Source: Hyphomicrobiales bacterium (lineage in GTDB: Bacteria; Pseudomonadota; Alphaproteobacteria; Rhizobiales; Rhizobiaceae). From it: DNA of 64,000 nt. Below are positions 1 to 64,000 of the stretch, in pieces (the stretch's first letter is position 1; each line of letters opens with the position of its first letter). A model generated the notes under the pieces. The model did no database searches and was not told the origin of the DNA. It saw only the letters and a program-made list of their open reading frames with translations. The stretch is from positions 409,648 to 473,647 of the forward strand of contig UCGV01000001.1 of assembly GCA_900471925.1 (NCBI GenBank), written 5' to 3'. The translations under genes and the position numbers were made by a program.

Positions 1-130
1 CCGAAACCGCCCCAGAAGAAAACGCCCGATAGCGGGCAGCTCAGTTTCTTCTGAAGCCTGTCGCACAAAGCCGTCCACCGGTTTTGCCGCACGCTTTAAA
101 CCGCGACCTTATCTTTCACCGGACAATACA

Positions 131-754
131 ATGCTCTCTCCCTCTGCCGCGCTTGCCGGCTTCTTCCTCGGCGCGTCGCTGATCATTGCCATCGGCGCGC
201 AAAATGCCTTCATCCTGCGCCAGGGCCTGCTGCGCTCGCATGTCTTCATTCTCTGCCTGATCTGCGCGCTGTCGGATGCGCTGCTGATTGCCGCCGGTGT
301 CGGCGGCCTCGGCACACTGGTCTCGCAATCGCCCTTGCTGATTTCGGTGGTGACGATCGGTGGCGCTGTCTTCCTCGGCTCCTATGCCGTCATGGCCTTC
401 CGCCGTGCGCTGCATCCGGCCGCCATGCAGGCCGGCGCACCGCACGCCCTGGGGTTGAAGGTGGCCGTCGCTACCTGCCTCGCCTTCACTTTCCTCAATC
501 CGCATGTCTATCTGGATACGGTCGTGCTGCTCGGCAGCCTCTCGGCCGCCTATCATGGCGCAGGTCGCCTGTCCTATGGCGTCGGTGCCGCCACGGCGTC
601 ATTCGTCTGGTTTTTTGCGCTGGGGTATGGGGCGCGTCTCTTGCAGCCCGTTTTTGCCAGACCCGCCGCATGGCGGGTTCTGGATGTCGTTATCGGCATT
701 GTCATGAGCCTGCTGGCGATCAGCCTGCTCGTACGCTTCCTTACATCAGCTTAA
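131..754 (+). CDS. LysE/ArgO-type amino acid exporter
   Basis: A 207-residue hydrophobic protein of the LysE/RhtB/ArgO superfamily, which exports basic amino acids such as arginine or lysine across the inner membrane. The N-terminal family signature IGAQNAFILRQGL is present near residues 22-34, and about six membrane segments run through the protein. The length matches ArgO/LysE (about 200-210). The ATG at 131 is preceded by only a weak ribosome site. In many proteobacteria this exporter is divergent from a LysR-type regulator (ArgP/LysG); bases 1-130 carry no such gene start on the minus strand that I can support, so any regulator would lie outside the window. The stop overlaps the stop of a small convergent gene. 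Family assignment is firm; the substrate is inferred. Confidence 0.88.
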   Translation: MLSPSAALAGFFLGASLIIAIGAQNAFILRQGLLRSHVFILCLICALSDALLIAAGVGGLGTLVSQSPLLISVVTIGGAVFLGSYAVMAFRRALHPAAMQAGAPHALGLKVAVATCLAFTFLNPHVYLDTVVLLGSLSAAYHGAGRLSYGVGAATASFVWFFALGYGARLLQPVFARPAAWRVLDVVIGIVMSLLAISLLVRFLTSA

Positions 755-885
755 GCTGATTTCTTGGTCGTTGCAGGCTTTGCCATCATCGAGGCCGCAG
801 CGACGGCCTTGAGGCCGAGCGGGCGATAGTTGGTCGCGAGATCCGACTTGGGGGCCTGCTGCTGTTCCGATTTCTTCGAGGTCAC
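751..885 (-). CDS. small basic protein of 44 residues, unknown function
   Basis: A short gene below usual length cut-offs. It starts with GTG at 885-883, preceded by a perfect AAGGAGA ribosome site (897-891) five bases upstream, and ends with TAA at 753-751. The product is rich in Lys, Ala, Gln and Ser, begins MTSKKSEQQQ and ends TTKKSA; the middle contains NYRPLGLKAVAAA. No signal peptide or membrane segment is visible. Its stop overlaps the convergent exporter stop by three bases. A possible -10 box TATAAA reads on the minus strand at 919-914. The strong start signal and codon choice argue for a real gene. I do not recognise the family; function unknown. Confidence 0.6.
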   Translation of the reverse strand: MTSKKSEQQQAPKSDLATNYRPLGLKAVAAASMMAKPATTKKSA

Positions 886-1051
886 GATACTCTCCTTACG
901 TGTTTCCCTAGGATTTTATAGGTTTTGTTCTCTCTTCTTTAATAGCGACAAAAGAGAGGCATTTCTCATCAGGAAATGTATCCATGGAGCATAATTCGCG
1001 AGGCTTAACCGAAGCCTGCGTTCGTTAATACTTACTTAATAAAGTAGATGC

Positions 1052-1897
1052 TCAGATGTGCCGGCCGATATCGTCTTCGCCGATGCCGGGCTCCTCAATG
1101 GTCAGCGTGCCATATTTGCGCTTCCACTTCCGCGCGCCGAAAGGCAGCGATAGAAGGTAGGCGCAGACAGTGAAAACCATCACTTCCCAGGTGAAACTCA
1201 TCAGCATGGCGACATAGATGACGACGCCGAGCATGGCGGGCAGCACGAGATCGCGCCGTAACCGGCTTTCGGATTTGCCGGACCAGACCGGCAGGCGGCT
1301 GATCAGCAGGAAGGCGATGAGGACCGTATAGGCGGCCGAGCAGAATGCGAAGGTACGATCGGTCGTCAGGCCGAGAAAGCCGAGATAGACCGGCAGCAGC
1401 ACCAGCATGGCGCCGGCCGGTGCCGGTACGCCGACGAAATATTCCGACTGCCAGGGCGCTCGGTTCTCGCGCTCTGACATGACGTTGAAGCGGGCAAGGC
1501 GCAGGCCGGCGGCGATCGTGTAGATCAGCGCAGCAATCCAACCGAGCGAGCGCGCCTCGTCGAGCGCATACACATAGACGACGAGGGCAGGGGCGACGCC
1601 GAAATTGACGATGTCGGCGAGCGAATCCATCTGCGCGCCGAATTTCGACGTGGCCTTCATCAGCCGCGCTACGCGCCCGTCGATACCGTCGAGGAAGGCT
1701 GCAACCAGCACCATGGCGACCGCCAGTTCGTAGCGGTTCTCGAAGGCAAGCCGAATGCCGGTCAGCCCGGCGCAGATGGCGAGAATGGTGATGAGGTTCG
1801 GAACCACGAGCCGGATGGGAATTTCGCGCAGGCGCGGTCCCCGGGCGGAATCGTCGCTTGGGCCATTCGGTTCGAAGGGCGGAAAGGGTGTTTCCAT
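1052..1897 (-). CDS. pssA: CDP-diacylglycerol-serine O-phosphatidyltransferase
   Basis: Makes phosphatidylserine from CDP-diacylglycerol and L-serine at the inner membrane, the first step towards phosphatidylethanolamine. The 281-residue protein carries the CDP-alcohol phosphotransferase signature DGx2ARx8Gx3Dx3D (DGIDGRVAR followed by GAQMDSLAD, residues about 70-97) and about eight membrane segments. It is the type II (Bacillus/rhizobial) form rather than the E. coli phospholipase-D-like form. The ATG at 1897 has a GGGAG site eight bases upstream. It follows psd by 18 bases on the same strand, so the two successive enzymes of PE synthesis form an operon psd-pssA. Confidence 0.95.
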   Translation of the reverse strand: METPFPPFEPNGPSDDSARGPRLREIPIRLVVPNLITILAICAGLTGIRLAFENRYELAVAMVLVAAFLDGIDGRVARLMKATSKFGAQMDSLADIVNFGVAPALVVYVYALDEARSLGWIAALIYTIAAGLRLARFNVMSERENRAPWQSEYFVGVPAPAGAMLVLLPVYLGFLGLTTDRTFAFCSAAYTVLIAFLLISRLPVWSGKSESRLRRDLVLPAMLGVVIYVAMLMSFTWEVMVFTVCAYLLSLPFGARKWKRKYGTLTIEEPGIGEDDIGRHI

Positions 1898-1915
1898 ATC
1901 GCGCTCTCCCGAAAA

Positions 1916-2614
1916 TTAGCTGCGGCGGCTGATGACCGGCCCCTTTGCCGAGGCGAATTCGGCAATGACCGTCTCACCGGCAACCGCCGTCTGGCCGAGT
2001 GAAACGCGAGGTGCGGCACCTGCCGGCAGGAACACGTCGAGACGCGAGCCGAAGCGGATGAGACCGAAACGCTCACCGGCATCAACAGGTTCATTGGCAT
2101 GCGAGAAGCAAAGGATGCGTCGCGCCACGAGGCCAGCGATCTGCACGACGCCAATCTGGCCATGACGGGTCTCGATGACGAGGCCGTTACGCTCGTTGTC
2201 TTCACTCGCCTTGTCGAGTTCGGCATTCACGAAGCTGCCGGGGCGGTAATTGATGCTGACGATGCGGCCGCGCATCGGTGCGCGGTTCACATGGCAGTTG
2301 AAGACATTCATGAACACGGAGATACGCAGCATCGGCTCGGAGCCGAGGTTCAGCTCGGCCGGCGGCGTCACCATCTGGATCGAGGAGACCTTGCCGTCCG
2401 CCGGCGAGATGACGAGATCGTCATCCTGCGGCGTCACGCGTTCCGGATCACGGAAGAAATAGGCGCACCAGAGCGTCAGGATGAGACCGACCCAGAAAAG
2501 CGGCTTGAAGATCCAGCCCAATAGGAGCGACGCGACGAAAAAGGCGGCAACGAAGGGATATCCTTCCTTGTGCACCGGTACGATCGTGTTGCGAACCGTA
2601 TCGAACAAGCTCAT
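1916..2614 (-). CDS. psd: phosphatidylserine decarboxylase proenzyme
   Basis: Decarboxylates phosphatidylserine to phosphatidylethanolamine. The 232-residue proenzyme is the short archaeal/rhizobial type. It contains the [13 protein letters not shown] block in mid-protein and, near residue 180, the FGSR site where the chain is expected to self-cleave at Gly-Ser and make the pyruvoyl cofactor on the Ser. Two membrane segments lie near residues 20-50. First gene of the psd-pssA unit, 18 bases before pssA. The upstream stretch to 2722 contains the terminator of the ABC transporter gene, so psd probably has its own promoter there. Confidence 0.95.
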
Positions 2615-2721
2615 GAATGCCGGTCTCCTGTCGTTTTTCGTATCCGCTGGTTACAGAAAAACGACCTGAGGAGCAATGGCACCGACCCCGGCCAGCTTTT
2701 CATGCGGTGGTTCTGAACAAC

Positions 2722-2744
2722 AAAACGGGCGTTTCCGCCCGTTT
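2722..2744 (-). terminator. intrinsic terminator after the ABC exporter gene
   Basis: A perfect 9-base-pair stem (arms 2723-2731 and 2736-2744, AAACGGGCG and its complement) with a 4-base loop lies seven bases past the stop of the ABC gene. On the minus strand the stem is followed by TTTTG. Confidence 0.85.
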
Positions 2745-2750
2745 CCAATG

Positions 2751-4628
2751 TCAGCTTGCCGGTGCCAGCCGGTTGACGATGCCGAGTTCGTCGTTCTCGC
2801 GAACCTGCTTCAGATGCTCTTCGGCCTGCGTCGCCTCGCGCTGGCGATTCCACATCGAGGCATAGAGGCCGTTCTTTTCCAGAAGTGCTGCATGCGTGCC
2901 GCGCTCGGCGATCTCGCCGCTCTTCAGCACGATGATCTCGTCTGCGCCGATGACGGTCGAGAGACGATGGGCGATGACCAGCGTCGTACGATTCTTCGAG
3001 ACGACATCGAGTGCGGTCTGGATTTCCCGCTCGGTCGTCGTGTCGAGCGCCGAAGTTGCCTCGTCGAGGATGAGGATCGGCGGCGCCTTCAGGATCGTGC
3101 GGGCAATCGCCACGCGCTGTTTTTCGCCACCCGAAAGCTTGAGGCCGCGTTCGCCGACCTTGGTTTCGAACCCTTCAGGCAGGCTCTCGATGAAGTGCCC
3201 GATCTGGGCGATCTCGGCCGCCTGCTTCACTTCCGCTTCGTTGGCCGAAGGGCGGCCATAGCGGATATTGTAGGCGACCGTGTCGTTGAACAGCACCGTA
3301 TCCTGCGGCACCATGCCGATGACCGAACGCAGGCTCTTCTGGGTGATGCCCCGGATATCCTGTCCATCGACGGTAATCGCGCCGCTCTGGATATCGTAGA
3401 AACGATAGAGCAGCCGCGACAGCGTCGATTTGCCCGCACCCGATGGCCCGACGACGGCAACCGTTTTGCCAGCCGGCACATCGAAGGAAACGCCCTTCAG
3501 GATGGGCCGGGCCGGATCATAGGCGAAATGCACGTCCTTGAAGGAAATCGCACCCTGGCCGATCATCAGCGCCTTTGCATCAGGCGCATCCAGGACCTCG
3601 GCCTTCACCTCAAGCAGATCGAACATCTGCTCGATGTCGATCAGCCCCTGGCGGATTTCGCGATAGACGAAACCGATGAAGTTCAACGGCACGGAAAGCT
3701 GCAGCAGCATGGAGTTGACGAAGACGAAGTCGCCGACCGTATGCTCGCCGCTCTGCACCGACCAAGCCGAAAGCACGAGCATGATCGTGGTGCCGATGCC
3801 GAAGATCACGCCCTGGCCGAAGTTCAACCAGCCGAGCGATGTCCACACATCGGTCGCTGCCTTCTCGTAGCGCTCCATGGACTGGTCGAAGCGCTTGGCC
3901 TCCATCTCCTCGTTGCCGAAATATTTGACGGTCTCGAAATTGAGGAGAGAGTCGATCGCCTTGGTATTGGCGTCAGTATCGCTGTCGTTCATCGTCCGGC
4001 GAATGGAAATACGCCAGTCGGAGGCGCGGATCGTGAACCAGATGTAGGCCCAGACAGTGAAGGCCGTGACGGCGAGATAGGAGAAACCGTAGCCCCACCA
4101 GAAGATCGCCGCCGTCAGCACGAATTCGATGACCGTCGGAATCGAGTTCAGGATCGTGAAACGAACAATCGTCTCGATGCCCTTGGTGCCGCGCTCGATG
4201 ATGCGCGAAAGCCCACCGGTCTTGCGCTCGAGATGGAAGCGCAGGGAAAGCTCGTGCATGTGCACGAAGGTGCGGTAGGCAAGCTGGCGCACCGCGTATT
4301 GGCCGACGCTGGCAAAGAGCGAGTCTCTGAGCTGGTTGAGGCCTAGCTGGATGAGGCGCGTCAGGTTATAGGCGATGACGAGGGCGGTGGCCCCGATCAG
4401 GATCGGCGGCAATGTGCCTTGAAGGTCCATCTTGCCGTTCAACGCATCGGTGGACCATTTGAAGAAATAGGGCACCAGCAGCAGCACGAATTTCGAGATG
4501 AGCAGGTAGACCGATGCCCAGACGACCCGCATCCTCAGATCCGGCCTGTCTTCCGGCCACATATACGGCCAGAGATTGTAGAGCGTTCCCAACAGGTTGG
4601 AGTCTGAAACCGTCTTGCCGTTTGCCAT
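2751..4628 (-). CDS. Atm1/HMT1-type ABC exporter (fused permease-ATPase)
   Basis: A 625-residue half-transporter with an N-terminal six-helix ABC transmembrane domain (residues about 30-330) and a C-terminal nucleotide-binding domain. The ATPase shows Walker [10 protein letters not shown], signature LSGGEKQR, Walker B ILILDEATSALD and the switch His in VIAHRLST. The N-terminal sequence (LWPYMWPEDRPDLRMRVV) and overall build match the Atm1/HMT1 group, which exports glutathione-linked sulfur or heavy-metal complexes. The start ATG at 4628 has GGAG ten bases upstream. It is a single-gene unit with its own terminator. Family is certain; the glutathione-conjugate or metal role is inferred. Confidence 0.92.
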   Translation of the reverse strand: MANGKTVSDSNLLGTLYNLWPYMWPEDRPDLRMRVVWASVYLLISKFVLLLVPYFFKWSTDALNGKMDLQGTLPPILIGATALVIAYNLTRLIQLGLNQLRDSLFASVGQYAVRQLAYRTFVHMHELSLRFHLERKTGGLSRIIERGTKGIETIVRFTILNSIPTVIEFVLTAAIFWWGYGFSYLAVTAFTVWAYIWFTIRASDWRISIRRTMNDSDTDANTKAIDSLLNFETVKYFGNEEMEAKRFDQSMERYEKAATDVWTSLGWLNFGQGVIFGIGTTIMLVLSAWSVQSGEHTVGDFVFVNSMLLQLSVPLNFIGFVYREIRQGLIDIEQMFDLLEVKAEVLDAPDAKALMIGQGAISFKDVHFAYDPARPILKGVSFDVPAGKTVAVVGPSGAGKSTLSRLLYRFYDIQSGAITVDGQDIRGITQKSLRSVIGMVPQDTVLFNDTVAYNIRYGRPSANEAEVKQAAEIAQIGHFIESLPEGFETKVGERGLKLSGGEKQRVAIARTILKAPPILILDEATSALDTTTEREIQTALDVVSKNRTTLVIAHRLSTVIGADEIIVLKSGEIAERGTHAALLEKNGLYASMWNRQREATQAEEHLKQVRENDELGIVNRLAPAS

Positions 4629-4756
4629 GCTTATCTCCAGCCCGGCGGGCCGCTATTATCGCGGCCTGTCGCCGCCTCCGCGAGATATGCCACCGGCTGG
4701 CGGATTACAACATTGATAGGGATTTTATAGGCGAGGTGTTGCGCGCCGGCCCCTAA

Positions 4757-4783
4757 GGAAAGCGGCGGCCGATCGGCCGCCGT
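4757..4783 (-). terminator. palindromic terminator after the LysM gene
   Basis: A perfect 20-base palindrome (4763-4782, CGGCGGCCGA and its complement) lies nine bases beyond the LysM gene stop. On the minus strand it is followed by CTTTCC, a short imperfect T tract. Confidence 0.65.
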
Positions 4784-4791
4784 TTCGATGT

Positions 4792-6861
4792 CTAGAGGTG
4801 CTGGCCGGAAAGCCGTTTGCGGTGCAGTTCCTCTGCGTTCGGCAATGCATCCTTCGGCAGGCCAAAGATCTGGCCGGGACGGATGTGGTCCGGATTGACG
4901 ATCTTGTCCTCGTTGGCGATGTAGATCGTCGTGTAGCGCACACCGAGGCCGTAAACGCGGCGCGAGATCTGCCAGAGCGTATCGCCGCGTCGGATGATGA
5001 CGGCATTGTTGTTTTCCGTCAGCGGCGCTTGTTCGAAGGTTTTCGGACCACCGGCCTGTGACACTTCGTTCGACGACGCGCCATTGGCCGGAGAGACCGT
5101 CAGCTGGGCAATGATATCGCCGAGTTGGTCGATTGCCGCGCCGACGGACTTCGCGTCCTTCGGAAGGCCCTGAAGCAGCTTCAGCGCATTGCCGGCGATC
5201 TGCGAGGCAGAAGTCGAAGCCTGCTTGAAGGCGTCGGTCGCATCGATGCCCGGACGGAAATCGACGAGCGAGCGCAGCGCGAATTCGGTAGCCGAGCGTG
5301 CGGCGGCGAGCTGTTCGGCGCCTGGCACCTGGCCATTTGCAAACAGGCCCTTCAGCAGGCCGAAGGCCTTCGTCGCATCGCCCTTGAGCTTGCCGAGCTG
5401 GCCATCGTCCAGCGGCATGGCCAGATTGCCGCCGGCGTTGCCGGATTGTGCGGCAACCGTGACCTGGTCACCTGCCGGTCGGTTGAAATTGACCGTGGCG
5501 CGCACGAGCACCTTGCCGGCGCCGTCAACGACATCGACCCGGATCTTGTGGTCGCCGACCGAAAGATCCATCACGCCTTCGATCACGAAATGACCGTCCG
5601 GACCTGCCGTATCCCTGCCGATCAGCGCGTCGTCGGCGTAGCCCACGACCTTGCCATTGGCCCGCGTCGTGCCCGCAACGAAGATCTTGCTGCCTTCGAT
5701 TTCGACGGCGCTGACCATCACGTCTGCCGTGCTGTCGCCACCTTGCTGGGTACCGGGCACGGCCGGTGCGGTATTGCTGCTGTCGTTTGCAGGCGCATCC
5801 GGCGTCTGCATCGCGACCTGATCATTTGTCGGTGCCGGCGCGGGGGTGCCATTGTCAGCCGTCGCCGGATTGCCCGTTGCTGCTCCGGACGCATCATTGG
5901 CGGTTGACGGCTGAGCGCTCGCCACCTCGCCCTTCGGCGCGGTGATGATTCGGCTTGCAGTACCCGGCTTCGAGACCATGGCGAGCAGTTCGCTGCCGCT
6001 TCCGTCCTTCGGGACCGAAACGGTTGCGACTTCTTCCGATAGAGTGATCTTGCCGTCCTTGCCCGTGACCTTGAGTACGAGCTGATGGTCACCCGCGGGA
6101 AGTGGATTGTCGAGAACGGCGGCAAAATCGCCGGTGCCGTCGATGTTCGTTGTCACGACCACCTTGTCGCCGTCAAGCACTTCCAGCTTGCCATGCGGTT
6201 CGGCCGAGCCGGCAATGACGGTCGAGCCATCGGGCTCGACGCGCAGGATGTCGAAAGCGGGAAGCTTCGCACCGGTGCCGGTATCGGCGGCGGGCGGCGT
6301 CTGACCGCTATCGGCAGTATTGGCGCCGGCGGCCGGTGCTGCAGGCTCGGGTGCGCCCGTCAATGCGGCTTCCGCACGCGCGAGTGCGGCCAGTGCATCG
6401 GCGGCATTTTCGGGCAGGGCCTGGATTATCTCACGCGCCTTGCCAGCACCGTCCTTGGCTTTGGAGACGAGGCCGGCGGTTGCCGTGTCGAGACCATCCG
6501 GAGCCGCAAAATCGACGATCGCGGTCAGTGCCGTCACGGTTGCGGTCTTGGCGCCGGTCAGAGTATCTGCGGCAGGCACCTTGCCATCGGCAAACAGCGC
6601 CTTAAGTTGGGAAATGGATTTGCCGGCGTCGGCTGTCAGGCCGCCGATCTTCTGGGCGACAGCAGCCAGATCTGCCGCAACCGGGCGGGCGGTCTTTGAC
6701 GCTTCGTTAACCGTATTGTTGACCTCGGTGCCGGCCTGGTTGATGGCATCGCCAACCTTTGCGACATCTGAGCCGAGCCGGGGCATGACGAAAAACACCA
6801 TCAGTATGATTGCGATTACGAGCACTGCGAGGGCCAGCAAGCCGGCACGGTTTTTCATCAT
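4792..6861 (-). CDS. membrane-anchored LysM-domain protein with duplicated modules
   Basis: A 689-residue protein from the ATG at 6861 (GGGAGA site five bases upstream; an ATG directly after it at 6858 is equally possible, and an open frame further upstream has no ribosome site). A single membrane segment near residues 8-26 (GLLALAVLVIAIILMVFFV) anchors it, with the bulk outside. Order: an alpha-helical module (about 45-180), an Ala/Pro/Thr-rich linker, an Ig-like/bacterial adhesion-like fold (about 205-290), a second low-complexity linker, a second Ig-like domain (about 385-465), a second copy of the helical module (about 480-585), and a C-terminal LysM (about 618-668, RRGDTLWQISRRVYG) that should bind peptidoglycan. 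It is monocistronic. Probably an envelope-linking protein; exact role unknown. Confidence 0.85.
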   Translation of the reverse strand: MMKNRAGLLALAVLVIAIILMVFFVMPRLGSDVAKVGDAINQAGTEVNNTVNEASKTARPVAADLAAVAQKIGGLTADAGKSISQLKALFADGKVPAADTLTGAKTATVTALTAIVDFAAPDGLDTATAGLVSKAKDGAGKAREIIQALPENAADALAALARAEAALTGAPEPAAPAAGANTADSGQTPPAADTGTGAKLPAFDILRVEPDGSTVIAGSAEPHGKLEVLDGDKVVVTTNIDGTGDFAAVLDNPLPAGDHQLVLKVTGKDGKITLSEEVATVSVPKDGSGSELLAMVSKPGTASRIITAPKGEVASAQPSTANDASGAATGNPATADNGTPAPAPTNDQVAMQTPDAPANDSSNTAPAVPGTQQGGDSTADVMVSAVEIEGSKIFVAGTTRANGKVVGYADDALIGRDTAGPDGHFVIEGVMDLSVGDHKIRVDVVDGAGKVLVRATVNFNRPAGDQVTVAAQSGNAGGNLAMPLDDGQLGKLKGDATKAFGLLKGLFANGQVPGAEQLAAARSATEFALRSLVDFRPGIDATDAFKQASTSASQIAGNALKLLQGLPKDAKSVGAAIDQLGDIIAQLTVSPANGASSNEVSQAGGPKTFEQAPLTENNNAVIIRRGDTLWQISRRVYGLGVRYTTIYIANEDKIVNPDHIRPGQIFGLPKDALPNAEELHRKRLSGQHL

Positions 6862-7017
6862 TGCGTCTCCCAAGGCGGCAAATTGCCGTAGTATCCAGAA
6901 ATTGCTAGCGATTCCCGTTGCTTTGCACAAGCATTCAAAGCAATTCCGCAAGCCCCGCACGCCGCTTTTCAGTCAATTTTCTTGACTGCATTGAAATGGA
7001 ATAGTTGTTTTTCCCCT

Positions 7018-7641
7018 ATGACCGAACAATCTGTATCGATTCGATCCATCTGCGTTTACTGCGGCTCCCGGCCGGGGCGCGATCCCTCTCACATGGCGGC
7101 CGGCCGTGCGCTCGGAAAAGAGATCGCGGAATACGGCCTTCGCTTGATCTACGGTGGTGGCACGAAGGGCATCATGGGTGCCGTGGCCAGCGGTGCTCTT
7201 TCCAATGGTGGCCAGGTCACGGGCATCATTCCCGAGTTCCTGATCGACATGGAAGCGACTCGCCATTCCCTGGGCCAGCTCAACGAGCTTATTGTAACCC
7301 CAGACATGCACGTGCGCAAACATACGATGTTCGAGCGCTCCGACGCTTTCGTCGCACTTCCCGGTGGAATCGGCACGTTGGAAGAGATCGTCGAGATCAT
7401 GACCTGGGCGCAGCTCGGCCGTCACGAAAAGCCGATGGTATTCGCTAATATCAACGGTTTCTGGGATCCGATGATGGAACTTATTCGCCACATGACGGGC
7501 GAAGGTTTCCTGCACACCGCCCATCGCGTCCAGCCGCTGGTCATCGACGAGATCTCGGGCATCATTCCGGCCATTATGGCGCAGGCGGCAGAGGTTGCCG
7601 CCGATCGTAGCGGCGAAGATGACGTGATCTCGAAGATGTAA
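7018..7641 (+). CDS. LOG-family nucleotide 5'-monophosphate hydrolase (TIGR00730 type)
   Basis: A 207-residue Rossmann-fold protein with the two hallmark motifs GGGTKGIMGAVA (about residues 44-55) and PGGIGTLEE (about 116-124). LOG proteins release nucleobase or cytokinin from nucleoside 5'-monophosphates; older annotations call them lysine decarboxylases, which is not supported. In rhizobia the natural substrate could be adenine-type or cytokinin nucleotides. The frame opens earlier with a TTG at 6982, but alignment to the family favours the ATG at 7018 even though its ribosome site is poor. Divergent from the LysM gene; ends eight bases before a large inverted repeat. Confidence 0.9.
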   Translation: MTEQSVSIRSICVYCGSRPGRDPSHMAAGRALGKEIAEYGLRLIYGGGTKGIMGAVASGALSNGGQVTGIIPEFLIDMEATRHSLGQLNELIVTPDMHVRKHTMFERSDAFVALPGGIGTLEEIVEIMTWAQLGRHEKPMVFANINGFWDPMMELIRHMTGEGFLHTAHRVQPLVIDEISGIIPAIMAQAAEVAADRSGEDDVISKM

Positions 7642-7648
7642 TCACCAA

Positions 7649-7689
7649 GCAATTCCAGCAAAAGCGTGCAGCGATTTTGCTGGAATTGC
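7649..7689. repeat. 15-base inverted repeat between convergent genes
   Basis: Perfect arms GCAATTCCAGCAAAA (7649-7663) and its complement (7675-7689) around an 11-base loop. It sits between the convergent LOG and rarD genes and can act as a two-way terminator (AAAA and TTTT sit at the loop side, so not a classical U-tract). From memory it resembles a palindrome that is dispersed in rhizobial intergenic regions; that identity is not proven here. Confidence 0.6.
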
Positions 7690-7709
7690 GCGAAGAAAGC
7701 GGCTCTGGC

Positions 7710-8624
7710 TCAGCGCCCGCGGCTCGTCCTCAGCATTGACCAGCTGTAAAAGAACAGGCCCGCCCAGATCAGCGGGAAGGCAATCATTCGTGCCGTATCC
7801 AGCTCTTCCCCGAAGCCGAAAATGGCGATGATGAAGATCATAGTCGGGGCGATATATTGCATGATGCCGATGGTGGAGAGCTTCAGCAGCTTGGCGCCGT
7901 TGGCATAGATCATCAGCGGCACGGCGGTGATCAGTCCGCAGCCGAGCAGCAGGGCAGTATCGGAAAGGCCGGTGCGGAAGAGGTGACCTTCGCCGCTGAC
8001 GAATTCCAGGTAGAGGATGTAGAACAGCGCCGGCAGGCTGAGGATCAGCACTTCCAGGAAAAAGCCCTGGTTCGGCCCGAGTGGCAGCGTCTTGCGGAAC
8101 AACGCATAGAAACCCCACGTGATCGCCAGCGTCAGTGCTACCCACGGAATGCCGCCACTATCGAAAGCCAGCACCACGACAGCAAGGCCGGCGAGGCAGA
8201 TGGCTGCGATCTGCATCGGCTGCAGCTTTTCCTTGAGCAGCACGGCGCCGAGGAAGATGCTGAAGAGCGGATTGATGAAATAGCCCATGGCAGCATCCAG
8301 CGAATGGCCGGCGCCGATCGCCCAGACATAGGTGCCCCAGTTCACGGTGATGAGAGCCGCCGTCATGACCGCCATGCCGAGCATGCGCGGCGAACGCAGC
8401 GCAATGGTGATATCTTGTGTGCGCCCAAGTACCAGGAGCACGATGCCGGCGAGCGGCAGTGACCAGATGATGCGATGAGCAATGACCTCGGCCGGAGAAA
8501 TATGGGCCAGCGCCTTCATATAAATCGGCAGAAAGCCCCATAGAAGATAGGCCGTCAGAGCGAAGGCAAAGCCGCGTGGACTGTCTTCGTTCTTGATCAG
8601 GGGCGCAGTAGCATCGGCGGACAT
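7710..8624 (-). CDS. rarD: RarD-type EamA-family permease
   Basis: A 304-residue, ten-helix drug/metabolite-transporter family protein. The start region (ALTAYLLWGFLPIYMKAL) and the internal APTMIFIIAIFGFGEEL are characteristic of RarD, named for a chloramphenicol-sensitivity phenotype; its true substrate is not known. The length matches RarD (about 295-305). ATG at 8624 is the first in the frame. Single gene, convergent with the LOG gene and divergent from the methyltransferase gene at 8739; the roughly 110-base divergent region contains a perfect 12-base palindrome CCGTCCGGACGG at 8712-8723. Confidence 0.88.
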   Translation of the reverse strand: MSADATAPLIKNEDSPRGFAFALTAYLLWGFLPIYMKALAHISPAEVIAHRIIWSLPLAGIVLLVLGRTQDITIALRSPRMLGMAVMTAALITVNWGTYVWAIGAGHSLDAAMGYFINPLFSIFLGAVLLKEKLQPMQIAAICLAGLAVVVLAFDSGGIPWVALTLAITWGFYALFRKTLPLGPNQGFFLEVLILSLPALFYILYLEFVSGEGHLFRTGLSDTALLLGCGLITAVPLMIYANGAKLLKLSTIGIMQYIAPTMIFIIAIFGFGEELDTARMIAFPLIWAGLFFYSWSMLRTSRGR

Positions 8625-8738
8625 CGGGTGTTTCCATCTTTGTTCTGTTTCTGATCCGGATTAGCTTAAGTGGCGTGAATAGGCCAATTCATTTCAGTGA
8701 ATGGACGGATACCGTCCGGACGGCAAAAAGGGGCAGGG

Positions 8739-9599
8739 ATGGACGAGGTGCAACTGGTGATTTGCCGGCAGGCTTACGCCACACAGATGCTCGCGAAGAT
8801 GGGTATTACGGTCGACGAGCGGCTGCGTGAGGCCTTTGCGACAGTCCGCAGAGAGGATTTCCTCGATCCGCCGCCCTGGCGCACGCCAAACGGCAGGGGC
8901 TATCAGGAATTGGCATCCACCGATCCGGTCGTCCTCTATCAGGATATTCTGATCGCGCTGCAGAAGGAGCGGCAGGTCAACAACGGCAGCCCGTCGCTAC
9001 ATGCGCTCGGCCTTCACTGGCTTGCTCCAAAGCCAGGAGAGACCGCTTGCCATGTCGGTGCCGGTGGCGGTTATTACACGGCCATGCTGTCGCATCTCGT
9101 CGGTGCGGATGGCCACGTTACTGCGGTCGAATATGATCGCGAGCTTGCAGTCAGAGCCGAGGCCAACCTCGCCTCCTATGGCAATGTTGAACTCGTCTGT
9201 GGCAACGGTCTGCGGTGGCCGAAGGCGCCTGTCGATGCGATCTACGTCAATTTCGCCGTTCATCGGCCTGCCGAGACCTGGATCGACAATCTCGCGGTCG
9301 GCGGCAGGCTGATCTTTCCGCTTTGCGCACCTGATATCGACGTCAACGACGATATCAGGCTGCGCAGTGCCCGTGGCGGTTTTTTCCTGATCCGGCGCAC
9401 GCCGGAGGACTATCGCGTGCGCTATCTGAGCCCGGCCTTCTTCGTCTGGGGGCTTGCCGCATCCGGCGCGCTCGAAACCTATAAGGCGCTGGACGTCACC
9501 TTCCGGCGGGGCGGCATGGAAAAGGTCACGCGGCTGCGCTGGAGAGCGCCGAAGCAGGAAGATGAATGGTACTCAGAGGAGGACTGGGGCCTCCTCTGA
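8739..9599 (+). CDS. protein-L-isoaspartate methyltransferase-like protein, atypical
   Basis: A 286-residue SAM-dependent methyltransferase related to Pcm/PIMT. The ATG at 8739 follows AAGGGG by five bases; an in-frame GTG at 8697 lacks a site. The N-terminal helix (QAYATQMLAKMG, FATVRREDFLDPPPW) is PIMT-like, and the SAM-binding loop is present as HVGAGGGYYTAML (about 112-124) followed by the acidic strand AVEYD. The usual PIMT substrate motif SIGYGQTISQP is missing; the equivalent stretch reads NNGSPSLHALGL. It is therefore likely a PIMT paralogue with a different substrate. It converges on cimA with only two bases between stops. Confidence 0.8.
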   Translation: MDEVQLVICRQAYATQMLAKMGITVDERLREAFATVRREDFLDPPPWRTPNGRGYQELASTDPVVLYQDILIALQKERQVNNGSPSLHALGLHWLAPKPGETACHVGAGGGYYTAMLSHLVGADGHVTAVEYDRELAVRAEANLASYGNVELVCGNGLRWPKAPVDAIYVNFAVHRPAETWIDNLAVGGRLIFPLCAPDIDVNDDIRLRSARGGFFLIRRTPEDYRVRYLSPAFFVWGLAASGALETYKALDVTFRRGGMEKVTRLRWRAPKQEDEWYSEEDWGLL

Positions 9600-9601
9600 A
9601 T

Positions 9602-11218
9602 CTACTCGGCAGCGATTTTGCCGGCGAGCTGCCGGTTTTTCATCAGCTTGTAGATCACCGAATCCATCAGTGCCTGGAACGAGGCGTCTATGATGTTTTC
9701 TGAAACGCCGACCGTCCACCAGCGCACACCGCTGGAATCGGTGGATTCGATGAGCACGCGGGTGACTGCCTCGGTGCCGCCGTTGAGGATACGCACCTTG
9801 AAATCGGCGAGAACGAGATCGTCGATCTCATGCTGGTACTTGCCGAAATCCTTGCGCAGCGCGAGGTCGAGTGCGTTCACCGGTCCTTCTGCTTCGGCGA
9901 CTGACATCAGTGTCTGGCCATCGACAACTATCTTTACCACGGCCTCCGAGACGATCTTGATGCGGCCGTGGGAATCGAAACGCCGCTCGATCATCACCCT
10001 GAAGCCGTCGATGGTGAAGAAATCCGGGATGGTGCCCATCGTGCGCCGCGCCAGGAGCTCGAAGCTCGCATCGGCCCCTTCGTAGGCATAGCCGGATGCC
10101 TCGCGTTCCTTGACGATAGAGATCAAGAGATCGAGCTTCGGATCATCCTTGGCGACGTCGATGCCCCGCCGCTTCAGCGCATTGATGAAATTCGCCTTGC
10201 CGCCCTGATCCGAAACCATGACCTTGCGGAAATTGCCCACACTCTCCGGCGGCACATGTTCGTAGGTGCGTGGGTCTTTGAGCAGGGCCGAGGCATGGAT
10301 GCCGGCCTTGGTGGCAAAGGCGGAGGCGCCGACATAGGGCATCTGATGATCAGGCGAGCGGTTCAGCAGTTCATCGAAGGCGTGCGACAGACGGGTGAGG
10401 TTGGTGAGCCTGTCAGCATCAATCGCCGTTTCGAAACGGCTATTGTAGGCGCTTTTCAGCGCCAGCGTCGGGATCAGCGTCACCAGATTGGCATTGCCGC
10501 AACGCTCGCCGATACCGTTCAGTGTGCCCTGGATCTGCCGCACGCCGGCCTCGACGGCGGCTAGCGAATTGGCGACGGCCTGGCCAGTGTCATTATGCGC
10601 ATGAATGCCGAGACAGTGACCCGGCACGCCGGCGGCAATCACAGCTTCGACGATGGCGTGGATCTCGGGCGGCTGCGTGCCGCCATTGGTATCGCAAAGC
10701 ACCACCCAGCGTGCGCCATTGTCATAGGCGGTTCTGGCACAGGCAAGCGCATATTCCGGATTGGCCTTGTAGCCATCGAAGAAATGCTCGCAATCGACCA
10801 TCGCTTCCTTGCCGGCGGCGACGGCAGCCTTGACGCTTTCGGCGATGCATTCGAGGTTTTCCTCATTAGTGCAGCCGAGCGCTACCTGGACATGGTAATC
10901 CCAGCTTTTGGCGACGAAACAGACGGCATCGCTGCGCGCCTGCAGCAGGCCGGCAATGCCCGGATCGTTGGAGGCGGAAACACCGGGGCGCTTCGTCATT
11001 CCGAAGGCGACGAAGGACGCCTGGTTCGTGCGCTTCTCAGTGAAGAAGGCGGTATCGGTCGGGTTTGCACCCGGATAGCCGCCTTCGACATAGTCGAGCC
11101 CGAACTCGTCCAGCATGCTTGCAATCGCAATCTTGTCCTCGACCGAAAAGTCGATGCCGGGCGTCTGTTGCCCGTCCCGGAGTGTCGTGTCGAAGAGGTA
11201 GATTCTTTCGCGTGTCAT
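9602..11218 (-). CDS. cimA: (R)-citramalate synthase
   Basis: A 538-residue DRE-TIM metallolyase that condenses pyruvate and acetyl-CoA to citramalate, opening the threonine-independent route to 2-oxobutyrate and isoleucine. Seen: FDTTLRDGQQTPG at the N-terminus, GGYPGANPTDTAF, the metal-binding HAHNDTGQAVANS and NGIGERCGN, and a C-terminal LeuA-type regulatory dimer domain (about 390-530). The GGYPGANPTD segment separates CimA from 2-isopropylmalate synthase and homocitrate synthase. It lies 30 bases after pip on the same strand, so it may share the long cysS-gfa-pip transcript. Confidence 0.9.
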   Translation of the reverse strand: MTRERIYLFDTTLRDGQQTPGIDFSVEDKIAIASMLDEFGLDYVEGGYPGANPTDTAFFTEKRTNQASFVAFGMTKRPGVSASNDPGIAGLLQARSDAVCFVAKSWDYHVQVALGCTNEENLECIAESVKAAVAAGKEAMVDCEHFFDGYKANPEYALACARTAYDNGARWVVLCDTNGGTQPPEIHAIVEAVIAAGVPGHCLGIHAHNDTGQAVANSLAAVEAGVRQIQGTLNGIGERCGNANLVTLIPTLALKSAYNSRFETAIDADRLTNLTRLSHAFDELLNRSPDHQMPYVGASAFATKAGIHASALLKDPRTYEHVPPESVGNFRKVMVSDQGGKANFINALKRRGIDVAKDDPKLDLLISIVKEREASGYAYEGADASFELLARRTMGTIPDFFTIDGFRVMIERRFDSHGRIKIVSEAVVKIVVDGQTLMSVAEAEGPVNALDLALRKDFGKYQHEIDDLVLADFKVRILNGGTEAVTRVLIESTDSSGVRWWTVGVSENIIDASFQALMDSVIYKLMKNRQLAGKIAAE

Positions 11219-11248
11219 GAAGGTGTTTCCTGTCGCCGCTTGCGGCTT

Positions 11249-12677
<1,429 letters not shown>

Positions 12678-12681
<4 letters not shown>

Positions 12682-13166
12682 GAAGGAACTCCTGACGGCC
12701 AGTGGGGTGTATCGTGGTCGGGATGCTGGCGATTGCTCGTAGCGATCCGGTCCTCGCGATCGGTTGTTTCCGGTTCCGGCTCCACGGGCAAGCCGTCGAG
12801 TGCGTGAAACCAGACCATTTTACTATCGAGATTGGATTGCATCACCGGTTTTACGGCTTGCGGATCGTCCAGGGAGCCGAGCGTGATGTTGATGAAATCG
12901 GCATCGGGAATGTCATAGAAGAGCGGCGTCCCGCAATCGCCGCAGAAGCCGCGCCGCACGATATCGGAGGAGCCGAACCATTTCGGCTCGCCGCGCGTCA
13001 GCTCGAAATCAGCCCGCATGACGCCCGCCAGCGGTAGGAAATAATTGCCGGCGGCTTTCTGGCACATGCGGCAATGGCAGACATGCGGATAACCCAATTC
13101 ACCGCTTGCGCGATAGCGAAGCGCGCCGCATTGGCATCCGCCGCTCTGTCCCGCCTTTGTCGTCAA
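12678..13166 (-). CDS. GFA-family zinc protein (second of three)
   Basis: A 162-residue GFA/Mss4-fold protein with the same cysteine pattern ([26 protein letters not shown]) and the tail HPDHDTPHWP. I place the start at a TTG (13166-13164) because it overlaps the upstream stop as TTGA and has GGAGG seven bases before it; the frame is open further upstream but that is inside the previous gene. Compared with its sisters it has an insertion near residues 130-145 (LPVEPEPETTDRED). Function not known beyond the family. Confidence 0.85.
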
Positions 13167-13639
13167 GCGTGATCCTCCGGCGGCCAGACCGGCGTGTCGT
13201 CGTCGGGATGCTGATAGGACACGAGTTCGCGCTGGAAGGACTCCGCTTCCGGATCGTCCTCGGTTCGCGCCCCGGGCAGCTCGTGCAGATGATCGACAAA
13301 ATCGATCTTGGCTTCGACACCCCACTGGATGCTCGGAGCAAAAGCCGAGGGGTCATCGAACGCACCTGCTGCCACCGCCATGCCGTCAGGCGCCTCATAG
13401 GTCAGCGGCGTGCCGCAATCACCACAGAAGCCGCGACTGACGAGATTCGAAGACCGGAAGGTCTTGCGCTGCCCTCTGGTCCACTCGAACTCCATCTTCC
13501 GCACGGAGACCAGTGGCGCATAATAAGCGCCGAATGCCTTCTGGCACATGCGGCAATGACAGATGGAAGCATGATGAGGGGTGCCGCTCGCCCGAAAGCG
13601 AACGGCCCCGCATTGGCATCCGCCGGTATAGACCGTCAT
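13163..13639 (-). CDS. GFA-family zinc protein (first of three)
   Basis: A 158-residue GFA/Mss4-fold protein ([26 protein letters not shown]; tail [11 protein letters not shown]). The ATG at 13639 overlaps the cysS stop as ATGA and sits seven bases after GGGAGG. The central region ([23 protein letters not shown]) is close to both sister genes, which supports local duplication. Being coupled to cysS and pip hints at a link with cysteine or thiol metabolism, but this is inference from position only. Confidence 0.87.
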
Positions 13640-15012
13640 CTCTTCACCTCCCACGTCGTCACGCGCTCGCCCGTCGCCAGATCCTTGCCATCCTTGAGCT
13701 GAATGCCCTCGGCGGCAAGCGTGTCGCGGATCTTGTCCGCCTCGGCGAAATTCTTCGCCTTGAGCAGTTCCAGACGCGCCTCGACCCATGCATCGATCTC
13801 CTTAGCGACCGCTTCGTCGATCTCGGTCTTCTTCGGCAGCAGGCCGAGAAGCGCCGCACTGGCTGCGAAGACGGAGGGATCTCCGGATTGCGCCAGCGCA
13901 TGCAATGCCTGTACCGCCGCGACCGTGTTGAGGTCGTCGGCCAGCGCATTCAACACCGTCTCATCCGGCTTGGCATCGCCGGGTTCGACCGCCGGCCATT
14001 TGGCAAGCAGCCGCTCGGCTTCTTCCAGCCGCTTGACGGAGAAGTCGATCGGCTCGCGGTAGTGCGTCATCAGCATGGCAAGACGCAGCACTTCGCCCGG
14101 CCACTGGCGGCTGGCGAATTTCTCCGTGTGAAGAAGCTCGTAGATCGTGACGAAATTGCCTTCGGATTTCGACATCTTGCGGCCTTCGACCTGCAGGAAG
14201 CCGTTGTGCATCCAGACATTCGCCATCACATCGGTGCCGTGGGCGCAGCGCGACTGGGCGATCTCGTTCTCATGGTGCGGGAAGATCAGGTCCAGACCGC
14301 CGCCATGGATATCGAAGACGTCGCCGAGATAGCGCCCGCTCATGGCCGAGCACTCGATGTGCCAGCCGGGACGGCCGCGGCCCCATGGGCTCTCCCAGCC
14401 GGGCTCGTTCTCGTCCGACAGCTTCCAGAGTACGAAATCGCCGGGGCTTCTCTTGTGGGCATCGACTGCGATGCGAGCACCGGCCTGCTGCTCATCGAGA
14501 TTGCGCTTCGAAAGCTGACCGTAGTCGGCCATCGACTTCGTATCGAACAGCACTTCGCCGGAGGCCTGATAGGCATGGCCGCGTGCAATCAGCCGCTCAA
14601 TGATCTCGATCATCTGATTGATATTGTCGGTCGCGCGCGGCTGCACCGTCGGCTCGAGCGAGCCGAGTGCTGTTGCGTCGTCGAGGAACTGTTTCTCGGT
14701 CTTTTCCGTCACCGCCCGGATCGCAGCATTCAGCGGGAGACCCGGATAATCGCGCAGCGCCCGCGCGTTGATCTTGTCATCGACGTCGGTGATGTTGCGC
14801 GCATAGGTGACATGGCTTTCGCCATAGACATGGCGCAGCAGGCGGAACAAGACGTCGAAGACGATAACCGGTCGCGCATTGCCGATATGAGCGAAATCAT
14901 AGACCGTCGGGCCGCACACATACATGCGGACGTTTTCGGCATCGATCGGCTTGAAGACCGATTTCTCCCGCGTCAGCGTGTTGTACAGCTTCAGTTCCGG
15001 CGTGCCGCCCAT
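13636..15012 (-). CDS. cysS: cysteinyl-tRNA synthetase
   Basis: Class I aminoacyl-tRNA synthetase of 458 residues that charges tRNA-Cys. The zinc/HIGH region reads [18 protein letters not shown] (HIGN variant) near residues 29-46 and the KMSKS loop reads [11 protein letters not shown] about residue 270. The start at 15012 ([11 protein letters not shown]) has GGGAG seven bases upstream and gives the family length; an open frame reaching 15138 lacks a ribosome site. First gene of the coupled series cysS-gfa-gfa-gfa-pip, each joint being a 4-base overlap. Confidence 0.96.
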
Positions 15013-15198
15013 TTCACTCTCCCAAAATGCATATGCAGAAAATACCACCTCCGGCAGGCCGGGGCGTTTCGCATCTTGGAAATTTGGGAGACGAAAACGG
15101 CCAGGCCAGCTTTGGGCTAGCGAATAATTTTCCGGCAAATAATGCAGGTAACCGTTTTCATGACGCGTTTTATGGCGCGGGATCAGGTTTTGGTCAAG

Positions 15199-15218
15199 GG
15201 AATTGCCAAGCCAATTCC
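15199..15218. repeat. short inverted repeat between SDR and cysS
   Basis: Arms GGAATTG and CAATTCC flank a 6-base loop (15199-15218), in the 246-base gap between the SDR stop and the cysS start. It could be a terminator for the SDR gene or part of the cysS control region; no T tract follows on the minus strand. Confidence 0.35.
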
Positions 15219-15258
15219 GTCATTCCATCAAGAGATGGAAGATCAAGGCGCCGACCAC

Positions 15259-15999
15259 TTATCCGGGCAGCTGATAATCCACCAGCTTGTTCTCGCGAAC
15301 GATGAACAGTTTGCCGGTCTCGGTCACGCCTGGGCCGAGCAGGGGAAGGATCGCCTTCGCCACCTCCGAAGGATGCGGCAGGCTCATCGGGTCTTCGCCG
15401 GGAACCGCCTGTGCCCGCATGGCGGTGCGCGTGGCGCCCGGATCGACACTGGTGACGCGCAGCGGCGTCGATTGGGACTCGCCGGCCCAGGTGCGAGCAA
15501 GCGCCTCGACGGCGGCCTTGGAGGCCGAATAGGCGCTCCAGAAGGGGCGGCACTTATGGGCGGCGCCCGAAGACATGATGACGGCGCGGCCGGCATCCGA
15601 CCGGGTCAGGAGCGGATCGAGCGAGCGGATCAGCCGCCAGGTGGCATTCACGTTGATGTTCATGACCTTCTCGAAGACCTTGGCCTCGATATGGCCGATC
15701 GGCGAGATGACGCCGAGCACGCCGGCATTGGCGACAAGAATGTCGAGCTTGCCCCAACGCTCGAAGATCGAGCCGCCGAGCCGGTCGATCGCGTCCATAT
15801 CGGCGAGATCGAAGGGCACCAGCGTAGCAGTGCCGCCGATAGCCTTGATGGCGTCGTCAAGCTCTTCCAAGCCGCCGACGGTGCGGGCGCAGGCGATAAC
15901 ATGCGCGCCGGCCTTGGCGAGTTCGAGAGCGGTGAAGTAGCCGATGCCGCGCGATGCGCCTGTGACCAGCGCGATCTTGCCTTCAAGATTGATGTTCAT
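15259..15999 (-). CDS. SDR-family oxidoreductase
   Basis: A 246-residue short-chain dehydrogenase/reductase. The nucleotide loop TGASRGIG, the NAG strand (VANAG) and the catalytic Tyr-Lys pair (YSASK) with the upstream Ser (MSSGAA) are present, so it should be an active NAD(P)-dependent enzyme. I chose the ATG at 15999 (MNINLEGKIALVTG) because it puts the Rossmann loop at the usual position and follows a GGAG-containing stretch. It lies downstream of the purF terminator, so it is probably transcribed on its own. Substrate unknown. Confidence 0.88.
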   Translation of the reverse strand: MNINLEGKIALVTGASRGIGYFTALELAKAGAHVIACARTVGGLEELDDAIKAIGGTATLVPFDLADMDAIDRLGGSIFERWGKLDILVANAGVLGVISPIGHIEAKVFEKVMNINVNATWRLIRSLDPLLTRSDAGRAVIMSSGAAHKCRPFWSAYSASKAAVEALARTWAGESQSTPLRVTSVDPGATRTAMRAQAVPGEDPMSLPHPSEVAKAILPLLGPGVTETGKLFIVRENKLVDYQLPG

Positions 16000-16024
16000 C
16001 TGCCCGGCTCCGGATATGCTTGAA

Positions 16025-16051
16025 AAGATAAGGGGCGCAATAAGCGCCCCC
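16025..16051 (-). terminator. intrinsic terminator after purF
   Basis: Stem GGGGCGC (16032-16038) paired with GCGCCCC (16044-16050) around a 5-base loop; on the minus strand it is followed by TTATCTTTTC. It lies about 26 bases past the purF stop. Confidence 0.8.
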
Positions 16052-16076
16052 GATAGGAAAGTCAAAGCGGAACGGC

Positions 16077-17567
16077 TCAGCCGTTGCTGGCGAGCACGGA
16101 AATCTTGTTGCCCATGGACTCGCCGTTCTTGTCGAGCAGGCGGGTCGGATAGTCACCGGTGAAATAGTGATCGGTGAACTGCGGACGGGCCGGGTTGCGA
16201 TCTTCGCCGCCGACGGCGCGGTAGAGGCCGTTGATCGACAGGAAGGCAAGCGAATCCGCACCGATGAATTTGGCCATGGTCTCGACATCGGCGTACTGGT
16301 TAGCCAAGAGCTTGTCGGCATCAGGCGTATCGATGCCGTAGAAGTCCGGGAAGAAGATCATCGGGCTGGCGACGCGGATATGCACTTCCTTGGCGCCGGC
16401 TTCGCGGATCATCTGCACGATCTTCAGCGATGTCGTGCCGCGCACGATGGAATCGTCGACCAGCACCACGCGCTTGCCTTCGATCATCGCCCGGTTGGCG
16501 GAGTGTTTCAGCTTCACGCCGAAAGCACGGATCTGCTGGGTCGGCTCGATGAAGGTGCGGCCGACATAATGGTTGCGGATGATACCGTATTCGAAGGGAA
16601 TGCCGCTCTGCTGGGCATAGCCAAGTGCGGCGGGCGTGCCGCCATCGGGAACCGGCACGATCACGTCGGCATCGACATGAGCTTCCTTGGCGAGGTTCAT
16701 GCCCATGTTCTTACGCGCGGTATAGACGTTGCGGCCACCGACGACCGAATCCGGACGGGCGAAATAGACATATTCGAACAGGCAGAGGCGTTCCGGCTGT
16801 GGCTTGCTCGGTTTGCGGGCATCGACGCTGATCGAACCATCAGGCTGGATTTCGCAGATGACGACTTCGCCATTTTCAACGTCGCGGATGAACTTTGCGC
16901 CGATAATGTCGAGAGCGCAGGTCTCCGAGCAGAAGATCGGCTTACCGTCGAGTTCGCCCATGACCAGCGGACGGATGCCGGTGGGGTCGCGCGCAGCGAT
17001 CAGCTTCGTGCGCGTCATGGCGAGCATCGAATAGCCGCCTTCCATCTGACGGATGGCATCGATGAAGCGGTCGGATGTGGAAGCGTGGCGTGAGCGGGCG
17101 ATGAGGTGAAGAACGACTTCGGTATCGTTCGTCGACTGACAGATGGCGCCGGTCGCGATAATCTGTCGGCGCAGTGTAAGGCCGTTGGTGAAATTGCCGT
17201 TATGGGCAATGGCGATGCCACCTTCTTCCAATTCGGCAAACAGCGGCTGCACGTTGCGTAGCGCCACTTCGCCCGTCGTGGAATAGCGTGTATGGCCGAT
17301 CGAGATGCTGCCGGGCAGGCGGGCCAGCGTCATCGGGTTTGTATAGTGGTCGCCGACGAGGCCCATATGGCGTTCCTGGTGGAAGCGCTTGCCGTCGAAG
17401 GAAACGATACCGGCCGCCTCCTGCCCGCGATGCTGCAGGGCATGAAGGCCGAGCGCGGTCAGCGCCGCAGCATCGTCATGTCCCAGAATTCCGAACACGC
17501 CGCATTCTTCATGCAGCGTATCTCCGTCGAGCGGATCGTCAATCGGGAAGGAATGGGACTGGTTCAT
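16077..17567 (-). CDS. purF: amidophosphoribosyltransferase
   Basis: First committed enzyme of de novo purine synthesis, making 5-phosphoribosylamine from PRPP and glutamine. The 496-residue protein has a short propeptide before the catalytic Cys in EECGVFG (about residue 22), an N-terminal Ntn glutaminase domain (ALQHRGQEAAG) and a C-terminal phosphoribosyltransferase domain with the PRPP loop VVLVDDSIVRGTTS (about 370). ATG at 17567. cvpA precedes it by 194 bases on the same strand, the classical cvpA-purF order. Confidence 0.97.
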   Translation of the reverse strand: MNQSHSFPIDDPLDGDTLHEECGVFGILGHDDAAALTALGLHALQHRGQEAAGIVSFDGKRFHQERHMGLVGDHYTNPMTLARLPGSISIGHTRYSTTGEVALRNVQPLFAELEEGGIAIAHNGNFTNGLTLRRQIIATGAICQSTNDTEVVLHLIARSRHASTSDRFIDAIRQMEGGYSMLAMTRTKLIAARDPTGIRPLVMGELDGKPIFCSETCALDIIGAKFIRDVENGEVVICEIQPDGSISVDARKPSKPQPERLCLFEYVYFARPDSVVGGRNVYTARKNMGMNLAKEAHVDADVIVPVPDGGTPAALGYAQQSGIPFEYGIIRNHYVGRTFIEPTQQIRAFGVKLKHSANRAMIEGKRVVLVDDSIVRGTTSLKIVQMIREAGAKEVHIRVASPMIFFPDFYGIDTPDADKLLANQYADVETMAKFIGADSLAFLSINGLYRAVGGEDRNPARPQFTDHYFTGDYPTRLLDKNGESMGNKISVLASNG

Positions 17568-17761
17568 TTCTGCGGGCCTCTGCTCTCACAAGAATGGATC
17601 GGCTTTTCCAGTAGCATGATAGCGGAAGTCTTGCAGCTTTCCGATAGTTCATGCTGAAACGGCTGAGGTCCGGCAGAGCGGAATGCCCGGCCGGACCCTT
17701 GGTCTTACGTCCCGCTCAAATGGCAATTGCCAGGCCGCGGGTCAAGCGAGTGAACACTGCG

Positions 17762-18382
17762 TCAATTAGATGGCTGCTGTGCGCCATTGGCAGGCGCGGG
17801 TGCTGCGTCTTCCGCCGGAGCCTGATCGTTGGCCGGCGCATTATCTTCGGTCGGTTTCGCGCCGCCAAGCTTTTCGGTGATGCTCTTCTGCATCATCTGG
17901 GCGAATTCATCCGGCAGGACCGACTGCAGGCGAACGACGAGAGAATCCAGGAACGGCTTCGATTTGGCATTGTTGACCCAGGCCGGTCGGTGATCGGCAT
18001 CGACCAGCCAGTTCCAGAAGGCAACAGCGACGACGAGCAGAAGTATGCCGCGCGCCGCACCGAAGAGAAAGCCCAAAGTGCGGTCGAGCGCGCCGATGCG
18101 GCTGTCGATGATGAAGTCTGCGATCTTCATCGTGATGAAGGAGATGACGATCAGCGCGATCAGGAAAACGACGGCTGCCGAACCGACGATCGCGATACGG
18201 TCGTCGTCGGTATATTTCTTCGCGTAGGGCACGAGATAAGGGTAGAGATAGTAGGCGGCGGCTGCCGAGCCGCCCCAGCTCGCGATCGAGAGGATTTCGC
18301 GCGAGAAGCCACGGACCATTGCCAGAACGGCGGAGAAGAGCACGACGCCGATGACAATACCGTCGAAAATCGTAATGGGCAT
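17762..18382 (-). CDS. cvpA: CvpA family membrane protein
   Basis: A 206-residue inner-membrane protein of the colicin V production family, with four membrane segments in the first 130 residues (for example IFDGIVIGVVLFSAVLAMVRGF, and the conserved SRIGALDRTLGFLFGAARG) and a Pro/Ala/Asp-rich hydrophilic tail (QAPAEDAAPAPANGAQQ). The family is linked to envelope stress and bile resistance in enterics; molecular role unclear. It lies between radA and purF on the minus strand. Confidence 0.9.
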   Translation of the reverse strand: MPITIFDGIVIGVVLFSAVLAMVRGFSREILSIASWGGSAAAAYYLYPYLVPYAKKYTDDDRIAIVGSAAVVFLIALIVISFITMKIADFIIDSRIGALDRTLGFLFGAARGILLLVVAVAFWNWLVDADHRPAWVNNAKSKPFLDSLVVRLQSVLPDEFAQMMQKSITEKLGGAKPTEDNAPANDQAPAEDAAPAPANGAQQPSN

Positions 18383-18471
18383 ATAAATTCCACTCCAGAC
18401 TGCCGCCTTGCGGGCCGCGTCGCGCCTTGTTTTACTGATCCTATAACATCCCCGCTATTGGTGATGAAGGA

Positions 18472-19872
18472 TCAAACGTCTTCTTCCACACGCTGCAACG
18501 CGCCCTTCGACCCGGCAATGCGCGCGACCAGATCCGGCAGGCCCTCGATCTCGCTCCAGCGGCCGCTGCCTTTTGGCAGATCGGCGGAGCCGGACGGTAG
18601 CAGAGCCGCCGAAAACCCCAGTTTTTCGGCTTCTTTAAGGCGCTGGGCGGTTTGCGCAACCGGCCGGACGGCGCCCGACAGGCTGACTTCGCCGAAATAG
18701 ACGCAATCGGCCGGAAGGGCAATACCGGCAAGCGAGGAAACGAGTGCCGATGCGACGGCCAGATCGGCTGCCGGTTCGGATATCCGGTAGCCGCCGGCAA
18801 TGTTGAGATAGACGTCATGCTGGCCGAGCCTTACGCCGCAATGGGCCTCCAGGACCGCGAGGATCATCGACAGGCGCGCGGAGTCCCAGCCGACGACGGC
18901 ACGCCGCGGCGTTCCGAGAGAAGTCGGCGCGACGAGCGCCTGCACTTCGACGAGCACCGGCCGTGTGCCCTCGATGCCGGCAAAGACCGCGGCCCCCGGT
19001 GATTTCGAGTTACGCTCGCCAAGGAAGAGTTCCGAAGGGTTGGCGACTTCGCGCAGGCCCTTGTCCGACATTTCGAACACGCCGATTTCGTCCGTCGGCC
19101 CGAAACGGTTCTTGACCGTGCGCAGGATACGGTAGTGATGGCCGCGATCGCCTTCGAAATAGAGCACGGCATCGACCATATGTTCGACGACACGCGGTCC
19201 GGCGATCTGACCATCCTTGGTCACATGGCCGACCAGCACCATGGCAGCACCTGTCTGCTTGGCGAAGCGGATCATCGACTGGACGCCGGTGCGTACCTGC
19301 GTCACCGTTCCGGGCGCGGATTCGGCCAGTTCGCTCCAGAGCGTCTGGATGGAGTCGATGATGACGAGATCGGCACGCTTGCCTTCGGCCAGTGTAGCCA
19401 GAATATCCTCGACATTGGTTTCGGCTGCCAGCATCACATCCGTATCTGCGGCATGCAGGCGCTGGGCGCGCAGCCGAACCTGCGCCACCGCCTCTTCGCC
19501 CGAGACGTAGATAATCTTGTGGCCGCGCCTGGAAAGGGCTGCCGCACCTTGCATCAGCAGCGTCGACTTGCCGATACCGGGATCACCGCCGACGAGGACG
19601 GCAGAGCCGCGTACGAAGCCGCCACCTGTCACCCGATCGAGTTCGGAAATGCCGGTATGAATGCGCGGTGCTTCCTCGATCTCGCCTGACAGTGCCGTCA
19701 GGGCCACTGGCCGGCCCTTCTTGGGCGTCTTGGCAGGCCCGCCGCCGATTCCACCCATCGGGTCTTCCTCGACGATGGTGTTCCACTCGCCGCAATTGTC
19801 GCATTTGCCGGCCCAGCGGTTATGCACCGCGCCGCAACTCTGGCAGATGAATTGTGTTCTGGCCTTGGCCAT
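18472..19872 (-). CDS. radA: DNA repair ATPase RadA
   Basis: A 466-residue RecA-like protein that helps branch migration in recombination. It has the N-terminal C4 zinc finger (CQSCGAVHNRWAGKCDNC), Walker A GGDPGIGKSTLL (about residues 98-109), the RadA-specific KNRFGPTDEIG motif and a C-terminal Lon-protease-like domain. The ATG at 19872 is preceded directly by an in-frame TTG; the ATG is the sensible start, with no strong ribosome site visible. Part of the dnaB-alr-radA-cvpA-purF order, here interrupted by exporter genes on the opposite strand. Confidence 0.96.
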   Translation of the reverse strand: MAKARTQFICQSCGAVHNRWAGKCDNCGEWNTIVEEDPMGGIGGGPAKTPKKGRPVALTALSGEIEEAPRIHTGISELDRVTGGGFVRGSAVLVGGDPGIGKSTLLMQGAAALSRRGHKIIYVSGEEAVAQVRLRAQRLHAADTDVMLAAETNVEDILATLAEGKRADLVIIDSIQTLWSELAESAPGTVTQVRTGVQSMIRFAKQTGAAMVLVGHVTKDGQIAGPRVVEHMVDAVLYFEGDRGHHYRILRTVKNRFGPTDEIGVFEMSDKGLREVANPSELFLGERNSKSPGAAVFAGIEGTRPVLVEVQALVAPTSLGTPRRAVVGWDSARLSMILAVLEAHCGVRLGQHDVYLNIAGGYRISEPAADLAVASALVSSLAGIALPADCVYFGEVSLSGAVRPVAQTAQRLKEAEKLGFSAALLPSGSADLPKGSGRWSEIEGLPDLVARIAGSKGALQRVEEDV

Positions 19873-20008
19873 CAATGAATGCTTTCAGGTAGAGAGCGCC
19901 CGAATCGGGCTTTTGCCCTAGATAATGGCTTCCGGCACCGATCAAAACTAATGATTTTCCTATCAAGGGGCAGGGTGTCAGCATCTGCAGGCTCTTAAAG
20001 GATGCCCC

Positions 20009-20644
20009 ATGCTCGATTATTCGCTCGCTCACTGGATCGGTTTCTTCACCGCAGCAGTTCTTTTGAACCTCTCGCCCGGACCCGACATGGCCTTCATCCT
20101 AGGCCATACGATGAAAAGCGGCACACGCGCCGGCTTCTCGGCAGTCTTCGGCATCTGGACAGGTGCCTGCATCCATGTGCTGCTCGCCGCATTCGGCCTG
20201 TCGGCGATCCTCGCAGCCTCGGCAATTGCCTTTTCCACTGTAAAATGGGTGGGCGCGATCTATCTCGTCTGGCTCGGCATCCAGGCACTAAGATCGAAAG
20301 GCGAGGGTGGCTTTGTGCGGGCAGCGGGTGAAACGCTCGGGTTGCTGCGCATCTATCGGCAAGGCGTTTGGGTCTCTCTGCTCAACCCGAAAGTTGCGAT
20401 CTTCTTTCTCGCCTTCCTGCCGCAGTTCGTCGTTGAGGGTGCCGGCCCGGCATGGCTGCAGCTTGCCGTCCACGGCGGCCTGATCATCGTCGTTGCCGTC
20501 TTTATCGAGCCGCCGCTGATCCTGGCCGGTGGCCGTCTCGCCGATCTCTTCAAGAACAATGCGAAGATCGGCCTGTGGCTCGATCGCGGTCTTGGCGCGC
20601 TGTTCGTGGCGCTTGGCGTCCGCCTCGCGCTCACGACGCGCTGA
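20009..20644 (+). CDS. LysE family exporter
   Basis: A 211-residue RhtB/LysE-family translocator. The N-terminal signature LSPGPDMAFILG (about residues 26-37) and six membrane segments are present; LNPKVAIFFLAFLPQF in mid-protein is typical of threonine/homoserine/branched-type exporters. The ATG at 20009 has AAAGGA about six bases before it. It lies between radA and alr on the opposite strand, and converges on alr with a 3-base gap, as if inserted into the conserved alr-radA pair. Substrate unknown. Confidence 0.87.
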   Translation: MLDYSLAHWIGFFTAAVLLNLSPGPDMAFILGHTMKSGTRAGFSAVFGIWTGACIHVLLAAFGLSAILAASAIAFSTVKWVGAIYLVWLGIQALRSKGEGGFVRAAGETLGLLRIYRQGVWVSLLNPKVAIFFLAFLPQFVVEGAGPAWLQLAVHGGLIIVVAVFIEPPLILAGGRLADLFKNNAKIGLWLDRGLGALFVALGVRLALTTR

Positions 20645-20647
20645 TCC

Positions 20648-21817
20648 CTATTCGTCTTCGTCCATCTCGTACTTGCGCTCATGGCGCAGGCCGACACTGG
20701 TCAGCATCTCGTAGCCGATCGTGCCCGCAGCCTTGGCTGCATCGTCGACGAGGATGTTCTTGCCGAAGAGCTCGATATAGTCACCGGCGCGAACAGCATT
20801 TTCCGGCAGATCGGTCACGTCGAAGATTGTCTGGTCCATAGTGATACGGCCGGCGACCGGCACCTTGCGCCCGGCAACGAAGCCCTGTCCACCCTGCGGC
20901 ACGGCCTGGCGCAGCGGAACACCGCCGCTCGACTGGCTGCGCATGTAACCATCGGCATAACCGGCCGAAACGATCGCCAGCCGGCTGTCGCGCGTCAGCT
21001 GCAGTGCTCGTCCGTAACTGACCGATTCACCCGCCTTGACGGTGCGGATCTGGATGATGCGTGCCTCGGCGGTTGCTACCGGACGCATCGGATTGGCCAT
21101 CCCGTTGACGGCCTGGCCGCCATAGATCGCAATACCCGGACGGGTGAGATCGAAGTGATAATCGTCGCCGAGGAAGATGCCGCCGGAAGCAGCAAGGCTT
21201 GAATCGATACCTTCATAGGCGGCGCTAACCTTGCGGAATGATTCAAGCTGCTGCCTGTTCATCGCCGAGGAATGATCGTCGCCGCAGGCAAGATGGCTCA
21301 TCACGAGCACGGGCGCGAAACTTGCCGGCCGCGAAACGTCATCGGCAAGGGCAAGCGCTTCATCCATTGTCAGGCCGAGCCGGTTGAAGCCGGTGTCGAC
21401 ATGAAGCGCGCAAGGATAATCGCCATAATCGGCAAGGACCGCCATCCAGAAGGCAAGCTGCTCTTCCGAGGAAATGATCGGCACCAGATCGTTTTCGAAG
21501 AAGCGTCGTTCGGTGCCGGGCCAGATGCCGGCAAGCACGAAGATTCGCGCCTCGGGTGCAAACATGCGAAGCGTGACACCTTCATCGACCGTCGCCACGA
21601 AGAAATCCCGCGCGCCGGCAAGATAGAGCGCTTCGCCGGCATCCTCGATCCCCATCCCGTAGGCATCTGCCTTGACGACGGCGGCCGCGCGCGCCTTTCC
21701 GGAGCGCCGCGCCATGTCTCGCCAGTTGTCGGTCAGCGCCGTCAGATCGACGGTCAGCCGAAGGCCGGCGGAGGCGAAAAGGTCGTCGTCTTCGAAGGGG
21801 ATGGAAAAATCAGTCAT
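20648..21817 (-). CDS. alr: alanine racemase
   Basis: PLP enzyme that interconverts L- and D-alanine for peptidoglycan. The 389-residue protein shows the PLP lysine in VVKADAYGMG (about residue 48) and the catalytic tyrosine region SAGYADGYMRSQ near residue 285, giving a biosynthetic or catabolic Alr of normal length. ATG at 21817. In related genomes alr sits beside dnaB and radA, which holds here once the plus-strand inserts are set aside. Confidence 0.95.
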   Translation of the reverse strand: MTDFSIPFEDDDLFASAGLRLTVDLTALTDNWRDMARRSGKARAAAVVKADAYGMGIEDAGEALYLAGARDFFVATVDEGVTLRMFAPEARIFVLAGIWPGTERRFFENDLVPIISSEEQLAFWMAVLADYGDYPCALHVDTGFNRLGLTMDEALALADDVSRPASFAPVLVMSHLACGDDHSSAMNRQQLESFRKVSAAYEGIDSSLAASGGIFLGDDYHFDLTRPGIAIYGGQAVNGMANPMRPVATAEARIIQIRTVKAGESVSYGRALQLTRDSRLAIVSAGYADGYMRSQSSGGVPLRQAVPQGGQGFVAGRKVPVAGRITMDQTIFDVTDLPENAVRAGDYIELFGKNILVDDAAKAAGTIGYEMLTSVGLRHERKYEMDEDE

Positions 21818-21920
21818 GAATCGCCGCGATGAAATGAAAAGGAAAATGCTGCCATTACTCTAGAGAGCATTGTGGCAAAGAGAAAGCACGAGGCGAGACA
21901 TACCGGCCTTTCCCACATGC

Positions 21921-21960
21921 GATCACTTTTGTTCAAGACGTGCTGCAGCCGGCGCGCTAC
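21921..21960 (+). promoter_or_regulatory. candidate AraC-family operator/promoter upstream of araC
   Basis: The block GATCACTTTTGTTCAAGAC (21921-21939) is followed, 35 bases from its first base, by GCTAC (21956-21960). The same two parts with the same spacing occur before azlC (22826-22865). It ends nine bases before the chosen araC start, so it overlaps the expected promoter. Probable autoregulatory site; inferred. Confidence 0.55.
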
Positions 21961-21969
21961 TCTTGCGGC

Positions 21970-22827
21970 ATGCAGAATGTTTCGCAAAAAGAGGCGGCAG
22001 ACGCCATGCCGCTTGCCACGGTGGAATCGGCTCGTTTCTGGCGGGACAACCGCTTCCGAGACATGGAGTGCCTGAGCGCGAGCTTTCTGACGCATGAATA
22101 TGCTCCGCATGCGCACGAGACATTCAGTATCGGCGCGATCGAAAGCGGAAGCCAGATTGCGACCCTGAGCGGCTGCCGGCAAGAGACCGGACCGGGCGAC
22201 CTCTATCTGATCGATCCCGGCGTCGTTCACGACGGCGCACCGGGCGGTGATGGCTATCGCTACCGGATGATCTACCCGGATACGAAGCTCTTCATCGATA
22301 TTCTGGAGGATGTCACCGGCAAGGCCTTCAATGCGACGCCGTCCTTTGCAGGGGCATTGCCGCGCGATCCGCAACTTGCCAAAGCTTTCCACATGGCGCA
22401 TCGCACGCTTGAGAGCGGTGCGGGTGCACTGGAAGCGGACGAAAGCATGTTCTCGGTGCTGGCTGCGATCTTCGCGCGCTATGGCAGCACAATCGTGCTG
22501 CCCGTCGATACCAAGGAACGCAGCGCCGTTGCCCGTGCCCGTGATTACCTGGTCGAGAATTTCGACAGCGATGTCGGCTTGGAAGAACTTGCCAAGGTGG
22601 CAGGGTTGAGCCGCGCTCACCTGATCCGTGCTTTCCGCAGGGAATATCACATCACCCCGCATGCTTTCCTGACCCACCGGCGCGTGATCGTCGCCCGCCG
22701 GCTGCTGCGGGAGGGCCACTTGCCCGCCGATGTTGCCGTTGAATGCGGTTTTGCCGATCAGGCGCATTTCACCCGTCATTTCAAATCGCGCACTGGGATA
22801 ACGCCGGGTCAGTTTCGCGTCGGCTGA
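21970..22827 (+). CDS. AraC-family transcriptional regulator
   Basis: A 285-residue regulator with an N-terminal cupin-like ligand domain (HEYAPHAHETFSIGAIESG near residues 37-55; the PGDLYLIDPGVVH strand) and a C-terminal double helix-turn-helix (about 185-285: LEELAKVAGLSRAHLIRAF and ADVAVECGFADQAHFTRHF). It probably senses an amino acid and controls the adjacent azlCD exporter. The start is uncertain: ATG at 21970 or 22006, or a GTG at 21940; none has a strong ribosome site. A bipartite motif lies before it and is repeated after it, overlapping its own stop codon, before azlC. Confidence 0.88.
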   Translation: MQNVSQKEAADAMPLATVESARFWRDNRFRDMECLSASFLTHEYAPHAHETFSIGAIESGSQIATLSGCRQETGPGDLYLIDPGVVHDGAPGGDGYRYRMIYPDTKLFIDILEDVTGKAFNATPSFAGALPRDPQLAKAFHMAHRTLESGAGALEADESMFSVLAAIFARYGSTIVLPVDTKERSAVARARDYLVENFDSDVGLEELAKVAGLSRAHLIRAFRREYHITPHAFLTHRRVIVARRLLREGHLPADVAVECGFADQAHFTRHFKSRTGITPGQFRVG

Positions 22828-22865
22828 TCACTTTCGTTCAATACAGCCCTCGGCGTGCTCGCTAC
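22826..22865 (+). promoter_or_regulatory. candidate AraC-family operator/promoter upstream of azlCD
   Basis: GATCACTTTCGTTCAATAC (22826-22844) differs from the copy before araC at two of 19 positions, and GCTAC follows at exactly the same distance (22861-22865). It overlaps the araC stop codon and precedes azlC by 32 bases. The stop-codon overlap shows the match is not a duplicated coding segment. Confidence 0.6.
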
Positions 22866-22897
22866 CTCTCCGCCATCTTGAAGTGGAGATTGCGAAT

Positions 22898-23617
22898 ATG
22901 CTGCAGCAAAGCCGGCCAGCCGGCAGAAACCCCACCGGCGATTTTCTTGCGGGAGCCAGAGCCATTTTGCCGCTCATCGTCGCGGTCCTGCCGATCGGGC
23001 TTGTCTTCGGTGCGGTCTCGGCAACTAAGGGGCTGTCGGCGCTGGAAACGGTGCTGATGAGCGCGCTCGTCTTTGCCGGCGGATCACAATTCGTGGCGAT
23101 GGACATCTGGACGCATCCGGCAAGCTGGATCGGTGTCGGCTTCGCGGCACTGCTCGTCAACATCCGCCATGTGCTGATGAGCGCTTCGATCGGCACGAAA
23201 ATGCAGTCCTTTTCCGGCGTCAAGCGTTATATCGCCATGCTGTTTCTTGCCGATGAACTCTGGGCCATGGCCGAATTCCGCGCCGGGACGACAAGGCTCA
23301 CGCCCGCTTGGTACGCCGGCATCGTGACGCCCTTCTACCTGACCTGGGTGGGCTCGTCGCTTGCGGGTGCGCTGCTCGGAGCCTTTCTCGGCGATCCGGC
23401 CATCATCGGGCTCGATTTCGCCTTTCCGGCTGTTTTCATCGTCCTGGTCATGGGTTTCTGGAAGGGACCGCAAACCGGGGCGGTGCTGGCCGCAAGCGGT
23501 ATTGCATCCGTTGCCGTCCACCAGTTCGTGCCCGGCGTCTGGTATATCGCAGGTGGCGCACTTGCAGGGTTGGGGATGGCCCTCTGGCAAGGCAGGGCGC
23601 GGGAGCAGGCGGCATGA
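22898..23617 (+). CDS. azlC: branched-chain amino acid exporter, large subunit
   Basis: A 239-residue AzlC-family membrane protein, the large part of the AzlCD/YgaZH branched-chain amino acid (or analogue) exporter. The family block PIGLVFGAVSATKGLS and FAGGSQFVAMD is present in the N-terminal third. I use the ATG at 22898, with GGAG nine bases upstream, rather than the GTG at 22883. It is coupled to azlD by an ATGA overlap and is downstream of araC, whose product probably controls it. Confidence 0.92.
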   Translation: MLQQSRPAGRNPTGDFLAGARAILPLIVAVLPIGLVFGAVSATKGLSALETVLMSALVFAGGSQFVAMDIWTHPASWIGVGFAALLVNIRHVLMSASIGTKMQSFSGVKRYIAMLFLADELWAMAEFRAGTTRLTPAWYAGIVTPFYLTWVGSSLAGALLGAFLGDPAIIGLDFAFPAVFIVLVMGFWKGPQTGAVLAASGIASVAVHQFVPGVWYIAGGALAGLGMALWQGRAREQAA

Positions 23618-23916
23618 CCCTTGATCTCAACAGTTTGCTCGCCATCCTTGCCATGGCTGCAGCAACGATCCTTACCCGTATTAGTGGCCTCGTTCTGATC
23701 CGTTACGTGGAGATTGACGATAACAGGAGGACAGCGATCGAAGCCATTCCGCCCGCCGTTTTGATGGCCGTCATTGCGCCGACCGCCTTCGCGACCGGTT
23801 GGGCGGAGACGCTGGCCTGCGCGGTAACGGCTTTTGCCGCCAGACGCTTGCCGATGCTGGCAAGCGTCGTGGTCGGGGTCGCGACTGTGGCGCTTCTTCG
23901 TGCGGCAGGGCTCTGA
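23614..23916 (+). CDS. azlD: branched-chain amino acid exporter, small subunit
   Basis: A 100-residue protein with three to four membrane segments, matching the AzlD/YgaH partner of AzlC (LAMAAATILTRISGLVLIRY; AIPPAVLMAVIAPTAF). It starts with ATG at 23614, overlapping the azlC stop by four bases, and is read in a different frame from azlC. It ends just before a hairpin shared with the convergent dnaB stop. Confidence 0.92.
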   Translation: MTLDLNSLLAILAMAAATILTRISGLVLIRYVEIDDNRRTAIEAIPPAVLMAVIAPTAFATGWAETLACAVTAFAARRLPMLASVVVGVATVALLRAAGL

Positions 23917-23922
23917 CGGAAA

Positions 23923-23945
23923 TTGACGCGGAAAACCCGCGTCAA
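23923..23945. terminator. hairpin between convergent azlD and dnaB
   Basis: Nine-base arms TTGACGCGG (23923-23931) and its complement (23937-23945) with a 5-base loop; the right arm includes the dnaB stop codon. No clear T tract on either side, so termination is plausible rather than certain. Confidence 0.5.
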
Positions 23946-25444
23946 TGTTCCTCGTATTGTGTGAAGGATGGATCGGCGAGATCGGCGAAGCGCGTGAATT
24001 CCGACTGGAAAGCGAGCTTCACCGTGCCCGTCGGTCCGTGACGCTGCTTGGCGATGATGACGTCGGCCGTGCCCTTCACCTTGTCGAACAGCGCCTCCCA
24101 TTCCGGATATTTCGGATCGTGAAGGTCGCGCGGTTCAGAGTTCTTTACGTAATATTCCTCGCGGAACACGAAAAGCACGACGTCGGCGTCCTGCTCGATC
24201 GAGCCCGATTCACGAAGGTCGGAAAGCTGCGGGCGTTTATCTTCGCGGCTTTCGACGGCACGCGAGAGCTGGGAGAGCGCGATGATCGGAACGTTCAGCT
24301 CTTTGCCGAGCGCCTTGAGACCCGTGGTGATCTGGGTGATTTCCTGAACGCGGTTCTCGTTCGACTTGCCGGAGCCTGTCATCAGCTGCACGTAGTCGAC
24401 GACAAGTACGTCGAGCCCGCGCTGGCGCTTGAGACGGCGGGCACGCGCCGAAAGCTGGGCGATCGAGATACCACCGGTCTGGTCGATGAAGAGTGGCACC
24501 TTCTGCATCATCATCGAGCAGGCGACAAGCTTTTCGAAATCGGCGTCGTTGATGTCACCTCGGCGAATCTTCGAGGAGGAGACTTCCGTCTGCTCGGAGA
24601 TGATACGGGTGGCGAGCTGTTCGGACGACATTTCGAGCGAGTAGAAACCCACGACGCCGCCGTTCTTCGCCTTCATGCTGCCATCGGACTGCACTTCGCC
24701 TTCATAGGCGGCGGCGATGTTGTATGCGATATTGGTCGCAAGCGAGGTCTTGCCCATGCCGGGACGACCGGCGAGCACGATCAAGTCCGAACGCTGCAGG
24801 CCACCCATCTTGGAATCGAGCGAGTGAATGCCGGTGGAAATACCGGAAAGGCCGCCGTCGCGCTCCTTGGCGACAGCCGCCATATCGATGGCGAGCGCCA
24901 CAGCGTCGTTGAAGGCCTGGAAACCGCCGTCATAGCGGCCGTTTTCGGCAAGCTCGAACAGGCGCCGTTCCGTGTCTTCGATCTGCGCCTGCGGCGGCAT
25001 GTCGAGCGGCGCGTCATAGGCAATGTTGACGACATCCTCGCCGATGGTGATCAGCGCACGGCGGATCGCCAGATCGTAGATCGCGCGACCGTAGTCCTCG
25101 GCATTGATGATCGTCACGGCGCCGGTGACGAGGCTTGCGAGATATTGTGAAACGGTAATGTCGCCGACCTTCTCGTCTGCCGGCAGGAAGGTCTTGACGG
25201 TCACCGGGTTGGCGATCTTGCCCATGCGGATGATATCGCCGGCGACCTCGAAGATCTTCCGGTGCAGGGGCTCGTAGAGATGGGTCGGCTTGAGGAAGTC
25301 GGAGACGCGGTAATAGGCGTCGTTGTTCATCAGGATGGCGCCGAGCAGCGCCTGCTCGGCCTCGATGTTATTAGGCGCTTCGCGATAGTGCTGCTCTGCT
25401 GGAGCAACGGCGGCAATCTTTCGTGCGGCTTCGTTCATCGTCAT
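23942..25444 (-). CDS. dnaB: replicative DNA helicase DnaB
   Basis: A 500-residue hexameric helicase that unwinds DNA at the replication fork. The N-terminal primase-binding domain (NNIEAEQALLGAILMNNDAYYRV, residues about 25-47) and the RecA-like domain with Walker A AGRPGMGKTSLATN (about 222-235) are intact; VVDYVQLMTGSG is Walker B. No intein is present. Start ATG at 25444, with a second in-frame ATG six bases on. Upstream bases to 25808 contain several near-matches to DnaA boxes. Confidence 0.97.
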   Translation of the reverse strand: MTMNEAARKIAAVAPAEQHYREAPNNIEAEQALLGAILMNNDAYYRVSDFLKPTHLYEPLHRKIFEVAGDIIRMGKIANPVTVKTFLPADEKVGDITVSQYLASLVTGAVTIINAEDYGRAIYDLAIRRALITIGEDVVNIAYDAPLDMPPQAQIEDTERRLFELAENGRYDGGFQAFNDAVALAIDMAAVAKERDGGLSGISTGIHSLDSKMGGLQRSDLIVLAGRPGMGKTSLATNIAYNIAAAYEGEVQSDGSMKAKNGGVVGFYSLEMSSEQLATRIISEQTEVSSSKIRRGDINDADFEKLVACSMMMQKVPLFIDQTGGISIAQLSARARRLKRQRGLDVLVVDYVQLMTGSGKSNENRVQEITQITTGLKALGKELNVPIIALSQLSRAVESREDKRPQLSDLRESGSIEQDADVVLFVFREEYYVKNSEPRDLHDPKYPEWEALFDKVKGTADVIIAKQRHGPTGTVKLAFQSEFTRFADLADPSFTQYEEH

Positions 25445-25808
25445 CCGTACTGTCTTTTATCCAAAACCCGGATTTGCAGGGCCGGCTACGTAAAATCAAG
25501 TACCTGGCAGCAACAGCTTTCGCGCGGTCGTCAAATCGGCAGTGCTGTGCACATTGTTCGACTTCTCCACAGTCGGAGAAGCCGGTGCAGAGAAAATATC
25601 GCAACTGTCACCTGCAGGACACGCCTTCACCCGCGACTCACTTTGCGATTTCGCCTCAGGGCTATATTAGCGTCCATGATTGTGAGACGCACCAAAAAAG
25701 CCTGCCGACCGCTGGACGAAGGCACCGAGCACAAGGGACGCCTGTGGAAAATCGGCCAACAAAAAAGCCCGGCGCGAGCCGGGCTTTTCGTTCTGTATGA
25801 AACAGAAA
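25445..25808. other. gap between rplI and dnaB
   Basis: About 360 bases without a convincing gene. It holds the rplI terminator at its right end and the dnaB control region. Three 9-base strings differ from the DnaA box TTATCCACA by one base: TTATCCAAA (25457-25465), TTCTCCACA (25563-25571) and, on the minus strand, TTTTCCACA (25751-25743). The middle one sits inside a small hairpin (TTCTCC/GGAGAA). No RNA gene recognised. Confidence 0.4.
25761..25788 (-). terminator. intrinsic terminator after rplI
   Basis: An 11-base-pair stem (25763-25773 with 25778-25788; AAAAGCCCGGC) and GCGA loop. On the minus strand it is followed by a run of six T. Strong terminator for the rpsF-rpsR-rplI region. Confidence 0.9.
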
Positions 25809-26387
25809 TTATGCTTCGTCTTCGTCGATGCCATCGGCTTCCGGATCGAAGAAGTCTTCCGGACGCAGTGCATCTTCGTCAACACCGTAGATGGCGTCGA
25901 CAGAGGTGAGTTCTTCGCCCTTGGACTGGCGCTCGGCTTCTTCAGCAGAACGGGCAACGTTCAGCTCGACGTTGATCTCAACTTCAGCATGGAGCTGCAG
26001 CTCGACCTTGTGCAGGCCAATCGCCTTGATCGGCGTGTTGAGGTGAACCTGGTTGCGGGCAATGTTGAAGCCTTCGGCAGCCAGAATGTCGACCACGTCA
26101 CGGGCAGCGACCGAGCCGTAGAGCTGGCCGGTTTCGCCGGCGGAACGCACGACGATGAAGGACTTGCCGTCGAGAACGTCGGCAACCTTCTGGGCTTCGG
26201 ACTTGCGCTCGAGGTTACGAGCTTCGAGCGTTGCGCGCTCGGATTCGAAACGGGCCTTGTTGGCAGCGTTGGCGCGCAGTGCCTTGCCGAGCGGCAGGAG
26301 GTAGTTGCGTGCAAAGCCGTCGCGAACCTTTACGGTTTCGCCCATCTGGCCGAGCTTGGAGATGCGTTCGAGAAGAATGACGTCCAT
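25809..26387 (-). CDS. rplI: 50S ribosomal protein L9
   Basis: The 192-residue L9 binds 23S rRNA and helps keep the reading frame. The N-terminal domain ([32 protein letters not shown]) is canonical. A C-terminal acidic extension of about 40 residues ([23 protein letters not shown]) makes it longer than the E. coli protein (149), as is usual in Rhizobiales. It follows the DUF2232 gene by 21 bases and is ended by a strong terminator. Confidence 0.97.
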
Positions 26388-26408
26388 GGTGTTTTTCCTT
26401 TCTTGTTC

Positions 26409-27407
26409 TCAGATTTCGGTATCGGTCTGTTTGGGGGCATCAGCATCCTTGGTCGGGGTCAGGGCGATCGCCTTGCGGGTATCGGCGAGACCGAGCACGA
26501 GGATGAAAAGCGCTGGCAGCATCATCGTGCATGCCAGGTAGCAGAGGATGAGGGCCGGCAGGCGCCAGTCCTTGCCGCGGGTGCGGAAATGGATCGCGGC
26601 AAAGCCGGACATCAGGAAGCCGGCGCCGAAGGCTCCGACGACAGTGGCGCCGATCATCGCTGGGACACCGCCCATGAAGGTGGCTGCCAGACCAGCGAGG
26701 AAGATGAAGATCGAGTTGCGGTTCATGCGCAGCGACGAGGGGATATCCTCGCGCGGACGCAGCCCCTTGCCCGAAGCGGTGACGATGCGCGTTGCAATAT
26801 AATAGGCTGCAAACAGCATCACGACCCAGACGCCGCCCTGTATTGCCGGCAGCATGAGCACGACAAGCGACTTGGTCTGCGCCGTCGCGGCCGGGTCGGG
26901 AACGAATTCCGGTTGCTGCTGCTGGAGAGAAGCCATCAGCAGATCGACCATCTGGTCGGTAATCTCGGGCCCGTAGCCGATCATTATGCCGGTGGCGATG
27001 ACGGCAATGGCCACCAGTCCACACAGATGCAGCAGGATATCCGAAAGCGGATACCAGGCGAGCAGATGGTCCGGGCCACCGAGTTCGGAGGCTGGGCGCG
27101 CAAGGTTCGCAAGGTGGCTCAGCCAGCCGGCAGGCAGCAGCGTCACCAGCGTCATCACGAGCGCGAAGGAAGGGGAGATGGCGACCGCGCCGAGCACGGC
27201 AGCGGTGATAACGGCGGAAATCGCCGCAAGATTGCCCCAGCCGAGGCCGACGAGCAGAATGGGAAGTGCCGAAGCGGCGTAAAGGACAGCACTGAACGAC
27301 GGCTGCATGCTCGCGCCAAGCACCAGCAAGGCGGCGGTCAATCCGGCGAGTGCGCCGATCGCAAGCGTTTTCGGGTTCAGTTTTGTCACTTCGCTGTCCT
27401 GCTTCAT
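26409..27407 (-). CDS. DUF2232 family membrane protein
   Basis: A 332-residue protein with about eight to nine membrane segments. It is the conserved alphaproteobacterial DUF2232 protein that lies between rpsR and rplI; related to the YybS family of Gram-positives, also next to rplI, and of unknown function. The frame starts with TTG at 27410 but the ATG right after it (27407) is preferred. A UUCG hairpin lies between rpsR and this gene, so part of its transcription may come from read-through. A hydrophilic tail (TPTKDADAPKQTDTEI) faces the cytoplasm by prediction. Confidence 0.85.
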   Translation of the reverse strand: MKQDSEVTKLNPKTLAIGALAGLTAALLVLGASMQPSFSAVLYAASALPILLVGLGWGNLAAISAVITAAVLGAVAISPSFALVMTLVTLLPAGWLSHLANLARPASELGGPDHLLAWYPLSDILLHLCGLVAIAVIATGIMIGYGPEITDQMVDLLMASLQQQQPEFVPDPAATAQTKSLVVLMLPAIQGGVWVVMLFAAYYIATRIVTASGKGLRPREDIPSSLRMNRNSIFIFLAGLAATFMGGVPAMIGATVVGAFGAGFLMSGFAAIHFRTRGKDWRLPALILCYLACTMMLPALFILVLGLADTRKAIALTPTKDADAPKQTDTEI

Positions 27408-27499
27408 CAAGCAGTTAGAGGATTTCCCTGAATCAATCCGGGAGATGCCTCAACATGGGTTTTAAGGTTCCGATCCGCGCCCATCGCGGAAGGGAGAAA

Positions 27500-27523
27500 G
27501 CCCCGGATCCGAAGATCCGGGGC
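27500..27523 (-). terminator. UUCG-capped hairpin after rpsR
   Basis: A 10-base-pair stem (27500-27509 with 27514-27523) capped on the minus strand by the extra-stable UUCG loop and followed by TTTCTCC. It sits 12 bases past the rpsR stop and before the DUF2232 gene, so it may act as a partial terminator setting the level of DUF2232-rplI. Confidence 0.7.
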
Positions 27524-27535
27524 CTCGGTATTCAA

Positions 27536-27784
27536 TTAGGCGACGACGTAGGGCAGCAGGCCGAGGAAACGGGCGCGCTTGATCGCCTGGGCGAGTTCGC
27601 GCTGCTTCTTCTGGGAAACGGCCGTGATGCGGGACGGTACGATCTTGCCGCGCTCGGAAATGTAGCGCTGCAGGAGGCGGACGTCCTTGTAGTCGATGCG
27701 CGGAGCGTTTGCACCGGAGAACGGGCAGGTCTTGCGACGACGATGGAACGGACGACGGACCGGAGCGGAGGAAGATTCAGACAT
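27536..27784 (-). CDS. rpsR: 30S ribosomal protein S18
   Basis: An 82-residue S18, with the conserved core [19 protein letters not shown] and [22 protein letters not shown]. It binds S6 on the 30S platform. It follows rpsF by 12 bases on the same strand and starts at the ATG at 27784. Normal length for alphaproteobacteria. Confidence 0.97.
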
Positions 27785-27796
27785 TCTTATTTCTCC

Positions 27797-28255
27797 TTAT
27801 GCACGGTCTTCGCGGGGAGCGCGATCAGGACGCGGGCCACGCTGGAAGTCGCCGTCACGGCGCGGCGGACGATCGCCGAATTCGCGGCGCGGGCCACGGT
27901 CGCCGCCTTCACGCGGGCCACGGTCGTCGCGGTCGCGCTTCTGCATCATGGCAGACGGGCCGTCTTCGTGCTTTTCAACAGCGATGGTCATGTAGCGAAG
28001 AACGTCTTCGCTGATGCGCATCTGGCGTTCCATTTCCTGGATCGCAGCTGCCGGCGCATCGATGTCCATCAGGGCGTAGTGAGCCTTGCGGTTCTTCTTG
28101 ATGCGGTAGGTGAGGGACTTGAGGCCCCAGTTTTCGATACGCCCGACTTTACCGCCGTTTGCTTCGATCACGCCCTTGTACTGTTCTACGAGGGCATCGA
28201 CCTGCTGCGACGTGATATCCTGTCGGGCAAGGAATACATGTTCATAAAGAGCCAT
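27797..28255 (-). CDS. rpsF: 30S ribosomal protein S6
   Basis: A 152-residue S6 from the ATG at 28255 ([18 protein letters not shown]); the open frame further upstream belongs to the leader. The ferredoxin-like fold occupies residues 1-100 and is followed by an Arg/Asp/Gly/Pro-rich tail (repeats of RGPRE/RGPRR type) characteristic of rhizobial S6. First gene of rpsF-rpsR. The transcript leader before it is about 220 bases if the promoter at 28480-28507 is right. Confidence 0.96.
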
Positions 28256-28479
28256 GACAGCTTTGCCTTTCTTGCGTTGATCAGAACCCGGCATTCGGCG
28301 GCTAAGCCTCAACGACTGCTCCTGAGAGGCGATAAGCGCCAAGCAAGAAAAGCGTTTCCGAGACGGTCGAGAGCGGAGACACGGGAGGCTGGAACGCTTC
28401 CGTTCCGAACGGCTCGCAAGAAGCAAACCGGCCCTCCGTTCAGCCACCAGCCAGAAGACCGGGTTAACGAACAGGCGCG
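28256..28479 (-). promoter_or_regulatory. long rpsF leader
   Basis: About 220 bases lie between the predicted start of transcription and rpsF. Several short GC-rich inverted segments are visible. In many bacteria the S6:S18 complex binds the rpsF leader to repress its own synthesis; this leader is long enough to hold such a site, but I did not confirm the motif. Confidence 0.35.
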
Positions 28480-28507
28480 CTTATACGCATTTTTGAGCGA
28501 AAGGCAA
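28480..28507 (-). promoter_or_regulatory. predicted sigma-70 promoter of rpsF-rpsR
   Basis: On the minus strand -35 TTGCCT (28507-28502) and -10 TATAAG (28485-28480) are separated by 16 bases. It overlaps nothing but the end region before the RTX gene stop at 28527. Confidence 0.55.
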
Positions 28508-28526
28508 GGGAAGCGGGCGAGAAACC

Positions 28527-29747
28527 TTATTTCGTTGCCTCCGGCCGGACGAATACGGTTTGTCCCGGAGGATTGTCTATGAAAAACTGGTCGTCAGCAA
28601 TCACCAGTGACTGCGTCCCGCTCTTGTAGGCAAAACGTAAAGTGTCTGCCTCCGCCATCCGACCGGTGAGGTTCAGCGTGATCGTATCCGCACTGTCGGC
28701 AAAGCTTATCTGCAGTGTATTGCCCTGTCGTTCTATAATAGCATCCGCCATGTCGCCACGATTGGTTCCATCAGAGCTGAAGCGCATGATCTCAAGGGGA
28801 TTGTTCGTTTCGATGATATCGTGGCCATCGCCCTCGGCGAATTGGTAGGACGATTGCACGGTGGATGTGCTGTTGATGACGACGTAATCATCGCCCTTGC
28901 CACCGGAAATATTATACGCCGCCGCCGTCGCATTGACGGAGATGATATCGTTGCCGTCGCCGCCTTCGATACTGCTCGCGTTGATCGCGGTCACGTCGAT
29001 GATGTCGTTGCCGCTGCCGCCATCTACCGCGAACACATTGCGCGAGGTGATGGTGAGCGCATCGTCACCATTCCCGCCCGCCGCGCTGAACACAGACGCC
29101 GCGGAATTGATTCTGATGGTGTCATTACCATCGTCCCCATCGGCGCTGTTCACGCTGGTCGTGCTCTCAAGCACGATCGTATCGTCGCCTTTGCCGCCGG
29201 TGGTCGAGCGAATACCGCTGACCAGGTTTTCAAAGGTGCCGAGCGGCCCGATGACGGGAGCGGTCGTCTTGATGGAAATTTGATCGTCACCCCGTCCGGC
29301 ATCAACCCAGCCGACATTGCCGCCGCTGATAATCGAGATCGTGTCGTTACCCTCGCCCGATTCGATGTGTTGCACGGAGGGATTGGAGGTCTGCGCCTGG
29401 TTCGCTCCTCCGGCGCGGATATTGATTATATCGTCACCGTGCCCGGTCGATACCTTGCTGATTTCGTTGGCAATGATATCGACAATGTCGTCTTCCGTGC
29501 CTGTCTTCACCGAGGCTGAGCCATCGGGGGAGTTGATCAGCACACCGGCATTGCCTTTCGCATCCATGATGATCCGCATGATGCTGTCGATTGCGCCGCC
29601 ATTGGCGCCGCCCGCGGTGACGCCGACCTGGGCGAAGACACCGGGTTCCTGTTTATTGCCGCCATTGTTGATTGAGGCGGTCTGCAGCAGTTGAAGTGCA
29701 TATTCGCCACGGAAACGGGCATGGAATGTCGTGGAAATGCTGATCAT
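28527..29747 (-). CDS. RTX-type calcium-binding repeat protein
   Basis: A 406-residue protein with about ten RTX-like units of the form GxGxDxUxU (for example GHGDDIINI, GEGNDTISI, GRGDDQISI, GNGDDALTI, GSGNDIIDV, GDGNDIISV, GKGDDYVVI) between residues about 95 and 325. The units are not back-to-back nonapeptides; they recur roughly every 18-30 residues with beta-rich spacers. The C-terminal 80 residues resemble a type I secretion tail (acidic and hydrophobic, no cysteine). There is no N-terminal signal peptide, consistent with type I export, but no type I secretion genes lie in the window. The ATG at 29747 follows GGAGGAGC. Probably a secreted or surface calcium-binding protein. Confidence 0.82.
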   Translation of the reverse strand: MISISTTFHARFRGEYALQLLQTASINNGGNKQEPGVFAQVGVTAGGANGGAIDSIMRIIMDAKGNAGVLINSPDGSASVKTGTEDDIVDIIANEISKVSTGHGDDIINIRAGGANQAQTSNPSVQHIESGEGNDTISIISGGNVGWVDAGRGDDQISIKTTAPVIGPLGTFENLVSGIRSTTGGKGDDTIVLESTTSVNSADGDDGNDTIRINSAASVFSAAGGNGDDALTITSRNVFAVDGGSGNDIIDVTAINASSIEGGDGNDIISVNATAAAYNISGGKGDDYVVINSTSTVQSSYQFAEGDGHDIIETNNPLEIMRFSSDGTNRGDMADAIIERQGNTLQISFADSADTITLNLTGRMAEADTLRFAYKSGTQSLVIADDQFFIDNPPGQTVFVRPEATK

Positions 29748-29924
29748 TGCAAAGCTCCTCCCGTCTTCTTTGCCTTCTCATGAAGTCCGAAGATCGATAG
29801 CCGCTATCATGGCGGGAAAAATCATTTGCTGAAACTAGGGGTATGGTGCCTGCCATCAGTTAAATGCTACTTAACGGCGAAATGCGAAATACAACCATAG
29901 TCGGCTGATCCTGTCTGCTTAACG

Positions 29925-29953
29925 TGAAAAAGGGCGCGATTGCTCGCGCCCTT
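29925..29953 (-). terminator. intrinsic terminator after the aldo/keto reductase gene
   Basis: Ten-base arms (29930-29939 and 29944-29953; AAGGGCGCGA) with a 4-base loop, followed on the minus strand by TTTTTCAC. About 25 bases beyond the stop. Confidence 0.85.
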
Positions 29954-29977
29954 CAAATTTCAGGAATAAAGAACGCC

Positions 29978-31021
29978 TTACAGCGGCATCGGATAGTGCC
30001 GATGAACCTTTTCGATCTCGGCAAGCACATCGCTGCCGAGCTTCACGCCCACAGAGCCAATATCCGTCTTCAACTGCGCCATCGTCGTTGCCCCGATGAT
30101 AACGGAGGTCATGAAGCGGCGGGTCAGACAGAAAGCGAGCGCCATCTGCGACGGATCGAGGCCGTGGCGGGCGGCAATCTCGAGATAGGCCTTCGTCGGC
30201 GCTTCCTGCAACGGCTGCAGGCGCCCGCCGAGGTCGCCGTTGATCGAGGCGCGTGTACCCTCGGGCTTCTCGCCATTGATGTACTTGCCGCTCAGGATGC
30301 CGGCGGCAAGTGGCGAATAGGCCAGAAGGCCGACATCTTCGTGATGGGAGAGTTCCGCCAGATCCAGATCGAAATGACGATAGAGAAGATTGTATTCGTT
30401 CTGGGTGCTCGCGACGCGCGGCAGATTCATCTGCTCGGACAGGCTCACATATTTCTGGATGCCCCAGGTGGTCTCGTTGGAGAGGCCGAAGGCGCGGATC
30501 TTGCCTTCCTTCACCAGCACGCCCATGGCCTCGAGGATGTCGACCATGTTGGCGACGGCTTTGGCCCGGTCCTGCTTGAAGGGGTCATAGTGCCAGTTCT
30601 GGCGGAAGTGGAAGTGACCCCGGTTCGGCCAGTGGACTTGGTAGAGATCAATATAATCGGTCTTGAGCCGCTTCAGGCTGGCTTCGATCGCGAGCTTGAT
30701 GTTCTTTGCATCCGCGCCTTCGCCGTCACGCAGATAGGAACGGCCGGTGCCCGCAACCTTGGTGGCCAGGACTATATCCTTGCGCTTGCCGGTCTTCTCG
30801 AACCAGCTTCCAATATATTCTTCCGTCCGGCCCTGGGTTTCTGCCGAAACCGGCGTGGTCGGATAAAGTTCTGCAGTATCGAAGAAATTGACGCCTTCCT
30901 GAAGGGCATAATCCATCTGCTCGTGGGCTTCTGCTTCGCTGTTCTGCGTGCCCCAGGTCATGGTGCCGAGGCAGATCTCGGAAACGGAAATATCTGTGCG
31001 GCCTAATTTATTGTATTTCAT
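29978..31021 (-). CDS. Tas-like aldo/keto reductase
   Basis: A 347-residue NADP-dependent aldo/keto reductase. The N-terminal strand MKYNKLGRTDISVSEICLGT, the catalytic region FFDTAELYP, the Lys in LATKVAG and the His in YQVHWP are all present. The build is close to E. coli Tas (346 residues), a broad-specificity AKR. ATG at 31021. Monocistronic with its own terminator; divergent from fabD. Physiological substrate unknown. Confidence 0.9.
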   Translation of the reverse strand: MKYNKLGRTDISVSEICLGTMTWGTQNSEAEAHEQMDYALQEGVNFFDTAELYPTTPVSAETQGRTEEYIGSWFEKTGKRKDIVLATKVAGTGRSYLRDGEGADAKNIKLAIEASLKRLKTDYIDLYQVHWPNRGHFHFRQNWHYDPFKQDRAKAVANMVDILEAMGVLVKEGKIRAFGLSNETTWGIQKYVSLSEQMNLPRVASTQNEYNLLYRHFDLDLAELSHHEDVGLLAYSPLAAGILSGKYINGEKPEGTRASINGDLGGRLQPLQEAPTKAYLEIAARHGLDPSQMALAFCLTRRFMTSVIIGATTMAQLKTDIGSVGVKLGSDVLAEIEKVHRHYPMPL

Positions 31022-31195
31022 TGGGAACCTTGGACGTCAGCTAGGAAAGGAAGGGCTTGGGAAGAGCCGCGCAAATCTAGGCCGGATTTGCGCAAGCGCA
31101 AGAGGGAAAACCGGCTTTTCCCGCTGGCGCGAAAGGCTTTGGAGAGAATGCGCCGCCACTTGACTCTGAAAGAAAGAATGTCAATTGGAGGCGAA

Positions 31196-31225
31196 ATGGC
31201 CCGATGGGCACTATCGAGGGACTAA
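31196..31225 (+). other. possible 9-residue upstream frame before fabD
   Basis: ATG at 31196, four bases after GGAGG (31187-31191), opens a frame MARWALSRD that stops at 31225, two bases before the fabD ATG. Its ribosome site is better than that of fabD. It may be a translated leader coupling to fabD, or a chance frame. Confidence 0.35.
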
Positions 31226-31227
31226 AA

Positions 31228-32172
31228 ATGACCATTGCTTTCACTTTTCCCGGCCAGGGCAGCCAGGCCGTCGGCATGGGCAAGGATCTCGCCGAGAATT
31301 TCGCGGAGGCTCGCGCCGTTTTCGAAGAGGTGGACGAAGCGCTCGGTGAAAAGCTTTCCGATGTCATGTTCAACGGTCCCGAGGACAAGCTGACGCTGAC
31401 GGCAAATGCCCAGCCGGCACTGATGGCCGTTTCCATGGTGGTCATTCGGGTGCTGGAAGCTCGGGGACTCGACCTCAAGGCCAAGGTCGCTTACGTCGCC
31501 GGCCATTCGCTCGGCGAATACTCAGCCCTCTGTGCAGCCGGCACTTTCTCGATCGCCGATACGGCCCGTCTTCTGCGTATCCGCGGCAACGCCATGCAGG
31601 CCGCCGTGCCCGTCGGCGTCGGTGCCATGGCCGCCATCATCGGCCTTGAACATGCCGATGTGCAGGCCGTTTGCGAGGAAGCTGCGGCAATTGGCTCGTG
31701 CCAGATCGCCAACGACAATGGCGGTGGCCAGCTCGTCATATCAGGTGAGAAGTCGGCCGTCGAAAAGGCGGCAGGGCTCGCGACCGACAAGGGCGCCAAG
31801 CGCGCCATCCTTCTGCCGGTCTCCGCGCCCTTCCATTCCAAGCTGATGGCGCCGGCAGCGGACGCCATGCGTGAGGCGCTCGCCGGCGTGAAGAAGGCAG
31901 ATCCGATTGTGCCTGTCATCGCCAATGTTCGCGCTGCCCCCGTTACCGATGCCGAAGAGATCGCCGCACTGCTGGTCGAGCAGGTCACCGGACAGGTGCG
32001 TTGGCGCGAGACTGTGGAATGGTTTGCCGCCAACGGCGTCACCACGCTTTACGAACTCGGCGCCGGCAAGGTGCTGACCGGTCTTGCGCGACGCATCGAC
32101 AAGAATATCAATGGCATTTCGGTCAATGGACCGGCCGATATCGACGCTGCCATTGCCGCTCTCACGGCCTGA
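31228..32172 (+). CDS. fabD: malonyl-CoA:ACP transacylase
   Basis: Moves malonyl from CoA to acyl carrier protein for fatty-acid elongation. The 314-residue enzyme has the N-terminal FPGQGSQAVGMG, the nucleophile GHSLGEYSAL (Ser about 92) and the catalytic His in SAPFHSKLM (about 201). I use the ATG at 31228 with GAGGG eight bases upstream; an in-frame ATG at 31204 would add eight residues before the conserved start. First gene of fabD-fabG-acpP-fabF. Confidence 0.96.
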   Translation: MTIAFTFPGQGSQAVGMGKDLAENFAEARAVFEEVDEALGEKLSDVMFNGPEDKLTLTANAQPALMAVSMVVIRVLEARGLDLKAKVAYVAGHSLGEYSALCAAGTFSIADTARLLRIRGNAMQAAVPVGVGAMAAIIGLEHADVQAVCEEAAAIGSCQIANDNGGGQLVISGEKSAVEKAAGLATDKGAKRAILLPVSAPFHSKLMAPAADAMREALAGVKKADPIVPVIANVRAAPVTDAEEIAALLVEQVTGQVRWRETVEWFAANGVTTLYELGAGKVLTGLARRIDKNINGISVNGPADIDAAIAALTA

Positions 32173-32201
32173 TCGCCTCTCTTTATATAAGGAACGCTCC
32201 C

Positions 32202-32939
32202 ATGTTCGATCTTTCCGGCCGTAAGGCTCTCGTCACCGGCGCATCGGGTGGCATCGGCGAAGAAATCGCCCGCCTTCTTCACAAGCAGGGCGCCATCGTC
32301 GGTCTGCACGGTACCCGTGTCGAAAAACTCGAAGCTTTGGCAAACGAGCTTGGCGAACGCGTCAAGATCTTCCCGGCCAACCTGTCGGATCGCGATGAGG
32401 TCAAGGCGCTCGGCCAGAAGGCTGAAGCCGATCTTGAGGGCGTCGATATCCTCGTCAACAATGCCGGCATCACCAAGGACGGTCTCTTCGTACGCATGAG
32501 CGATGAGGACTGGGATGCCGTTCTCGAAGTGAACCTGACGGCGACCTTCCGCCTGACGCGCGAACTGACGCATCCGATGATGCGCCGCCGCTATGGCCGT
32601 ATCATCAACATCACCTCGGTCGTTGGCGTCACCGGCAATCCGGGCCAAGCCAATTACTGCGCTTCCAAGGCCGGCATGATCGGTTTCTCGAAGTCGCTGG
32701 CCCAGGAAATCGCCACGCGCAACGTCACGGTCAACTGCGTCGCTCCGGGCTTCATCGAAAGCGCCATGACCGGCAAGCTGAACGACAAGCAGAAGGAAGC
32801 GATCATGGGTGCTATCCCCATGAAGCGCATGGGCACGGGCGCTGAAGTCGCCTCCGCCGTTCTCTATCTCGCTTCTTCGGAAGCCGCGTACATGACGGGC
32901 CAGACGCTGCATGTGAATGGCGGCATGGTCATGATCTGA
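32202..32939 (+). CDS. fabG: 3-oxoacyl-ACP reductase
   Basis: NADPH-dependent SDR that reduces 3-oxoacyl-ACP in each elongation cycle. The 245-residue protein has TGASGGIG, NNAG and the triad Ser (NITSVVG), Tyr and Lys (NYCASKAG, about residues 151-158). The ATG at 32202 has AAGGAA eight bases upstream, 29 bases after fabD; the frame is open further up but inside fabD. Same operon as fabD. Confidence 0.97.
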   Translation: MFDLSGRKALVTGASGGIGEEIARLLHKQGAIVGLHGTRVEKLEALANELGERVKIFPANLSDRDEVKALGQKAEADLEGVDILVNNAGITKDGLFVRMSDEDWDAVLEVNLTATFRLTRELTHPMMRRRYGRIINITSVVGVTGNPGQANYCASKAGMIGFSKSLAQEIATRNVTVNCVAPGFIESAMTGKLNDKQKEAIMGAIPMKRMGTGAEVASAVLYLASSEAAYMTGQTLHVNGGMVMI

Positions 32940-33225
32940 AACGATTAGCTGCCACGGCCGTGGATTTCAGCCAATAGCGTGTTGAGCAATCACGAACGGT
33001 TGATTTTCTGGCTTTGCGGCAGACTTAAAGCATGTTAAGCGGGCCATGACTGTGAACAGTCGTCCCGAAAAAAGCAGACGGACCGGCGGGCTTTTCGCAA
33101 GCCTGGGACTTCTCTAAAGCCGGGTAAACGAGTTTGCCGAGGATGTCTGAAAACATCGCAGGCTGAAACAGGGTAGGGATGTCAGAAGGACATTCCGATC
33201 AGGACATAAGGTCGAGGAAACCGAC
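32940..33225. other. fabG-acpP spacer with acpP leader
   Basis: The 286-base spacer should hold the acpP promoter, since acpP is usually expressed far above its neighbours; no single box pair stands out. A near-palindrome CTTAA-6-TTAAG lies around 33027. Two short frames with ATG occur late in the leader; the second (33179-33229) ends on the acpP start codon. Confidence 0.4.
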
Positions 33226-33229
33226 ATGA
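33179..33229 (+). other. possible 16-residue upstream frame overlapping the acpP start
   Basis: ATG at 33179, after AGGGTAGGG, opens a 16-codon frame ([16 protein letters not shown]) whose TGA overlaps the acpP ATG as ATGA. Could couple translation to acpP or be chance; acpP also has its own GAGG site (33214-33217). Confidence 0.3.
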
Positions 33230-33462
33230 GCGATATCGCAGAACGCGTAAAGAAAATTGTTATTGATCATCTTGGCGTCGATGCCGACAAGGTCGTCGAG
33301 AGCGCCAGCTTTATCGACGATCTGGGCGCAGACTCGCTCGACACGGTCGAACTGGTCATGGCTTTCGAAGAAGAGTTCGGCGTTGAGATTCCCGACGACG
33401 CTGCTGACTCGATCCTGACCGTCGGCGATGCCGTGAAGTTTATCGAGAAGGCTCAGGCCTGA
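33226..33462 (+). CDS. acpP: acyl carrier protein
   Basis: A 78-residue, strongly acidic four-helix protein that carries the growing fatty acyl chain on phosphopantetheine. The attachment serine is in [10 protein letters not shown] (Ser about residue 37). ATG at 33226 follows a GAGG site eight bases upstream. It is followed by a strong terminator, so acpP can be a short, highly expressed transcript within the fab cluster. Confidence 0.98.
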
Positions 33463-33478
33463 TTTTGCGCATTCGAGA

Positions 33479-33508
33479 AAGGGCGGACCAAGAGTCCGCC
33501 CTTTTCTT
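33479..33508 (+). terminator. intrinsic terminator after acpP
   Basis: Ten-base arms AAGGGCGGAC (33479-33488) and its complement (33494-33503) around a 5-base loop, followed by TTTCTTATTT. Confidence 0.88.
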
Positions 33509-33557
33509 ATTTAAGCGTGTTTCTCCATAAAACATAACAGACGGGGGAAAGCAGTTG

Positions 33558-34820
33558 ATGAGAAGGGTCGTCATCACCGGTACCGGCATGGTATCGCCTT
33601 TGGGATGCGGAACGGAAGCTACCTGGTCTCACCTGCTTGCGGGTGTAAACGGTGCCCGCCTCGTGACCGAATTCGAGGTCGATGATCTCCCTGCCAAGAT
33701 TGCTTGCCGCATTCCCCTCGGTAATGCTGCCGACGGCGCCTTCAATCCCGATGAGTGGATGGAGCCGAAGGAACAGCGCAAGGTAGATCCCTTCATCATC
33801 TATGGCGTGGCCGCTGCCGACATGGCGCTCAAAGACGCTAACTGGCATCCCGAAACCGATGAAGACCAGATCGCGACAGGTGTGCTGATCGGTTCCGGTA
33901 TCGGCGGCATCGAAGGCATCGTCGAGGCGGGCTATACGCTGCGTGACAAAGGCCCGCGCCGTATCTCTCCCTTCTTCATTCCCGGCCGTCTGATCAACCT
34001 CGTCTCCGGTCAGGTTTCCATTCGCCACAAGCTTCGCGGTCCGAACCATTCGGTCGTCACGGCCTGCTCCACCGGCGCGCATGCCATTGGCGACGCGGCC
34101 CGTCTGATCGCGCTTGGCGATGCTGATGTCATGGTGGCCGGCGGCACGGAGTCTCCGGTCAGCCGCATTTCGCTTGCTGGCTTTGCCGCCTGCAAGGCGC
34201 TGTCGACCCAGCACAATGACGACCCGCAGAAGGCATCGCGTCCCTACGACAAGGACCGCGACGGCTTCGTCATGGGCGAAGGTGCCGGCATTGTGGTTCT
34301 CGAAGAGCTTGAACATGCCCTGGCACGTGGCGCCAAGATCTATGCGGAAGTGGTCGGTTATGGTCTTTCCGGCGATGCCTTCCACATCACCGCACCGTCG
34401 GAAGACGGTGAGGGAGCATTCCGCTGCATGACCATGGCGCTGAAGCGCGCTGGCCTGACGCCTGCCGATGTTGACTATATCAACGCCCACGGCACTTCGA
34501 CCATGGCCGATACGATCGAACTCGGCGCCGTCGAGCGGCTCGTCGGCGATGCGGCCTCGAAAATCTCGATGTCTTCGACCAAATCTGCAACCGGTCATCT
34601 GCTCGGCGCTGCCGGTGCTATCGAGGCGATCTTCGCGACCCTTGCAATCCGGGATAACGTTGCTCCTCCGACGCTCAATCTCGACAATCCCGAGCGTGAA
34701 ACCGCAATCGATCTTGTCCCGCACAAGGCTCGTGAGCGACAAATCAACGTGGCGCTATCCAACTCGTTCGGATTCGGCGGCACGAATGCATCGCTCGTGT
34801 TGCGCCGCTACGTCGCGTAA
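33558..34820 (+). CDS. fabF: 3-oxoacyl-ACP synthase II
   Basis: A 420-residue condensing enzyme (KAS II) that extends acyl-ACP with malonyl-ACP. The catalytic Cys is in TACSTGAHAIG (about 170) and the two His in NAHGTSTMAD and TGHLLGAAGA, giving the Cys-His-His triad. The ATG at 33558 is preceded by an in-frame TTG and by GGGGGAAA. It follows the acpP terminator by about 50 bases and probably has its own promoter; the order acpP-fabF is conserved. Confidence 0.97.
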   Translation: MRRVVITGTGMVSPLGCGTEATWSHLLAGVNGARLVTEFEVDDLPAKIACRIPLGNAADGAFNPDEWMEPKEQRKVDPFIIYGVAAADMALKDANWHPETDEDQIATGVLIGSGIGGIEGIVEAGYTLRDKGPRRISPFFIPGRLINLVSGQVSIRHKLRGPNHSVVTACSTGAHAIGDAARLIALGDADVMVAGGTESPVSRISLAGFAACKALSTQHNDDPQKASRPYDKDRDGFVMGEGAGIVVLEELEHALARGAKIYAEVVGYGLSGDAFHITAPSEDGEGAFRCMTMALKRAGLTPADVDYINAHGTSTMADTIELGAVERLVGDAASKISMSSTKSATGHLLGAAGAIEAIFATLAIRDNVAPPTLNLDNPERETAIDLVPHKARERQINVALSNSFGFGGTNASLVLRRYVA

Positions 34821-34867
34821 CAGGCGGTTCACGGACACGGGCGAACGTCAAACGGCGTCATGAACGT

Positions 34868-34889
34868 CGGCAAAACCTGTTTTTTGCCG
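34868..34889 (+). terminator. possible terminator after fabF
   Basis: Arms CGGCAAAA (34868-34875) and TTTTGCCG (34882-34889) about 50 bases after the fabF stop. A second small hairpin (34895-34912, CTTCGC/GCGAAG) follows. No T run beyond the stem, so moderate support only. Confidence 0.4.
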
Positions 34890-34938
34890 TATTACTTCGC
34901 GACATAGCGAAGCAGGGCCAAGTTTTAGAGGATTGCCG

Positions 34939-36174
34939 GTGAGCGACACGACCAACCAGAGCAGCGATACTCCGCATGGTCAGAACGGCCAGCAGGCGCA
35001 GAAGGGACCGATCATCCCGAAGTCGCCGAGCGAAGCCCTGCGTCCGGAGCGCGTTCCCGAGCCCCCGCGGCGCTCGAAGAACGCTCGCGGCCAGGTGGTC
35101 CTCTTTCTGAATTTCGTGATGACCATGGCGGTGGTCGTCTGCATTGCCGGTCTTTTCGGCGTCTATTATGCGATCAGCACCTATCAGAGCCCTGGGCCAC
35201 TGCAGACGAATAGCAATTTCATCGTTCGCAATGGCGCGGGCCTTGCCGAAATCTCCTCGAATCTCGAACGCAATCTCATCATCTCGGATGCGCGCGTCTT
35301 CCGCTATCTGACCGCCACGCATCTCAGTGCCGGCGAGACTCTCAAGGCGGGCGAATATGAGATCAAGGCGCATGCTTCCATGAATGAGATCATGGAACTC
35401 TTGAAATCCGGCAAGTCCATCCTCTATTCCGTCTCCTTTCCCGAGGGGCTGACGGTGCGCCAGATGTTTGACCGCATGCTGGACGATCCGGTTCTCGAAG
35501 GCGATCTGCCAGCGGCTCTGCCGACCGAAGGCAGCCTGCGGCCTGATACATACAAGTTCTCGCGCGGTACGAAGCGTTCTGAAATCATCGACCAGATGGC
35601 TGCTGCCCAGCAGAGGCTCGTGGAGCAGATCTGGGAACGGCGCGATCCTTCGCTGCTTTTGAAAAGCAAAGAAGAATTCGTGACACTCGCCTCGATCGTC
35701 GAGAAGGAGACGGGTGTCCCGGATGAGCGCGCTCATGTCGCCTCAGTCTTCCTCAACCGCCTCGGCAAGGGCATGCGCCTGCAATCCGATCCGACCATCA
35801 TCTATGGTCTTTTCGGTGGCGAGGGCAAACCCTCTGATCGGCCGATCTATCAGTCGGATCTGAAGAAAGAGACGCCCTTCAATACCTACGTCATCAAGGG
35901 TTTGCCGCCGACTCCGATCGCCAATCCCGGCAAGGATGCGCTGGAAGCGGTTGCCAATCCCTGGAAGACTCAGGATCTCTATTTCGTCGCTGATGGTACC
36001 GGCGGTCATGTCTTTGCGGCAACGCTCGAAGACCACAACGCCAACGTCAAACGCTGGCGCAAGCTGGAATCCGACAAGGGCGCCGATCCCGAAATTGCCG
36101 TCGACGGCCAGCCGGAAGATCAGCCCGCAGACAACCCTGCTGTGGTTCCGCCGAAGAAAAAGAAGATCAACTGA
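34939..36174 (+). CDS. mltG: endolytic murein transglycosylase
   Basis: An inner-membrane lytic transglycosylase (YceG) that cuts nascent glycan strands and sets their length. The 411-residue protein has a hydrophilic N-terminus of about 50 residues, one membrane segment (VVLFLNFVMTMAVVVCIAGLF), a LysM-like stretch (AEISSNLERNLI), and the catalytic domain with LRPDTYKFSRG and the catalytic Glu in SIVEKETGVPDER. I use GTG at 34939 with GAGGA seven bases upstream; a TTG six bases earlier is less likely. It begins a mltG-yicC-gmk unit. Confidence 0.93.
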   Translation: MSDTTNQSSDTPHGQNGQQAQKGPIIPKSPSEALRPERVPEPPRRSKNARGQVVLFLNFVMTMAVVVCIAGLFGVYYAISTYQSPGPLQTNSNFIVRNGAGLAEISSNLERNLIISDARVFRYLTATHLSAGETLKAGEYEIKAHASMNEIMELLKSGKSILYSVSFPEGLTVRQMFDRMLDDPVLEGDLPAALPTEGSLRPDTYKFSRGTKRSEIIDQMAAAQQRLVEQIWERRDPSLLLKSKEEFVTLASIVEKETGVPDERAHVASVFLNRLGKGMRLQSDPTIIYGLFGGEGKPSDRPIYQSDLKKETPFNTYVIKGLPPTPIANPGKDALEAVANPWKTQDLYFVADGTGGHVFAATLEDHNANVKRWRKLESDKGADPEIAVDGQPEDQPADNPAVVPPKKKKIN

Positions 36175-36189
36175 TATCGGGAGGCCCTG

Positions 36190-37077
36190 ATGGCATTGCA
36201 GTCCATGACCGGTTTTGCGCGGCGTGAGGGAACGAGCGGCCGCTGGCGCTGGGCATGGGAGCTGCGCTCCGTCAACGGCAAGGGCCTCGATGTCAGGCTT
36301 CGTCTGCCGCCCGGGCTGGAGCGGCTTGAAGCCGATGTCCGCCGCATCGCCGGCGAGAACTTCAATCGCGGCAATCTGCAGGCGACGCTGGCACTAAGCT
36401 CCGGCGAAAGCCAGCTCGAAGCGGTACTCAATCAGGACGCATTCGCTGCCGTTCTCGCTATGCGTGACAGGCTGGAGGGGCTGATCGATCCGGCTCCCCT
36501 GAGGTTGGATACGCTTCTGTCCATTCGTGGCCTTGTGGATTTCCGCGAGACACAGGACAGCGAAGAGGCAGTGTCCACCCGCGATGCCGATATCCTCTCG
36601 GGACTGGCGGCGGCTCTGGCAGACCTCAAGACCATGCGTGAGCAAGAGGGGGTCGCACTGGCGCGCGTCCTGCTTGGCCATATCTCGATGATCGAAGGCC
36701 TGACAAATACCATCGAGGCCGATCCTTCCCGCTCTCCCCAGGAGATTGCAGCGCGTCTTTCCGCGCAGGTGGCGCTGCTCATGGAGGGCACCGGGGCGCT
36801 AGACCGTGACCGGCTGCATGCCGAAGCGGCACTCCTCGCGACCAAGGCGGATCTGCGCGAGGAGGTCGACCGGTTGAAGGCCCATGTCGCCGCCGCTCGC
36901 GATCTGCTCGCAAATGGCGGCCCGGTCGGACGAAAGCTCGATTTCCTTGCACAGGAATTTAACCGAGAGTCGAATACAATATGCTCGAAGTCGAACGCTT
37001 CGGCCGTCACCGCAGCCGGTATCGAGCTGAAGGTGGTGATCGATCAGTTCCGCGAGCAGGTTCAGAATTTGGAGTAG
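36190..37077 (+). CDS. yicC: YicC family endoribonuclease
   Basis: A 295-residue protein of the YicC/YloC family, with the N-terminal signature MTGFARREG and the C-terminal DUF1732 part ending in the conserved FLAQEFNRESNTICSK. Family members are RNA-cutting enzymes that in E. coli affect the sRNA RyhB. It lies 15 bases after mltG and three bases before gmk, the same yicC-gmk pairing found in many bacteria. Confidence 0.92.
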   Translation: MALQSMTGFARREGTSGRWRWAWELRSVNGKGLDVRLRLPPGLERLEADVRRIAGENFNRGNLQATLALSSGESQLEAVLNQDAFAAVLAMRDRLEGLIDPAPLRLDTLLSIRGLVDFRETQDSEEAVSTRDADILSGLAAALADLKTMREQEGVALARVLLGHISMIEGLTNTIEADPSRSPQEIAARLSAQVALLMEGTGALDRDRLHAEAALLATKADLREEVDRLKAHVAAARDLLANGGPVGRKLDFLAQEFNRESNTICSKSNASAVTAAGIELKVVIDQFREQVQNLE

Positions 37078-37080
37078 GAC

Positions 37081-37743
37081 ATGAGCCCGGCGAAAACATC
37101 GCCCATCCAGATCGCCCGTCGTGGTCTGATGCTGGTTATCTCGTCGCCCTCGGGCGCCGGAAAATCGACCATCGCGCGGACGCTTCTGGAAACCGACAAG
37201 CAGATCGGACTTTCCGTCAGCGTCACCACCCGCCAACGCCGGCCAAGTGAGGTGGAAAGCATTCACTATCACTTTAAGAGCGTGCGTGAATTCGAGCGAA
37301 TGCGCGATTCCGATTCCCTGCTGGAATGGGCCGAAGTCCACGGCAATTTTTACGGTACTCCGCGAGAGCCAGTAGAACAGGCCATGTCCGAAGGCCGCGA
37401 TATGCTCTTCGATATCGACTGGCAGGGCGCCCAGCAACTGCAGCAGAAAATGCAGGCTGATGTGGTTTCGATCTTCGTGCTACCGCCGACCATGACGGAG
37501 CTGCAGTCACGCCTTCATCGCCGTGCGGAAGATTCCGAAGAGGTTATCCGGACGCGTCTTGCAAACTCCCGTGCCGAGATCGCTCACTGGCGCGAATATG
37601 ACTATGTCATCATCAACGATGATCTGAACGCCGCTTTCGACGCGGTCCAGTCGATCGTCAAGGCTGAGCGCCTGCGTCGCGACCGCCGTCACGGCATGTT
37701 CGACTTCGTCAGAGAGTTGCTCGAAGAGACGCCAAATCTCTAA
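37081..37743 (+). CDS. gmk: guanylate kinase
   Basis: Phosphorylates GMP to GDP. The 220-residue enzyme has the P-loop [14 protein letters not shown] (about residues 20-33), the GMP-binding [19 protein letters not shown] and [10 protein letters not shown]. The ATG at 37081 follows yicC by three bases. Its last four bases overlap the convergent rsmA stop. Confidence 0.97.
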
Positions 37744-38567
37744 AGGCTGTTCGCCAGCCGGCAGAACTCTTCCACGGATAGAGTTTCTGCCCGCCTCGCC
37801 GGATCAATGCCGGCTTTCATGAGCAGGCTTTCGCCGCCAATGGGCTTGAGGCTCTGGCGCAGCATCTTGCGGCGCTGGCCGAAGGCGGCTTGTGTGACCT
37901 TTTCCAGATTGCCGACAGAGCAGGGGATGGGATTCTCGTTTGGCGTCAGATGGACCACCGTGGAGGTGACCTTCGGCGGCGGCGTAAAAGCCTGCGGCGG
38001 AATATCGAATGCCATGCGCGCATTGGTACGCCATCCGGTGAGTACGCCAAGCCGACCATAGTGATCGTCATCTTCTGACGCGACGATCCGCTTGCCGACT
38101 TCCTTCTGGAACATCAGCGTGAGCGACTGCCAGAAGGGCGGCCATGTCTTCGGCAGCAGCCAGTTCACCAGAAGTTGGGTACCGACATTGTAGGGTAGGT
38201 TGGCGATAATCTTGATCGGACCGCCCGTGGCCATGGCCTCGAAATCCGTTTTCAGCGCATCGCCCTCGATGACCTCCAGGCGACGGGGATAGTGATCAGC
38301 GATTTCGGCGAGAGCCGGCAAGCATCGTTCGTCGCGTTCGACGGCTATTACCTTCTTGGCGCCAAGTGCCAGAATGGCTCGCGTCAGGCCACCGGGACCG
38401 GGACCTACCTCAAAGACAGTTACGTCCTCAAGCGCACCGGCGGTGCGGGCGACCTTCTGCGTCAGGTTGAGATCGAGCAGAAAGTTCTGCCCGAGGGCTT
38501 TGCGCGCATCAAGCCCATGACGCTGAATAACCTCGCGAAGCGGCGGCAGACCATCAAGTGCGGCCAT
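37740..38567 (-). CDS. rsmA: 16S rRNA dimethyladenosine transferase
   Basis: Dimethylates A1518 and A1519 of 16S rRNA (KsgA). The 275-residue protein shows the SAM site [15 protein letters not shown] (about 54-68), the acidic AVERDER and the catalytic NLPYNVGT (about 122-129). It starts at ATG 38567, sharing one base with the pdxA stop (TAATG), so it is coupled to pdxA. Last gene of the lptF-lptG-lptD-surA-pdxA-rsmA series; the surA-pdxA-rsmA order is widespread. Confidence 0.97.
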
Positions 38568-39595
38568 TAACGACGGCTTTCCGCGGTCCGGCCAAGCTGC
38601 GCGCCAAGCTTCAGGGCGGCAACGAGGCTTGCTTCGCGTGCCAGCCCCTTGCCGGCAATGCCGAAGGCGGTGCCGTGATCGGGAGAGGTGCGAACGAATG
38701 GAAGGCCAAGCGTCACGTTGACGGAATCGTCGAAACCGAGCGCCTTGGCCGGTATCAGCGCCTGATCGTGATACATGCAGACAGCGACGTCATAACGAGC
38801 GCGCGCTTCGTCGTGGAACATTGTGTCTGCGGGCAGGGGCCCGATCGCATCGATGCCTTCATCGCGCAGGATCTGGATCGCCGGATGGATGATGGTCTCA
38901 TCTTCCTTGCCGATCGCTCCACCTTCGCCCGCATGCGGATTGAGGCCGGCAATCGCCAGACGCGGCGATGTCATGCCGAAACGCTGTTTCAGATCCTTGT
39001 CCGCTATCCGGCAGGTCTCGACGATCAGGTCGAGAGTCAGTGCCTGCGGCACGTCCTTGATCGGAATGTGAATGGTGACCGGGATGGCACGTAGCTTTGG
39101 CCCGGCGAGCATCATGACAGGCATGACGGATTGACCGGTTGCGTGCATAGCGAGATCGGCGAGGAATTCCGTATGGCCAGGAAATCTGAACCCGGCCTCA
39201 TAGAGTACCGATTTGGCAATTGGATTGGTGACGACTGCAAGCGCTTCGCCCTTCATGACGAGCGTAACAGCCGTCTCGATCGAGGCGATCGTGCCCTTTG
39301 CCGTCGCAACATGCGGTTCGCCGGCGGCAACATCGATGCCCGCCGGCATCGGGATGACAGGCAGTGCCTCTGTAAAGAGACCGAGACTTTCGTCTGCGAT
39401 GCTGATCGGTCGCAAGGGAACGTCTACGTCAAGCATACGTGCGCGAACAGCCAGCACATCCGGATCACCAATCAGGAAAAACGGCGGCAGTCCAAGCTCG
39501 CGTCTGCGAAGCCAGGCCATGAGGGTAATGTCAGGTCCAACGCCAGCGGGATCGCCCTGCGTCAGTGCAAGAGGCCGCGAAAATGGTGTCGCCAT
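38567..39595 (-). CDS. pdxA: 4-hydroxythreonine-4-phosphate dehydrogenase
   Basis: Oxidises 4-phosphohydroxy-L-threonine in pyridoxal phosphate synthesis. The 342-residue enzyme has the N-terminal [12 protein letters not shown], the metal His sites [19 protein letters not shown] and [12 protein letters not shown] use the ATG at 39595, seven bases after the surA stop; the open frame up to 39784 is inside surA. Overlaps rsmA by one base. Confidence 0.96.
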
Positions 39596-39602
39596 GGAAT
39601 GA

Positions 39603-40544
39603 TCAGCGGTAGATGATCTGCGCGTGTTTGCGCAGGTCATCCAGGTATTTCTTGCTGTTCTCGTTCTCCGGCGCGGCCGACTTGTCAGACTTGGCCTTAT
39701 CAAGGTCCTCTTGACGGAAAACCATTTCGGCTGCCTGGTCATCCGACACCTGACGCTGGCTGCAGATCGCCAGATATTCCACACCCTTGTCGGTTACGCG
39801 CGTGCCCGTCGTATTGCCCTTGGCCTGCGCAACGAGATCCTTCCATTCCGCCGGAATTTCAGGTGCGAGCATTCGCCCGAGGTCGCGCACCGAAACGTCC
39901 CGCATGGTTGCGGCGAAGGTCTTTGCCTGGTCGCAGCCCGGATATTTCGAGCGCGATGCCTCGGCCTCGCTCTTGCGCTTGCCGGTAATCGCGTTGCGTT
40001 TGGATGCCGGGACGACGAAAATGACCTGCTGCAGCATATATTCGGTGGTGACCGGCTTTTCCTTGTTATTCTGCATCATCCGGTTGACCAGATCGTAGTT
40101 CGAAAGCCGAGCGCTGGAGCCATATCGCGCATTGACAAGCCGTGGCCAGCTCATCTGCACGGCGATGAAATTCTTGAAATGATCAACGCCTACGCCAGCA
40201 CGATCGAGGATCTGTCCCATCTGCTCGACGGACAGCTTATTGCTTGCGGCAAACCGCGCAAAGGAAGCATTTACGTCATCTTGCGATACCGACATGCGGA
40301 CGCGAGAGACTTCCTGGCGTTTCAGCGTTTCGTCGATCAGTTGCTCTTCTGCGGCTTTGGCATCCGGCTTCTGGCGCTGAAGGCGCATGAAGGCCTGGCG
40401 CTTTGCGACATCGCCGCTGGTAATAGCGGTTCCGTTGACCACCGCCTTGACTTCGCTGGCAGCAAAAACAGGGCCGCTGAGGGCCGCAAGCATCATTGCG
40501 GCACCTGCGATAAGCGTGGTTACGGTCTTCTTCGCGTCAATCAT
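39603..40544 (-). CDS. SurA-like periplasmic chaperone
   Basis: A 313-residue exported protein. The ATG at 40544 follows GGGAGGTC by seven bases and gives a signal peptide ([24 protein letters not shown], cleavage after AFA-like VFA). The mature part carries a SurA N-terminal domain ([22 protein letters not shown]) and a degenerate C-terminal half without a clear parvulin prolyl isomerase core. It probably escorts outer-membrane proteins such as LptD, whose gene is immediately upstream. Position between lptD and pdxA supports SurA orthology. Confidence 0.87.
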
Positions 40545-40701
40545 CCGTTGACCTCCCGATAGCGCCGCACGGCTCAAGCGCGCGGCGTTCTTACCATAAA
40601 CTGAGACCGGCGAAAATCGCATCTCTAGCTGCGTCACACCCTATGCCTCACATAACGATTGGTCGCAATGTCCTGCATAGGCTTACGGCGAAAGAATGGC
40701 C

Positions 40702-40721
40702 CGGCCGGAGATTTCCGGCCG
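40702..40721 (-). terminator. possible hairpin terminator after lptD
   Basis: Arms CGGCCGG (40702-40708) and CCGGCCG (40715-40721) with a 6-base loop, 12 bases past the lptD stop; the following minus-strand bases (GGCCATTCTTTC) are only weakly T-rich. It may reduce rather than block read-through into surA. Confidence 0.45.
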
Positions 40722-40732
40722 TCCGAGTGTCA

Positions 40733-43087
40733 TTAGAGGTTGTTTGCAGCGTCGCCGGTACCCAGTCGGATATCACCGAGAGTGCGGAAGGTGAGGCGAG
40801 CGGCGATCGTCCAGTCGCTTGCCGTCTCGTCCGTTGTATCACGCGCATCCGTATAGGCGATCGTGAAGATCGTGCACTCATCCTCATAGGAAATGCCGAG
40901 CGTACGCCTCGTGACAACATCATTGTTCAGATCCCAAGCGATACCGCCGAAAACGGACCAGTAATCCTTGAACTTGACCCTAGCACTCGTCTGGACTTCG
41001 TCATTGTCGTTGGCATAGCCATATTCAGGCTGGGCGCTCAGATGCGTGTACGTGACCTGACCCGAGAAGGTGTCGTTCTGGTAGGCGGTAGTCAGATCGC
41101 CGCGCTTGAATGAGAAGTCCTCCTGATCCAGTCGATAAGATCCCGCGACCGAAAGGCCGAATGGCATCTCGATGCCACCAAGGCCGACATAATCGGAACG
41201 ATCGGTTTCGAGGCCGGATTCAGCGCCGACATTGACGAGGTCATCGGTGGCGAACGAGTTCTGGCCGGCAAGCTGGTAGGACTGGCCGAAGATGCCGTGC
41301 AGCTTATAACCGCTGTCGAAAGTGCCGGTATACTGGAAACCAACGTTTGCGCGCGTACCGCCTTCGATACGGTCGTAGCCAGAGAACCGGTCACGATCGA
41401 AGAGGTTGGTTGCATCGAAGACGAAGCTCTGTGCGTCTTCGTTCGGCAACCGACCCGCCAGCGGCTCGTCGGGGCGCGCGTAGATCTGTGCGATCGGTTC
41501 CAGAACGTGCGTGCTGTTGCTGGTCGTAAACAGGATCGGATAGCGCATTTCCAGGCCGGCCGTCAGCATTCCGCGCGTTGCAGCATTATCGTCGAGATAA
41601 TTGCCGGCGTAGGGAACCCCGTTAATGTCGACAGGGCTGTCCATATTGAGCGCGAAAGCATCGCCTCGTGCCGCGAGCAGAGGTGTAATAACCAGCCCGG
41701 TAGACGTCACGAACGTGCGTTTCCACTGCACCTCGGTGCTCAGACGGGTTGTCTGACCTTCCAGGCCACGGAACCGATCAAAGCCGGCGACATTGTAAAA
41801 GTCGTCGTGGGTACGCGAAATATTGGTTAGATTGACATCGGCCGAAAGCTCACCACCCGCGACCGGCTTCGGTGCGACGTAGTGATAGTCTAGCGTCGGA
41901 TAGACTATAGCCTGCTGTTTTTCAGCCGTACTGTTGCGGTCTGCATCCTGCACGTCGAAATAGAAAGAGCGCAGATCGAAATAATTGCGGCTGCCGAGAC
42001 CAGTTAGGTAGACGCTATTGGCTTTGGGCGTAGTGGAGTAACCTTCAATTTTGTAGGTGCGGGAGAAGTTGTTGTCACTCTGCACCATCACATCCCAGCC
42101 GAAGGTCCAGCGAGGATTGATCGTGAAGTCTGCCTTCGACCCGATCATGCCGCGCTGCTTGGCTTCAGCATCACTGGTGCCCGCGCTGAAATTGCCAGGG
42201 TTCATCTGGTCAATGCCGGCCACATTCACCGTCATCGTGCCGTTTTCGAAGCGACGGCGGTATTCCCCCTCGAGCATGAAGCCCTGGGACGTGTAGCCGG
42301 TGCCCGTGACAGTGAAGTCCGAACTCGGCGAAATTACATAATAATACGGAACAGAAAGACCATAGCCGAGATTCTGCGACACGCTCATGGTCGGGAACAG
42401 GAAGCCCGATTTGCGCTTCACTGTATTATCCGGGACCGTGATCCACGGAACGTAAGCAATGGGATGGCCGAGCAGTTCGAAGCGGGCGTGCTCAAGCCGA
42501 ATCGTGTGCTTCTCCCCGTCCTGGATAACGCGCTGCGCCTTGACCTGCCAGAAAGGAGCCCTTTCCGGATCCTCTGCGCAAGGCAAGCAGGCCGTATAGA
42601 CGCCCTTGTTAAGGATCATCTGCGTGCCGCCGACCCTCTGGCCGGTTTCGGCGACGAGGCGGGTATTGTCACTGGTCTCGATGCGCAGGGCATTCATGAA
42701 ACCGTCTGCGAAATTGTCGGTCACATCGAGATGATCGGCATATATACGATTGCCGTCAGGAGTCACCATCTCGATATTACCGGTCGCCATCATGCGGCCG
42801 GTCTTCTGGTTGTAATCGACCTTCTGGGCGACCAGCTTGTAGCCGCCGTAGTTGATCTGCACGCCGCCGATCACAGAGACGATCTCCTGATCCTTGTTGT
42901 AGATCAGCTCGTTGGCCGACAACATCAGTTTTGCATCCGGCGAGACATTCTGGCCGATCGCAGGCATGCCTGCAGTGTTCTCCTGGGCGTAAGACGCAGG
43001 AGCACTTTCAAAATAGGAACACAGAGCTGCGCCTAGGAGTAGGGCAACCAACTGTTTACTAAAACCCTTGCGGTCGCCTACCGCCAC
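40733..43087 (-). CDS. lptD: LPS-assembly outer-membrane protein LptD
   Basis: A 784-residue outer-membrane beta-barrel that inserts lipopolysaccharide into the outer leaflet. It has a signal peptide (FSKQLVALLLGAALCSYFESAPASYA), an OstA/LptA-like beta-jellyroll (LMLSANELIYNKDQEIVSVIGG, about 55-200) and a C-terminal LPS-assembly barrel. I place the start at GTG 43087, overlapping the lptG stop by one base (TAGTG) with GGAGG eight bases upstream. The chain ends with an aromatic-poor LGTGDAANNL rather than a canonical terminal Phe. Part of lptF-lptG-lptD. Confidence 0.94.
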   Translation of the reverse strand: MAVGDRKGFSKQLVALLLGAALCSYFESAPASYAQENTAGMPAIGQNVSPDAKLMLSANELIYNKDQEIVSVIGGVQINYGGYKLVAQKVDYNQKTGRMMATGNIEMVTPDGNRIYADHLDVTDNFADGFMNALRIETSDNTRLVAETGQRVGGTQMILNKGVYTACLPCAEDPERAPFWQVKAQRVIQDGEKHTIRLEHARFELLGHPIAYVPWITVPDNTVKRKSGFLFPTMSVSQNLGYGLSVPYYYVISPSSDFTVTGTGYTSQGFMLEGEYRRRFENGTMTVNVAGIDQMNPGNFSAGTSDAEAKQRGMIGSKADFTINPRWTFGWDVMVQSDNNFSRTYKIEGYSTTPKANSVYLTGLGSRNYFDLRSFYFDVQDADRNSTAEKQQAIVYPTLDYHYVAPKPVAGGELSADVNLTNISRTHDDFYNVAGFDRFRGLEGQTTRLSTEVQWKRTFVTSTGLVITPLLAARGDAFALNMDSPVDINGVPYAGNYLDDNAATRGMLTAGLEMRYPILFTTSNSTHVLEPIAQIYARPDEPLAGRLPNEDAQSFVFDATNLFDRDRFSGYDRIEGGTRANVGFQYTGTFDSGYKLHGIFGQSYQLAGQNSFATDDLVNVGAESGLETDRSDYVGLGGIEMPFGLSVAGSYRLDQEDFSFKRGDLTTAYQNDTFSGQVTYTHLSAQPEYGYANDNDEVQTSARVKFKDYWSVFGGIAWDLNNDVVTRRTLGISYEDECTIFTIAYTDARDTTDETASDWTIAARLTFRTLGDIRLGTGDAANNL

Positions 43088-44175
43088 TAGCCATCCTCCT
43101 GATGAAGCAGGATCGTTGCGCCTAAAGCGAGCGCTACGACCACCGGTATCCAAGTCGCCACAAACGGCGGCACAACACCGCTGCTTCCAAATGCTTTTAC
43201 AAGCACGGTGACGACATAAAGCATGAAGCCTGAAAGGATTCCACCCAGAATCACAGAGCGTGATTGGTTGAACCGGCTAAATTTCAAAGACACTGTTGCA
43301 GCAATGAGAGTCATGGCCACCAGCAGCAGCGGTTGCGATAGCAGCGAGTTGAACTGAGTCTCAAGTGCCTTCGTGGAGATTCCGAAGGATTTGGCAGCAG
43401 CGATACGGTTGGAAAGGTCAAAGAAACCAATTGTTTCCGGCGCTGTTAGCCGCTCCTTGATGAAGTCTTGTTTCAGATTGGTACGAAGCTGTTCCGAAGC
43501 CTTACGCACGGGGATTTCCCCAGGCTTGCGCTCGATGACATTGTTAAGCTGCCAGTAACCATCTTCCAACTTAGCCGACGTGGCATCCTGCCTCAGAATG
43601 ACCTGGCCTGTGGAATCAAAGTGGATAAGTACGGCGTCCACCAGCAGCGTGCCGTTCTCCAGCACGGTCTTAGCGCCGATGATGACATCATCGCGGCCGC
43701 TGATCTGCCGCAGCCACGGAACCTGCAGGGCCTTGATCATGGCATTGTCCTGACCGCGCCAGGCCGTCTCGAACTCCGTTGCCTGTCGCTGACCCCAGGC
43801 CGCGAGCGGATTGAGGGCAACCACGGTCAGCACGCCGAGGATCAGAGATCCGGCGACGAAGGGCAGCATGAACTGCCAGACGGAGATGCCGGCCGCTCGC
43901 GTGACGACGAGTTCATATTTCCGGTTGAGACCGATGAGCACGGTGATGCCGACGAAAAGCGACACGAAGGGAATCGTTTGCTGCAGGATCAGCGGCAGAC
44001 GAACTGCCGTGAGAAGCACCGCGCCGCCGAGAGTGTAACCCGGAAAACCGGAAATACGGCTCGCCGTCTCGCTGAAGTCGAGCAGAAAGGTGATAGCGCT
44101 CATGCCGATCAGAAACCACATCGTGGTCACGACATAGCGACGGAAGAAATAGCGCGACAACGTCCCGAATATCAT
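43087..44175 (-). CDS. lptG: LPS export permease LptG
   Basis: A 362-residue inner-membrane subunit of the LptB2FG transporter. Six membrane segments flank a periplasmic beta-jellyroll (about 130-260), as in the family; the N-terminal MIFGTLSRYFFRRYV and KYELVVTRAAGISVWQFM are typical. ATG at 44175 overlaps the lptF stop (ATGA), and its own stop shares a base with the lptD start. Confidence 0.94.
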   Translation of the reverse strand: MIFGTLSRYFFRRYVVTTMWFLIGMSAITFLLDFSETASRISGFPGYTLGGAVLLTAVRLPLILQQTIPFVSLFVGITVLIGLNRKYELVVTRAAGISVWQFMLPFVAGSLILGVLTVVALNPLAAWGQRQATEFETAWRGQDNAMIKALQVPWLRQISGRDDVIIGAKTVLENGTLLVDAVLIHFDSTGQVILRQDATSAKLEDGYWQLNNVIERKPGEIPVRKASEQLRTNLKQDFIKERLTAPETIGFFDLSNRIAAAKSFGISTKALETQFNSLLSQPLLLVAMTLIAATVSLKFSRFNQSRSVILGGILSGFMLYVVTVLVKAFGSSGVVPPFVATWIPVVVALALGATILLHQEDG

Positions 44176-45353
44176 CTTGCTTCGCCTCCGCCTGTCCGCC
44201 TGGTCGCGGCAAAGATCCGCCCCTGCGCCCGCTTCCAGATCGTCGAGGTCTGATTTCTGACGGCAAGCGGCACAGAGAGGCGCTTGTGCAGGTTGAGGAA
44301 GATGATCGACACGATGCCGGTGACGACAGGGATCGCATAGAGGATCGGGATATAGACCGGGTCGTTATCGATCTGATTGGCGACGTAGAATGCCGCCCAG
44401 CGCAATGTAAAGGCGATGCCGAGTGCGCCGATCATCGGATGCATCCGCGCCTCGCGGTGTGAACGCGCGTCGCCTGCGATCGCAAGCGAGAAGAGTGCGA
44501 AGACGAAGGGCAGCACCCAGTCGGTCAGGCGACGATGCAGTTCGGCGGTATAGGTGCCGGGCTTGGCGATGTAATCGGGATCCTTCGGGTCGGGATGGAG
44601 CAGGAAGGCGAGGTCGCGATCGCTGGCGCGAAGCGTCGCCTGACCGTTGTTTCCCGTCATGTCCGAAAGATCGAAGGAATAGGAATCGAATTTGATGACG
44701 GAGACGTTGCCGTCGGCCGTTTTGCGATGGACTTCGCCGTCATGCATGATCAGCGAGGTGCCGACATCGTCTACCGCACCCTGGCGCGCGTAATAGATAA
44801 GCTCGTAGTTCGGGTCGCGCTCGTCGGCGACGAACAGACCCTTGAGCATGCGACCGGCGAGCCGCTGCGAGATCTGTACATAAAGGCCGTCGTCGATCTT
44901 GCGGAAGGTCTTTTCCTCTATCACGGAAGAAAGAAGGTCGGCATAGGTGGCCGCGATCATCTGCCGGACGACGGTCTTTGCTCTCGGCTCGACGACATTG
45001 TCGACAAAGAACGAGAAGACGCTGATCAGAACCGCCAGCAGCAGGATCGGCCGCGCGAGAATACTGCGGCGCGCGCCGGCGGCATCGATCACAGTCAATT
45101 CGGAATCGTTGTTCATCGTCGTCAGCGTTTGGGTGATGCCAATGACGAGTGCAAAGGGCAGGACGACCGGAATGATCGACGGCAGGATCAGCGTCGCAAG
45201 GGCCGCGAACGAACCGATCGATTGGCCGCTATCCGTTACCAGGTTGATGCGCTGCAGAACCTGGGTGGTCCAGATGATCGCGAGTACCGGGAGCAGGGCC
45301 ACGAGAAACATCTGGCCGACACGCCGCAATATATATGTCTCAAGTAGTTTCAT
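44172..45353 (-). CDS. lptF: LPS export permease LptF
   Basis: A 393-residue partner of LptG with the same build: membrane segments at residues about 15-120 and 280-370 around a periplasmic domain. Conserved coupling-helix region NNDSELTVIDAAGARR. I use the ATG at 45353 (MKLLETYILRRVGQ) with GGGCGAG just upstream; six residues would be added by an upstream ATG at 45371. First gene of the lptF-lptG-lptD-surA-pdxA-rsmA series. Confidence 0.94.
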   Translation of the reverse strand: MKLLETYILRRVGQMFLVALLPVLAIIWTTQVLQRINLVTDSGQSIGSFAALATLILPSIIPVVLPFALVIGITQTLTTMNNDSELTVIDAAGARRSILARPILLLAVLISVFSFFVDNVVEPRAKTVVRQMIAATYADLLSSVIEEKTFRKIDDGLYVQISQRLAGRMLKGLFVADERDPNYELIYYARQGAVDDVGTSLIMHDGEVHRKTADGNVSVIKFDSYSFDLSDMTGNNGQATLRASDRDLAFLLHPDPKDPDYIAKPGTYTAELHRRLTDWVLPFVFALFSLAIAGDARSHREARMHPMIGALGIAFTLRWAAFYVANQIDNDPVYIPILYAIPVVTGIVSIIFLNLHKRLSVPLAVRNQTSTIWKRAQGRIFAATRRTGGGEAR

Positions 45354-45452
45354 GCTCGCCCTTGAAAGCACCTGCAGGCCGATCTGGCCAACAGGAGATT
45401 CCCTCTACGCTGTTTGTCGCGGTTTTGCGACAAGCTAGTGTCAAAAATTCAT

Positions 45453-46235
45453 TCAATTTTCAGAATTTTTTTGGCGCTGTGGCGACTCAGCGAGCGCCAT
45501 CAACGCTGCGAATATGACAACCGATGACAGCCATCCCAGAACGACGTCGGAGAGATAATGCGCGCCGAAGGAAAGCCGCATCGCCGGAGTGAGGATCGAA
45601 ACGGCGGCGACAGGTGCCACAAGAGCATAGCGCACCGACTTCGGAACGAAGATCAGCAGGCAGAACAGCCAGCCCGCGCTCGCCGCTTCCCCGGAAATGA
45701 AAGAGCAGTTCGAGATGCACTTTCCGGCCAGCGAACCGGCTTCGGCAAAATGCAGCGTACCGCCGAAGAAATCCGTCTGGACCGGCCGTGGGCGGCCCCA
45801 ATGTTCCTTGAGGATCACATTGACGAGAAGAACCGGGCCAATGATGAGCGTGCCGAGCGCCACCTGGAGATCGCGAGCGCGCGGCGCGTTGAAGGTCGCG
45901 CCGTGCTGCTGATAGCATTCCGCGAGCTTCCATAGCATCACGGCTGTTACGACGTAAGGAACGTAGAAGAAGAGCGTACGCAGCAGACCGAGAATCGCCT
46001 CGCTCCGATAGGGGAAGGAACCGCAGATCTCGGTGGCTGGGGCCGATGAAGCGCAGGCTTCCGGCACGAAAAAAAGCTGGGAAAAATAAATATCTATCTC
46101 GGGAAATGCCCGGAAGAGTGCGAGCAACAGCCACCACACCCAGAATAGCAGGACAAAGACCCCGAAAGCCGTTTTCGGCAGGCGAATTGCCGGAGCCCGC
46201 CATGGATTTTTCGAAAAAACTGTCAACGCAAACAT
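45453..46235 (-). CDS. PAP2-family lipid phosphatase
   Basis: A 260-residue membrane phosphatase with about six helices. The C1 motif KEHWGRPRP (Kx6RP) and the C3 motif RLSFGAHYLSD (Rx5Hx3D) are intact, but C2 reads SFISGEAAS where PSGH is expected, so a Glu stands in place of the usual first His. The neighbouring LPS export genes and the known lipid A phosphatases LpxE/LpxF of rhizobia make a lipid A or phosphatidylglycerol-phosphate substrate plausible. ATG at 46235 lacks a good ribosome site. Divergent from pepA. Confidence 0.85.
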   Translation of the reverse strand: MFALTVFSKNPWRAPAIRLPKTAFGVFVLLFWVWWLLLALFRAFPEIDIYFSQLFFVPEACASSAPATEICGSFPYRSEAILGLLRTLFFYVPYVVTAVMLWKLAECYQQHGATFNAPRARDLQVALGTLIIGPVLLVNVILKEHWGRPRPVQTDFFGGTLHFAEAGSLAGKCISNCSFISGEAASAGWLFCLLIFVPKSVRYALVAPVAAVSILTPAMRLSFGAHYLSDVVLGWLSSVVIFAALMALAESPQRQKNSEN

Positions 46236-46300
46236 CTACGAAACTGACGAAAACCTTCTGGCCGGGTGGCCGCGCGGAACATAACAACTGTCGGCGGCCA

Positions 46301-46330
46301 TTGACAGACCCGTCAAACGCGAAATTATCC
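46301..46330 (+). promoter_or_regulatory. predicted sigma-70 promoter of pepA-holC
   Basis: Perfect -35 TTGACA (46301-46306) and -10-like ATTATC/TTATCC (46324-46330) at a 17-18 base spacing, giving a leader of about 30 bases to the pepA ATG. Confidence 0.55.
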
Positions 46331-46367
46331 CTGCGAAACGGATTTCATGAATCCCATCGGAGAAGAC

Positions 46368-47861
46368 ATGTCTGCAAAATTCGAAATTTCATTCTCAAAA
46401 TCGGCAAAGCTCGGCGGTGGCCTCGCCATCCTTCTGAAGACAGCGGAGGCAGACACCGCGGCTGGAGCCGATAGTGCCGACCCGGCGGGAGTGATCGCCA
46501 AGGCATCAAAGATTGCGCGTTTCTCCGGAAAATCGATGGCGGCCCTCGATCTTGTGGCGCCGGAAGGTGCGCCCGTCGAGCGTATCATCGTCATCGGCCT
46601 CGGCAAGGCCGCTGACCTGACGGTTCATGATTGGCTGAAGGCCGGCGGCAGCGCCGCTGCGCGGATCAAGAATACCGATAAGGCGACGATCTTCATTGAC
46701 GTGCCGGGCCTTCAGATCAGCGCCAAGGCGGCAGCCGATTTCGCGCTCGGCATGCTGCTGCGTGCCTACAGCTTCGACACCTACAAGACCAAGAGGAACG
46801 ACGACGAGGAAAAGCAGGCGAAATCGGTCAAGGTGACGATCGTCACGGCGGATGCGGCTGCCGCCAAGAAAGCCTTTGCCGATGTCGAGGCGATCGCCGA
46901 CGGTGTCAATCTTGCCCGCGATCTCGTCAACGAGCCGCCGAACGTCCTCGGCCCCATTGAATTCGCGGCCAAGGCAAAGGAGTTGGAGAAGCTCGGCGTC
47001 GAGGTGGAGATCCTTACCGAGCGCGAAATGCGTCGTCTCGGCATGGGCGCGCTGCTCGGCGTTGCCCAGGGCTCCGTGCGTCCGCCGCGTCTGGCGGTGA
47101 TGCAGTGGAGGGGCGGCAAAAGCAAGGATCGGCCGGTTGCCTTTATCGGCAAGGGCGTGGTCTTCGATACAGGCGGTATATCGATCAAGCCGGCGGCAAA
47201 TATGGAAGACATGAAGGGTGATATGGGCGGCGCGGCCGCCGTCACCGGCCTTATGCACACGCTCGCTGCCCGCAAGGCGGCTGTCAACGTCGTCGGCATT
47301 ATCGGCCTTGTCGAAAACATGCCTGACGGAAACGCCCAGCGCCCGGGCGATATCGTCACCTCCATGTCTGGCCAGACGATCGAGGTGATCAATACCGATG
47401 CCGAAGGCCGCCTCGTGCTTTGCGATGCGCTCTGGTATTGCAACGATCGCTTCAAACCGCAGTTCATGATCAATCTGGCGACGCTGACGGGCGCCATCAT
47501 GGTCGCGCTCGGCAATGTTCATGCCGGCCTTTTCTCGAATGACGATCCGTTGTCGGCGCAACTGACCTCGGCCGGCCTTGTGACGAACGAGAAGCTGTGG
47601 CGAATGCCGCTCGGCAAGGAATATGACAAGATGATCGACAGCAAATTCGCCGATATGAAGAATACCGGCGGCCGTCTGGCAGGCTCGATCACTGCTGCGC
47701 ATTTCCTGAAGCGCTTCGTCCAGGACACGCCCTGGGCGCATCTCGATATCGCCGGTACGGCGATGGGTTCCGTGCAGGACGAGATCAATCAGTCGTGGGG
47801 CTCCGGCTACGGTGTGCGCCTGCTCGATGAGCTGGTACGTGCGAACTACGAAACAAAATGA
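46368..47861 (+). CDS. pepA: leucyl aminopeptidase
   Basis: A 497-residue M17 zinc/manganese aminopeptidase that removes N-terminal leucine and related residues. The M17 signature [14 protein letters not shown] and metal-binding [16 protein letters not shown] are present in the C-terminal domain. I use the ATG at 46368 (GGAG five bases upstream) instead of the ATG at 46347. In some bacteria PepA also binds DNA at cer/xer sites. Coupled to holC by an ATGA overlap; the pepA-holC order is conserved. Confidence 0.95.
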
Positions 47862-48307
47862 CGGAAATCCTCTTCTATCATTTGACTGAATCGAAGCTGG
47901 AAGACGCGCTGCCGCCGCTGCTCGACAAAAGTGTCGAGCGCGGTTGGCGCGTCGCTGTCCAGATGAGGGAGACGACCCGTCGCGATGCGCTGGATACGCA
48001 TCTATGGACCTATCGGGAGGATAGTTTCCTGCCGCATGGAACCGACGAGGCCGATTTCGCGGGCGATCAGCCGGTGCTTCTAACGATCTCTGCCGACAAT
48101 GCGAATGCCGCAACCGTCCGCTTCATCGTCGATGGCGCTGAACCCCCGTCAGCCGCCGACTATGAGCGCATCGTCTTCATGTTCGACGGATACGATCAGG
48201 AACAGCTGGAGGGCGCGCGCGCCGAATGGAAGAAGCTGAAAGGCGAGGGGCATAACCTCACCTATTGGCAGCAGACGCCGGAAGGACGCTGGGAGAAGAA
48301 GGCCTGA
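47858..48307 (+). CDS. holC: DNA polymerase III chi subunit
   Basis: A 149-residue HolC protein, a clamp-loader accessory that links the polymerase III holoenzyme to single-stranded-DNA-binding protein. The [21 protein letters not shown] start and the [16 protein letters not shown] block are family hallmarks. ATG at 47858 overlaps the pepA stop by four bases. The C-terminal half is longer than in E. coli HolC by a few residues. Confidence 0.93.
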
Positions 48308-48316
48308 CATCAACCC

Positions 48317-48868
48317 TCATGCGAGGCCAGCCTCTGCCAGCACTCTGTCGATGAAATCCTTCTTCGCCATCGTATAGGCGGCGCGGCTTTCGGCAAATTT
48401 CTCCGCCAGGCCGATCTTCAGTTCCTCATAGGCTTGCGCCAGCGGCGGATCGCTCCGCAGCCTGTCACGGAAGAAGATGTCCCGCCGCCAGTTGAATCCC
48501 TGATATTCGACAACATGGGCGAGATGGGTGCGCGTCTCGCCGGTAATGCCACGGCCGAAAAGATGATCGTCGGGTACGATATCGGCGCCGGCGTAATCAT
48601 AGCCGATCGCTTCCATCGGCTTGATGCAGGCAAGTCCGTTCTCGAGGTCTTGGACACCGATCAGGATGTCGATGATGGGTTTGGCCTTGATGCCCGGAAT
48701 GGCGGTGCTGCCGAAATGCTGGATATCGAGCGCGAGAGGCCCCAGCGCATCGCGAATCCTAGCTTCCTCCAGCAGATAGGCCTCACGCCATTTCGCATTG
48801 GGGTCGGCAAGCCTTACCGACAGGTGCCGAACGCCCAATCCGAAAGTTTCATCCTGCTCCTGCTGCAT
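48317..48868 (-). CDS. GrpB family protein
   Basis: A 183-residue member of the GrpB/UPF0157 family, related to nucleotidyltransferases. The block HFGSTAIPGIKAKPIIDILIG near residues 52-72 is the family hallmark and contains the Ser and Asp positions of a nucleotidyltransferase-like core. Biochemical role not established. ATG at 48868; monocistronic and convergent with holC. Confidence 0.85.
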   Translation of the reverse strand: MQQEQDETFGLGVRHLSVRLADPNAKWREAYLLEEARIRDALGPLALDIQHFGSTAIPGIKAKPIIDILIGVQDLENGLACIKPMEAIGYDYAGADIVPDDHLFGRGITGETRTHLAHVVEYQGFNWRRDIFFRDRLRSDPPLAQAYEELKIGLAEKFAESRAAYTMAKKDFIDRVLAEAGLA

Positions 48869-48943
48869 GGAAAACGTCCCTCACGTTTCGTTTTCCCACT
48901 CTAGCATTCCGCAGGCGCATTGGCATCTGCCGCAAAAGGCGGA

Positions 48944-49870
48944 TCAGTCGTGGAAGGCTTCGACGAATTTACGCTTGCCCAGCATGAAGGCGTCGGCGAC
49001 GTGACGCAGGGGTGCGAGATCGACATCCGACGTACCGGCCTTGATGAGCTCGGCGAAACGGCGGTAGAGCGACGGGTACTCGGCTTCCGGCGCCGAGAAT
49101 GTCAACTCGCCGTTGACGGAGAGCTTAGAGCCGCCTTCGGAGAGAACCATCTGTCCGGCAGCCGTTTCGGCAACGATGTCCCAGCTCTGCTTGCCGGTCT
49201 GGCGCCAGTCGAATTCGGCATGGACCGGAAGGTGATCGACATTGCGGAAATGCAGGTCGGCGGCGATCGGCGAGTCGCGGTTTTCAGGGAATTCCAGCGT
49301 GCCGGCGACGAGGAACATCGCCTTGGGCAGAATATGCGTGACGATCGACAGGGCGTTGATACCGGGGTCGAAAACGCCGAGGCCGCCGGCCTGCCAGATC
49401 CATTCCTGGTTCGGATGCCAGTGGCGCACGTCTTCCTTCCAGATGACATGCACGCTTTTGATTTCGGCCGAAGCGAGGAACGCTTTCGTGGCTTCGACGG
49501 CCGGCGCATAACGCGAATGCCAGCTCGCAAACAGCGTGGCGCCCTGCTTGGTGGCGAGGTCTTCGAGATCGGCCACTTCGCTCAGCGTCGCGCCCGGCGG
49601 CTTTTCGAGGAAGACGTGCTTGCCGGCAGCGAGCGCCTTGTAGGCGGCTTCATAACGATACTGCGGCGGCATGCAGAGCGAAACGGCATCGATTGACGGT
49701 TCGGCATCCAGCATGTCGTCGATCGACGTATAGGCGGTAACGCCGTCGACCGTGCCGTTGCGGCTTGCCGTCGCCACCAGCTTGAAGTCGGCATTGGCGG
49801 CGATGGAGGGAAGGTGCTGGTCGCGGACGATCTTGCCGACGCCGACGATGGCGAGGTTGATGGCTGACAT
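48944..49870 (-). CDS. Gfo/Idh/MocA oxidoreductase, probable D-galactose 1-dehydrogenase
   Basis: A 308-residue oxidoreductase with an N-terminal Rossmann domain (NLAIVGVGKIVRDQHLPSI) and the family EKP motif (VFLEKPPGATLSE, about residues 90-102). The DVRHWHPNQEWIWQAGGLGVFDPGINALSI block closely recalls bacterial D-galactose 1-dehydrogenase (about 304 residues), which starts non-phosphorylating galactose breakdown. I use the ATG at 49870 (MSAINLAIVG); an open frame reaches 49948. No other galactose gene is adjacent, so the substrate is inferred from resemblance alone. Confidence 0.82.
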   Translation of the reverse strand: MSAINLAIVGVGKIVRDQHLPSIAANADFKLVATASRNGTVDGVTAYTSIDDMLDAEPSIDAVSLCMPPQYRYEAAYKALAAGKHVFLEKPPGATLSEVADLEDLATKQGATLFASWHSRYAPAVEATKAFLASAEIKSVHVIWKEDVRHWHPNQEWIWQAGGLGVFDPGINALSIVTHILPKAMFLVAGTLEFPENRDSPIAADLHFRNVDHLPVHAEFDWRQTGKQSWDIVAETAAGQMVLSEGGSKLSVNGELTFSAPEAEYPSLYRRFAELIKAGTSDVDLAPLRHVADAFMLGKRKFVEAFHD

Positions 49871-49957
49871 GGTGAAGCTCGCGTTCGGTGTTTCACTAAA
49901 AGTATGACTTATTGCGCGCCGTTTTATCAGAAAGCGATCCGCGGGCAAGCCACCCTG

Positions 49958-50788
49958 TCAGAGTGCCGCCATTTCCACCGGTGCGGAGCTCTTTCTGAAT
50001 TTCAGCGTCACTACCTTGTAACCCTCCGCTTCAAGTTTCGAAAGCAGTGTCGGCAACATCGTGGCGGTGCGCTTATGAATGTCATGCATCAGGATGATGC
50101 CTCGGCCGCGCTTGCGCAGCAGGTTCATGGTGCGCTGGGTGACAGCGACCGGCGTCGTGTTGAAATAATCCTTGCTGTCGATATCGACATCCATGACGAC
50201 CATGTCGCGCGTGGCTATGGCGGCGCGGAGCTTGTGATTGTCGGCGAGGTAGGGGAAGCGGAAGAAGTTCACATCCTCGCCGGTTGCCTTGGTCACCGCG
50301 AGCTGACCCTTGGCGACTTCCTTCATTGCGGCATCGAAGCCGAGCGCCGCAAGATCGGCATGGCGGTAAGTGTGGCTACCGATCGCATTGCCGTCCTCGG
50401 CGACCTTGCGGGCAAGTTCCGGATGCAGCTCGGCCATCTGGCCGACCATCATGAAGGCACCCTTGACGCCGAACTTGTCGAGGATCGCCAGTACCTTGTC
50501 CGTGCGTCCGGGGATCGGGCCGTCGTCGAAGCTTAGGACCACTTCCTTGTCGTGCAGCTTCAGGTCGGCAAGCGAGGCGACCTCCAGCGTGCGGCCGGCG
50601 AGGTGATGCCATCCCTCATATCTGGATACATCGGCATCCTCTTCATCTTTCGCGGTGAGTTTTTTACCCTCCGGCGCGATGACGGATGACGTCTTGATGG
50701 TCTTGTCCGGTTCCGGCTGCTTGGTGGTGGCGCAACCGGCAAGGGCGACGGTCAACGCGATGGCGGACAAGGCGAGGAAGCGGTGCAT
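49958..50788 (-). CDS. polysaccharide deacetylase lipoprotein (NodB domain)
   Basis: A 276-residue probable lipoprotein: signal with lipobox LAGC at residues about 16-19, a linker rich in Lys/Asp, then a CE4 NodB-homology domain. Catalytic motifs are SFDDGP (Asp-Asp), SHTYRHADL (His-x3-His), RFPY, DVDIDSKDY and LMHDIH. It should remove N-acetyl groups from a surface or wall glycan in the periplasm. Start ATG at 50788 is preceded by a long open frame without a ribosome site. Target glycan unknown; not linked to nod genes. Confidence 0.88.
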   Translation of the reverse strand: MHRFLALSAIALTVALAGCATTKQPEPDKTIKTSSVIAPEGKKLTAKDEEDADVSRYEGWHHLAGRTLEVASLADLKLHDKEVVLSFDDGPIPGRTDKVLAILDKFGVKGAFMMVGQMAELHPELARKVAEDGNAIGSHTYRHADLAALGFDAAMKEVAKGQLAVTKATGEDVNFFRFPYLADNHKLRAAIATRDMVVMDVDIDSKDYFNTTPVAVTQRTMNLLRKRGRGIILMHDIHKRTATMLPTLLSKLEAEGYKVVTLKFRKSSAPVEMAAL

Positions 50789-51072
50789 GAAAGGGCTCAA
50801 CAAATCAGGGATGAAAGTTGAGACAACCTTTCTGATTATGGTTAACGATCGGTTGATTTTGGCGTGAGCCGTGCCATTTCGCGGCACTTCGCCGCGTGCC
50901 AAAATCGGGGGAATCGGTCGTGCACAAAATCGGTCTGCGAAGGCCCGGTCGCGTATCTAGCCCTCGCGGAAGATTGGCTGGAAAGCGTATCGGAGGCGGG
51001 ATCTGATCGCCGCAATCATTGAATGCGGCGTCGCGGTGACTTTATTCGATCCGTGCAGTTTCCGGCGATGGC

Positions 51073-52953
51073 TTAACCTGCCATCGCCTCCTCATATTCG
51101 GCAGAGAGTTCAAGCCATTGCTCTTCTGCGGCAGCGAGCTTTGCCGCAGCTTCACCTCGCTGCTTGGCCTTTTCGGCGGCCTTGGCAGGAGCTTTCTCGT
51201 AGAGCGCGGGGTCCGCAAGCTCTGCATCAAGTCCCTGAATCAGTTTCTCCAACTTGCCCGTCAAGGATTCGATTTCATTGATCTTTTTCTTGAGCGGCGC
51301 GAGCGATGCGCGCCTGTCGGCATTGAGCTTGCGCTGGTCGGCCTTCGACGTCTGCTCATCGGCCTGCTTCGGCTCTTCCTTCTTCTTGCCTGAGGCAACG
51401 ATCAGATCGCGATATTCGTCCATATCGCCTTCGAAGCTTGTCACCGTGCCATTGTTGACCAGCCACAGTCGATCGACGGTCGCCTCGATCAGGTGCCGGT
51501 CGTGCGAGATCAGGATCACGGCGCCGTCATAATCGTTCAGCGCCTCGATCAGCGCCCGGCGGCTGTCGATGTCGAGATGGTTGGTCGGCTCGTCGAGGAT
51601 GAGCAGGTTCGGCGCGTGGAAGGCGGCAAGCCCCATCAGCAGGCGTGCCTTTTCGCCGCCCGAGAGATCCTTGGCCGCTGTCGCCATCTTTTCGGTCGCA
51701 AGACCCATCTGTGCCACACGTGAACGCACCTTCGCTTCCGGCTCGGTCGGCATCAGCCGGCGCACGTGCTCGACCGGCGTCTCGTTCGGCACGAGGTCGT
51801 CGAGCTGATGTTGGGCGAAGAAGCCGATCTTCAGGCTCGGCGCCAGGCGCAGATCGCCGCTTTCCGGCGCCAGCCGTCCCGAAATGAATTTGGCGAAGGT
51901 CGATTTGCCGTTGCCGTTCGAGCCGAGAAGCGCGATGCGGTCGTCATTGTCAATGCGCAGGTTGAGCCCTTTGAGGATCGGCTTGCCGGGCTCGTAGCCG
52001 ACGGCGCCACCGCTGATCGCGACGATCGGCGAGGCCGGCTGCTTTTCGGGCTCAGGGAAGGTAATCGGCTGGACGTGATCCTCGATGACGGCGGCAACAG
52101 TGCCCATGCGCTCCAGCGCCTTGACGCGTGACTGCGCCTGCTTGGCCTTTGAAGCCTTGGCCTTGAAGCGATCGATGAAGCTCTGCAGGTGCTTGCGCGC
52201 CGCATCGTTTTTCGCCTTGGCCTTCATCTGCAATTCGTCGGCTTCTGCCTTCTGCCGTTCGAACTGATCGTAATTGCCGCGATAGAAGGTGAGCTTCTTC
52301 TGGTCGAGATGCACGATGGAATTGACCGCGTTGTTGAGCATGTCGCGGTCATGGCTGATGATGATGACCGTGTGCGGATAGCGGCGGATATAATCCTCCA
52401 GCCACATCGTTCCCTCAAGGTCGAGATAGTTGGTCGGTTCGTCGAGTAACAGCAGGTCAGGCTCGGTGAAGAGCACTGAGGCGAGCGCCACGCGCATGCG
52501 CCAGCCGCCCGAAAAGGACGAGGCTGGCCGTGCCTGTGCTTCCTGATTGAAGCCGAGGCCGGAAAGGATGCTGGCGGCACGAGCTTCCGCAGAATGGGCG
52601 TCGATATCAACGAGGCGCATCTGTATCTCGGCGATCCGGTGCGGATCGGTTGCCGTCTCCGCTTCGGCCAGCAGGGCAGCGCGCTCCTTGTCTGCCGACA
52701 GCACGATCGTGATCAGCGAGTCCTCCGTTCCCGGCGCCTCCTGCTTCACCTGGCCCATCCGGGCATTCTTAGGGATCGATATTGTCCCGCTTTCTGCACC
52801 GAGGTCGCCCGTGATGACGCGGAACAGAGTGGATTTGCCGGCGCCGTTGCGCCCCACAAGCCCGGCCTTTGTGCCGGCGGGCAGCGAGACGCTGGCATGG
52901 TCAAGAAGCAGGCGGCCGGCAATACGGGCGGAAATATCTGAAATCGTGATCAT
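51073..52953 (-). CDS. ABC-F family ATPase (YheS/Uup type)
   Basis: A 626-residue soluble protein with two ABC cassettes joined by an ABC-F linker. Cassette 1: Walker A VGRNGAGKSTLF, signature SSFSGGWRMRVALA, Walker B LLLLDEPTNYLD. Cassette 2: LGSNGNGKSTFAKF, DLSGGEKARLLMGL, LLILDEPTNHLD. A C-terminal coiled coil (about 540-620, Lys/Ala/Glu-rich) follows. ABC-F proteins act on the ribosome; the YheS-like architecture fits. ATG at 52953. A hairpin (51064-51088) surrounds its stop but has no T tract. Confidence 0.92.
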   Translation of the reverse strand: MITISDISARIAGRLLLDHASVSLPAGTKAGLVGRNGAGKSTLFRVITGDLGAESGTISIPKNARMGQVKQEAPGTEDSLITIVLSADKERAALLAEAETATDPHRIAEIQMRLVDIDAHSAEARAASILSGLGFNQEAQARPASSFSGGWRMRVALASVLFTEPDLLLLDEPTNYLDLEGTMWLEDYIRRYPHTVIIISHDRDMLNNAVNSIVHLDQKKLTFYRGNYDQFERQKAEADELQMKAKAKNDAARKHLQSFIDRFKAKASKAKQAQSRVKALERMGTVAAVIEDHVQPITFPEPEKQPASPIVAISGGAVGYEPGKPILKGLNLRIDNDDRIALLGSNGNGKSTFAKFISGRLAPESGDLRLAPSLKIGFFAQHQLDDLVPNETPVEHVRRLMPTEPEAKVRSRVAQMGLATEKMATAAKDLSGGEKARLLMGLAAFHAPNLLILDEPTNHLDIDSRRALIEALNDYDGAVILISHDRHLIEATVDRLWLVNNGTVTSFEGDMDEYRDLIVASGKKKEEPKQADEQTSKADQRKLNADRRASLAPLKKKINEIESLTGKLEKLIQGLDAELADPALYEKAPAKAAEKAKQRGEAAAKLAAAEEQWLELSAEYEEAMAG

Positions 52954-53176
52954 GCGCGCGTTTTTGGCCGAAAGCCGCTGTCAAGGCAAGTGCGCAGATG
53001 GCGCGTGCAACCTGTTGCACGGCTCGGTTGGTTCATCCGACGGGCGTAGCATATGATGTAATTCTTTATTAAACGAAATCTTATATTTTAATCATGTGGA
53101 TGATCCATCGCCATCGACTTGCACTCATGGCGCTCCGGCCCTGTGCTAATGCCCGTTGTCCTGACAATTCACGTCC

Positions 53177-53476
53177 ATGAACCGTCTGGTCGTCTTTGCG
53201 CATTTCACCTTGTTTCTGGCGCTCATGCTTGCCGTATGGGCCGTGCCATCAGGGCGTTACGTGCTGGTTGTCACACATCCGGATGCCGCAGCGGACAATA
53301 TATTCACGGTGATCGGCCGGGCAGGCGGTTCCTTCGTGGGGCCGGGGCGACTCTCGTGGATGGCGGTTGCCTATTCCGATGAAAGCAATTTTCCAGCGCG
53401 CCTGATGCAGGCCGGCGCTCTCGTCGTGCTCAATCACAGCCTGGCCGTCGGCTGCCAGCAAGGAGACCAGAAATGA
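53177..53476 (+). CDS. small exported protein coupled to a chemoreceptor gene
   Basis: A 99-residue protein with an N-terminal signal or anchor helix ([19 protein letters not shown], residues 5-23) and a short extracytoplasmic domain ([50 protein letters not shown]). Its TGA overlaps the next ATG (ATGA), so it is coupled to the chemoreceptor gene. No strong ribosome site precedes its ATG. I do not recognise a named family. Location suggests an accessory periplasmic sensor piece for the receptor; inference only. Confidence 0.65.
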
Positions 53477-55062
53477 ATGCGCTGAATGAACTCCGCGGAA
53501 AGATTTCGCCCGGCATCCTCGCTCTCCTTTGGATCAATGTCGGTCTCATCGTCCTCAGGTCATTCGTCCGCGAAGACGGGTTCGAGCTTTGGCCTGTTGT
53601 TGCTGCCGTGCTGATTGCCAGCGTCACCAGCGCCGGCTGGGTCCAGGATCGGATAGGCCCGACCACGCGGGTGGTCACCGCGATGTCCCATGCGGCGACG
53701 GTTGCGATCCTCGTCTACTGCTTCACAGGTTCGCCGCTGCAGATCGACATGCACATGTATTTCTTCGCGTCCCTGGCGATCTGCTCTGCCTGGATCGATT
53801 GGCGCGCCATCGTTGCCTATGCGGCCCTTGTGGCCGTTCATCATCTGGCGCTCTTCGTCATCGCGCCGCTGGCCGTTTTCCCCGGCGCATCCGGCTTCGA
53901 CAGAGTCGTGCTCCACGCGGTCGTGCTCGTCGTGCAGGCCGGTGTATTGATGATATTGACGTCAGCCGTCGTTGCCGCTTTCGCTTCGGCTGACAAGGCG
54001 GTCGTCACCGCCAACGAAGCCCAGCGTCAGGAGCGGGAAATGAGCGAAAGGGCCCGTCAGTCCGATCGCCAGGTCGAAAGCGAGCGGCAAGGCCGTGAAG
54101 ATGAACGCCGCCGTGAGGCCAGCGCGCTGGAATTCGCAGTCAATACGCTCCGCCATGCCCTTGCCGAACTTTCCGGCGGCAATCTGTCTGCCAGGATTTC
54201 CGCCCATCTGCCCGGCGATCTCGACAATCTGCGCCTTTCCTTCAATCAGTCGGTCGAAAAACTGGAGGAAGCGATTGCGCAGGCCAGTTCCGTCAGCGAA
54301 GGCGTTCGCGATGGCGTGGGACAGATCAGCGAGGCAAGCCGCGACCTGTCGACGCGTACCGAGCGTCAGGCAGCATCCATCGCCGAGACCGTTGCTGCTC
54401 TCGGCCATGTCACCGCCGTCGTGCGCCAGACCGGTGGTGTCGCCGAAAAGGTCGGCAAGCTCGTCACTCATGCAAAAGCAGGTGCGGAGCGTTCAGGCCA
54501 TATCGTCACCAGTGCCGTCGATGCGATGGGGCGGATCGAAAACAGCTCCCACGAGATCAACCAGATCATCGGCGTTATCGACGATATTGCTTTCCAGACG
54601 AACCTTCTGGCTTTGAATGCGGGTGTCGAAGCTGCTCGTGCCGGCGAAGCAGGCAAGGGCTTTGCTGTCGTCGCCCAGGAAGTGCGGGAGCTGGCCCAGC
54701 GATCGGCAAGTGCAGCAAAGGAAATCAAGCAGTTGATCAATGCCTCAGGCGAACATGTGAAGAGCGGCGTCGCCCTTGTCGATCAGGCGGGCGATGCGTT
54801 GACAACGATCGCAAGCGAGGTTTCCGAAATAAGTGGTCACATCGCCACCATCGTCAGCGGCGTTCGCGAACAGTCAACCGGCCTGTCGGAAATCAGCACG
54901 GCCATTTCTGAGATCGACCGCAGCACCCAGCAGAATGCAGCGATGGCCGAAGAATCCTCGGCGGCGACGGTCACTCTTTCTCGGGAAGCCGATGTGCTCG
55001 AAGGACTGATGGCAGGCTTCCGCACAGGTGGTGCTGCCAGGTCTGTCCGGGCGGTGGCCTGA
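53473..55062 (+). CDS. methyl-accepting chemotaxis protein with multi-helix membrane sensor
   Basis: A 529-residue chemoreceptor. Residues 1-175 contain about six membrane helices with almost no periplasmic loop, replacing the usual ligand domain; conserved-looking His residues lie in them ([25 protein letters not shown]). A charged coiled coil (about 180-215), a HAMP-like stretch ([12 protein letters not shown]) and the MA signalling domain follow, with the hairpin tip [22 protein letters not shown] near residue 400. No CheR-tethering pentapeptide at the C-terminus. The ATG at 53473 has AGGAGA six bases upstream. Confidence 0.92.
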
Positions 55063-55067
55063 TCGCC

Positions 55068-56120
55068 TTACCGCCCGAAAGCCTGCACCGGCTGGCGTGG
55101 GTTGGACTGGGCGGCAAGCAGCGCCACGCGGGCATTCGCCTGAAGCTGACCGGAGGTGGCTGCATCGCCGCTGAGTGCCACACCGACTGAAATCGTCAGG
55201 CCGCTCGCCTCTGATGTATCCGATGCCGCAAAGACAAGATTATCCTCGACCGAGCCACGCAGACGCTCTGCGATGGCAAGCGCATCCTGCATGCCGACAT
55301 TGGCAAAGAGGAAGGCAAATTCGTCGGCATCCGTGCGAGCGATGAAGTCGTTCTTCTTGACCGTCTTGCGGAAGAGGCCGGCGAGTTTCTTCAGAAGCTT
55401 GTTGCCAGTCTGTGTGCCGTAACGGCTGTTCAGATCCTTGAAATCGTCAATGTCGATCATGATCAGCGCGCTACCGGCCGCACCCTCTTCCTGGCTGTAG
55501 AGGTCGTCGAGCGCACGGTTGAGGCCGATACGGTTCGGCAGACCGGTGATCTTGTCGGTGACAGCAGCGGTCTGCACGGCGGAGATCCCGCGCTCCAGCG
55601 CCGTCAGCCGCTCGATATCCTCTCCCAGCTTCGTGCCGATCGTCCGCTCAGCGGCAAGCACCGCCGATAGTGAAGAGGAGAGATAGTCGACCTCGGCCAT
55701 GAAGTCGGCGAGGCTTTGATGTTCCTGCTGGCCGGAGACGGACTTGAGGATGGTCTCGCAGGCGCGTGCGAAAGCCTGATGATGCAGGCGTCCCTCGGCC
55801 AGGCGTTCTGCGGTCTCCTTGAGAACACGGCTTGCCTCGTTGCGCGAGCGGTCGCCTGCCAGTCCGTAGTGGCCGACCAGCCGGTAGCGCAGGCCGAGTT
55901 CGTCCAGCGCCTCCTGCTGCGGATGCGGACCGAGCGCCGCGATATCCTGCGCCAGCCCGGCATTCAGGCCGACCAGCGCCTCGTGGAACAGTTCGTAATT
56001 GCGCGGCAGACTGGCAATATTGAGCCGCAACATATGCTGAGCGACCTTCTGGATATCGGCCGCCGACGTCGGCCGGGCGATCTCGCGAGCATTCAACGTG
56101 TTTGCAACGGCAGTCGGCAT
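55068..56120 (-). CDS. degenerate GGDEF-domain protein
   Basis: A 350-residue cytosolic protein. Residues 1-160 are alpha-helical and unnamed; residues about 180-345 form a diguanylate cyclase-like fold (TDKITGLPNRIGLNRALDDL; MIDIDDFKDLN). The active-site signature reads TDADEF in place of (G)GGDEF, the NDxxGHxxGD block is changed to NSRYGTQTGN, and no RxxD inhibitory site precedes it. It is unlikely to make cyclic di-GMP and may instead bind nucleotide or protein. It converges on the chemoreceptor gene with five bases between stops. Confidence 0.85.
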   Translation of the reverse strand: MPTAVANTLNAREIARPTSAADIQKVAQHMLRLNIASLPRNYELFHEALVGLNAGLAQDIAALGPHPQQEALDELGLRYRLVGHYGLAGDRSRNEASRVLKETAERLAEGRLHHQAFARACETILKSVSGQQEHQSLADFMAEVDYLSSSLSAVLAAERTIGTKLGEDIERLTALERGISAVQTAAVTDKITGLPNRIGLNRALDDLYSQEEGAAGSALIMIDIDDFKDLNSRYGTQTGNKLLKKLAGLFRKTVKKNDFIARTDADEFAFLFANVGMQDALAIAERLRGSVEDNLVFAASDTSEASGLTISVGVALSGDAATSGQLQANARVALLAAQSNPRQPVQAFGR

Positions 56121-56474
56121 GACGATCCCCTCATTGCCATTGTTCCCTGGGCCATCGGCTCTTTGATACCGCTATGCAGCTAAGCTTTTAAGAGACATTG
56201 AATTTTCAAGTTTTGCGGGCAGGGAAGCCGCAAAACCGGTTAATGCACTCTTGCCGTGTCGCTCTCACTTCCACGCGCGTCCGTCGTCGCGCAGATATTA
56301 GATGAGGTCGAGACCGAGGCTCGGTTTGCCGAGCGCCGTCACAGCCGCAAGTTTGACGAAACCGATGAAGGTGGCAGGCATCCTTGCATCATGTTTGGGC
56401 GAAACGGCGATTTCAGTTCCGCTTTTCGATGGTAGCGCAAAAAGAAAGGGCCGGCATGACCGGCCCATCCACAC
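56121..56474. other. gap between SPFH and GGDEF genes
   Basis: About 350 bases. The right end holds the SPFH terminator (56441-56466) and the left end the control region of the GGDEF gene. A minus-strand frame stays open from the terminator to TAA at 56300-56298 and reads protein-like (ATFIGFVKLAAVTALGKPSL), but its only ATG (56381) gives 27 residues and has no properly spaced ribosome site. Possible small gene or remnant. Confidence 0.3.
56441..56466 (-). terminator. intrinsic terminator after the SPFH gene
   Basis: Stem GGGCCGG (56448-56454) with CCGGCCC (56460-56466) around a 5-base loop, followed on the minus strand by TTTCTTTTTG. Eight bases past the stop. Confidence 0.88.
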
Positions 56475-58511
56475 TCAATCCTGCTCGATCGGCCTCGGTA
56501 CCGCAGCCGGTGAGCCCTGCCTTCCAAGCCGGTCGGCGACCAGCATCGATAGCATCATTTCCACCAGGCCATTGGTGGCGCCTTTTTCGCCACCGACCTG
56601 GATCTGCGGCACGAGCGGCAGCCTGCCGTTTTCGATCGCCTCGGCAAAGCGCATGAGGACCTGCGAGTTGAGCTGATAGTCCGGTCCGCCGAAGGCCGCG
56701 ACTTTCTTCTCGGTGGCCTCGGCTTCTGCCAGACCGATGGCGCGCACCTTCTGGGCATCTGCAAGACCGGTTGCCTTGATGCGTTCGGCATCGGCAAGAG
56801 CGACGGCCTTGATCCGGTCGGCTTCGCCGAGGCCTGCAAGGCGCACCTTCTCGGCCTCCGCTTTGGCCGTAACCTGAATGGTTTCCGCCTGCTGGCGGGT
56901 ACGAGCGAGCTGCGCCTTGCCTTCGTTCTCGCTGATCTCGATGGTGAGTGCCGATGTCGTGATTTTGGCCTGCTGTTCGGCGAGCGCTTCCTTTTCACGC
57001 AATGTGCGCTCCTGGATCGCAGCCGCCTCTTGCAATTTATAGGTCTCGACCTTTTCCACGGCGATCTGGCGCTCGCGCAGCTGAATCAGGATCTGCTCTA
57101 TGCTGTTCTGGCCATTGCTGGCGCGGGGCGTGCCGATCAGCACCTCCTGCAGTTCGAGGCTGTAGGAGCCGAACTTCTCACGCATTTCCTCGCCGGATTT
57201 GCGTTGGATTTCGCTGCGCTCCTGCAGCAGTTCGATCAAGGTCTTGGTCTGGGCGATATTCTTGAAATAGGCTGAGACCATCGGGTCGAGCGTCTGTTCG
57301 ACAAGACGTTTGATATCTCCGAAACGCTGCACGACGAGGGGCGCCTTCATATAGTCGATATGCACGACGACCGAGAGCGGCAGCACCGGTTCGAACGCAT
57401 CCTTGGTGATCAGCGACACTTCCGAAAGGTTCTCGTCCAGCCTGTGTTCGCCGAACTGTTCTTTGGTCCATTTGAGCACGAAGTTGGTGGTCGGCACGAT
57501 GACGATATTGCCAGCAAAGGTGTTGAAGGCATATTTGCCCGGCAGAAGCGGCGTCGACCAGACACCGCGTGCGCCGGTTTCGACGAGCTCGCCGTGGCGA
57601 TAGGATTGGCCCGAGATATCCGCACCCCGACGGCCGGTATAAGAGACGACGACGCCCACGGTGCCGACGTCGATGATCGTCTTCTCGACCAGTTCGACCG
57701 TTGCGAAGATACGGTTGAGGAAATAGCTGCCGTCGGCAAGCACCTGCAATTGCCGTCCGCGATAACCGCCGGCATTGAGAAACTTCTCTGGATCCTGGAA
57801 ATTGTTGTGGAAGTTCGGATCCTTGGGGTTGTTTGCAACGGTCGGGGCAATGATCTCGCCATCCGGCAGCGCCGGACCGTCATGGATGGTGACGATGCCA
57901 ATCAGGTCCTCGGCATCATGGATTACGACGGGCGCGAAGCCATCCCGCTCAGTGATCGAAGTCGACATGTCGGCAAATAGTCTTTGTTCCGAAGCATTCA
58001 GGTTGACGGCATAGGTCGACTGGGCTGTCAGCACGATGAACTGCGCGAGATTGATGGCATAAGTGCCTTCGCGCAGGATCTTGCGCTGCGGCCCTTTCTG
58101 GCCGCCTTTCGTGAGAAAGCCGCGCACGTCCTGGAAATCATCGGCATCTACATTCGAGGCAAGCGTCTGGGTCGGCGGCAACGGTTCGCCATCGCGAGCG
58201 AAGACATAACCGATCTGTCCTTGTGGAATGGTCACGAGATTGGCGCGATGCATCGAATACTGGAATGGCATGAAGAAATGCAGACCGCCGCGCACGACCT
58301 CCGGCTGGAAGCCAGCCTCTCCATAGAGCGCAATGAAGCCGTTCTCGACGGAGCCGCGAAAACTCCACAGTTTTTCGAGAATGCCGAGCCTGTCGTTTGG
58401 GATATAGCGGACGACACCGCTCCATCGGAACAGGGCTGCCACCACGAGGAGCAGGACGGCGATTTCGATTGCTTTCCATCCCGCCGGACTAAGATATTGC
58501 AGGGTTTCCAT
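56475..58511 (-). CDS. SPFH/flotillin-like membrane protein
   Basis: A 678-residue protein with an N-terminal membrane segment (IEIAVLLLVVAALF, about residues 15-30), an SPFH/band-7 region split by insertions (PNDRLGILEKLWS; TVGVVVSYTGRRG; PLSVVVHIDYMKAPLV), and a long Ala/Glu-rich helix (about 470-610). In that helix an 11-residue pattern repeats (GLGEADRIKAV, ALADAERIKAT, GLADAQKVRAI, GLAEAEATEKK), as in flotillins, which assemble into large membrane rings. Start ATG at 58511 after GAGAGAAAAG. It has its own terminator; no NfeD-type protease partner lies next to it. Role in membrane microdomains is inferred. Confidence 0.87.
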   Translation of the reverse strand: METLQYLSPAGWKAIEIAVLLLVVAALFRWSGVVRYIPNDRLGILEKLWSFRGSVENGFIALYGEAGFQPEVVRGGLHFFMPFQYSMHRANLVTIPQGQIGYVFARDGEPLPPTQTLASNVDADDFQDVRGFLTKGGQKGPQRKILREGTYAINLAQFIVLTAQSTYAVNLNASEQRLFADMSTSITERDGFAPVVIHDAEDLIGIVTIHDGPALPDGEIIAPTVANNPKDPNFHNNFQDPEKFLNAGGYRGRQLQVLADGSYFLNRIFATVELVEKTIIDVGTVGVVVSYTGRRGADISGQSYRHGELVETGARGVWSTPLLPGKYAFNTFAGNIVIVPTTNFVLKWTKEQFGEHRLDENLSEVSLITKDAFEPVLPLSVVVHIDYMKAPLVVQRFGDIKRLVEQTLDPMVSAYFKNIAQTKTLIELLQERSEIQRKSGEEMREKFGSYSLELQEVLIGTPRASNGQNSIEQILIQLRERQIAVEKVETYKLQEAAAIQERTLREKEALAEQQAKITTSALTIEISENEGKAQLARTRQQAETIQVTAKAEAEKVRLAGLGEADRIKAVALADAERIKATGLADAQKVRAIGLAEAEATEKKVAAFGGPDYQLNSQVLMRFAEAIENGRLPLVPQIQVGGEKGATNGLVEMMLSMLVADRLGRQGSPAAVPRPIEQD

Positions 58512-59037
58512 CTTTTCTCTCGTATGGGCGTCCGGGTTCGTCCACCTGACGGCCGCCCGGTTGATTGCTGGTTGATAAGACGGGGAGGAGCGCGCCTATT
58601 CGCCCGACGCACTGTGAACGTGTCGAACGCTTGGGCTGCTCGTTGTCTGGGAAAATGACCACACGTCCGGAGTCCCCACTAAGGGCGGCGTGATCGTGAG
58701 TGATCTCACATCGGTGTTGCCTTGATAGACGTAACGTTTAAGCACGTAGGAACGACGCCTGCAGGTTTAAAGACGTCCAGCGCGGAAATTGGGTAAGTAT
58801 TTCCAGCGATTTCGCTATTTCGAGCATTCAATTCTGCTGAATTGTACATGGGCGATGGCGATGAACTAACTTCTAAACCAGATGACGATCACGTCGAGTT
58901 TGACGAAGTCCCAAGACGGCAAGGAAATCGGTTATGGTCTGTAGAAGCACGAGTGATGGGCGCCATGAAAATTCCTGATTTGATCGCGCCGGCTTTCTGG
59001 CGTGGAATGAGCCCATTCCGATCGCGAAAGGATGGCC
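58512..59037. other. 526-base divergent region between SPFH and GST genes
   Basis: No convincing gene. It should carry the promoters for both divergent genes. Small inverted repeats are visible (CAATTC-4-GAATTG near 58830, and GTGAG-4-CTCAC near 58698). A frame from 58842 runs into the GST gene in another phase; it has no ribosome site and I reject it. Nothing else recognised. Confidence 0.4.
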
Positions 59038-59727
59038 ATGACCAGAATTCTCTATTCCCTGTGCGGCGCTGGCGAAGGGCTCTTCTTCTCGCCCCATTGC
59101 TGGAAGGCCGTGATGGCACTTGCCCATAAGGGGCTCGATTTCGACGAGGTGCCGACGACCTATGGCCGCATCGCCGATATCGGCGGGGGCTTTTCCAAGA
59201 CCGTGCCGGTCCTTGACGATAACGGCCGGCTGGTTTCCGACAGTTTCGCGATTGCCGTCTATCTGGAAGAAACTTATCCGGACCGCCCGTCGCTTTTCGG
59301 TGGCGAGGGAGGCAAGGCGCTGTCGCGCATGGTCGAAGGCTATTCGCAGATGATCATCCATCCCGCGATCATGCGCATGGCGTTGCTCGACATTCATTCG
59401 ATCCTGGATGAAGGCGACAAGGACTATTTCCGCGCCAGCCGTGAGAAGCATCTCGGCAAGTCGCTGGAAGAATTCGCCGCCGGCCGCGAGGCGGAGAAAG
59501 TGGCTTTTGCCGCCAAGCTGGAGCCGATGCGCCATATGCTGAAGTTCCAGCCCTTCATCGGCGGTGAGAGCCCGCTCTTTGCCGACTACATTGTCTTCGG
59601 TGCTTTGCAATGGCTGCGCGTTGCCGCCGGGCTAGCGATGCTGCCCCCTCAAGATCCCGTCATGGCATGGTTCGAACGCTGCCTCGATCTTCATGAGAGC
59701 CGGGGCTGCACTGTGACAGCGGCGTGA
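59038..59727 (+). CDS. glutathione S-transferase family protein
   Basis: A 229-residue GST: N-terminal thioredoxin-like domain ([27 protein letters not shown]; cis-Pro in [10 protein letters not shown]; the glutathione-contact [14 protein letters not shown]) and a C-terminal helical domain. The pattern is close to the beta-etherase/maleylacetoacetate-isomerase-like GSTs of proteobacteria. I choose ATG 59038, five bases after AAAGGA, over the ATG at 59032. Substrate unknown. Single gene before ndk. Confidence 0.87.
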
Positions 59728-59809
59728 AATTGCCATAGACCCCTTGTTTTCGGGCTTTGAGGCGGGTAAACACCGCCCACTTTTCCCAATGAGTATGAGG
59801 ATCCGAATT

Positions 59810-60232
59810 ATGGCGATTGAACGCACCTTCTCGATGATCAAGCCGGACGCAACGAAGCGCAACCTGACGGGCGCTATCACCAAGATGCTCGAAGACGCCG
59901 GCCTGCGCGTCGTCGCCTCCAAGCGCGTCTGGATGAGCAAGCGCGAAGCCGAAGGCTTCTACGCTGTTCACAAGGAGCGTCCTTTCTTCGGCGAACTCGT
60001 TGACGGTATGACCTCTGGCCCGACCATCGTTCAGGTTCTGGAAGGCGAAGGCGCCATCCTGAAGAACCGCGAAATCATGGGCGCAACTAACCCGGCAAAT
60101 GCTGACGAAGGCACGATCCGTAAGGTTCATGCGCTCTCGATCGGCGAAAACTCGGTTCATGGTTCCGATGCTCCGGAAACGGCTGCCCAGGAAATCAAGT
60201 ACTGGTTCTCCGACACCGAAATCGTCGGCTGA
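59810..60232 (+). CDS. ndk: nucleoside diphosphate kinase
   Basis: A 140-residue kinase that balances nucleoside triphosphates. It has the KPD N-terminus ([14 protein letters not shown]) and the active-site His in SENSVHGSD-type [12 protein letters not shown] (His about 117). ATG at 59810 follows GAGGATC; earlier in-frame ATGs at 59744, 59789 and 59795 are outside the conserved protein. A strong terminator follows. Confidence 0.97.
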
Positions 60233-60244
60233 TTCAGCCGCAGA

Positions 60245-60261
60245 GCATTCCTGCGGAATGC
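60245..60261. repeat. small perfect hairpin after ndk
   Basis: GCATTCC and its complement with a 3-base loop, between the ndk stop and its terminator. Possibly an RNA 3'-end stabiliser; role unknown. Confidence 0.4.
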
Positions 60262-60277
60262 ATTGAATTGACTCATG

Positions 60278-60304
60278 AAAGCCGGGCCCGACCCGGCTTT
60301 TTTC
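60278..60304 (+). terminator. intrinsic terminator after ndk
   Basis: Nine-base arms AAAGCCGGG (60278-60286) and its complement (60292-60300) with a 5-base loop, followed by a run of T. The mirror-image run of A also lets it serve the convergent lipoprotein gene, whose stop is at 60307. Confidence 0.9.
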
Positions 60305-60306
60305 AT

Positions 60307-60813
60307 TCAAGCCGGGCACTTGTCGGTGTTGGAAAAATCCGTCGTCCCGTCCGGCTTGAAAACCTCCGGGTTCTTCTCGTATCCGGCACCGAGTACCAGC
60401 GGTTTGCTCGGAAGCACCGTTTGGTCGAGATCGGATTTGAACTGCGCCTTCAGTTCCTGCAGCAGCGTTCCACCCTTGTCGACCAGTTTGACGGTGACGG
60501 CATAGGACCGGTCCTTGCGTACGCAATGCAGGTTCTCGCTCTGAACCGAGATCTTGTCGTCCATCGGAAATACCTTCTGGTTCAGCACCAGCGGCGCACC
60601 GCCCTGCGGGTTTTCGAATTCGGCAATGATGGTCGATCCCTCGGGAATGGGTGCCGTCTTTTTCAATGTCAGCAGGTAGGTGGCGCTGGCGACGCGATAG
60701 TTGAAGATGAAGAGATGGCCGGTCACCTCGAGCATGCTGTCGGCCTGGCGCTGGCAGGCGGAAAGCGCAAGCCCCGCTGCCGCAAGTGCCATGATGATTG
60801 AACGCCGCTTCAT
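60307..60813 (-). CDS. putative lipoprotein of unknown function
   Basis: A 168-residue protein with a lipoprotein signal (MKRRSIIMALAAAGLALSAC, Cys 20 in LSAC). The mature domain (about 140 residues) is beta-rich by pattern (VTGHLFIFNYRVASATYLLTL; STIIAEFENPQGGAPLVL) and holds two further Cys (ENLHCVRKD and the terminal DKCPA) that could form a disulfide. The ATG at 60813 overlaps the CGNR stop (ATGA) and has GGAGGAGA four bases upstream. It is thus co-expressed with the regulator. Family not recognised. Confidence 0.75.
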   Translation of the reverse strand: MKRRSIIMALAAAGLALSACQRQADSMLEVTGHLFIFNYRVASATYLLTLKKTAPIPEGSTIIAEFENPQGGAPLVLNQKVFPMDDKISVQSENLHCVRKDRSYAVTVKLVDKGGTLLQELKAQFKSDLDQTVLPSKPLVLGAGYEKNPEVFKPDGTTDFSNTDKCPA

Positions 60814-61355
60814 GGCGTCTCCTCCTTTTTCCTCCGGTAATGCCTGATAGCCTTGGCGCGGTTGCCGCAGACGGCCATGTCGCACCAGGCCCGGCTCTTG
60901 TTCTTGCTGCGGTCGATGAACAGCCAGCCGCAATTGCCGCAGATTTTCATCCGCTCCGGATCGGGCATGGCGATCAACCGCAGAACCGAATGCGCGGTCG
61001 CCGCATCCAGACCTTTTTCCGCAGCACCTCGCAGCGTGCGCGACAGCGCCTCCAGAAGCTCTGCAAGCAGCCCGTCGTCATTTCCCTCGATGATGCGGTG
61101 GCGGAAATAGCGATCCGTCGCTTCGCGTAACGCGATGAAGTTCGCTCTATTTTGCGCCTCAACTGGAGCCATGTCGCCGAAAAGCGCTCGCTCGGCGCAG
61201 AATTCCTTCGCCGCTTCGGGAAAAAGCTCCATCTGCCCTTCTACTTCGAAGCGGTCGATGCGGCGTGCAGTGTCGTGGCGTAGAATGACGCTGTTGGCGA
61301 CATCCAGCGCCAGCGCGCCGCCGGAAAAGCGATGTGGGGTCCAGGAAAAGCTCAT
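60810..61355 (-). CDS. CGNR zinc-finger regulator (ABATE domain)
   Basis: A 181-residue protein with an N-terminal ABATE-type domain (residues about 10-115, ALDVANSVILRHDT) and a C-terminal CGNR zinc finger (CGNCGWLFIDRSKNKSRAWC followed by CGNRAKAIRHYRR). Such proteins are predicted stress- or metabolite-responsive transcription factors. The start ATG at 61355 follows no strong ribosome site; two in-frame codons earlier ATG options exist at 61379. It is coupled to the downstream lipoprotein gene and divergent from the LivH-like permease, with a 30-base palindrome between. Confidence 0.85.
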   Translation of the reverse strand: MSFSWTPHRFSGGALALDVANSVILRHDTARRIDRFEVEGQMELFPEAAKEFCAERALFGDMAPVEAQNRANFIALREATDRYFRHRIIEGNDDGLLAELLEALSRTLRGAAEKGLDAATAHSVLRLIAMPDPERMKICGNCGWLFIDRSKNKSRAWCDMAVCGNRAKAIRHYRRKKEETP

Positions 61356-61363
61356 GGCAAAAT

Positions 61364-61393
61364 ATAACTGGTAAAACACATTTTGCCAGTTAT
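61364..61393. promoter_or_regulatory. 30-base palindrome, candidate CGNR operator
   Basis: ATAACTGG (61364-61371) mirrors CCAGTTAT (61386-61393); the inner AAAA and TTTT extend the match to 13 bases per arm with a single mismatch around a CACA centre. It lies nine bases before the CGNR start and 28 before the permease start, overlapping likely promoters of both (for example TATATT on the minus strand). Confidence 0.65.
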
Positions 61394-61421
61394 TATTTTA
61401 AGGTGATCTGGAGTTTCGGGA

Positions 61422-62318
61422 ATGGCCTATCTTCTGCAGCAACTGGCGAATGCGGTGCCGTTGGCCGCCCTCTACGCCACGCTTGCCTTCGGCTATTCGA
61501 TCGCTTTCGGTGTCACCAAGCGCGCTGACATCACTTATGGGGCAATCATCGCCTTTGCCGGTCAGATCCTGCTGCTCTTCACGGACATGGCTTATAACCG
61601 CCTCTGGCTCGTGTTGCCGGCGGCGATAGCGATTGGCGTCTGCGCCTCCCTCATCTATTCGGTCGGGGCAGGGGTTTGGATCGGCCGCTCCATCATGCAG
61701 CCTCTTGTCCGCAAATCGCCGAACACGGTCATGGTCGCAGCCCTTGGCATGATGATCGTGCTGATGGAGACGGCGCGTCTTGCCGCCAATACCCGCGCCA
61801 TCTGGCTGCCGCCGCTGTTGAACGAGAATGTCGTCTTCTGGAGCGACGGCGCATTCACGGTGACGCTCACCTATATCCAGCTTCTGAACACAGTGCTGAT
61901 GTGTGCAATCGTCGCGATCGGCGCCCTGATCCTGAAATGCACGGCCTGGGGGCGCCTCTGGCGCGCCGTCATCGACGATCCCCTGGCTGCCGAGCTCTGC
62001 GGCACCAGCGCCAGCCGCGTCTTCCTGGTGTCCTATGCGGTAGCCGCCCTCGTTGCCACATGTTGCGGCATCCTTGCGACCGTCTATTATGGATCGATGG
62101 ACTTCGGCGCGGGGCTGATGTTCGGCCTCAAGGTGCTGATGATTGCTGCCGTCGGCGGCTATTCCGATCCGCTACGCTCCGCGGGTGGTGCCGCCGGCCT
62201 TGCCGTCGTCGAGACGCTCTGGGGGGCTTACGGTTCATTCATCTGGCGCGATCTCGCCATCTTCTCGCTGCTGGTATTTCTGCTGGTGATGAGCAGGCGT
62301 GAGCGCGTCGTGCTCTGA
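61422..62318 (+). CDS. LivH-like branched-chain amino acid ABC permease, orphan
   Basis: A 298-residue inner-membrane permease of the BPD_transp_2/LivH family, with about eight helices (LANAVPLAALYATLAFGYSIAFG; VTKRADITYGAIIAFAGQ; GLMFGLKVLMIAAVGGYSDPL). LivH normally works with LivM, two ATPases and a binding protein; none of them is adjacent here. It could join subunits encoded elsewhere or have a separate role. Divergent from the CGNR regulator and abuts moaE with no base between the two stop codons. ATG at 61422. Confidence 0.85.
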   Translation: MAYLLQQLANAVPLAALYATLAFGYSIAFGVTKRADITYGAIIAFAGQILLLFTDMAYNRLWLVLPAAIAIGVCASLIYSVGAGVWIGRSIMQPLVRKSPNTVMVAALGMMIVLMETARLAANTRAIWLPPLLNENVVFWSDGAFTVTLTYIQLLNTVLMCAIVAIGALILKCTAWGRLWRAVIDDPLAAELCGTSASRVFLVSYAVAALVATCCGILATVYYGSMDFGAGLMFGLKVLMIAAVGGYSDPLRSAGGAAGLAVVETLWGAYGSFIWRDLAIFSLLVFLLVMSRRERVVL

Positions 62319-62780
62319 TCATTTCCATTTGTCGCGGGCGGTATCATCGGCGTCCCTTGCTGCGATCCAGTCGCCGGCATGTCCGTCCTTCCCATGCTCC
62401 TTCTTCCAGAAGGGAGCTGATGTCTTCAGGAAATCCATGACGAAATTGGCGCCGTCGAAGGCCGCCTGCCGGTGCGGTGCGGCGGCAATGACCAGCACGA
62501 TATTCTCGCCGGCGGCAATCTTGCCGTAGCGGTGAATGGCGGTCAGCCCGATGAGCCCGAACCGTTCGATCGCAAGTTCGCCAATGCGCGCCATCTCTGC
62601 TTCGGCCATGCCGGGATAATGTTCGAGTTCGAGTGCGGAAAGTGTGCCGCCCTCGTCGCGGCAGAGGCCGGAGAAGGTGACGACCGCGCCGATGCCGGGC
62701 TTGCCCTTGGAGAGCCGATCGACCTCGGCCTGAAGGTCAAAATCCTCGTGCTGGACGCTGATCGTAGGGCTGACAGTCAT
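62319..62780 (-). CDS. moaE: molybdopterin synthase catalytic subunit
   Basis: The 153-residue MoaE inserts sulfur from MoaD into cyclic pyranopterin monophosphate to give molybdopterin. The GAVVTFSGLCRDE and LELEHYPGMAEAEM blocks, HRYGKIAAGENIV and the catalytic Lys region FLKTSAPFWKKE are present. ATG at 62780, 34 bases after moaD on the same strand. Stops directly against the permease stop. Confidence 0.96.
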   Translation of the reverse strand: MTVSPTISVQHEDFDLQAEVDRLSKGKPGIGAVVTFSGLCRDEGGTLSALELEHYPGMAEAEMARIGELAIERFGLIGLTAIHRYGKIAAGENIVLVIAAAPHRQAAFDGANFVMDFLKTSAPFWKKEHGKDGHAGDWIAARDADDTARDKWK

Positions 62781-62814
62781 CGCGCACTCCTCCGCACAAT
62801 GGATCGGCTGCTTC

Positions 62815-63069
62815 TCAACCGCCCGTCATCGGCGGGAAAATGCCAATTTCCTTGGCGCCCGTGATCGGCTCGTCATGCTCGACATGCTCCTGGTCGATCG
62901 CAACCCGGATCACGTCGGGATATTGAAGGGCCATCTCATATTCTTCGCCCAGGCCCTTCAAATGATTCAGAAGATCGGCAACGCTGACGACGGAAGCGGG
63001 GAGTTCGATTTCCTCCTCTCCCTTGCCGATGCGTTCTCGTACCCAGGCGAAATAGACAAGCCGCGTCAT
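62815..63069 (-). CDS. moaD: molybdopterin synthase sulfur-carrier subunit
   Basis: An 84-residue ubiquitin-fold protein with the C-terminal Gly-Gly (FPPMTGG) that becomes a thiocarboxylate. N-terminal MTRLVYFAWVRERIG is typical. ATG at 63069 overlaps the pgsA stop (ATGA), so it is coupled to pgsA, an odd but conserved rhizobial linkage. Confidence 0.96.
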   Translation of the reverse strand: MTRLVYFAWVRERIGKGEEEIELPASVVSVADLLNHLKGLGEEYEMALQYPDVIRVAIDQEHVEHDEPITGAKEIGIFPPMTGG

Positions 63070-63656
63070 TCTTCGTCATCCACGATGTGTTTCAGTCCGG
63101 CCCGGAAATAATCATAGCCGGTATAGATCGTCAGGATTGCGGCGATCCACAGAAGTGCGATGCCGGTCCAGGTCGTGTAGGGGAAAATCACATCGCCTGC
63201 CGGGCCGGCAAGCAGGAAGGCGATTGCGACGAGCTGCAGCGTCGTCTTCCACTTGGCGATGCGCGTTACCGGCACACTGACCTTCAGCGCGGCAAGATAC
63301 TCGCGCAGGCCCGAAACCAGGATTTCACGGCAAAGGATGATGATCGCCGCCCAGAGCGACCAGCCGGCGATCGTGCCATCGGCGGCAACCAGCAGCAGGA
63401 TCGCGGAAACCAGCAGCTTGTCGGCGATCGGATCCAGCATACGGCCGATATTCGAAGTCTGGTTCCAGATGCGCGCGAGATAACCGTCGAGGAAATCGGT
63501 GATCGAGGCGATGACGAAGATCCACAGCGCCACCCAACGCGCCGTATCGCTGCTGCTCAGCCGTCCTTCGATGAAGAAGCAGACAACGATCAGCGGCACT
63601 GCGAGGATGCGGCCGTAGGTGAGGAGGTTGGGGATATTATACGCACGCGATGCCAT
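63066..63656 (-). CDS. pgsA: CDP-diacylglycerol-glycerol-3-phosphate phosphatidyltransferase
   Basis: A 196-residue membrane enzyme making phosphatidylglycerol phosphate, first step to phosphatidylglycerol and cardiolipin. The CDP-alcohol phosphotransferase signature is intact (DGYLARIWNQTSNIG, then RMLDPIADK, about residues 57-82), and about five helices are visible. ATG at 63656. Lies between uvrC and moaD on the minus strand. Confidence 0.95.
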   Translation of the reverse strand: MASRAYNIPNLLTYGRILAVPLIVVCFFIEGRLSSSDTARWVALWIFVIASITDFLDGYLARIWNQTSNIGRMLDPIADKLLVSAILLLVAADGTIAGWSLWAAIIILCREILVSGLREYLAALKVSVPVTRIAKWKTTLQLVAIAFLLAGPAGDVIFPYTTWTGIALLWIAAILTIYTGYDYFRAGLKHIVDDEE

Positions 63657-63766
63657 GAAGCGGTTCTCTTTGATAATGCGGCGGTAGATGACGGCTTTGA
63701 CCCTCGACGGTCAACATTCTTTCTGTTTTTTCGCCGCCTTTGCGTGGAATTTGCGACCGGCGCCGC

Positions 63767-64000
63767 TTATTTCGCAGCGTCGTCGTGAAAATGATTGTAG
63801 ACCTGCTTGGCGACGGTCTCGGAAATGCCCTCCACGGCCATGAGATCGGAAAGGGCAGCGCGTGACACCGCCTTGGCCGTACCGAAATGCTGCAGCAACG
63901 CCCGTTTGCGCGACGGACCGATGCCGCCGATCTCGTCGAGCGGGTTCTTGACCATCTCTTTCTTGCGCCGTGCCCGGTGCGAGCCGATTGCGAAACGGTG
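63767..64000 (-). CDS. uvrC: excinuclease ABC subunit C, C-terminal part
   Basis: The last 77 codons of UvrC, running off the right edge of the window. Residues [15 protein letters not shown] and [22 protein letters not shown] belong to the end of the nuclease domain and the helix-hairpin-helix pair that binds DNA; the tail is [12 protein letters not shown]. UvrC makes both incisions in nucleotide-excision repair. Followed after 110 bases by pgsA, the usual uvrC-pgsA order. Confidence 0.93.

Follow-up and report, generated by a model that had tools for sequence, protein, structure and literature searches.

A small gene overlaps a chemoreceptor gene

The window, by which we mean the whole 64,000-nucleotide stretch of DNA analysed here, contains a small gene followed by a chemoreceptor gene on the same strand (Table 1). 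The overlap between the stop codon of the first and the start codon of the second suggests that the two are translationally coupled. Its neighbours are an ABC-F ATPase gene in divergent orientation (51073-52953, minus strand) and, on the other side, a GGDEF gene in convergent orientation (55068-56120, minus strand); no sigma-70-like promoters or terminators were found in 52900-55300. In its own genome the small gene is present as a single copy, with the next matches at E >= 0.16, and 31 places match the MCP signalling domain. The loci of relatives showed nothing informative among conserved neighbours besides the pair; the recurrent neighbour clusters, some of which are unreliable owing to mechanical ORF choice, look like the shared background of close relatives.

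Table 1 Features of the small gene and the chemoreceptor gene (positions in the window).
Feature	Position	Strand	Basis
Small partner gene (P0001), 99 aa plus stop, ATG start	53177..53476	+	ORF; homologues; dN/dS of relatives
Predicted N-terminal membrane helix of small protein, residues 3-22, N-terminus probably inside	53183..53242	+	AlphaFold2 helix; proposed orientation
Ferredoxin-like (b-a-b-b-a-b) domain, residues 28-91, predicted periplasmic	53258..53449	+	AlphaFold2; fold matches
Codon of invariant Cys93, small protein	53453..53455	+	Alignment of relatives
AAGGAG, Shine-Dalgarno-like hexamer for receptor, within small gene	53460..53465	+	Sequence; 7 nt 5' of receptor ATG
ATGA stop/start overlap of small gene and receptor	53473..53476	+	Sequence; -4 overlap in 73/213 pairs with a callable start
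Chemoreceptor gene (P0002), 529 aa	53473..55062	+	ORF; PF00015
Six-helix membrane sensor domain, about residues 1-165	53473..53967	+	AlphaFold2; alignments
D92 and H94 codons (DMH of DxHMYFF, start of helix 4)	53746..53754	+	Alignments; cluster scoring
H123-H124 codons (helix 5)	53839..53844	+	Alignments; cluster scoring
R144 to H148 (start of helix 6)	53902..53916	+	Alignments; cluster scoring
MCP signalling domain PF00015, residues 330-483	54460..54921	+	Pfam match

The receptor has a six-helix membrane domain with a conserved Asp/Glu and His cluster

The PF00015 match (4.6e-49, 167 bits versus a cut-off of 34.6) identifies the larger protein as a methyl-accepting chemotaxis protein. An AlphaFold2 model built from 61 sequences (pLDDT 92.4) comprises helices at residues 2-32, 39-58, 63-83, 89-107, 110-130 and 142-197, the last of which extends towards the signalling domain. 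Only short periplasmic loops lie between the six predicted helices, in agreement with the preliminary description, which had credited the receptor with almost no periplasmic domain. No sensor family of known periplasmic ligand-binding domains (Cache, 4HB and the like) scored over its cut-off in the receptor; such a domain is not required of every MCP. Named Pfam membrane sensor domains (MASE, MHYT and similar) were likewise not found in residues 1-200, where the best match was TgpA_N at 20.2 bits versus a cut-off of 30. Foldseek returned no match at E <= 0.001 for the membrane-domain model in the PDB, and its top match, ImcA (E 0.35), was not significant. Sensory rhodopsin, which has seven helices and a retinal lysine, was also considered as an identity and rejected, six helices being predicted for the domain.

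Receptor alignments showed that D92, H94, H123, H124, R144 and H148 are invariant or nearly so, and these residues probably sit towards the periplasmic end of each of helices 4, 5 and 6. The combination of D/E92, H94, H124 and H148 was intact in all 215 scorable receptors of the 218 that are paired with a small gene. It was also found in 12/12 scorable homologues (14 in all) from outside Alphaproteobacteria and in 8 of the 11 scorable unpaired alphaproteobacterial receptors (14 in all). Coupled position pairs within the receptor (120-152, 117-156, 78-97 and 74-120) suggest that H94, H123/124 and H148 sit at about the same level. The signalling motif, searched for by regular expression, was absent in 15/218 paired receptors, and 7 had too short a tail.

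The small protein is predicted to be an anchored ferredoxin-like domain with one invariant cysteine

The small gene evolves as a protein-coding gene: dN/dS was 0.04-0.26 in 13 pairs of its relatives (last 90 codons), indicating purifying selection, a result that rests on the relatives, from which the window's own gene is too distant for usable dS. AlphaFold2 (63 sequences, pLDDT 88.1) predicted a hydrophobic helix at residues 3-22 followed by a b-a-b-b-a-b domain, whose predicted secondary structure is that of a ferredoxin-like fold. The 99-residue anchored or secreted protein overlapping the receptor start, as it was first described, is borne out by the ATGA overlap together with this helix. 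We lean towards a membrane anchor rather than a cleaved signal, since no consistent cleavage motif was seen by eye.

The sole cysteine of the window's small protein, Cys93, is invariant across the 63-row alignment. All 218 paired small proteins have a cysteine within the last 90 residues, and 191/218 have exactly one there. A lipobox reading of the C-terminal xGC was rejected, because the cysteine lies beyond the folded domain and, by our reading of the model, a second membrane helix is not predicted.

The fold appears to be a common plait that names no function. The closest solved folds to the model were subtilisin prosegments (Z 8.3 at best), with heavy-metal-associated (HMA) domains at Z ~5. 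For the subtilisin propeptide (inhibitor I9), the comparison yielded fold similarity, a best Foldseek E of 0.019 and no Pfam match; no PDB entry matched the model in Foldseek at E <= 0.001. Matches to the small-protein profile in a PDB sequence search were at chance level (best E 0.21). The protein had no Pfam or NCBIfam match above cut-off, and the same held for ten further family members (six orphans and four paired), with three matches below cut-off. HMA metallochaperones typically have a CxxC metal motif, and this identity was rejected, P0001 having a single cysteine and 191/218 relatives exactly one in the last 90 residues. Periplasmic solute-binding proteins are large and two-lobed; this identity was rejected too, the product being 99 aa long with one small domain.

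The small gene accompanies the receptor across Alphaproteobacteria

The preliminary description had proposed checking the co-occurrence of the two genes. We used the receptor's membrane domain to scan a genome collection in which each of 84,980 species is represented once, and obtained 460 relatives; among the best 80 of these, the small gene was directly upstream at 77 loci, or, counted as unique domains, upstream of 75/78 (iterated profile, E <= 0.01). In random samples of 398 phylum genomes and 385 class genomes, 67/78 unique alphaproteobacterial six-helix domains had the small gene directly upstream by the same profile and threshold. Before counting, we removed duplicate sequences as well as domains whose profile E exceeded 1e-6. 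The close matches are biased towards pairs because the profile seeds came from paired loci, a bias that affects the random samples less; the iterated profile also includes sequences of tested loci. At E 0.001, the small gene was counted at 121 of 156 domains with a 12-sequence profile, 128 with a 63-sequence profile and 141 with the iterated one. Matches elsewhere than directly upstream of a receptor were limited, with each profile, to 2 of the 9,720 ORFs at these loci, both directly downstream of one. A single-sequence scan of the genome collection with the small protein itself found nothing.

Absence of the small gene beside orthologous receptors had been named as the outcome that would speak against the idea; the partner is instead kept at most alphaproteobacterial loci. 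Outside the class the result was different: none of the 14 six-helix homologues from the rest of the phylum sample had a detectable small gene, and the 27/398 genomes of that sample in which the profile found the gene all belong to the window's class.

The original observation of the small gene and receptor is confirmed as real, and it had been understated. Since homologues throughout the class hold the same place and the gene evolves as a protein, the arrangement is not due to chance. Spacing within the pair varies among relatives from overlap to over 60 nt. Among 213 pairs with a callable start (5/218 lacked one), the -4 overlap occurred in 73, and 124 had no overlap. The ATGA overlap and the internal Shine-Dalgarno-like site would fit a small gene that is a mere translation-coupling leader, or an unrelated gene carried along; purifying selection, the conserved fold and cysteine, a linkage kept though the gene order is reversed in some lineages, and the 124/213 pairs without overlap argue against this reading, which is already disfavoured and which we regard as very improbable. 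The occurrence of both gene orders and the variable spacings favour a functional connection over a device for translation.

Receptors and small genes that occur apart

Among the 11 alphaproteobacterial exceptions in the random samples, two (L225 and L229) carry the small gene immediately downstream, and in a tandem of receptors (L243, two entries) it comes after the second. The other seven (L238, L187, L188, L189, L244, L245 and L246) had no partner detected within about 5-7 kb; the cluster is lost in L188, L189 and L246 and kept in L238 and L187, and L244 and L245 were not scorable. As for the scan set, L109 stands second in a tandem in which the leading receptor is paired, and L075 and L101, both from Sinorhizobium sp., have a broken receptor frame and no detected small gene, so that both halves of the pair may be decaying together.

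Some further arrangements were seen. Tandem six-helix receptors stand beside one small gene, which precedes them in L109 and follows them in L324. In L009/L017 (G029), the receptor membrane domain is split over two frames and the adjoining small gene is intact. A contig labelled Arenimonas sp. (L068, a MAG) carries a pair that by reading is very close to that of Ciceribacter (L065); this contig is probably misbinned.

The small gene was present in 105/397 genomes of the order. At the loci examined there, the receptor follows in 83/112 and does not follow in 29/112, one of the latter (L263) having only 356 bases of sequence after the gene. Three of the 29 genomes with an unfollowed small gene (G080, G125 and G161) also hold a paired copy; of the other 26 orphan genomes, 24 lack a six-helix receptor at E 1e-6, which indicates that the small fold has uses beyond this receptor. 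The listed orphan proteins keep a cysteine towards the end.

Seven orphans (L286, L289, L295, L300, L305, L308 and L315) are encoded roughly 370-480 bases downstream of a large same-strand ORF, which is an MFS transporter (PF07690) in the two tested (L286 and L295) and alike by reading in the others. Five more (L022, L043, L130, L131 and L267) follow an ORF of 379-404 aa; those of L022 and L130 had no Pfam match.

Evolution of the pairing

A quick tree was built from 142 membrane domains, namely 119 paired (thinned by identity), 12 unpaired and 11 from outside the class. The outside-class receptors form one side of a branch (SH-aLRT 98), and one paired sequence (L235) adjoins them. The paired label requires 10 changes on this tree versus 21.6 in shuffles, several unpaired rows having long branches. 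These sequence comparisons would fit one early association of the small gene with the receptor, followed by scattered losses. As the homologues without a partner show, the six-helix core is able to stand on its own.

A proposed two-protein chemoreceptor

For this pair it is established that the small protein is under selection, that its gene is almost always linked to the receptor in one order or the other, that certain residues are invariant, and which folds are predicted. Building on these, we propose that the pair is probably a two-protein chemoreceptor, in which the 99-aa protein serves as a dedicated second subunit and would form a lid over a six-helix bundle with an Asp/Glu and His site. 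One N-terminal membrane helix would hold the small protein, and its ferredoxin-like domain, with the conserved cysteine in the C-terminal region, would cover the periplasmic face of the bundle. Strands 1 and 4 of a b-a-b-b-a-b fold are antiparallel; by this topological reasoning Cys93 would come to the membrane side. All residues of the cluster (D92, H94, H123/H124 and H148) would sit at the same depth, a few residues beneath the periplasmic surface. The stimulus, which we guess to be a bound ligand, a metal or haem cofactor or a redox state, would alter this site or its surroundings, and the small protein might help to read the change. Helix 6, a long helix that runs on towards the signalling domain, could move in response and thereby control CheA.

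A test for coevolution between the two proteins was negative and lent no support to contact between them: for the top 10 to 200 coupled pairs, topological agreement was at chance (p 0.28 to 0.92), in a weak test of 191 pairs (about 147 effective, 27/218 having been dropped for gaps).

The small protein perhaps covers an intramembrane metal, haem or redox site. More specifically, a sensing centre might lie at the subunit border, where a metal, haem or redox thiol would be held by H94, H123/124, H148 and Asp92 together with the single periplasmic cysteine of the small subunit, making the pair an envelope sensor of redox, metal or gas dating from early in Alphaproteobacteria; we put this forward tentatively and consider it rather doubtful. 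A haem is weakly hinted at, possibly by chance, by the 5-aminolevulinate synthase neighbour in two close relatives: the gene in L007 (84-1355, minus strand; TIGR01821 over cut-off) lies divergently beside the pair, and a similar gene is seen by reading in L006.

The same features could be explained if the small protein were a maturation factor, which would insert or stabilise the six-helix domain or deliver metal or haem to the cluster and stay outside the working receptor. Its conserved cysteine, the occurrence of a ferredoxin-like fold in heavy-metal-associated domains (Z about 5), the cluster kept by every scorable paired receptor and the synthase gene adjoining the pair in L007 would agree with this explanation. 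However, typical metallochaperones have a CxxC, which the family lacks (one cysteine in the last 90 residues in 191/218); linkage to one receptor type exceeds the need of a general chaperone, and the synthase neighbour occurs only in L007 and, by reading, L006. We therefore regard a maturation role as unlikely.

The preliminary description is supported in part: the small protein has the predicted topology of an exported protein, is linked to a receptor that lacks a periplasmic domain and co-occurs with it across genomes. That it supplies the missing ligand-binding part of the receptor is a conjecture. The outside-class domains keep the histidine cluster without the small gene, which suggests that the sensing core may reside in the membrane domain and that the small protein is a lid, modulator or helper. 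Taken further, these domains (12/12 scorable with the cluster, 0/14 with the small gene) would allow the membrane domain to sense alone and the small protein merely to tune it as an inhibitor or as a localisation or array-packing factor. A partner with an invariant cysteine has, however, been kept through much of the class, suggesting chemistry rather than packing alone, and we consider a purely tuning role quite unlikely.

Relation to known receptors

The second-subunit proposal can be set beside several known systems. Chemoreceptors are normally viewed either as sensors complete in themselves or as relying on shared binding proteins. MBP-Tar and PstS-CtpL are examples in which a chemoreceptor uses a periplasmic solute-binding protein, a soluble, large partner that is shared with transporters and binds the receptor's periplasmic domain. 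The pair described here resembles them in that an exported protein would aid sensing by the receptor, but its partner has 99 aa, is apparently anchored and is tied to one receptor type without a periplasmic domain. PMC4926252 deals with the phosphate case.

In archaeal phototaxis, sensory rhodopsin and Htr form 2:2 complexes of a seven-helix receptor and an MCP-like transducer, according to PMC3274258. Like the proposed pair, this is a two-protein taxis receptor in the membrane; its separate sensor is the multi-helix protein, whereas in the present pair the six helices belong to the MCP itself and the second protein contributes a single one. In QseG-QseE (PMC12691602), too, a separately encoded envelope protein works with a membrane sensor, but QseG is a lipoprotein of the outer membrane and its target QseE is a histidine kinase. 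Other six-helix receptors of Pseudomonadota have E-x-H-F, HH and H148 motifs; they share the homologous domain and the same cluster (12/12 scorable) and differ in having no detected small partner (0/14). The MCP signalling motif was found by regular expression in 7/14 of these outside-class homologues.

Two-protein taxis receptors are thus already known, as sensory rhodopsin-Htr and as binding-protein partners. A dedicated single-helix subunit of ferredoxin fold for a six-helix MCP was not found described in the open-access PMC literature searched, and the excerpts of PMC12654446, PMC3274258 and PMC6978683 do not describe the pair. If the proposal is true, it would add a new receptor design, in which a receptor without a periplasmic domain has a widespread, near-obligate and dedicated second subunit. 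Rhizobia and many other Alphaproteobacteria carry the pair.

In an Agrobacterium vitis record the small gene is annotated as a hypothetical protein only, so partners of this kind can easily go unnoticed. Of eight plasmid records with a homologue, four annotate a hypothetical protein, three have no feature there (one of these, the record of H4, contains just one feature altogether) and one is unannotated.
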